Below are positions 1 to 64,000 of a DNA stretch of 64,000 nt, one piece after another. The DNA is from Lepraria neglecta. Its lineage: Eukaryota; Ascomycota; Lecanoromycetes; Lecanorales; Stereocaulaceae. Under the pieces are notes generated by a model. It saw nothing but the letters and a program-made list of their open reading frames with translations, searched no databases and had not been told where the DNA came from. The stretch covers positions 2,859,501-2,923,500 of the forward strand of contig CM065646.1 of assembly GCA_033220425.1 (NCBI GenBank). Reading direction: 5' to 3'. The first letter of the stretch is position 1; every line of letters starts with the position of its first letter. The translations under genes were made by a program, and so were the position numbers.

Positions 1-1262
1 TATAGCTCCAAGTCCATCAACGCTGGTGTTAAGGTTTGTAAGAGTTTCGTCATTGGATGCAGATGGGGCTGTTGGGTCGGTCATTCTCGTCTGCAGCCGG
101 AATGTGTACACTAACTATGACCAAGCTTTTATTAGAGGGGTAATTGATCGCAAGAAGCAGGTCAGATAACTGGGCTATGATATCACCAATTGCGCTGTGC
201 GACACAGTAAGAAGACTGATTTGATGAGCTCGCTTTTGCCATCGAACGAGGGATTATTATGTGTTGATCATTTTGAGCCTCATCGACAGCGCGCTGAAGA
301 TGCTCGATCTCGATCCTTTACCGCCCACTTAGTAGCCTTTCACTGTTTCACGACAGCCATCGTCCTCTTCAGCTGGGAAAAATAGAAACGCTCTTCATGG
401 TGTGCGAGCACAAGCCAACTGGTAAGTGATTGGCCCCAGAGCTGCTTGGTAATCGTCAGAACGGACGCCTCCTGCAGGAGTCGAGAGCATGCAGGTCTAA
501 ATAGAAAATCACCATGAGGTTGCATAGAATACGGGTACGCCACAGTCCCCAATGCAGTCATGATAGACGATTCAGCTTATCAGGTTGAAGGAAAACACGC
601 ACCTCACAATCGCCATCAAGCCACGGGCGTTAGCATTTTGCAGCTCACATGGCTGAGGGCCCAAGGCATACGTGGCTGATTGTGGCTTTCCCACATTATG
701 CTGGGAATGGGATTGGTATTCACGATGATAGGCCTGCGAGGCGAGAACTGTCAGAAAGAGGGGGGGCGTTCGTTCAGTCTAATGAAGTTCTGTTTAGTAA
801 TCTTTATTGGTCGCTTCATAATTGGACCGGAGATTGCCGCGGAATGGGGAGGAAGGAGCCCTGCTCCGCCACCACTCGTTTCAAGCCAGGAATTCGTAAA
901 GCTGCACGCGCGGAGATGACCCTGCTCGGCTATGAAAGTCAATAAGTCTCCCTTCTACCATCCATCGTGATTTCGCCTCCAACGCTTCCTAAAGGAGTCA
1001 CAGCGTTGTAACATCCTTATCATCCATTGGACGACGTGGACAAATGCTCCCTTGAGGATTGGGCGCAGCTGAAACCCTGTCACTCCTCGGGCGCCTGCTG
1101 AGACTATCAGGCGGTCAGACCGAAGGGTAAATAAGAACCAAGGACGCTCCTCTATCGAGTTATGCTGCCCAAAATTCACTCGCCATTGTGTCGGCGATTC
1201 TTTGTTTATTTGCGATTTATTCCGACACCTTTGAGATGTTGACATCCGCCTACCAGAACTCC
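1..1262. other. intergenic, no supported gene
   Basis: No open frame here has recognisable protein character. The last 200 bases (about 1061-1125) resemble the upstream region of the related gene at 5286: both carry GGGCGCAGCTG followed by a CTATCAG-CGG stretch. They therefore look like an old shared promoter region rather than unrelated spacer. Confidence 0.5.
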
Positions 1263-1624
1263 ATGTCTCCGGAATCAGATATTAAGCCAATACAAAGGAC
1301 GAACAGCGGTCACGTGATCGTTTTCGACCCCGCCACTCAAACCCTCACCACTGAAAAAGCCAAGAGGCTCAAAGGTACTTCTTGTAATCGACAAGATCTC
1401 ATTGCCCTAATGCTAATTCTGATATAGACTACGACGCCAAGCTGCAAACTGCCCCTAAGCTTGGTAGCCGAGTGGATATCTTCGTCGACTCCCGCCTTGT
1501 CGCAACGATCAACCTGAGCAAGCTGAGTTGGGCTACGAACACCAAACGCTTCTTCGGCAAATGCAATCAAATCCTTGTCATGGAGCTTCCCGATGGCATA
1601 TTACCACCCAGAATAAAGGCTTAG
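1263..1624 (+). CDS. unrecognised small protein, family copy A (102 aa, two exons)
   Basis: I do not recognise this family. Exons 1263-1374 and 1428-1624 are joined by a 53-base intron with GTACTT donor, TGCTAAT branch-like site and ATATAG acceptor, phase 1. The product has an N-terminal half with TNSGHVIVFDP and TTEKAKRL, and a C-terminal half with APKLGSRVDIF, ATINLSKLSW, TKRFFGKCNQI and VMELPDG. There is no signal peptide or membrane segment. Four relatives lie within 10 kb (5286+, 6769+, 3638-4013-, 9648-10027-), and the intron position and phase are the same in the copies with both exons. Copies A, B and the truncated copy at 6769 form one plus-strand subfamily (KRFFGKCNQI type). The start could also be the in-frame ATG at 1236; 1263 is chosen because it aligns with copy B. 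The gene looks intact. Function unknown. Confidence 0.72.
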
Positions 1625-2929
1625 TAAAGTCATTGCAGTCTGCTATGAAATACAACGCTAGCTATTCTATTGGTGCCGCAATTCCACTCTCGCACTTGCC
1701 TTGGAATCTTGCTCCGTGTGACATCTAATGCGTAACGACAGTACTTCGCGTTTCACATTCTATAACTCGCCGAAATTCCCTATGGATTTGGAGGAAGGTT
1801 TTCTTTGTGGAGTCTCCCACATTCCCCAATCTTCTGACCTATACATGAAAGCGTCTTCGTGGCTCAATTGCTCTAGGCGAGCATTCTCTAATATTTCTTT
1901 ACGAGAGTGGAATGGCCATGTTATGCTGCTGAATGCACTGGGAGTGTGAGCTAGGAGTTAGCAAGGAGACATCTGGTTGGTTGGCTCCGCGTGAGGAGTT
2001 TGGGACATGGACATCTTGATATACCTTTTATTCAATTCTTGTTCTGTTATTGTAATATGTTTAGGCTGGGTTAGAAAAAGGATGGAATGTGTAGCTTTTG
2101 TTTACAGACGCTTCTCTGGCATTAGCCTTACAGATGGACCATTGAGGCGTCGTGACTCCCAAACACGCAGCGTTTGAACCACTGCCTGACAGCCCGATCC
2201 TACGTCAGGCGGAATTACATTAATGTGGATAGTCAGAGGAGCGGGCTGAGAAAACGGAGGATTCGAGACGTGTCCTAGCCTCTCATTTTCTACAGCTGTT
2301 GTTAGGCTTCCCTCAGGCACAAACTAGGTAGACATCTAATTTAAACTCATTTATAATCCCAATGACCTGGCTGCGCAATAAAGAACTAAAGAGTCCACTG
2401 ATCCAGCAATCCGGGGAAGACGAGGGTCTCTGGTGTGCAAGGCTGCATGATCGAGTTGACCGGTCGATGATCTGTGGCTGAGCTGTAGCCTACTTATATG
2501 ATTACGAGTGAGCCTCGCAGTCAGAGATGGCGTTTCGTGTACTCATGATTAGGCCGAGTGACCTACGATGCTCGCGGTGTGGTGTGGTTGACAAGGTATA
2601 GGCAGGACGAGTATTTATGCTCGTGGACAGTCTCTGGAACATCTACGCGCCCGTTCCACATGTGATTAACACACACATGGAGGGGTATTCAAAGTCTGCG
2701 ATTTATGACAGTGCCGCGCTCGAGTGAGGCTTCAGATTGCGCTGTATATCCTACTCATATCTAATTAATTGAAAGGGTTATGGCTATAGTCTTTATTTGG
2801 TCCGTCAATAAAATTGCCTTTTGTCTCTTTGCGAAGCTCGCAAGTGGAGATAGGAAGGCATATGAGTACCAACGCTTGAATGGGTTGTCAAACTCAGAAC
2901 ATTGTAAGCAGGGAAGTCGATAGCTCTCG
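1625..2929. other. downstream flank of copy A, part of a segmental duplication
   Basis: No gene is supported. Stretches here recur in diverged form downstream of the other plus-strand copies: CAACGCTAGCTAT (about 1657 and 6913), a CACTTGCCTTGG-like stretch (about 1693 and 6935), and GGAGGA-TCGAGAC...CCTAGCC (about 2255 and 7600). The segment appears to have been duplicated together with the small gene. Confidence 0.55.
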
Positions 2930-3420
2930 GGTATATTGAGTCGAGTCTTAGTCAAATTCATGAAGAGATAGACCAAGAAATTAGCAAAGTCCGCTGGTTG
3001 TGATTCGAATCTAAGATAATACCGTGAGTAGATGAGCAGAGAGATTAATGGCTTTGAGTTATGTCAAGCCGGATCTATTCACAACCATTAATCGACGAAG
3101 GGAAGAACTGAATACACTCGCGCATATTGAATCAAAATCTTGGGAAAATCAGGCGAGATGAGCAGAAAAGCGGACGAATCTCAATTACATTGAATGGAAC
3201 TTAGATCAAAGGTTACAGGTAGATGAGTGATGAAATTAATGTATCTCGTGCATATTGAGCAGAACATAATACAACACCAGGAGTAGTCAAGTCGAAAGTT
3301 TTATGAGTGTCGCTAGGTCGAAATTATGAGTGGTCTGGTTAGAAGATCGTTAAGTCTCGGTCACACTAGATTGAAAATTGGTCAAGATTAGGGAACGATA
3401 AGTAGCGGAGATGATGACTC
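2930..3420. repeat. degenerate tandem repeat block 1, period about 62-63 bp
   Basis: A motif of the type CATATTGAGTCGAA...GATGAG recurs at about 3115, 3177, 3240 and 3303, with weaker flanking units near 2936, 3050 and 3350. Units are strongly diverged, so this is an old minisatellite-like array. A second block with the same unit lies at about 7850-8450. No open frame spans it. Confidence 0.55.
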
Positions 3421-3637
3421 TCATGACAATAGAGCCCAAGAGGGACGACGGTGTTGGGTTGGCAAGCATTGGCTGTACAAATGTTTCCTCATTACAGAAC
3501 GATGTGATGAGCACTGATATTGGAGTTTTAAAATTGAATTGCACAGTCTTTAGGACAAAAGTCGAGCATGTGACAGCATAAGGCAACAATAACCACGATA
3601 GTGCATTCACCACATGCGAGAACCCAGAAGTATAGAC

Positions 3638-4013
3638 TTAGACCGTGTTGGCCAAATGCTCGGCGTCCTCGCTCGGAATCACATACAAATCCTTGATGAA
3701 TCCACGGTGCCGCTTCATATTTGAGATCCAGTCAAGTTTGTCAAGGTCCAGCGTTGCGATCATGCGTTTCGAACCTTCCTTCTTGTAGAGTGTAACACAG
3801 CTGCCCCATCTCGGCACCCTCTCATGGTTCGTCGCTTTGCCAACTTGCACAAGCACAGATGTTAGCAGGCGCATCGGATACTCAAGGAGCGAGACAGAAC
3901 TTACGGTCAAGATTCCTGATTTTCTCCGTTCTCAAAGTAAGCTTCACAGGATCGAATACGATGACCAGCTCGCTGTTCGTCTCCTTGGCCTGCTCCATCT
4001 CTGTAGTGTCCAT
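3638..4013 (-). CDS. unrecognised small protein, family copy D (104 aa, two exons)
   Basis: Family not recognised. Exon 1 is 4013-3905 and exon 2 is 3843-3638, with a 61-base intron (GTAAGT donor, GCAAG acceptor, phase 1). The product contains TNSELVIVFDP, RTEKIRNL, VPRWGSCVTLY, SKRMIATLDLDKLDW and MKRHRGFIKDLYV. It shares with the copy at 9648-10027 an SGSK/EGSKRM insertion before IATL that the plus-strand copies lack, so the two minus-strand genes form their own subfamily. It starts only about 90 bases from the truncated end of a patatin-like relic on the same strand (4105-4907). Both exons are open and the splice sites are good, so it looks intact. There is no signal peptide or membrane span. 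Confidence 0.72.
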
Positions 4014-4104
4014 CGAAATCGACGTTCAAATGAGAAAAGAGGTTGGTAATGGTAATAGGAGGGACTTTGGGATGTAGAGTTTATGTTGAGGAACACGATT
4101 ATGG

Positions 4105-4910
4105 GGATGTCGTGTGCAAGGGCAGGGTTCCTATCGTGTACTCGTAGTTTTTGAGATGCGCCTTTGCGTAAAGTCTTATAAGTCCGGAGCAGGTAGGTTC
4201 TGTCAACTCCTGAGATTTGCCTTTGCCAGGCAATAACAACCCTGTGAGAAGTCAGTATAGGCTGTGTTATAGGGAATATTTTTCATACATTCTGCATCTA
4301 CTTTCATCAAACGCAAAGTTCGTTCCGCCAGGAAAAGAGGACTCCTTCGGTGCCTGCCGACTAACGACATCTCTCACGGCATCGCGTAGATGCCTGGAAG
4401 CGTATTTGTCCCTGAGTAAGAAGAGAGGTGATCGGAGGTGAAAGTGGCGGGGGTGTTCGAAGACTTTGCCGCCCAGTTGTTCGTACTCGTAGATGCAGTC
4501 GTCAATTTTCATCCTCAAACGTCCAATCATTATACCAATCAGTCTGTGTTTTAAGGTTAGCTGCATGTCCTTAAGTGGTGATACTCAACATACCCTCCAG
4601 TACTTGTACCTGCCACGTAATCGAAGTAATGACATGGAAGCCATGGCGAAGTTTCCGTTTTCGCAGGCTCAGCGGCCTTATCAGGCTGAGCATCCCTGTG
4701 GTTGTCTGGCGGATCTGGATCTGTATTCGCCCTAGTATCTGGTGACAAGGGATGATAGCTTGACTCCGCGGGCTCCACAAGTTTGTCTGGCCCTTCTTTA
4801 TATACCTTTTCAAGTCTGCCGATGGCTCTCATGAGTTCTTGAAGTATCGAAGACGCTGAGTATCTACGAACGCCGCCCCCATCTGCGTGGAAGTCAGTCA
4901 CGACCACATA
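4105..4910 (-). pseudogene. truncated patatin-like phospholipase relic
   Basis: The minus strand from about 4900 to 4105 matches the first part of the intact patatin-like gene at 11243-13243. It carries DGGGVRR (patatin oxyanion motif DGGGIRG), WLPCHYFDYVAGTSTGG (nucleophile Ser motif), IGRLRMKIDDCI, FHLRSPLF, NFAFDESRCR, YLLRTYKT and finally AHDIPI. Two spliceable introns are visible, GTATGT...ACACAG after GTSTGG and GTATGA...CTCACAG after CRM; the intact gene has neither. Similarity stops at AHDIPI, so the half holding the catalytic Asp and the C-terminal finger is missing. The N-terminal Gly of DGGGIRG is Arg here. Because of the missing half it is called a pseudogene. It lies head-to-head with small-gene copy B (5286). 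Confidence 0.78.
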
Positions 4911-5285
4911 GCAGGCACTATTGTACAGGCAGAGCGACTGAGGTGTGAGGGCAAGGTTGCGAAGAGAAGACGAACTAGTGCGCTACGCCTCCTAATTCTT
5001 TACTTCCTTGAGGAGGCATGACCCTGTATGATCATGATCATCGATAGGGTGCAGTGATTTAGAATTATGGGCGCAGCTGCAGGCTTCCGAAATTTGGGGC
5101 ACCTCCTAAGCCTATCAGCCGGACTCGCCGAAGACTTTTAAAACGCCACTGTTTCCCCTCCGATTCTCCGAATTAGCAATCACCTATGTATCGGCGGCCA
5201 ATATATGTCTCGAGCAGTCAATTGATTTCTCCCCTATTTTCATCACCATTGCCGTTCAATGTGGAAGCCCCTTTCTCAAGAATCA
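4911..5285. promoter_or_regulatory. spacer between divergent patatin-like relic and small-gene copy B
   Basis: About 375 bases separate the relic start from copy B. The stretch GCTGCAGGCTTCCGAAATTT at about 5077 recurs with few changes at about 10300 (GCTGCAGGCTTCCTGAATTT), inside the other divergent spacer between small-gene copy C and the intact patatin-like gene. This is the only shared block I could find between the two spacers. A promoter role is inference. Confidence 0.4.
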
Positions 5286-5623
5286 ATGTCTTCAGAACCA
5301 GAAATCCAGCCAATAAAGAGGACAAACAACGGCAGTGTGATCGTGTTCGAGCCCAAGACTCAGACTATCACGATAGAGAAAGCCAAGAGACTCAGAGATT
5401 AATCTTCAGATCTGAGAGACAAAATGGAGAATATTACTGACTAGAGCCCGCAGACCAAGAAGCCACAAAGACGCAGACTGCTCCCAAGTTTGGCAACAGA
5501 TTTGACATATATGATGAATCGCGTCTTGTCGCAACGCTGAATCTCGGCAAGCTTGGTTGGGTTCCAAATACCAAGCGCTTCTTCGGAAAGTGTAATCAGA
5601 TACTGGTCATGGAGATTTCCTGA
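5286..5623 (+). pseudogene. small-gene family copy B, probably damaged
   Basis: Clear homologue of copy A. Exon 1 (5286-5397) encodes TNNGSVIVFEPKTQTITIEK. Exon 2 (from about 5445) encodes APKFGNRFDIYDESRLVATL, KLGWVPNTKRFFGKCNQIL and VMEI. Two oddities are visible. The donor site used in copies A, C and D is absent here: the exon ends CTCAGAG followed by ATTAAT, not GT. One extra base after VME, relative to copy A, converts the LPDG tail to an immediate TGA at 5621. The acceptor (ACTGACTAG) is kept. It is either a recently damaged gene or one using another donor. It is head-to-head with the patatin-like relic. Confidence 0.65.
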
Positions 5624-6768
5624 TGGCATTGTGCACCCGCTGGTCGCTGCACGAGACCAATTGCGTCTCGTGCAAGGTACTACGTTAGCCATACTGTCAT
5701 TGCACTTTTCTTGGATTCCTGCTGTGTTTCGATCATGATGTTATGACGGCCGAATGTCGCTTCTCGCACTCATCTCGTTTGTTTGACTTCTAGCTCGGAT
5801 TGTAGGAAACAATCTTCAAATCAGCCGAACCACCATAATATACCTTTTCGATTCACGCCGGAGACAAGACTACATTTTCGAACCTAATGCCATACTCATT
5901 CACAGTAGTGGATGACCTAGCTGCTGGCTCAATAGCACCATTGAAGCTATCAATCTTTAATCAAGTTATACTGGAGGTCAGCGGAACGCCTGTGCGGCAG
6001 AACATGTACTTAAGAGCAAAGCCATTGGCTGACTGGTAACGGGGTCTTTAGCATGTGGGCGAGCTAATAAGCTCATATGAGAAGAATGGTGTTGATATTG
6101 CATATATTGCTAATCCTATGGAGTTGCATGTAGAATAAGTAGATTTCTCAGTTATACGCTAACCTTCATTAGGCTTAGTGCCAGGGTCACAGCTCTCAAC
6201 GTTTGGAAGGTTGAAGCGCAGCGTTCTCTCGGTCATATTGAGCTAGCCATGCAGGTGATTCAGCAAAGCCTTGCGCCCAGGGCGTATCCGGACATCATGG
6301 CTCCCTTTCTGATGGGAGACTCCTAGATCATGCATCATGGTGCCAACCCTGTGAAAGTGACAGAATAGTAGCGCGAAGCGCCACAAGAGGAGGCTGGCAA
6401 ACAATAAGAAGTTGATGCATGGCTAGCCTTTGTTCTGGATAGGTGTCAGGCATCAGCTTCTGCGGATGGTAGATAGACACCTAACGTAGACTCAGAAGTA
6501 TGCCCAAAGATCTTACCGTCCAATGAAGAACTGAGGAGTTGAATGAGTAGGTCACTTTGCGAGCAACGCTGCTATGGCTGGTTGGTAGCCTCATCTGCAT
6601 GCTCAGAGTAAGCCCAATAGTCAGACATGGTGTGTTGGGTGCTTGTGAATATGCTGACCGACTTATAACCCCCGTGATATTCTCAAGACTGACTAAGTAT
6701 AAACAGATCGACGATATGTACTCGTGGAAAGTCTTTGGGTGGTCGTTTGAGTCATTCCACGTGGCTTA
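5624..6768. other. flank of copy B, duplicated segment
   Basis: No gene is supported. The part at about 6448-6560 (GTAGATAGACACCTAACGTA and following) is a diverged copy of about 7666-7760 and more weakly of about 2318. The first 150 bases match the downstream flanks of copies A and E. Confidence 0.5.
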
Positions 6769-6884
6769 ACCTTGGCAAACTCGGTTGGGCTACGACCACG
6801 AAACGCCTCTTCGACAAATGCAATCAGATCTTTGGTATGGAGCTTCCCGGTGGTATGATACCACTTGTAGTGAAGGCGGCGTAG
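6769..6884 (+). pseudogene. small-gene family copy E, 5'-truncated
   Basis: Only the end of exon 2 is present: LNLGKLGWATTTKRLF, KCNQIFGMELPGG and a tail ending at TAG 6882-6884. The reading frame is intact but exon 1, the intron and the start of exon 2 are missing. It lies about 1.2 kb downstream of copy B in the same orientation, with matching downstream flank, so it looks like a tandem partial duplicate of the A/B type. Confidence 0.7.
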
Positions 6885-7849
6885 ATTCACTGGAGTCTGT
6901 GGTCAAGGGCAACGCTAGCTATCATACATTCGCACCTTCCTTGGGCTGCTGCGAAGTGTGATCATTGGTACATGACGGCCTTGATGTGCTTTTAGCACCT
7001 AGCTACTTCCTCGACTCCCCTCGCCAAATTGTGGAAAATTGCGATCAGTATGGAACCACGCACAATTTGTATATTCTATAATCACCTCAACTATACATCA
7101 ACGTGTTTGCCGTTTAGAGCTGCGTTCGTCTGGTGCATCAGACCAATCAAGCTCTAGCCTAGCTTCATGACTATTCGGCGAGCATTCTGTGATGTTTCAC
7201 GATGGAAGTGGAATGAGATTTATACACTGCCATTTTGCAGGGGAATATCAAAGGAGTTGGCAAAGACACATTTGGTTAGCCGGGTCAGGCGGAAGGTCGT
7301 GGGAATGGAGTTCACTGTAATGCATCGCTCTGTCCTATTCTTTCCTTAATGTCATAGTATGTTTAGTTCGAGGCAAGCGTATAGTCAACGTAATGAAGCT
7401 GTTTTGAGAATTGATGTGTAATGCGGCTTGGGAGATGCTCATGTGGCCTTCTAGACAGGCATTAAGGTGTCTTGGCTACTGAACACGCTGCCTTGTAACC
7501 TCTATGTCTGACGGCATATACGTCCTGCATTTAGCGAAAGCGGATTGATAGGAAGGAACACAGGGAGGGGCTCTGAGAGTAACAGAGCAAGGCTACCATG
7601 ATGGAGGAATCGAGACAAGACCTAGCCTTGTGATGTGGACCAGTAGTATCAAGCTTGAGCTCGGGCAGTACATAGATAGATACCTAGTGTAAATTCAAAA
7701 GTATGCTCGAGAGTACTGCTGTCCAACAGTGGCCCATAGAGTTTTGTTGGTTACAGTCGCTTGAGGTGTACAACACCGTAAGGTCAAACTAATTATCTGG
7801 TCTATTCACTCTGTGGATCCTCATGTCTCTGTGATCTGGGCAATAAGAG
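6885..7849. other. flank of copy E, duplicated segment
   Basis: No gene is supported. GGCGAGCATTCTGTGATGTT (about 7178) matches GGCGAGCATTCTCTAATATT (about 1877), and GAGTTGGCAAAGACACATTTGG (about 7253) matches the stretch near 1955. These place it as another diverged copy of the segment found after copy A. Confidence 0.55.
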
Positions 7850-8450
7850 AAGGTGGTGGAGATGTACCAATGCTTGACTGTGCGTCAAAACCATTACCAT
7901 CAAAGAGAGAAGAGCATGACTCTTGGTCACATTGAGTCGAGCCTGAGTTATTACCATCACAAGACGAGTCAATATTTCGATGACTCAGGGTCAAATTAAG
8001 TTACATGTAAGACCGTATCATGAGCAGATGACTCGAGAAACTAATAAATTTCGGTTGCATTAAATCGAACTTAAGTGAGTATCATTAGCAGACGAGTGGA
8101 TCAGTTGATGACTCTGCGCCATGCTGAATAGAGCCATTGTAAGTACCAAAAGCATATGAGTAGAGAAAGTGCTGAATGTCGGCTACAATGAGTCAAAACG
8201 TGGTTGAAGATTGAAACATAACTCAATCTAACTTAAAATTGAATCCCAAATACAAGCAGATGAGTAAGACAGTTGATGAATATCGGTCACATCGACTGAT
8301 ACTTGGGCAAGACCCTAGTGACATGGGAGAGAAAGACCACGACTCTCACCCAACTCAAATCAAAACTAAGTCAAAGTCATAAGTAGACGAGCAGTAAAAG
8401 TGTGACTGGTAACTACTTCGAACTAGAAGTCGATCAGAAGCACTGAAGAT
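7850..8450. repeat. degenerate tandem repeat block 2, period about 62-66 bp
   Basis: Units of the type GATGACTCTCGGTCACATTGAGTCGAAC...AGCAGATGAG (shown only in part) start at about 7914, 7979, 8045, 8108, 8170, 8276, 8336 and 8398. Unit length is stable although sequence identity between units is low. It matches block 1 at 2930-3420 in unit and orientation, so both belong to the same duplicated segment. Confidence 0.6.
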
Positions 8451-9647
8451 AGTGAGTAAAGTGACGAAGATGTTGGATCGACAACCATTAGCGGGAATAT
8501 TCATGTTTGAAAGTACCCAAAAAGTGTCAACCACTAGGTTACCGTCATAGAAAACTATTGCTCGCAAACTTCATATCCTGCGACAACATGGAAGGGAGAA
8601 TCAAGTGTGCACTATGCACGAACTTGCAACGTGGCCTTCCGATGCCACCACGACTCCAGGTAAAACATTTAGCTATGCCTCAATTCCTCGAGTTATGTGG
8701 AGACAATGAAAAGGCCCACCAACGCCAGGAAAGAAAAGCATGTTTCTATAATTATGGGAGATCCTAGCTTGGCGAGATGGATCTTGGAGGATTGTTTACT
8801 GCCTAAGGGCTCTTGAGTGCCTGAAGACCTTGGCATTCTAGGGAAAAAGTCTGAGCCAAAAAACCGGTTTGCGAACCGTGGGCTCGGATCAGAGGAGCGA
8901 TAAGCTAATACAGGGATGTGCCTTGCGACTCACCACTCGCTATGGATTGGGGAGATACGACTTAGGAAACTGCTCGTAGATGAAGAATAGGATGGAAAGT
9001 ATTGCATACGAAAAGTTTTTGGAGGACTTTAAAAGCGAGACTATTTTTGAAGTTTCGGCTGAGAGTCATCGAAGGAAAAATTCCATATCCATCGTTATGT
9101 CGTTGCTTCTAGCATTATTCCAGGAAAGAGAAATGAAAAACGAACGGAAAAGATGGATGCTCATATTGTATTCAAACTGTGCATGCAATGATTATCTAAA
9201 GATAGACATCTCGAAGCTTGCTCAGTGAAATTAGGGTTCGTGAGTGTCGCCAATTCTCAACGAGGACAACGATGTCTGGTCATTGCGTCGTACATTGCCC
9301 CTTTTTGCCATTTCGCCCATAGTATATAAGTTGCGTGTTAATTGAACTAGCAAGAATCGAAAACTAGATTTTCGTAAGAAGAGAAAAACGCCAGTAAAGT
9401 ACTGCGTGCAAGCGGTACATCCCCACGATAGTGTGCACTCTGAGGAGAAATAAAATATCCGCCGTCCATGAATTTGCCACGTGGCCTTCCAACGCCACAA
9501 TAAAGCCCGATACGTTCAGAGGGAAAATGAAACATCAAAGCATGCATTGAACAACACATCGATCGAAAAAATCATGAGGCCACATTCTCCCTCTAAGCGC
9601 TGGTGACCGTTAGGGTGACTCTTCAGTCAGAACGCTCCACAATGTGA
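8451..9647. other. intergenic, no supported gene
   Basis: A short near-repeat, CGTGGCCTTCCGATGCCACCA at about 8631 and CGTGGCCTTCCAACGCCACAA at about 9481, hints at another small duplication. An 82-codon open frame at 8980-9228 (+) is lysine- and glutamate-rich, starts at ATG, and has no recognisable motif; I do not call it a gene. Confidence 0.4.
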
Positions 9648-10027
9648 CTATGCCACTGCGACGACTGGAGCAGACCCGCCATGAGGAAGCTCCATGACAT
9701 AGATTTGGTTTATCAGTCCGAAGTGCCGTTTTACGTTTTCCATCCAGTGAAGCTTGTCGAGATTAAGTGTTGCGATCATGCGTTTCGAGCCGGACTCTTC
9801 GTAAATACTGACACGGCTGCCCCATTTTGGTGCGGTCTTCTGATTGGTGGCTTTCTCGACTAAAAATCTGTCAGTAAGGATCCCAGAACTCATGACACAG
9901 GAATTAGCTTACTGTCGAGATTCTTAGCTTTTTCGGTTGTCAAGGTTCCCTTTACAGGATCGAACACAATGACACGGCCACTGTTTGTTCTTCTGATCCC
10001 CGTTGGTTCTGGCTCTTCCATAGCCAT
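9648..10027 (-). CDS. unrecognised small protein, family copy C (108 aa, two exons)
   Basis: Family not recognised. Exon 1 is 10027-9913, exon 2 is 9859-9648; the 53-base intron has donor GTAAGC and acceptor TTTTTAG, phase 1. The product shows RRTNSGRVIVFDP, LTTEKAKNLD, TAPKWGSRVSIYEESGSK, RMIATLNLDKLHWMENVKR, INQIYVMELPHGG and a hydrophobic tail ending VVAVA. It is the cleanest family member: both exons open, standard splice sites, ATG in good context (CCAATGG). It is head-to-head with the intact patatin-like gene, 1.2 kb away. It belongs with copy D to the subfamily carrying the SGSKRM insertion. No signal peptide or membrane segment is seen. Role unknown. Confidence 0.75.
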
Positions 10028-11242
10028 TGGCGAGGGATTAGATTGAGAATTGACTAAGCGAGGGCAGGTTGGATAGGTAAGGACAGGAAAAATGGCTCAA
10101 TTGCAGTTCATTACTTTGTTAGAATCTGGAGGAAAAGAATAAAAGCCGTGCTCATTCGGGGGGTTTGGTATATAACAAGGGTCGAAGATCTTTGGCCTCC
10201 ACCCAGCGCATAAGGCCAGATCGGGTGTTGGTGTCATTCAATACGGCAAAATAAGCTTCTGCCTTGACTTGATAGGGCTAGGAGACAAGATTGCAAGTGC
10301 TGCAGGCTTCCTGAATTTCGCCCAAGGATGCATTCTTCCCGATGACGCCGCCCGATGACATAGCTAAGTTGGATTCCTACCAACTAGTAGGCTCTCTGAC
10401 AACGTATTGATGACTCGTCCTCGAGACACACTGCCCAACGGCATCTCACCAAGATGTCATTCTGCCACTCCTTGGGGCTCCTGATCGCGTGGCTGAGTAC
10501 AGTAGCTGAAGAAAAAATGGAATATGCCTGCGTAGAAAGGGGGCTGAGCCTCAATCAGGCAGCTGACATGCAGGGTTGCATTCGGATTGGTGATTGGCCA
10601 CCTTAGCGCCATTCCAGGATGGACGCCACTTCGCTTCGAACAATCTTCCTATTGGATATTCATATCTCTCCTGCATAACTTGTCACATCCATTGCTCGAG
10701 TTCTCATTCGATCTACACAAGCCACTCGAGTCCTATTCTGCTTCCGCACTGAGTAAGCTATCTGCAGGAAATCGCAGGCCATATTGGTTCATTCGTTCGA
10801 GTGCATCTCACTGCTGAAACCCTTGGTGAATAGACGCCTGTTTTTTTCCAATTTCAAAACCTCGTGATTTGATCCAATTGATTGTTCCTGCGACATGAGG
10901 GTCATGCTCATCTGTTCCCAGTTTTGCATAAGGCCACAGTCAGCCCCGCACTGTTCTCCAGCTACTGTGTTTCGTGCGTCAATAGTTTGTGAGTGGCGCG
11001 CTCGGCGCACCCATGATGGGAATAGCATTGCAACATGATGGCCCGATCTGTTGGGCCCCTTCTAGACTCTGGAGGCTCAAAATGGGGGTCGCACTACATA
11101 GTAGTCGCAAGGCTCACACAAGGTTTTGTTGTCATGAATATCTTGCCCTATGCCACTTTAATGCTTATACACAATTGGCGCTGATCTTGAAGTCCGAATT
11201 CCGAATTGCAATCAAGCCTCCTACTCGAAAGTTTGGGCGTCC
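10028..11242. promoter_or_regulatory. divergent spacer between copy C and the patatin-like gene
   Basis: About 1.2 kb without a supported gene. It contains GCTGCAGGCTTCCTGAATTT at about 10300, nearly identical to a block in the spacer at about 5077 between the other small gene/patatin-like pair. An open frame at 10989-11339 overlaps the patatin-like start and looks like chance. Regulatory function is inferred from position only. Confidence 0.35.
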
Positions 11243-13243
11243 ATGGAGGCATGGAGAGACTTCGACCCAACTACCAACCCCTGGGGAACCCCCAGATCTT
11301 CAGCAGCAAGCCCAGAGCGCAACTCAAGATCGACAGTGATTAGGACAGCGCCAGAAACCAATCAAGATGACTCCGACCGCCATCAATCCTTATCGCCCAC
11401 CGAGTACAACACGGAGAGCAATGATTATTTCTACGAATTCAACCCGCGCGGTCCTCAGCGGGCCGCGACCACGCCGAACCTCCCCAACCACCGAGCCATC
11501 ACCCAAAGCCAAACGCGACAGTCGACGCACGACACAAAATACTCGGCAACATTCGAACAGACGGCTCCATGGGATCAAAAGGCAATATTGTCGTTGGACG
11601 GTGGTGGGATACGTGGATACTCGGCTCTCTTGATAATCAAAGAGTTGATGAACGTTATCATGAGACTGGAGATGAACCATCCCGATGGCGCGGCCGATTC
11701 AAGCTACCATCCTGAACCACCGGCCCCATTGTTCGCGATAGAGTCAAAAGGCGATGGTCAGCCCGATGTAAGGGGTCAGAGTCCAGAGTCGGCTCTGTGG
11801 CTACCTTGCCATTACTTTGACTATATGGCGGGGACCAGCACGGGAGGACTCATCAGCATCATGCTTGGCCGCTTGAGAATGAACATTGATGACTGCATCT
11901 CGGACTATGAGATACTCGGAGGCAAGGTATTTGGACACAGCCGATGGTTTCATCTGAGATCACCTTTATGGTTCCCTAGGGACAAATACAACCACAAGAC
12001 CTTGCAAAATGTTATCAAGGATGTGGTAGATCACAGGGTGCCGAAAATCCACAAATTTCCTGGAGGGCAAAACTTTGCCTTTGACGAAAACAGGTGCAGA
12101 AGCGTGGTCTTATCATATCAGCAGCAGACAAACGAAGAAGCTAAACAGGCTGGGGTCGAAAGAGTCTACCTCTTCCGCACGTACAAGAATCTTCACCAAA
12201 GTGAAACAGCTCAAGATCGAGAAACGGACCGAAACCCCGGTCCCGCCCATGACATTCCGATTTGGCGGGTGGCTAGGGCAACATCCGCGGCACCGGGCTA
12301 CTTCAAGCCTATGAAGATACGCAAGCTCGCCTATCTGGACGGCGGGTTCGGTACGAATAATCCGTGCGAGGAGATATTCGAGGAAGTACGAAAAATGAAC
12401 AACCATACAGAAAACTGCGCCAGTATCATCGTCAGTGTTGGGACGGGCATAGACAAAGAGTGGGGTCGCTTCAAGAAATTAGGACCATCTCGCTTCATCA
12501 ACTTCCTCAATGTCGCCAGAAAGTGGGCTTCGGACTCACAGGAGGCACATGTAAGGATGGTGAACAGATCACAAGGAGCCCCGTTCAAATATGTAAGACT
12601 CAATGTCGAAGATGGAATTGGCCCTATGAAACTGGATGAGTGGCGTGTCAGAGGTTCAGTACGAAGATTTATTGGGTCCTGCATAGGCAAACTAAGACGA
12701 TCGCTTGGTGCACCACGATCAAAGTCAAATCGAGAAGTCCAGATGGAAAATGGACACGCTACTGCCGAAGAGAAAGACAGTGATTCAACTATCGACACAG
12801 CACCTGCAGCTCCCAGCCAAAATGACCAAGCAAACATAGAAGGGAGAGATACCAGCAATGTTCCAAATACCGTACCCCAAAAGGACTCCTCGGCCATTCC
12901 GAGATGGTTCCAGCCCAAGAACAAGACTCTAGACTCAATTCGAAAACACACCTCGGAATACCTGAACAGACTAGAAGTACAAAGGTCCATCGAAGAAGTA
13001 GCCGAAATGCTCGTCAACGGAAGACGAGCAAGAGTCAGCGCAGACCGCGACAAATGGGCAAAGGCTTGCTTCGGAACGTGGTACCAATGCAAGATTCCGA
13101 AATGTCCTAGAGGAGAGAAGGAATACGACGATCGCCATTCGTTAGAAAAACATTTCTTGCATAAGCACGGTGATCAGTTTACCAAGGAGAACATGCCTGT
13201 GCTGGACAAGGCGCTGGATGAGTGCAAGATAGTCGTCCATTGA
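11243..13243 (+). CDS. patatin-like phospholipase with C-terminal C2H2-type finger (666 aa)
   Basis: A single uninterrupted frame. Residues 119-125 are DGGGIRG (oxyanion loop), 197-202 are GTSTGG with Ser199 as expected nucleophile, and YLDGG places catalytic Asp at 366, so the Ser-Asp dyad of patatin/iPLA2-like acyl hydrolases is complete. The first 110 residues are polar and low in complexity. Residues about 500-580 are again polar. The end has C616-X4-C621-X15-H637-X4-H642, a C2H2-like finger. Family members hydrolyse phospholipid or galactolipid acyl esters; in fungi, patatin domains also occur in proteins linked to non-self recognition and cell death. No signal peptide. The start lies in good context (CCATGG). 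A truncated relative lies at 4105-4910. The true substrate is unknown. Confidence 0.9.
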   Translation: MEAWRDFDPTTNPWGTPRSSAASPERNSRSTVIRTAPETNQDDSDRHQSLSPTEYNTESNDYFYEFNPRGPQRAATTPNLPNHRAITQSQTRQSTHDTKYSATFEQTAPWDQKAILSLDGGGIRGYSALLIIKELMNVIMRLEMNHPDGAADSSYHPEPPAPLFAIESKGDGQPDVRGQSPESALWLPCHYFDYMAGTSTGGLISIMLGRLRMNIDDCISDYEILGGKVFGHSRWFHLRSPLWFPRDKYNHKTLQNVIKDVVDHRVPKIHKFPGGQNFAFDENRCRSVVLSYQQQTNEEAKQAGVERVYLFRTYKNLHQSETAQDRETDRNPGPAHDIPIWRVARATSAAPGYFKPMKIRKLAYLDGGFGTNNPCEEIFEEVRKMNNHTENCASIIVSVGTGIDKEWGRFKKLGPSRFINFLNVARKWASDSQEAHVRMVNRSQGAPFKYVRLNVEDGIGPMKLDEWRVRGSVRRFIGSCIGKLRRSLGAPRSKSNREVQMENGHATAEEKDSDSTIDTAPAAPSQNDQANIEGRDTSNVPNTVPQKDSSAIPRWFQPKNKTLDSIRKHTSEYLNRLEVQRSIEEVAEMLVNGRRARVSADRDKWAKACFGTWYQCKIPKCPRGEKEYDDRHSLEKHFLHKHGDQFTKENMPVLDKALDECKIVVH

Positions 13244-15812
13244 TAGTAGCGCATGAAGGTTCATACGACGGCATCTGGATTTTGGAGCATATCTGTATGC
13301 AGCCTGGACACGACTGAGCAAGGCGTTGGTGGATATCCTAAAAGTGTGCAGTCTTCGAAGGTTGCATTAGTTGCGATGTCTGCATTGCATTGGTCATCTT
13401 ATAAGGAGTTGGGGAAATTTCAGAACATATTAGACCGCAATTATTTACATTGGGGACATCCACAGACGGCATATTGGCACTAGGAGTTTCTGCACTGGCA
13501 GGGGTAATGGATTGTACGATACATTGATGGGTGATTTGGAGCATGTGTGATGTAATGAACATTCGATCTCGATGAGACTTTGTATCTAGCAGCGAGGGAG
13601 ATTTATCTTCTGGTAATGTGCATTTTACCAGAAGCATCAAGGGAACTTGCAAGCTCAGGTTCTTAGAGCAATTGCTTCCACAATCAAAATCATCGTGACG
13701 AGCTATTGACCGATGTTCCTTGAGAATAGGGACAAGAGAGCAGTTTAGCATCATTGCCGCTTTGCTAAAGTTTTGTGGAACTTCGTTGTGTCTATCTGCT
13801 CCGTACAATCGCATTTCAGGATTATCAGTCTAAAGCGGGCTCTATACAATGACTCAAGATATCTGGGCAGTGGTGCTCAGACTAGAATTTTTTCAGTATC
13901 AATGGCCAATGCTGTTGAGTCTGGAATTCGTCAGCGTCTGATCGAATACAGAGATGCCTTGCATTAATATGAAAATTTCATTGTAAAGTCTCAGAATGTC
14001 TTAGGGTTTGAGAATTGCCACTGCAAGTTGTCCTAGCAATTCTACCTGCTTGCAGATTCGATGGTCCCGCGCTGAGCCATAGCATGGCGCTCATCATATC
14101 TTTAATGCTGTTTCCTCAAGTCTACAAATCGATGTTAGCTCTTCAAAAGATAACTATCGATATGTGGCTTACCCGGTAGATGCGTCAGCTCTGCTGCCCG
14201 CCTGGCCTGGGGTCATATCTCCTACGACGAGCTTCTACAAGCGCCACCTGGCCAACGGCGAGATCTGAGTCTTGCTCATTGCTTATGACTTGCCACTGGA
14301 ATCAACGCATTAGCCAACGGGAACCCAACTTTCAAATACAAAGCTCACCTTTGTCAAGGTCCCTCTTTCCACCCCGCCGCACGACACTAATATTTCGAGT
14401 ATCTTGGTATAGCTCTCAGTATCGTCGAGTTGCCGGAGAAGAAAGTTATCAACGGGGCCTGGGACTCATCTAGCCTCGCCTGTCTTGGCTTTGATCCACG
14501 TCGAACCATCGTCAAGTCGCTACTTACTCAGCCCACGAAGCCGCATATCAGCATGGACGCTTCTCTCTTCAGCATTACATACGTCTTCGGCTTTGCTGGT
14601 GATAGACTGCAAGGTCCTCTGTGACGGCTTCCTTTTGCACTCTTCGAGAAAGGAACCAGATAAGAACGATAACTTCTTCGAGAATCCAGGGGCCATGACT
14701 GCCTGCAGAGGCGGGTGTGTCGACATGTTGGGATTTTTCTTTTCTGTCGTGCGAAGTTGGGCGAGATGGCGATTTCGAAGTACCTGGTACAGTGTCGAAG
14801 GCTGAGGGATTAGGATTGTAATGAGCAGGTGGCCCTCGTGGACCAGAGAAAGCCGGGATGGAGCCCTTTACGAGCTAAGCGTTTGCAAAGCGAATCTTCG
14901 CCCGTCCTATTCGGGACGTTTGTACTGGATATCTGAGGGAAAACATCTCTAAACCTGGATAGAAAAGAGTCGAGAACGTGGAAGTTGAGGGCGAAGGGAA
15001 GGGTCAAGAACACCTATGAGTGAGATCGTGCCATAGCATATAACACTAGAACAACACAGCTCTATTCTGTGCAACGCAATTTATGTCACGTGGTCACGGT
15101 CAGCGGCCGACAAATTGTCATAACACCGCATGCTGTTCGTACATGTTCTCCGCCTCCTAGACTGTGTTACTCGTCCACAGCGTTATTGCTGTCAAGGTCT
15201 TCTTACGGCCTTAAGGTAGTCCAATGATACGGCACAATCCTAACCTACCGGGAGCGTCATTCGGTCACGAAACAGGATCATCAGGTTAGACTGACGCATG
15301 AACACGAGTCGTCGCGGAGAAAAGCCTTCCAAATGTCACATGTGCCCTTTCGGATTCGGACCTATGCTAACGGCCGTAGTTAATTGAGCCTCGGGCGAGC
15401 GTGGCAATGGAAAATGGTCAGCTGTCTTTGTCATGACCACACTTTTTCCCTTGCGTAACACTATCCAGGCTGCAAGAATCGAGAAACCTAGAGGGCGCGA
15501 TTGAAAAAAAATTGCATACAGGTTCACTGCCAATTATGTGCACGAAAGTCAGGGGTAATGTTCCTCCGTTGATTGTTGATGCACGCTCTAGTTTCTAACG
15601 TATTGTCTGTCTAGTATCTGGAGTTCAAGGTCCTTGTGCAGTGCTATGTTCACACTTAACCGTCTTGCTGTAGGGAAAAAATAGCTTCATATACTATGCA
15701 CTGAAGAGAGATTGACTTACCGCCATGGTAGAGGATATGGCGGTGGTCACGAGCCCCATGGGCATGGCAGTCACTTTGACGACGAGCAGCAGCATGACGA
15801 GCCTCATGGGCC
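13244..15812. other. 2.6 kb without a supported gene
   Basis: No family is recognised. The plus strand at about 14200-14620 has protein-like stretches in changing frames (for example SYDELLQAPPGQRRDLSLAH near 14216 and VINGAWDSSSLACLGFDPRR near 14445), which may be a decayed gene, but I cannot name it. The remainder shows nothing clear. Confidence 0.35.
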
Positions 15813-16367
15813 TCACGATCGTCGGCGGCGCGCAGTCTCAACGTCACGGAGATTCTGATCGTAATCCGCTTTTTGCGAGTTCGTAAGCGCCTCTTGTCCG
15901 GTGTAAAGCTGCCAGTTATCAAGTTTCGGATCGCTCAGGCCTCGTGGGCCTTGTTTCTGCAAGAATGTTTCAGCTAAAGAAGCTGCAAGCTGGGAATCGA
16001 ACTCAAATTTACCTGGCGCACAATATCTTCTTCCGTGGTACTGAACCTTGTTAGGCGATAGAACTTTTGACCATCGACCTCCTGCCTGGCGGTATGATAG
16101 GAAATTGTTCATGGCATTCAGGTCCCAACTCCGTGGCCCTATCAACTCGGGGAAGCCGTCTTCCGCATAATGTCTCTGGGCTCTGGCAACACAGCGATCG
16201 ATATCATAATCGACCTTGAGATCTGTGCGGAATTTGCAGTGGATCAAATAGCGAACGGCACGGGGTGAGACTCCTCGAGAAAGGAAGTAGAGACAGACGA
16301 TGGTTTCGTTGGTGCGCCAGGAGACCGTGGAAGTAGGAGGAGCCAACCCTCTCGGATATATCGCCAT
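15813..16367 (-). CDS. hypothetical protein (184 aa), possibly longer at the C terminus
   Basis: Not recognised. The start at 16367 (MAIYPRGL) is chosen because the upstream part of the open frame is a low-complexity translation of a CT-rich leader. The product contains WRTNETIVCLYFLSRGVS and RAVRYLIHCKFRTD, a helical stretch reminiscent of fungal hypothetical proteins that begin with a W-T/R-E-x4-Y/I-L segment, then RWSKVL and a Lys/Arg-rich end TARRRRS. Directly after the stop, another frame continues as DDREAHEARHAAARRQS with a histidine-rich tail and reaches a strong GTAAGT donor near 15720, with a CTACAG acceptor near 15670. The gene may therefore continue, either through an unseen intron or because of a one-base shift at the CGCCGCCGACG stretch. 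A relic of the same family lies at 16781-16930. Confidence 0.5.
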   Translation of the reverse strand: MAIYPRGLAPPTSTVSWRTNETIVCLYFLSRGVSPRAVRYLIHCKFRTDLKVDYDIDRCVARAQRHYAEDGFPELIGPRSWDLNAMNNFLSYRQAGGRWSKVLSPNKVQYHGRRYCAPGKFEFDSQLAASLAETFLQKQGPRGLSDPKLDNWQLYTGQEALTNSQKADYDQNLRDVETARRRRS

Positions 16368-16780
16368 TGTTGAGATTGATAGCGTGAGCAGTTGGAAAAA
16401 GTGGATAAGGAATAGGTTGCTGGGACGTAGAAGAGTGAGGGGAAATGTGTAATTAGAGAGGAATGTACAAGGAGAGTTGAAGAGGAACGTTGAAGCCTGG
16501 TGCTGATACTCTTGATAAAGCAAGATAGGGGATCAGACAGTAGCTCTGTGTAACATACAACATGTCAGCTGCGAGATTCAGCTTCATTGGTTGCCTCGCT
16601 GTGCAGGAACACAGAATTAAAACAGAGTGCTACTGTAGCGTATGTGAGTAATACAAAATCAGGCACTGGCCACCTGCAGACTCAACTTGCGACAATAACG
16701 TGACACTCCCAGCTCGTATATCTGTCAATTGGCAGATTCTGTGCTTGAACTATGCTAAAGATTTATCACTGTCTGCTCTA

Positions 16781-16930
16781 TTATGGTGGTATTGACCTTT
16801 TATCATCTCCCCTACCTAGAAAATCGGCTATGTATTCGCCCAATGAAAGCTCAGCATCTGCCATCAAAATTTTAGGATCAGTCAGGCCTCGTAGGCTTTT
16901 GCTTCTGCATGAGCGGGAAAATGGTAATGG
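16781..16930 (-). pseudogene. relic related to the hypothetical gene at 15813
   Basis: About 45 bases at 16867-16915 match 15919-15972 closely (GGATCAGTCAGGCCTCGTAGG against GGATCGCTCAGGCCTCGTGGG), and the translations share RGL-DPK. The rest is too short and diverged to be a gene. It looks like a leftover of a local duplication. Confidence 0.45.
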
Positions 16931-17153
16931 AGCTGTATAGTGAAGTCGAAGTTGCACAAATAAAAACAATGATCACCACTTATCAGGCATTTTTTGAGTT
17001 CTGACGAGCTATGAATCTACCAATACACGCTCCAACTCCTGTTATCCTAGGCCATTCCATGCTCACACCGCGCTTGGATTGTACCAACGCCTGCTCTCCA
17101 CACGAGCATATCAATATCTTCCCAGCTCCAACCGCTTGAGAATGTGCCAGCGC

Positions 17154-17889
17154 TCAGCTCCGTCCCGTCGCAATGGCATGGTCCACCGCGGCCTTTTGTT
17201 CTAACAGGTCCCCGATTCGGCGTTGGATCATCAGGAGGTTGCGATCGGCCGGTTCACTGGGGTCGACGAAGGCTGGATTTGGTGGACCTGAGATGATTCG
17301 AGGACGTGCGGCGGCATTTTGTCCCATCTGGGGGTTGTACCTGGCCAGCTCGCCGGTATTCCTGAGCCTAGGGAAAGATTAGCGATGAGGATACACGACC
17401 ATAAACCTGGATCACCCACTGGTTGACAAGCGGAGAGCCCCTAACAACCCAAAGTCTGAAAGCAAGCTTAGCCCTCCCTCTCCAGAACCCGCTCTCATCA
17501 TCCCTTGCGGTATACCAGAGGTGCCTGATAGCACGATTGGCATTGTTTTTAATATGATGATGGAGGCTGGCGCAGTTGATCGCCTCATATTTCCACGGGA
17601 CGAGAAGGACGTTTCGAATGTTTTGCATAATCTCATTCAACATTTGGTACGTGTATGGATGGATGAAGGGCAGGCTTTGAATCCGGGGGCCGGCTCTTCT
17701 GACGTGGAGGAGGATGGCGCAGATCAATTTGCATTCTCCCTCTGTAAACCATGTGCCGTTGACTGGGTGTCGGATCCAGGCGTGGGGAACGTATGGGTAA
17801 GGGAGGTGGGATAGGACACGAGTTTGGGGAGGGCGGCCGCCTGCGTAAGCTTGGGAAGGGCGAAAGGGAGGCGCTGAGGGGCGACGCAT
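17154..17889 (-). CDS. hypothetical protein (about 227 aa, two exons)
   Basis: Not recognised. Exon 1 17889-17420 encodes TWFTEGECKLICAILLHVRR, RNVLLVPWKYEAINCASLHH and ARDDESGFWRGRAKLAFRLW. An intron of about 52 bases (GTGGGT donor, TTCCCTAG acceptor, phase 2) would join exon 2 17367-17154, encoding NPQMGQNAAARPRIISGPP and LLMIQRRIGDLLEQKAAVDH, which has strong protein character and ends at TGA 17154. The model was built by hand because the second frame is clearly coding-like. Another donor just downstream would give a different frame and an early stop. No signal peptide. The W-x-T-x-E-x4-I start recalls the neighbour at 15813, so the two may be distant relatives. Confidence 0.5.
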
Positions 17890-19132
17890 GGTTCTGGCAG
17901 CTGCGTTGGTATGATCAGGAGATGTAGGAATGATGTAACAGCCTGACCTTCAGATTGCGTGGCCTTTCTATCCCTCAGAAGTTGCTGAAAGTGACCAGGT
18001 CTTCAAATGGAAGCTCGATGCTCGCTGCCTGGTTGCTCTTTTGGCAACAAGTGAACGGAGCAGGTATTGATAATAACGATTTTGTGACCTAGGCAAGCGA
18101 TTGGAGGCCCAAAAAGAACGACACCAAGAGAGAGATGACACTGCCCACCATGACAGGCCGGCAAGAAGAAGAGTAGAGGAAAGAGGAAAGGTCACAATCA
18201 AACAATAAAACTGATTAAGCTAGAGGCAAACGGGGTCACACACGATCACCCAGCCCCAATGGTAACCGGTCTGATTGGTGGACCATATCTCCGGTGGGGT
18301 TCAGAAGAGTGAAGCATTTTGAAACTCAATCCGGGATATGGCACCGCATGACAAGGGTGTATATACTATAAAATTCATGCTTAACGTGGCCTAGAAAGTC
18401 TTTGTTCTGGTACTGGGGTCTTCAGGAAGCCCCTAGCGAGGTGAGGGATTAGATACTTTTCCGAAGGCAAACAAAAGATTGGGATTAGCACGTACTAGAA
18501 ATTACCAAGTTTGCTACAGCAACAGTGGCATCAAATTGTGCGTCGTCGTCATCCTTGATGATACCAACCGCGTTATTTAGATGGTGTCCAATTCTTGCCT
18601 ATCTGCTGGCGTGAAGTCCCATCTTCTGAAAAGCTCAATGCTCAGCCGCATCATTTGGGAGCAATTCCTCGGAAAGCCACGGCTACTATCCCTCGTATAG
18701 TTCAAGGAGCGAACGACCGAACGGTGATACGGTTGTGTCGCCTTGTAGATGTTAGGCGGCTATTAGTGCGAGGCAGATGCCTATTAAGCAACGATCTACC
18801 ACAGTTGTTCAGACTTTCGTAGCTATTTCAGAGATCTGAAACGCACGCGATGATGTGCTATAAAGGTCTTTGTTCTGAAGATTGGTATCGAGCGCTCGTG
18901 GCGAACAAAGTTGTTTCGAAAGCATGAAAGAAGGGAGCCGCACCACGTATCTGACAATGAGGATGAAGACGTTCTTCTCAAAAGAGCTTTCTCTCATCAA
19001 AGGGATCGGAAAAAATTTCTGTGGCTCCTCGCCTTTCCTTTTGTTCATAGACTGGAAACCCTACCGGTTTCACCTCTCAACTTTTTTTTCAATCTCGAAC
19101 CACTCACCAACATACCCTTCTCGTAAATCGTC
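17890..19132. other. intergenic, upstream region of the secreted-protein gene
   Basis: No gene is supported. The last 70 bases before 19133 are a pyrimidine-rich leader (CTCTCAACTTTTTTTTCAATC) of the kind common just upstream of fungal start codons. Confidence 0.5.
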
Positions 19133-19507
19133 ATGATTCAGCTCTTCACCCTTCTGCTCCTGGTGAGCACTGCCCTTTCCGCACCCCTCTCTGCTCGCGA
19201 TGGTAGCGCAGTCGACCCCAGCGCTACCCAACGCGCAAATCTCCAATTCACAAGCTATTCGGCCGGCTGTGACAGCGGGACAAACGGCAACGAGGATGTC
19301 ATTTACTCCAAGAATTACCCTATGAATGTACACATTTCTGCCTACAACCTCGGCCGTCACCTAAAGCCCTCGGAGCAGCTCGACTTCAGCAATAATGATT
19401 GCAACAGTTTTCTTTACACGGCGCCTAATGCGCAGCAGGCTGGTTGTTATACTGTCACTAGTTCTGACCTGCCTGATTGTTTTCGAGTTTGGGATCATAG
19501 CCAGTAG
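19133..19507 (+). CDS. small secreted cysteine-containing protein (124 aa)
   Basis: An intronless frame starting with a classic signal peptide: MIQLFTLLLLVSTALSAPLS, cleavage expected after ALSA. The mature part of about 106 residues has four cysteines, in AGCDSG, NDCNSF, AGCYTV and PDCFRV, enough for two disulphide bridges, and is rich in Ser, Asn and Asp. Size and make-up fit a secreted effector-like or cell-wall-associated small protein of an ascomycete. No named family is recognised. The leader upstream is pyrimidine-rich. The neighbouring spacers are gene-poor. Secretion is well supported by the sequence; any role in host interaction is inference. Confidence 0.8.
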   Translation: MIQLFTLLLLVSTALSAPLSARDGSAVDPSATQRANLQFTSYSAGCDSGTNGNEDVIYSKNYPMNVHISAYNLGRHLKPSEQLDFSNNDCNSFLYTAPNAQQAGCYTVTSSDLPDCFRVWDHSQ

Positions 19508-20009
19508 TCACAAAGGGTCCGGAACCCCGGAAGATTCTGCGGGTTGGTAAAGGAGTTCGATGATGAAATTATGAAGTGTGTTTTTGGTGTTTTTGAGCAG
19601 TGACTTTCCCCGGGTGATTAGTGGTCATAGTCAGTCCTCATGTTTGCTTTTTTAATCTTATGAGAACATGCCAGGAGTGCTCGTGTCTTCGAATGCGCGT
19701 TTTGTAGACGTCGCACTACTCGCCAGGTTTAGCAATATTCTATCATCGATGAAAAATATTGATATGCAACCTTTACCTCAGCTTTTATGATCATAGGTGC
19801 TTAGGTTTAAGTCATGCCATGTCCTATAATGCAAAATCCCAAGAATGTCAATTCCTCAATAGTCCACCGACATTCTCACTTCTCTCATATGCATCATTCG
19901 CGAATTGCATCCGGGAAGCAGATTATGCCGCTACCGGATACCGAACCCCTGCCACAATCGTTCAGAAATTCTCATAATTGAAGGAAACTAATCGGTGCTC
20001 TAAAACTGG
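19508..20009. other. intergenic, nothing recognised
   Basis: No gene is supported between the secreted-protein gene and the 3' end of the HET gene. The strand is TA-rich around 19720-19800. Confidence 0.5.
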
Positions 20010-44529: not shown

Positions 44530-44711
44530 AGGATGGGAAGGAAGAGAAGGATTTGAGAGTTTGGTTCGAATTCCCGAGCAGAAGGATACCGGATCGACGA
44601 TTCCTAGTAACCGAGTGCGACTTGCATATATCTCCAGAGGCGTGGAGGGCGATTACGATGAATATGACTAATGAGGACGACTACATGTTTCAGCAGGTAG
44701 CGATGATGTGA
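44526..44711 (+). other. possible alternative 3' exon of the protease-like gene
   Basis: The frame encodes KDLRVWFEFPSRRIPDRRFL, VTECDLHISPEAWRAI and ends at TGA 44709-44711. It has strong protein character and no ATG of its own in good context. It is out of frame with the upstream stop at 44527. An intron from a GTGTTC donor at about 44427 to an AG near 44509 could join it, but neither site is strong. Confidence 0.4.
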
Positions 44712-46353
44712 TTTACGTTTTACTTACTACAATTTAGTACTACTCTTTGATAGCCTCTTATCTTCTGTATCTTCTATGCGCTTGACGTACGCTGGTTATA
44801 TGCTGAAGACGAATTTTCTTGTATGAGGATAACGAAAATGAAACGCTATGAATGAGACACGATTTGTTGTTTCGGTCTGCCTTGTATGAGGATGAGTATG
44901 TGCTATTAGCTTTACGCGGTGGGATCAGAACGGCTTGTCAATATGTGACTATATTAATATCTCCGTTCGGAGTCTGACCGTTCTGTTCTCGCAACAAAAG
45001 CAAAAATCTTGGCCTCAAGATTTTCAATCTCGGCGTTCAGATTTCGATGCCTCCTAGATAGCCGTGTAATTACTGGCGTGATATGGAAATGGTCGGATCG
45101 TCGCTAAGTATATACTTCATTGCAATCTTGTGCTTTGCTTTTCCACTTGCGGCGGCACCAGCCTTCTCTGCTGGACTAGCTGTATCGGAGGTACGCGCTC
45201 GCCCGGGAAAGAGCTCATTTCAGCGCGAAGTCTAGGGAACAAGCGAGTATACTCCTCCTAGACGCCACCCATGCCGTCCCTAGTGGCCTCAATCAAGGAT
45301 GTGCGTCAGCTTCAACACTTCCCGTTTTGGGACTACGTCCGATCTTCAAGGGCCAGAGAGAAGAACGCAAAATGGAGGCACACAACAGCTTCAAAAAAAT
45401 TAGCAAGTGGTACAAGGGGTCATGCAAGGCTAGCTCGATAGTTTTGAAAGCGAGTGCTGACAAAGATTAATGAAAACCATACTCAAAAGGGATGGTAGCC
45501 ACATGGTCAGGGAGTAGCAGACAATCTCGACAGTTCCAGCGTTCCTTATTTCGGCTATCAGAGATCATCACCAGAGGGCTGCGTAATAAGGTTTAAGGGT
45601 CAGCGAGTGGCAGAAAGATGCCTTGGTAACTGTTGCAATCCGTTGCTTGATTGCTTTCTATACGATTCCAGAAGCCTGTTGCTAGCCGTTCTTTGTCTGT
45701 TTTGGCTATATATAGGGCCCTTGGTGCCCCCATTAGCTAGATATCCTTCCCAGCCTATTGCCACATTGCAACAGTAACACCGGTTATTCGCTGAATACCT
45801 GTGAGGAGGGCCAAAGAGACTCCAAACCATCGTCATTTTCATTCATATTAGGTTTTATCTAGTTTTCTTGCTAGTGTAGTCCTCCATGATCTTAGTAAGT
45901 AGTATGGGGTGTCAAGGATCTGTGTACATTACTACGATAGCTGATGTATCACTTTGCTGGTATGTGCCTTCATAATACTCAATCACAGTCCACATAGACC
46001 AGTCCTGAATTTTCCCCAAATACATCTCAGTGTCTTTCAGCAATTCAGAGAAATATTCCAACAATGCAGTCATGTCATGGTTCCCAATGAAAGGAGTACC
46101 CCCTACTATCCTTTCCCGAATAGCTGTTCAACCCAGTTTTTTATAGACCAAAACCTAATCAATCAATCTAGAAAACACCCCTCATCCTCGTCCTTTTCCT
46201 CCAAAGTCCACTACCCACATTGCTTCAATACCTGCGCGTGCTGCACCAAAGCCATCTTCAATCTAACACTGCTTCTCTTAGATAATACTAAAACACCCAA
46301 CCAAAGAGAGCTATATAGTAGAAATCCTCGCTTACAGACCCCCTCGCTCATCA
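44712..46353. other. 1.6 kb without a supported gene
   Basis: The 3' flanks of two convergent genes meet here. No family is recognised on either strand; the open frame at 45954-46382 is low-complexity and not gene-like. Confidence 0.45.
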
Positions 46354-48175
46354 TCAGCATCGGAATCCAACCCCACTATTAGCGGCCAAGCTTGAACCGT
46401 CCAGCCCATCCTCTGCACAGGGGACATTATCAAAACTTTCATCTCCAGTGACGATAGCGCTGTCATTCATCAGCTCAGTCTCTCTGGCTTCGGATTCACC
46501 ATCGCCTCCAACAGTCGCACATTGCTTCTCTTTATGCTCAAGCAGCAGCTGAACGAGAGATTCATCCCCGTGCTTCCTTGCATAACCCACAGCGGACTTG
46601 CCCTCGCCATCCACAGCATCAACATCCACATCCACCCCAGCGCCCAACAACACCTTCGCCAACTCGGGGCGACCACTGGCAGCGGCATACGACACGACCG
46701 TACGCCGGTTACCATCTTTACTATCCACCTCCGCGCCCGCAGCCAGCAAGGCCTTCATGATTTTCTTATGTTCGAAAGCCATACTCATTTTCAGAATCAT
46801 TGCCCCGTTAACATCCTGCGAATGCCTCAACGTCGTCCCAAGCACCCCTCCGCCGCCCACGAAAGTAGAGTCCTGCCCTCCTCGCTCGGCGCATTCGGGT
46901 TCGCGCCCTTTGCCAGGAGTAGCTTCGCGCACCCACTGTGGCTGCGCTGCGCGGCCAAGATGAGAGGGCTCCCCCCTTTGCTGTCCGGTGCTTCAGTGGA
47001 AACGTTCGCGGCTAGAAGAATTTCGACGGAAGCGTCTTGGCCGCGGCGTAAAGCCCACCCGAGAGCTGTGCAGCCTCCTTTGCACTGTTTTTCCGGGTCG
47101 GCGTTAGCGGAGAGGAGGGCGGCCCAGAGGAATGGCGTCATTTTGTCGCCGTCGGTGGTTTCGATGGAGGCGTTGGCGGCGAGGAGGATGTTCACGGTAC
47201 TGGTGTGGTCTAAGTTCATCACTGCCGCTGCGAGGGGTGTGGTTCCGCTGTTGTCGGGTAAGTCGAGGATTGCGTTGGCGGCAAGGAGCAGACGGACTAT
47301 GTCGTCGTAGCCTTGTTTAGCAGCTAGCCACAGGGGCGTGCAGCCGCAGGAGGTTTGATTGTTGAGTAGAATTTTGGTTTCGAGTAGGGCCTGCACGATG
47401 CTGGGGAGGTGGAGGATGGAGGCCGGAGGTCTGTTTTGCGGGAATTTGGCTGTATCCCGCGAGGCGTAATGCTGGGATTGTGGATGCCTGTGTGCAGCAT
47501 GCGACCTTGGTCTTGTCTTTTAGGAAGCGCAAAGTCTGCTCTTTGAGGGAACCTTCGTCAACGGCCTCACGGAAGTGATGGGCCCAGTACCTTGAGGCGT
47601 ACGCGAAGGTCTTAGCCCTGAAAAGAGACTCCAGTTGTTTGTCGGAAGAACCGTATCCGCAGCCGAAGACATCGATGACTTATGTATTTCACTGGTGCAT
47701 TCAACATTAGTCTGCGAAAGGCTCTTGAATCCTGGGGCAAAAGAAGGAGGACTTTACCGCGAGGCGATTTGAAACGATCTGGAAAATCCCAGTAGACATT
47801 TCTCTTGTCTTTCCACGAACGATCTCTTCTCCTCGCGTCGAAAAATTCAACCCACACGTCTTAGAAGATGATTCCCGCCAACAGGACTAGAAGCCTCTCT
47901 GAGCTGCTGGCGGACCTCTGCCACTTCTGCATCACAATTTTGCAGCTGCAGCCAAAGCCTGCTTCGATCCTCCGTGCTTCCTGTATACTTCAAGGTGCTC
48001 AGAGAGCGCGAAAACTCGGCCGTCTGGGTATGAAGCGTGTCAAGCTGTGTCAAAGTCACCTCTGCCTCGTTCGCGGCGTGCTGGAAACTATTCCGTTCTT
48101 TCTTGAGGGACTGGCATAATTGGAAAGTCAAACTTACTGCCCCAGGACAATCCCTAAGACGGCCAAGGCATCCAT
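46354..48175 (-). pseudogene. decayed NLR-like/ankyrin-repeat gene, central domain missing
   Basis: The minus strand carries, in order, a start-like MDALAVLGIVLG (48175), then out of frame TFQLCQSLKKERNSFQHAAN and RSRLWLQLQNCDAEVAEVRQ (an N-terminal helical domain seen in fungal NACHT/ankyrin proteins), a linker like that preceding ankyrin repeats (ASRYWAHHFREAVDEGSLKE, near 47580), and about eight ankyrin units (TPLWLAAKQGYDDIVRLLLA, TPLAAAV, TALGWALRRG, SPLILAAQRSHSGCAKLLLA, then KIMKALLAAGAEVD and VVSYAAASGRPELAKVLLGA in a second frame). The NACHT ATPase domain is absent. At least two frame changes are evident: one base is missing after the GGGG at about 48139, and the ankyrin frame changes near 46850. 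Fungal NLRs mediate non-self recognition and cell death; this one appears defunct. Confidence 0.75.
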
Positions 48176-48881
48176 CGCGAAAGCAGCTGAGACGGGATGG
48201 AAAGGGGAGTAAAAGGCGGGAGGAGGAACAAGAAGCCTATCATCCTCGAACAGGCGCAACCCGAATATTTATGAAGCTCATCAACGAAACCAAACGCATT
48301 TCACCAAGCAAACAAAGATCGATCGAGGTCACAGCCGGGTGAAATTCTGCCCAATGGCAGGCTGTACACTGCTTACTACCCCACCCCTCAACAGGCAGGG
48401 GCTGTGTAAGCCGATTGGAGGCAAGCCACGTGCACGTCTCCACACCTTCATACGTCCACACACCTCCATCTCGCCTTCAAGGTCCTCGGCGAGGCTGGCA
48501 CGGTTCTTGTGATTGACGGCATGTGATGGAACACAGCCACCAGCTTCTCAAGTTTGCCTTCGTAATCAGCTCGTACTTGCTTGAAAACCGATGGTCCCTC
48601 GGTCGGAGCAAAAGCAACGGGTCGGCGCGGGGCGCTGTCAACCCCACTCTAGCGCGCAGTCCATTAGGGACCAATGCCGTAAATCCTTTAAACCAAAAAT
48701 CCATTTAACCTCGGTTCCACAAAACAAATTCTTAATCCATGGTATATATTCAGAATCCTCGGGTTTTAGAGTCCGTTTTTACGATTCTAACGCCGTTCTA
48801 GTTACCTTATTTAAATCGGAGTTAGAATGCTAAAGTTATGAATGAAAATGTAATTAAGGTGTATTTTACGCTGAGTATGCC
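48176..48881. other. intergenic, nothing recognised
   Basis: Upstream of the NLR-like relic. No gene is supported. Confidence 0.4.
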
Positions 48882-49030
48882 CCTAAGTCTGTACCCGAGA
48901 CAGCCCCCAAGTATATACCCAGAACAGCCCCTAAGCAAGCTCCTAAAGTCCCCCCTATACTTGTGCCCGGAGCAACTTCTGAACATAAGCCCGGAGGAGG
49001 CCCCCTAAGTACGTACCCGGAGTAGCTCCA
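48882..49030. repeat. short minisatellite, unit about 24-27 bp, six units
   Basis: Units of the type CCCCCTAAGTATATACCCGG followed by AACAG recur at about 24-27 base spacing from 48882 to 49030. The minus strand keeps an open frame of Gly/Ala/Leu-rich repeats across it, but nothing suggests a real protein. Confidence 0.65.
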
Positions 49031-49261
49031 ATGCAGTGCATAGCTTAAACACAACGAGCCACTCTAGCACCTAGCCTTTCTGAAAAAGCCAGTTGCCAAA
49101 GACAATCGAAGACTTTGAAGTCACGAACCTGCCACTCGCGACTCATCAGACGTGACTCGATGCTGTTTTCTCATCGGAGAGAGCCAAGCTTGGAGTATAC
49201 CGAGCTAGATAGGAGCTGACAGCCTACTATATGAGAGCCTATGGGCCCCGCCCGTGAGAGA
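49031..49261. other. flank before the retroelement block
   Basis: Last stretch of normal base composition before the TA-rich region. No gene is seen. Confidence 0.4.
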
Positions 49262-52200
49262 TTTGATTGATTGATTGATTCATAAGACCCCGGTTCACCC
49301 TCCTAGGGGCGAACTATGCGCTCGTTATGTAATCTATCTAACTACGACTCGGCTAATCAGACCTCGCCGCCGTCTCAATCATCGTATTGCTTCCCTGTGG
49401 CCCAGTGGCATAGCTTGTTCTACGCTCCAGTCCCTTTTTTGTGCTCGTATCGTTCTTATTAACATCTGCCCCCGCGATCCAGTCGTTTTGATCCTCGTCT
49501 AGGGTCTTATACTGCCCTAAAAGCCCTGTTTACCTCATGAAAATAGCTGCTTTTACTGTATAGTCGGTTAGTAAGACCTTATGGCTGAGGTGTGCTTTCT
49601 GCAGCTCCTCCCGCTCCTTTTTCCAGAACTTCCTCCTCTTACTATTATACAGTCTATATATAGTAAGTATATAATTGGCTGTCTAGAGTCCGTTTTTGCA
49701 ATCGTATTACTCCTCCTCTACCCCTAGTACCTATCTACTATATAGAAATCTTCTAAGCCCTATCTTTTCTATTCTTATTTAAATAATTAATAAGCTTATC
49801 AACTTTTTAAGGCCTTTATACATCCTAATAATCCTAGGGGTCGGTACTAGTTAGATAATCCTAAGCGACCTTCCTTTAGTCTCCTTGGCCCAGTCCGTTA
49901 CCTATTTATTTTACGTATCTTTTTTGATTTCTTTCTTTATAGCCGCTATTAATCTCTTAGAATAAATTAATAGCTTTGCTATATAGTCTATATCTTCTTT
50001 AATGATCCTTGCTCGGTATTTATATTATCTCTATCCTATAGTATACTTTATAGCTTTATTAGCTGCTTTATTCCCTATAAAACCCCGATATACTAGTATC
50101 TAGTATATTACTAGCTCGTATCCTTCCGCTCGGACGTGGTTAATAAGTTTTACTATATCTCTGATTATTATTTGGCCTGATATATATCCTAGTTTCTATA
50201 TTATAGTAATCGCAGCCTGGTTATCGATAAAGATATATACTTCCTAGCTTGCCGTTCTTTTAAGTACTATTATTAATAGGGCGAGAAAAATTTCGTATAG
50301 CTCTACTAAATAGACTATATACTAGCTATCTTTCCCTATATACGCCTTAGCTCTACCTAGCTACGGTAAGACTATAGCCGAGCCTATTTTCTTATTAATC
50401 CTACTCCTATCTATAAATATAGTTATATATCCCTTTTTCTCTATATTTCGTACCTAATTTATAGCTTCGTCCCTTAAGAGTATACTAGTTCTAGGGGGTT
50501 CCTAATCTGGTAGTACGCTATACGGGTATATAGTCTCTATTTCTTTTACCGGTCTGTACCTGGTTTCAAATATTCGAGTTAGTATTTCTAAAGGGCTGGT
50601 TTTCCTTGTTTTAGAGGTTCTTTTCCTCTTACTAAGTATCTATCTCGGGTAGATTATATCTTCGTACACCGGGCCTATAGCTATCCTTAGAGTTAATTCT
50701 ATTACTAGTTTCTCTAGGGTAAACTTTATAGGTAGTAGGTACGCTTTAATATTTAAAGCTACCTGTAATATAGCTCTAAAGGCCCCTATGATATATCGTG
50801 CCGCTCTTATTTATATATTTTCTAGTATACTTAGTATACTCCTATTATAGCCTTTATATCCTTCTAGAATATACTATACTAATAATCTATATATAATTTA
50901 TAGAAGTACTATCGCCTTATAGATTTTTCTTAAACTAATATAATTACCCCCCTAGATCGATCCTGAAATCCTTACTAAAGCCCCTATATTCTTTACTACT
51001 CTGGCTTTAAGGCCTTCTACTTATTCCTTCTAGCGGAGCTTTTCGTCGATTATAAGACCCAGATACTTAACTATTAATTTAGGACTAATTATCTAGCCTA
51101 GCAGATATATCTATTATATCTTATTGAATTTATTCTTCCTTATAAGATAAATAAGCTAATATTTAGCTAGGGCGAACTCTAATCTATAAGTACGGGCCTA
51201 AGGTATATAAATTTCTTTATAAACTCTCTCTAGGTTATTATAGTTAATAGCTATATTACGGCCTATAGTAAGTAGTCCCACGTCGTCTATAAAACCTATA
51301 CTAACTATATTAAGCTCTTCTCTTTTCTAATATAGCTTAAGTAGTTCGGTATTATAGAATAGAAAAAGGATTAGCGACAACGGTAATCCTTATAGTATTC
51401 CGACTGAGATAGCTAAGGATTCTATAGTATACTTATTTATTTTAACCGCCGTTATTCGTATATATAGAAAACTTAAAACCCATTTGACTATCTTATCGTC
51501 TATTCTTCGTTTCTTAAGATCGTAGAGTAATCTCCTATATAATACTTTATCGTATACTCCCGAGATATCTAGTAGTAATATCGTTGCTACCTCGTTTTTA
51601 TTCTAGGCCGTATAGATTCTCTTAATTAGATAGTATATCCCGTGTTCTATAGATCGGCCTTTTCTTCCCCCTATATAAGTAGCTAGTAGTAGCTAGAATG
51701 TTTCGGCTAGATATACTATCCTTTTAGCGATGATGAATTCCAGCGCCTTTCCGATCGTATTTAATAGCGCTATTGGTTAGTATACTTTAGGGGCCGAGTA
51801 GTCGTCTTTCCCTAGTTTTCTGAGTATGATTATTACTAAGTCCCTAAAATGCTTTAGGTAGTATCTATTCTATAGGTAGTCGTTGAAAATTCGATCTAGT
51901 ATAGGGATAATATTATCGATAACCTTTTTAAGGATTATATTCGGTATACCGTCTCCTCCTAGAGCTTTTTTGGGTAGTACTTACTAGATTACTCTAGTGA
52001 TTTCTCCTCTTTTAATCTTCCCTAGACGGTAAGGGGGGTTATAAGCGGTATTACTTATATTATCTAGATCTACCTGGACCGGTAGTGGAAAAAAGGCCTT
52101 TATTAGTAGCTTTACTTTGTCTTCGGGGCTATTAATTATAGTATCGCCTTCTCTAAGGGCCGGTAGACACGATTATCTAGGTATTGAGTCTCTTGACTAT

Positions 52201-54072
52201 TTAGTCTTTTTCTATATATCTTAGGGGGACTTATATACTTCTGCTACGAATACCCGAAACGATTTCTTCATCGCTTTCTTAATCAGGTTAGTTTTATAGT
52301 TCCTAGCGATTCTGAAAACCTCCTATACTTCTTCCGTTCTGGCTCGGCGCCATATCCTTTTAAGCTATTTACAACGTATCTAAGCTTCTTTACACTCCTC
52401 CGTAAAGCCTAGTCTAGATCGTAGCGAGATATATAGCTCTAGAGTAGAGTAATCAACCGCTGTTTGTATCGATTTAACTAGGTTATCGATCAATTCGTCC
52501 GTCTAATCATTTATTAAAGGGCTGGTTCCTCGCGACTAGCTAATATTTTGAATAGGTCCAGATAAGTCTATTTCCTCTTGTAGCTTCTCGATTAGGGCCT
52601 CGGTATTAGTTTTATTCCAGTTTCTTCGCTTTATCGCGGCCTTCTAGATAGTTATTAGATCGAAGATTGATATAATTGGATTATAATCCGAATAGCAATC
52701 TATAGCTTCGTCTATTCCGTATTAAATCATCCCTTGTTCAAGGCCCGGTATTACGTATATAAGATTAATCGTTATTTTATAGTTTTCTTCGTATATAATA
52801 GTTCCTCTTGGTAGTAGCTACTCCATCGCGTAGCTTTCCATAAGTATGATAAGGTTTTCGGCTTCTATATCTATTTTGGCTTCCGTTCTACCCTATACTA
52901 GGTGGTATAGATTAAAGTCCCCTAGGGCTATATGCTCGCCGTTTATATATTTCTCTATAGCCTATAAGAGAAGTAGGAGGGTAGTTATTTTCGTGTTTAG
53001 ATTCGGGTTATAGGTATTATAGATATAGACCGTTCTCCCCTCTCCCGTTTTTATATATAGTATAATTAGGTCCTTAGAGTAGATCGTAGTATACTATAAA
53101 GCGAGCGCCGTCGTTTTTTGTATATAGTAGTAGACTCTCGTTTCCTTATAGTTAGGGTATATTAGATAAAAGTCATCTTTATTAGGGTAATAGGTGTAAT
53201 TAATTTCTTTATTCCTCTATAGTTCCTAAATAGCAATTATATCGTAGTTATTAGTATTTTCTTTTATAAAAAGAGATATTATAACCTCTCTTGATTTCCT
53301 CGTATTATATTATAGAATAGTTAGCTATTCGGCCCGTTCTACTATTAACTAAGTTAGCTATTAGCGGTATCTATATTTATATCCTCTTGGCTATTATCTT
53401 CTTCTCCTAAGTCGCCTCCTCTTCTTTTCTTACTATTGCCTATATTGATAGTCTTAATTCTTCTAGTATTACTATCCCTCTTAGCCAGAGCTTCTTTCTA
53501 GGAACTATCGTTTCTAATTAGCGTTTAAGATCTCGTTCCTATTCTTATAGGGGGTTATAGTACTATACTATTACTATTCGCTCTCGGACGACGTTTTAGG
53601 GTAGTTTTTGCTTCTAGAATTAGTCTAGTACTCTATAGGCCCCCTCTTATAGATAAGCCGCCTCCTCGACCCCGGGTTATAGCGCTTAGTCCTCCCTTAG
53701 AGGTGTTGTTCTTAGTATAAGTTACTCTTTCCTATTCGGGTGTCTAACTTATAGTTTGTATCGAGGCCTTACTAATTTTATAAAAAGCTAGGGTACTAAG
53801 TCTCGCTGCTCTTATCCTTTCGATTTCCGACTTCTTTTTAATATATAACTTGTCCTACGCTTCGTAGGACCCTCTACACACGGTATATTTAATAGGTTTG
53901 TCCTTAGGACATTCCCTATAGTTATATACTTCTATATATCTTCCGCATATTTCTTTATTAGGGCACGATATTAATAAGTAACTATATTACCAGTATACGA
54001 AGCATTGCTTCGATCTATATACACGGTTATATACTATATATCGGTACATTACATTACCAATTACTAGACCTT
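49262..54072 (-). mobile_element. Tad-like LINE (non-LTR retrotransposon), degraded and 5'-interrupted
   Basis: Read on the minus strand. At 54030-53860 there are two CCHC-like zinc knuckles of ORF1 (CPNKEICGRYIEVYNYREC). At about 52930-52905 the endonuclease motif ALGDFN is found, at about 51975 a reverse-transcriptase segment ALGGDGIPN, and at about 51395-51280 the GLPLSLILFLFYN and FIDDV catalytic motifs. RNase H follows at about 50430-50150 (FIDNQAA), and a C-terminal RTGLLGQYKTL near 49520. The 3' end carries a (AATC)n tail (GATT runs at 49262-49278). Very many in-frame stops and extreme TpA content indicate RIP. The 5' end is cut off inside ORF1 by an LTR-like sequence starting TGTTACGACCC at about 54073. 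Confidence 0.85.
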
Positions 54073-55080
54073 TGTTACGACCCACGTCTAATCGTTTACC
54101 TAACGGTGCGATAACTAGGTATAGGTGGCGTGTGTCTTATGCTTCTGTGGGAGAGGAGTTACTCAGGTAGAATGGCAGTCTTTGTGGTAGTAGGTAGTCA
54201 ATGCGTTCTATATTGATAACTAGTAAAGTATAGTGCAAGGAGTACCAGGAAGATTAACCAAGTTGAACACGCTATTCCAAACAGTAGGCAAAGCCCCGTA
54301 TATATAGACATAAGAAATCCTGCCAAGCACTTCTTGATCGCTTGATCGCTTAGCGCTCCAGCGCTTATCATTCCTAATCGCTTAATCGCTCAGCGCTCCA
54401 GCGCTCATCGCTTTAGCTGCCTATCCTGTCTATAGTACCTTGTCCTACAGGACAGTCCTATTAGAACTAGTGGTTCTAATACTAGCCCCTCCTCCAGATT
54501 TCTCGTCCCGAGAAACCATCCATCCTTTATACCACCTCAACGTACTAAATAATCTAAGGACCCTGTCGTCCGTCGTACCGAGCTCTCTAAGGAACTCCTA
54601 GAAACTATTATACGTCCTTATAATAATTGCACCCGTCTAGGTAGGTAGTGTTTAGTAGGGTCCAATTCCGATCGTTGTTCCGCCTGTGTAGCCGGTGGTA
54701 AAAAGTGTGACCTTGTGGTGTCACCCCTTGAAATACGCCGTATAGAAAATGCGCGAAAGAAAGTTCGCACCGAGATTCGTGAGATAGTTACTAAGCTCGC
54801 ACGTTTATAAGCGGAGGAAGACCGTATTAAAGAGGAGAAAAAGAGACTTGTCGAAAGGGAGCTTCTAAATATTATAGAGCTGGAGGAGGATTAACGAGCC
54901 TCCTTAGCCGCTTTAGACAACCTTATATTCGACGTTAGCTCCGAGCGGTTCGATTTCCCCGACAGTTTGGAAGTCCCCGAGGGCTTCGATTAGTCCCCCC
55001 TTATCTCCGATAGAACTCTTATAGATATTCCCTACAATTCCCCGCAAGGTTCCTAAGAGGTTCCCAGGTACTTTCCGTTT
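54073..55080 (+). mobile_element. LTR-type sequence with leader and Cys-rich gag-like region, fragment
   Basis: Begins TGTTACGACCC, a start seen in fungal Ty3/Gypsy-type LTRs, directly against the interrupted LINE. The first 400 bases contain a local duplication around GCGCTCCAGCGCT (about 54350 and 54390). The following part has on the plus strand a Cys-rich and coiled-coil-like region (GKKCDLVVSPLEIRRIENAR) as in the leading gene of some fungal retroelements. Broken throughout, old. A matching second LTR was not found. Confidence 0.5.
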
Positions 55081-55084
55081 CGTT

Positions 55085-55790
55085 ATACCCTTTCTATTTA
55101 ACTAGATAGAACTAATTTCTTCTATCTAGGATCCTCTCGACCTTATATTCTGTTTCTTCCTTAACGTTATAATGAAACGTTTCTTAGAGTAGTATATTAG
55201 AGTCTACTAGCTCCAGAAGTGAGATATAGAATACTAGATATACTTTGGCGTCAGGTAGAAGCTCGAGTTTATAGTTAACGGCCCCCTTTACCTTCTTAAT
55301 CAAGAATAGTCCGACCTTAATATAATCTAGTTTCTTACTTAGTCTCGTTATCTTTATATTTTTTATTAGAAGGTATACTTTATCCCCCTCTTTAAGCTGA
55401 GGAATATTCTTTCTTTTACTATTAACCTGTCCCCTTAGCTTATTATTCGAGCTTTTAATCGTTATTTATATATCCTTATATAAACTCTTTAGCTCTTCTA
55501 CCTTAACTAAAGCCTTTTCTATATTAGGTCCTTCCCTAGGTTATAGAAATATATTCGTATTCTTTCTATAGTTAGTAAAGAACGGTATTAGACCTGTCGT
55601 ATCTAACCTTTTGTTATTATACGCTAGTTATACTATTAGAAGTAATAAAACCTAGTTATTGTTAGGGAGCCTTAGCGCCTTAAGCGCTTGGCATTCATGT
55701 ATTTTATTAATTCTAGCTTAGCGAGAACGAACAAGCTTTTTACTACCTATACTGCGTATAAGTGCCTTAACAATTAGTAGTAACGGTCTA
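55085..55790 (-). mobile_element. Ty3/Gypsy fossil fragment: integrase end and chromodomain side
   Basis: On the minus strand, parts of a Gypsy integrase C-terminal region (AYNN near 55620 and PFFTNYRKN near 55570) are followed by the SH3-like/chromodomain side near 55260-55100. Only the 3' part of the pol gene is present; it is flanked by plus-strand retroelement sequence, so it is a nested or rearranged piece. Broken in many places, RIP-like composition, old. Confidence 0.6.
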
Positions 55791-56199
55791 CAAAGCCTTG
55801 AAAGATACACCTAGCGATCTTTCTAGGCTCCGCCGAGTTATTAGTACTCTAGTAAACCTTAAGGGATTCGGGAGCTACCAGTCGCTTTCGCTCATCCAAC
55901 ACCTACCAGGCTCCAAAAGCCTAACTACCCCATCATTTATCCATTCGTCACTAAGGTACTTTACGTCACCAAGGTACTTTATATTCCCAAGATCTCAGAT
56001 CTCAGATCTCAGATCTCGATCTATACCGCCGCCAGTAGCGTCGGTAACACTATCACCGGAGGTTATCACCACAGCGTAACGACCCTACCATACCTACCCT
56101 ACACTAGCCCAGGAGGACCCTTATTTCAGAGAGTTCGGAGAAGGCAACACCTATAAGCATACAAAGAGTCAGAGTCTACACCCTAATACAAGCAATCCT
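55791..56199. other. spacer between retroelement pieces, with CAGATCT tandem
   Basis: Less TA-rich than its surroundings. AGATCTC repeats about four times near 55990-56020. It may be the long terminal repeat or leader of the next element, but no matching end at 63.1-63.4 kb was found. Confidence 0.35.
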
Positions 56200-59100
56200 A
56201 GGGTCGTCAAACTGGCGTTAGCAGTAGACTACTCGGTTATCATCCTTGCTTTCAATCTTACCAATTTTATCCAATCTCGGTACTAATACGCTAACATTAT
56301 CGATAACCCTCTCCGCTGATAGATTATTACCTATATTATAGAAGGTAAATTTCGACCCGCTGAACCTCAGAGAGCCAACTACCGGGACAGGAGGACAACC
56401 AGGAGACGCTGAGGACAATCAGAATCTCTCGACCTACTAACCTTAGGGCCTACCTGGCCAGAAGATTAGGCGGTCGACTAGATAGTAGTATACTCAGCAG
56501 TCCGTCAGTTTAATAAGTCAATAATAGCTATTTAACGGCTGCTCGAGGACCCTCCATCTACCGGAAATACTCCAGAGGCAGACGGAGGAAGGAGCGAGTT
56601 ACACTCTAAACCTTTAAATCAACCGTCTTTAAGGACTATAGAGTCTAATACCGGGGTCGCCGGTACTGTAAATACGGAACCTTAGGAAGAACCTAGAGCA
56701 TCTTATCAAGTACTAGAAGCCAGTAAGGTAGTAGGAAAGCGGCCTATAAGAGATAGAGATCTAGGGAGTCCTCTTCGAGAAAGTACCGCGGATTTTACTA
56801 TAGGACAGCTCGAGGCGGGTTCAGGACTACCTTCTAGCAAGCTATAGGGAGATAGAAGCTACTCTAAGAACGTATACCAACGGGACTGCGTAACCCTGCT
56901 CCTCGTGATTAGGCGTATCTCAAAAGGAGAACCTAGCTATATCTAGTCATTCCTAAAGGGCTCTATCACAGACTTAGATACTAGAGCTGTATAATCAATA
57001 TACCGACTACTCTCGGAATCTAAGAAGAAGCAATTTCAGATAGAAGGAGATTATCAGTTACTAGATTCTTTAAGCAGTACCTTTATTCTCCAGTCTTAAT
57101 AATACTTTAGAGGCTAGCTAGAATGCCTTCAGGGTGGCCTATCAGGTAATACCGGAGAACTCGACCTTGATCAGGATACTATTAGTCAGTTACTAGACTA
57201 TAGTAGGCTAATATCGGAACGACTAATGATACTAGGCGGTATACTTGCATCGTCGAGGCCTTCAGGTCCTTTCCACCCCCTACTAAACGCCAGAACAGAG
57301 AGGTCCTCTCGCCTAGGCCGATCCAGGCTCAATCAATACCGAAATATAGACCCCTACGACGCTGAAGTCGAGGATCGACTTCTCTAGGATCTAACGCAAA
57401 CCCGGGGTAATACTAACCTAGCCTTCCGATTCAATCGAACTACACGGGATATACCCAGCTAAAACTAGCTACTATACACTATTCGATCACCTCGCCCACC
57501 GATAGTAGAACTACTTACTCCTCAATTTCAACCGTACCAATTTCCGGAAAACCCGGCACGAGTTCGAGATAATATAGGTTTTGGGAATATACAACAGCCC
57601 AACCAATTTCATTCGAATAATAACCAGGACAAGTTAATATATCTCAGAAACAGGGTCGCGAAGTAGGAGGCCGAGCTTCGTTAACAGAATAGCCGGGAGC
57701 CTAGATTCGTTCCTAGGGAAAACCGAAGACTACAATCCCTTACAGGGCAACAACCCCGGGAACGAGAACCATATGTATATCGGAGGGATCAATTTTCCGG
57801 GTAACATAAGCCATACCGGGGGCCCGGCTACAATGCTAGGTACGGCCAGCACCGTAGCCCAGAGTATAGACCCGTCGAATAGAGTCGGGAAGCGATGCCC
57901 AAGGAACGCCCTTTGAGACCTCAAGATATCATATTGTTCAATCCCGACAAACACTCCGTAGCTTTTTTTATCAGACGTTTCTAATATATCGCAGAGATAG
58001 AAGGTAGCGGCCCAGTTTTACGGGTACTACCAATATGCCTAGAAGGAGATGCCCTAGATTAGCATACTGGTCTTTCCTTAAGAGTTCGCGTTGAAATAAA
58101 TCACGATCTTGCTATTTAGGAAGATGAATTACTAAGAGAATACCGACCTGACCGCTTTACATCGATAAATAGTGCCGAAAAGATGAAGTTTAGATTCAAC
58201 AATAGCACTATAACCTTGAGTTAGTACCTTACTAAGAAAACCAATCTTCTCCACGATACTAGTATTGTTGATAAGGATCTTATCGTTAGATATCTCTGGA
58301 ACGGTCTAGATACTAGACTTACTCTAGCTACGCCTATACAAGAAGAAGGGGATACTATTAAAGGATTCAATCGGTATATTCGGAATAATGAGGCAGCGGC
58401 CAAGAGAGTTCATGACCTCGAAAAAACCCGATACCGCCTAGCGGCCTCTAAGAACTCTAAGTTTTCCCTAAAGGCAAGATTCGTCCCGATACAGGCGAGA
58501 GTTCAAAGACTTTTTGGGAATCTAGCTACCAAAGGCATCGTCCAAGCGGTAACCGATCCCCCAAAGACTTTAATTAGACATCCGCTCGAGATCACAAATT
58601 CTAAAGTAAATACTAATCTTCGGCGCCCTATAAAGAAGTCTCTACCCTGTCCTTATCGTTACTATAGAGGAGACTACTAGGATATAGATTATCCCTTAGA
58701 TACTAAGGAGGATTGCTGGAAGGTCATAAAGGTTAAGGAAGGCGAAGAAGACCCGATAGATCTTAATAATAAAGAGAGTAACTCAGGGAATCTAGATACG
58801 TACGATCTGGAAATATATATAGCCCTGGAATACCTCGCGGAGGAGGACATTCCGGGGGAAGTCCTTCAGGACTCCTGACTGGTAGTCGGGGTCCACTAGA
58901 GGAGAACTCCACCGATAGCATATATATCGCAAATATTGCTATATTGCTATCTACGGAAATCGCCTCTATAGAACCAAACATTACTTTACCTGCTACATCT
59001 TTGGAAGAATTCGCCATTGCCTATAACGCTGCTTAGTCGGTTTCAAATGTCCTAGACATTATTACACCAGCTATTTCTACCTAAGGACTACCTGGCATAG

Positions 59101-62100
59101 TTTTCCGGCATTATTCGAGTGTTATTTATCATTATTACACTAGGGACGGGAGAATAATACGTTTTTGTTTCGATACGGGATCCGGAGTTTCGTTAATTTC
59201 CGAGAAGTGCTGGCAGGCGTTTTTTAAGCTCTGTCGAAGTTATACTATATCCGGAGGGAGATGACTTCGTTGTAGAGGAGTCGGATCCGGAGAACTAATA
59301 TCGATTAATTATATCCGACCTACGATCAATATTAAGGATGAAACGGGACAAATGGTTTCTTTTATAGGAGAAGTCCATATTATTACTAAACTTCCCTGCG
59401 ATATGATTATTGGGACAGACATTATGAAACCAAATAAGATAGATATACATTGGGGTGACGTATAGGACACAGCAGTAATATAAGGGAAGCATCGAGTCCC
59501 TATTAAAGTCTACCTAGGATCTACATCCAGTCCATACATTATACCGGAGACCTTTAACCCAAAGTCTTTCTTAATCAAGCCTCGCCTACTATGATCACCC
59601 AAACGAAAAACGGTAAATGTGTACGCTGCTGAATCCTCGATCCTTGACCCTGGTATAGGACGAAATATTCTAATCAAGCATCGCCCACTAGCCCGCGGTA
59701 ATGATTACCTTTTCCAGCCAACACCGAAGGTAGATCTAGAACTCGGAACCTGTATTACTGGTATTCAGGCGGTGGTCGACGATAATCCCCAGACCTTGCC
59801 GGTGTCGAACTTTGGACTCTATTCCTCTAAGGTGATTTCCGGGTAGCTCCTAGGGTAGTTATCAGTACTTCAAGTCTCAGCAAAGCCGATAGAGATCGAT
59901 TTCTATTTCGCCGATGTTTTTGCTGGGAAATTCAGGGAAGAGCTAGATATCCCGTATATAGTGGATTTCCCGGAGGAACCAGGCGTACTAAACGCCGATA
60001 TCTCTAGCCACTAGGGTCCAGAGTACTCGGAACGGATAGAGAAGGTACTCGAGAAATATAAGAGCTTGTTTTGTAGTAGTCTAGGGAAATTTAATAATGG
60101 TATAGAAATACCTATTCCTTTCAAGGACGAGAGTAATATTTCTAGTCTTAAATAGAACCCTTACAACCTCTCTCAGCGAGACCGAAAAGCTATAGACTTA
60201 ATTCTAAACTCTCTAGTTAAATAGGGCCGAATCGAAAAGGTACCTCTTAGTATACCTTCGGTAGTATCTTCCCCGGCGTTTATAGTCTAGAAAAACGGAA
60301 AACCAAGGGTAGTAGTAGATCTCCGGAAGATTAATACTAAGCTTTACCCCGATGCCTATCCTCTCCTGAAGCAAGATACCATTCTAGGCGCGCTGGGAGG
60401 GTCCGTGATCTTTTCGTCGGTAGACCTTACTAAGGGATTTTTCTAATAGGGCACACGTCCTTCTAACTGGTAGAAGACGACCTTTGTTAGCCCTTATCGG
60501 GGCTAAGAATAGTTGAAAGTCTCCACTATAGGACTAGCCAATACCCCAGGATTCTTCCAGTACCGGATAGAGAGACTACTTACCCTATATCTATAGCAGT
60601 TCGTTCTAGTCTATATCAACGATGTTATAATTTTCTCGGCAAACTTAAAAGATCACGTCCAACATTTAGACTAGGTACTAGAGCTTCTCGAGAACAGCGG
60701 AGTTACCTTATCACTTTCGAAGTGCTATTTTACATATCCTAGCATTACGGCTCTCGGTCATCATGTTTCTAGGCTTAGTCTTAGTACTATAGAGGAAAAG
60801 GTTGAAGCTATCCAGAAGATGTCCTTTCCCCGAACGCTTCGTGAACTAGAAACCGGACTGGGATTCTTTAGTTACTATCGGAAATTTATAAAGAACTATA
60901 CAGCTATCGCCAGGCCGCTTATAAAACTGAAAACGGATGGTTTTAAGGGCAGCCCAGTCAAAGGCAGAACCCGCCGAAATCATACCGAAAGGAAATAACT
61001 CTTATCCAACCTAGAGGGTAGTCTACCCGAGCAAGTTAAAACGGAGACTCCCCCGATAGAGACTTCTCCGGGATCCCCGGAATCGTATAGCAAGCTCCAG
61101 GCAGACCTGTAATATTACCAAGCTTAGGGAGCTCTAAAAGAAAAACTATATAACGCCCTAACCTTGGCTTTTCTAGACTTCAAACGTCTGTTTATCCTCT
61201 ATACTGACAGCAGTAAAGAGAAAGGTTATAGAGTAGTACTATATTAAATCAGAGCGGATAGAGTCGAGCGCCCCGTGTTATTCCTTTCCTGAGACTTATC
61301 AGGTATAGAGACAAGATACTAGGCTACGGAACTTGAAGCAGGAGCCCTTGTATAGGCACTTACTAAGCTCCTACATTTCTTTGACAACGGCGAATTCACC
61401 GTTATCACAGACTATAGCGCCCTAAAATCGGCTCTTCAGAATACAACTAGTAGTCGCCGAAGCGCTCGTTTAAACAAATAGGCTCTATACCTCTCCATAT
61501 TCTAACCGCGAATGAAAATCCTTCATCGAGCTAGAACATCCCATGGAAATACGGATGGATTATCTAGGCTTCCTACGGAACCGGAGGATTTGACAAACGT
61601 ATTCCCGGTAGTAGTAGTGCAGGCAGAAGATCAATTTCTTAAGGATATCGCGACTGAGACTCCCAGCGATCTATATTTCGGCTGTATATACTAACAAATC
61701 CTGAAGCAAATTGATAGTACCCAAGATGACGAGTCAGGACCGCGGACGGTATACCAGTCATATCGTCTAGATATAGAGACGCAGTTACTGTATATGGTTA
61801 ACTAACCCGGACCCGATCGTCTCTGTATTCCAACGAATCTCACAAAGCAAGTACTAGAATATATACACGACTGATATGCGTATGGAGGTATATATAGAAC
61901 GTTTGATCGGCTATGTGGATCAGTCTATATCCCGAGAATACGCAAAGTAATCCAGGAATATATCGATGGGTGTCCAGCTTGCCAGCTTTCCAAGCTGTCC
62001 CGACAGCTACTATACGGTCAGCTACACCCTGTAGAGGCTGTCCCGGAACCCTTATATGACCTCTCTATCGATTTTATCGTGGGACTTCCCCTAACTCCGG

Positions 62101-63120
62101 ATAACTATAATACTTTGATGACTGTAACTGATAAATTTTCCAAATATATATGGTTAATACCCGGGAATGAAAAGGACTCGGCGGAGACCTGGGCGGAACA
62201 CTATTTCAACTTCGTGTACCGCTTCTAGGGAATCCCTTGTCGAATTATCTCCAACAGGGATCCTAAATTTACTAGTACTTTCTAGAAAACCCTTTTCGCA
62301 AAATGCGGTATTACCCTAGGCCTTATAACGGCCTATTATCCCTCGTTAGATAGCCAAGTAGAACGGACTAATTAAACGGTCGAGACCGCTCTTCGTTACC
62401 TACTTGTGGGAAAGTATAAGGAGAACTGGGACGCGCTACTTCCTAAAGTTAAGTACGCTTTAAATACTTCCGAAAGCGCGGCTACGAATATTATACCCTT
62501 CGAAGTTCTATACAGGGTTAAACCCCGAGAGCCTCTAGTTACGATCCTCAGCCTAGATACTTATAATCAAACAGCCGTAGATTTCCTAAGACAGCGGGAG
62601 AATATACGCCGGGATACCTTTAACGCTATTAAATTGGCCTAAGCCAAAATATCTGTACGATATAACTCCAAACATCGCATCCCGGACTTAGTAGGAATGG
62701 CTTACCTGAAACTAGCGAAGACCGGAGATGCCGGTTATTATATTCCTAAAAGCTCTTCTCTCTCTACGAAAAAGGTCGGGCCATACAAGATCCTTCAGAA
62801 GGTAAGTTCTTTAGTATATAGGTTGGAACTCCCGCCGTCGATATCTAGAATATATCCGGTGATTTCGGTCATACATTTGGAACAGGCCAAGGCCGACCCG
62901 TTTTAACGGGAACTACCACCACCGGTACCGATTATTATCTAGGGCCAGGAAGAATACGTAGTAGATAGAATTCTAGGAAGGGAGAAACGCGGACGTTAGA
63001 ATAGGTACCGAGTCTGTTGGAAAGGATATAATGAAACGACCTATAAACCAGCCTGGAGACTAAGACAGGATATACCGGAGATTGTTGACAAGTTCGAGAA
63101 AGCTCGGCGGTAATCTACCT
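56200..63120 (+). mobile_element. Ty3/Gypsy LTR-retrotransposon fossil, gag-pol order complete
   Basis: On the plus strand in Gypsy order: gag region about 56.2-58.6 kb, zinc-knuckle region about 58.64-58.72 kb, aspartic protease DTGSG near 59180, reverse transcriptase about 60.1-60.9 kb (PRVVVDLRKIN near 60310; catalytic YIND near 60615), RNase H about 61.15-61.5 kb, integrase zinc region about 61.86-61.99 kb (CPACQLSK) and core from 62.05 kb (DLSIDFIVGLP), and chromodomain near 62.93-63.11 kb. It is broken by many dozens of lesions with RIP-like character. Terminal repeats could not be matched by eye, so age cannot be dated from them. Confidence 0.8.
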
Positions 63121-63420
63121 GACTGGGAAATTCAAAAATCCTGGACGCCAATAATTCGAGGAATCCTGAATGATAGGAATCCTGGATTTCTTTAAATACC
63201 GGTTATCGAGACTGGCACCCTGTCCGCAAAGATATAAAACTAAGTAAATAATAGAGAGTGAATCATATAGTAAAGGAGATACGGGAGATCGACTACGCTA
63301 GACTCACCTTAAAGTAAGAGTTCTCTTACTTCCTTCCTTCCTCTTTCCTTATTATTATACTTATTACTCTACCTCCTTTAATATATATAACATATGTATT
63401 ATATTATATACTCTATCCTA
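63121..63420. other. possible 3' terminal region of the Gypsy fossil
   Basis: Follows the chromodomain end directly; contains pyrimidine runs (TCTTACTTCCTTCCTTCC). Could include the 3' LTR, but no partner copy is visible in the window. Confidence 0.35.
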
Positions 63421-63510
63421 TACGAAGTCGATCTTCTATATCGTGATCTTCTATATTATAGTCTTCTACATCGTAGTCTTCTACATCTCGGCACTCTATA
63501 TCTTCAGCAC
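63421..63510. repeat. 15-bp tandem repeat, about five units
   Basis: ATCTTCTATATCGTG and close variants repeat head to tail from about 63429 to 63505. Confidence 0.6.
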
Positions 63511-64000
63511 TACGTTCTTATAACTACCAAGAAGTTTATACCTTCTAAGTCTAGGAAACCCCCCAAGCCTGGACCTTCCAAGTCTGGATCTTCTAAGCCT
63601 AAACCTTCCTAGTATAAGTTATCCTAGGAGAGAAAGGAAGAGCAGGAGGCGTTAGAATAGCAGGACCGGGAAACTCGAACGGAAGAGGAACGGTCACTTA
63701 TCTTTATTAAACCTATACTAGAGGAAATCAATACCTACCTAGTAAACTGGACCCGGTTAGACTAGATAGTACGCTAGAGATTTCTAGTAACAGAGTCAGA
63801 TATCTATCGTCTTATAGAAGCCGAGATTCTGAAATTACCGTCACTAGAAAAACTTTTACGACTCTAGAAAGACAAGAACCCGGGCTTAAAGGTATACCTA
63901 TACAACCAGGATCTTATCAAGGAAGTATTATAATTAATAGACGTCGAGATCCTCAAATTTCTGACGCAAACCCGCTTTATCTACCCGGTAGATCCTGGAA
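63511..64000 (+). mobile_element. probable start of a further retroelement gag-like region, cut by the window edge
   Basis: A Lys/Pro/Ser-rich stretch (PGPSKSGSSKPKPS near 63570) is followed by acidic, helical sequence, resembling gag-like regions of fungal Ty3/Gypsy elements. Heavily degraded and open at the window end; family assignment is tentative. Confidence 0.35.

What the first reader, a model, noticed from the sequence alone, without database searches (positions are those of the whole stretch)
4105..11242. Repeated head-to-head pairing of the small gene with a patatin-like gene
Copy B is divergent from the patatin-like relic (375 bases apart) and copy C is divergent from the intact patatin-like gene (1.2 kb apart). 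A 20-base block GCTGCAGGCTTCC(T)GAAATTT-like occurs in both spacers. Patatin-like proteins act in fungal cell-death systems, so the small protein could be a partner, inhibitor or trigger. This is the best candidate here for an undescribed two-gene system.
Basis: inference. Interest (0 to 1): 0.8.

Follow-up and report, generated by a model that had tools for sequence, protein, structure and literature searches.

The report
Conserved lichen-fungus phospholipase partner gene pair
Lichen-forming fungi carry an undescribed small protein gene that sits again and again next to one type of patatin (membrane-lipid-cutting enzyme) gene, in several species and at more than one place of one genome, which suggests that the two products work together.

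Summary
The window is a Lepraria neglecta chromosome.

The pairing is not one local duplication. Five of nine tag-named small proteins from other genomes have a patatin with the next or next-but-one locus tag (four species, two lichen orders); six more contigs match by exact length. In L. neglecta a diverged copy lies head-to-head with a patatin on another chromosome, and a remote relative is the C-terminal domain of a protein kinase about 0.4 kb from a further patatin (convergent). Divergences of the two families correlate (r = 0.83; 0 of 5000 shuffles).

The small protein has no credible Pfam match, no PDB sequence match and no convincing fold match. The shared block is weak: a 13-mer, absent from the third spacer, in opposite orientation relative to the genes.

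Most likely it is a dedicated regulatory partner of a patatin phospholipase, in a two-gene module like those of fungal cell-death systems. Brake, activator or trigger is untested; orientation in other species could not be read; four of nine named small proteins show no listed patatin neighbour; one family of remote relatives is mostly not patatin-linked.

The parts
1..84 (-). First part of patatin P0 (start codon at 84; the rest lies upstream of the window, to about C1:2857068)
   Evidence: Matches P2 at 44-67% identity piece by piece; open exons with DGGGIRG, GTSTGG and DGGFG motifs
1263..1624 (+). Small gene copy A, exons 1263-1374 and 1428-1624, 102 aa; identical to OEA41_006328
3638..3998 (-). 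Small gene copy D, exons about 3998-3905 and 3843-3638, 99 aa; identical to OEA41_006329; no divergent patatin beside it
4052..4883 (-). Patatin relic P1: N-terminal part and everything after residue 354 of P2 missing; DGGGVRR instead of DGGGIRG
   Evidence: tblastn pieces; three frames
5286..5623 (+). Small gene copy B, probably broken: the bases where other copies have GT at the intron start read AT, and the frame stops at once; second exon still open
6768..6884 (+). B2, fragment of a small gene (end of the second exon only)
9648..10027 (-). Small gene copy C, exons about 10027-9913 and 9859-9648, 108 aa
   Evidence: P0001 equals it in spliced form, without the first two residues
11243..13243 (+). 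Patatin P2, intact, 666 aa in one open frame
   Evidence: PF01734 E 1.7e-22; DGGGIRG, GTSTGG and DGGFG seen in the frame
5076..5088 (+). 13-mer shared with the C/P2 spacer (judged weak)
10299..10311 (+). 13-mer shared with the B/P1 spacer (judged weak)

Best explanation
The cluster is several old copies of a two-gene module: a patatin-like phospholipase and a dedicated small (about 100 aa) partner protein, divergently transcribed here. SHOWN by sequence: a relative of the small gene lies beside this one patatin subfamily in two lichen orders and on a second chromosome of this genome; the divergences of the two families correlate; a remotely similar domain ends a protein kinase beside a further patatin. 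INFERRED: the small protein binds the patatin and sets its activity (holds it off until a signal arrives), so that the pair is a self-contained membrane-lipid-cutting effector; the kinase fusion would be a version in which the partner domain brings the signalling input with it. Repeated duplication and decay of the pairs would fit a role in non-self recognition or stress-induced cell death, which is inference from the role of patatin domains in other fungi.
For: Adjacent locus tags for 5 of 9 tag-named small proteins outside L. neglecta: Mycoblastus sanguinarius 007003/007004, Peltigera leucophlebia 000498/000499 and 007622/007623, Psora crenata 004757/004758, Stereocaulon virgatum 000863/000861. 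11 of 65 small proteins (those five included) share an exact contig length with a listed patatin, against a mean of 0.13 and a maximum of 2 in 600 shifted controls. Diverged copy head-to-head with a patatin on C4 (E 2.6e-9 for exon 2, 1.4e-14 spliced), also reached by a whole-genome search at E 1.3e-4. Kinase-fused domain E 2.2e-6, convergent with a patatin. Correlated divergence: r 0.83 for 16 pairs, 0.66 for 13 close pairs, 0.94 for six pairs of this genome; 0 of 5000, 0 of 5000 and 13 of 3600 shuffles reach it. Copy B seems broken beside the dead patatin, while A and C are open beside intact patatins.
Against: 4 of 9 tag-named small proteins have no patatin neighbour among the 120 patatins listed of 911. 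Orientation is not uniform: the kinase fusion is convergent. Remote relatives of the C4:1940k type are near a patatin at 1 of 6 loci. Copy D is open without a patatin of its own and keeps 19 of 24 near-invariant residues, about as many as A with 20. Within the Peltigera trio and for several other rows the two trees do not agree. No interaction, activity or expression was tested.
Confidence: 0.45

Rival explanations
1. The small protein is a signalling adaptor or activator: a docking domain that carries kinase or receptor input to the patatin, rather than a brake on it.
For: The remotely similar domain at the end of a protein kinase beside a patatin and about 3.5 kb from a HeLo gene.
Against: One locus only; the domain match is weak (E 2.2e-6 for the exon, 1e-5 for the whole protein); no contact shown.
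Confidence: 0.25
2. Linkage without joint function: the two genes were neighbours in an ancestor and have been inherited and duplicated together by descent, perhaps held by a shared two-way promoter region.
For: Correlated divergence is also what joint inheritance gives. Orientation and spacer length are alike in A/P0, C/P2 and the C4 pair: 1178, 1215 and 1032 bases.
Against: Association over two orders and at separate loci of one genome, in convergent form at one; no convincing shared spacer element.
Confidence: 0.2
3. The small protein is a recognised self molecule (guardee or trigger), as SEC-9 is for PLP-1, and the patatin reacts to foreign versions of it.
For: In PLP-1/SEC-9 a patatin-domain protein reacts to a small endogenous protein and the two interact physically (passages of PMC10197012 and PMC12881547).
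Against: PLP-1 is an NLR with NB-ARC and TPR repeats; P2 shows only the patatin domain in Pfam. The small protein matches no known family, so no housekeeping role is visible.
Confidence: 0.08
4. The pairs are fully explained by one local duplication.
For: Three pairs lie within 15 kb.
Against: P1 groups with a Stereocaulon patatin and P2 with patatins of other contigs, both at 100/100; pairs exist in other species and on another chromosome.
Confidence: 0.02

Closest known systems
PLP-1 / SEC-9 allorecognition pair (Neurospora; also Podospora and Botrytis per PMC12881547)
   Same: A patatin phospholipase domain together with a small protein; the patatin activity is needed for cell death in PLP-1 (passages).
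   Different: PLP-1 is an NLR with NB-ARC and TPR repeats; P2 has only the patatin domain in Pfam. SEC-9 is a SNARE; the small protein matches no known family.
HET-S / NWD2 and other amyloid-signalling two-gene clusters
   Same: Adjacent genes for an effector and its control protein, with birth-and-death of copies (passages).
   Different: No motif shared by the two products: the small-protein profile finds nothing below E 0.8 in the 120 listed patatins. No NLR found in P2.
Fungal gasdermin / protease two-gene clusters
   Same: A membrane-damaging effector next to its dedicated control gene (passages).
   Different: Different protein families; here the effector is an enzyme and the partner is not a protease by Pfam.
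Bacterial toxin-antitoxin pairs (recalled)
   Same: A small gene beside an enzyme gene; the partner copy B seems broken beside the dead enzyme P1.
   Different: Eukaryotic, divergent, with introns in the small gene; toxicity and neutralisation untested.

Membership tests
Patatin-like phospholipase (PF01734) | Match to the family profile above its curated cut-off | tested here: met
   P2: 81 bits against a cut-off of 27.7
Patatin-like phospholipase (PF01734) | Gly-rich oxyanion loop, GxSxG serine motif and DG[GA] aspartate motif (motifs recalled) | tested here: met
   P2: DGGGIRG, GTSTGG, DGGFG by eye; P0 likewise; relic P1 has DGGGVRR and lacks the aspartate part
Patatin-like phospholipase (PF01734) | Lipase activity | not testable with these tools
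   Needs an enzyme assay
PLP-1-type NLR | NB-ARC or NACHT domain with C-terminal repeats in the patatin protein | tested here: not met
   Pfam scan of P2 at E up to 1 gives the patatin domain only
SEC-9 (SNARE) as partner | SNARE family match of the small protein | tested here: not met
   No SNARE family among Pfam matches at E up to 1 for 13 family members
Amyloid-signalling two-gene cluster (HET-S/NWD2 kind) | A motif shared by the two neighbouring products | tested here: not met
   Small-protein profile against the 120 listed patatins: nothing below E 0.8; amyloid formation itself not tested
Toxin-antitoxin pair | Effector harms the cell alone and is neutralised by the partner | not testable with these tools
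   Needs expression tests
Any known fold for the small protein | Confident match to a solved structure | tested here: inconclusive

The most novel reading that the evidence does not exclude
The small protein founds an undescribed fungal signalling-domain family whose job is to control patatin phospholipases. It occurs as a stand-alone partner or fused to a protein kinase, in one case near a HeLo gene, and forms a self/non-self or stress cell-death module of lichen fungi that uses neither NLRs nor shared amyloid motifs.
Probability: 0.3. Interest if true: 0.8.

Novelty: new variant of a known kind. Interest (0 to 1): 0.62.

Why it matters
If true, it gives lichen-forming fungi, where little is known of how fungal individuals and partners recognise each other (recalled), a concrete two-gene candidate, and it gives a new domain that can be tested as a regulator of patatin phospholipases. 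It also shows how a small overlooked gene can be given a likely role from its conserved neighbour, here with a remote fusion to a protein kinase as a further hint.

Tried and rejected

Copy D as clearly relaxed for want of a patatin: not shown. It keeps 19 of 24 near-invariant residues against 20 for A, 20 for B and 24 for C; the 24 residues were defined with P0001, which is copy C, in the set; synonymous change between copies is saturated or nearly so.

The C4:1940k relative first looked like a further pair. A whole-genome search with it showed six further strong copies: one close by at C4:1943k and five at places with no patatin. Of these five I read three (L033-L035); they share stretches of about 0.9-1.3 kb at 85.5-87% identity and so lie in repeated DNA. 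I count this family only as remote relatives.

Literature searches, open-licence papers only: patatin with lichen and fungal (20 papers, 10 listed), with allorecognition and Neurospora (5), toxin-antitoxin (12, 8 listed), two-gene cluster and cell death (2), Lecanoromycetes (0), HeLo and kinase (19, 8 listed), divergently transcribed (1). None of the listed ones describes this pair by title and start of abstract. I read found passages (12 each) of PMC10197012, PMC12881547 and PMC9815663; the rest I saw as listings only.
Full report
WHERE IT IS. The window is C1:2859501-2923500 of a 42.0-Mb genome in 11 contigs. The contig length 6,294,035 equals that given for Lepraria neglecta OEA41_006328 and OEA41_006329, whose sequences are identical to copies A and D as I spliced them. 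L. neglecta belongs to Stereocaulaceae, Lecanorales; that it and the other named species form lichens is recalled.

OBSERVATION. All stated features are present: copy B faces the patatin relic, and copy C faces the intact patatin P2 with 1215 bases between. In addition a third patatin, P0, starts at window 84, runs upstream, and faces copy A across 1178 bases. The order is P0(-) A(+) D(-) P1 relic(-) B(+) B2 fragment(+) C(-) P2(+). Copy D has no divergent patatin; its start codon (3998) lies about 50 bases from the end of the relic's homology (4052). A deletion may have removed both the relic's second half and a former partner of D; that is inference. The shared block is an exact 13-mer only; the observation check says why it is not convincing.

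THE SMALL PROTEIN. It has about 100 residues and one phase-1 intron after the first 30-40. It has no credible Pfam match and no PDB sequence match. A first search returned 17 proteins at E up to 1, a profile search 65. A model from 50 sequences has mean pLDDT 70.6 and pTM 0.57, with six strands and a helix. No solved structure matches convincingly. P0001 equals copy C, without its first two residues, in spliced form on a 1035-base contig, which suggests a transcript; the contig's origin was not checked.

NEIGHBOURHOOD IN OTHER GENOMES. Nine small proteins carry a name with a locus tag outside L. neglecta. Five have a patatin with the next or next-but-one tag: Mycoblastus 007003/007004, Peltigera 000498/000499 and 007622/007623, Psora crenata 004757/004758, Stereocaulon 000863/000861. 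Four do not, within the 120 patatins listed of 911: Mycoblastus 002931, Lepraria finkii 012370, Alectoria fallacina 005470, Alectoria sarmentosa 008810. The tagged species span Lecanorales and Peltigerales. Tags and lengths give nearness only, not strand or distance.

NEIGHBOURHOOD IN THIS GENOME. The profile of the 50 small proteins was run on six-frame translations of the window, the 20 kb upstream (which holds P0) and three other regions of P2-like patatins. It found (a) a diverged small gene at C4:1447336-1447754 (exon 2 E 2.6e-9, exon 1 E 0.027; spliced 1.4e-14), head-to-head with a patatin with 1032 bases between the presumed start codons; (b) the C-terminal part of a 752-aa protein kinase at C1:5301511-5301720 (E 2.2e-6; kinase PF00069 E 7.6e-35), convergent with a patatin about 440 bases away, with a HeLo gene about 3.5 kb beyond (PF14479 E 4.2e-26) and a DUF659 frame between; (c) a weak two-exon relative at C4:1940455-1940893 (E 0.17 and 0.08; spliced 3.2e-6), divergent from a patatin some 2.5-3.5 kb away. 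In all three the intron can be read as phase 1 at the same place. The rest of the window and the 20 kb upstream gave nothing below E = 10. Ten other patatin regions gave nothing below E = 2.6, or 2.2 with a profile that includes the three relatives. By my count 14 of 27 patatin places were not read.

WHOLE-GENOME SEARCHES do not depend on looking beside patatins. Queries C, L020, P0011 and P0139 found, at E up to 0.01, only the window cluster, the C4:1447k copy and themselves. The L017 query found itself, then weakly copy A (E 0.02) and C4:1940k (E 0.1). The L019 query found six further strong copies, five of them away from the patatins. So the close family is patatin-linked at 2 of 2 loci, the kinase fusion at its one locus (found by local search only), and the remote L019 family at 1 of 6 loci.

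HISTORY. In the patatin tree relic P1 groups with Stereocaulon 000861 (100/100), and P2 with P0018 and three patatins on contigs whose lengths match small proteins (100/100). P0 groups weakly (93/78) with another such patatin. The small-protein tree is poorly resolved; it joins B with Stereocaulon 000863 (82/74) and the three Peltigera-like rows (99/98), as the patatin tree does, but inside that trio, and for other rows, the two trees differ. Distances of the two families correlate: r 0.83 for 16 pairs (0 of 5000 shuffles), 0.66 for the 13 close pairs (0 of 5000), 0.94 for six pairs of this genome (13 of 3600). The pair 38140 was left out of this test because its small protein is a fragment. 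Shuffling does not remove shared descent, so this shows joint inheritance and duplication, not contact. P1 covers only a conserved part, which raises its identities.

MECHANISM. The patatin domain is needed for killing by PLP-1 of Neurospora, and two-gene clusters recur among fungal cell-death modules (passages of PMC10197012, PMC12881547, PMC9815663). P2 has the motifs of an active patatin but no receptor part and no motif shared with the small protein. The simplest reading is a phospholipase with its own regulatory partner; the kinase fusion points to a signalling domain. Whether it restrains or activates is open.

VERDICT. A real, conserved gene pair with a small protein family that I found described nowhere in the searches named above; function inferred. 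It is a new variant of the known kind of fungal two-gene effector cluster.

Noticed in passing
L020:1399-3720 and L020:9208-9999 (C1:5299399-5301720 and onward): Protein kinase whose C-terminal part resembles the small protein, convergent with a patatin; about 3.5 kb beyond lies a HeLo gene whose frame goes on into kinase-like sequence by eye.
   Followed up: partly
L017:861-1793 (-), C4:1440861-1441793: Frame beside a patatin that looks HeLo-like by eye; no Pfam match at E up to 0.1.
   Followed up: no
C4:1940633, C4:1943277, C1:3385291, C1:3333478, C5:175802, C6:1480884, C6:543091: Family of seven remote relatives; five lie away from patatins, several have TAG stops in frame, and the three of these five that I read lie in repeats of about 0.9-1.3 kb, as if spread by a mobile element and then mutated.
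   Followed up: partly
window 20454-21977 (-): HET-domain gene (PF06985, E 3.7e-29) about 7 kb from P2.
   Followed up: no
window 11243-13243 compared with P0 and P1: P2 is one open frame, while P0 and relic P1 are split by what look like introns; listed relatives of P2 are also long unbroken proteins, so this branch seems to have lost introns.
   Followed up: no
C-terminus of P2, window about 13060-13243: Cysteine and histidine pattern like a C2H2 zinc finger by eye; Pfam gives no match there.
   Followed up: no
window 22357-23730 (-): Anthranilate-synthase-like gene (PF00425, E 1.6e-85) next to the HET gene.
   Followed up: no
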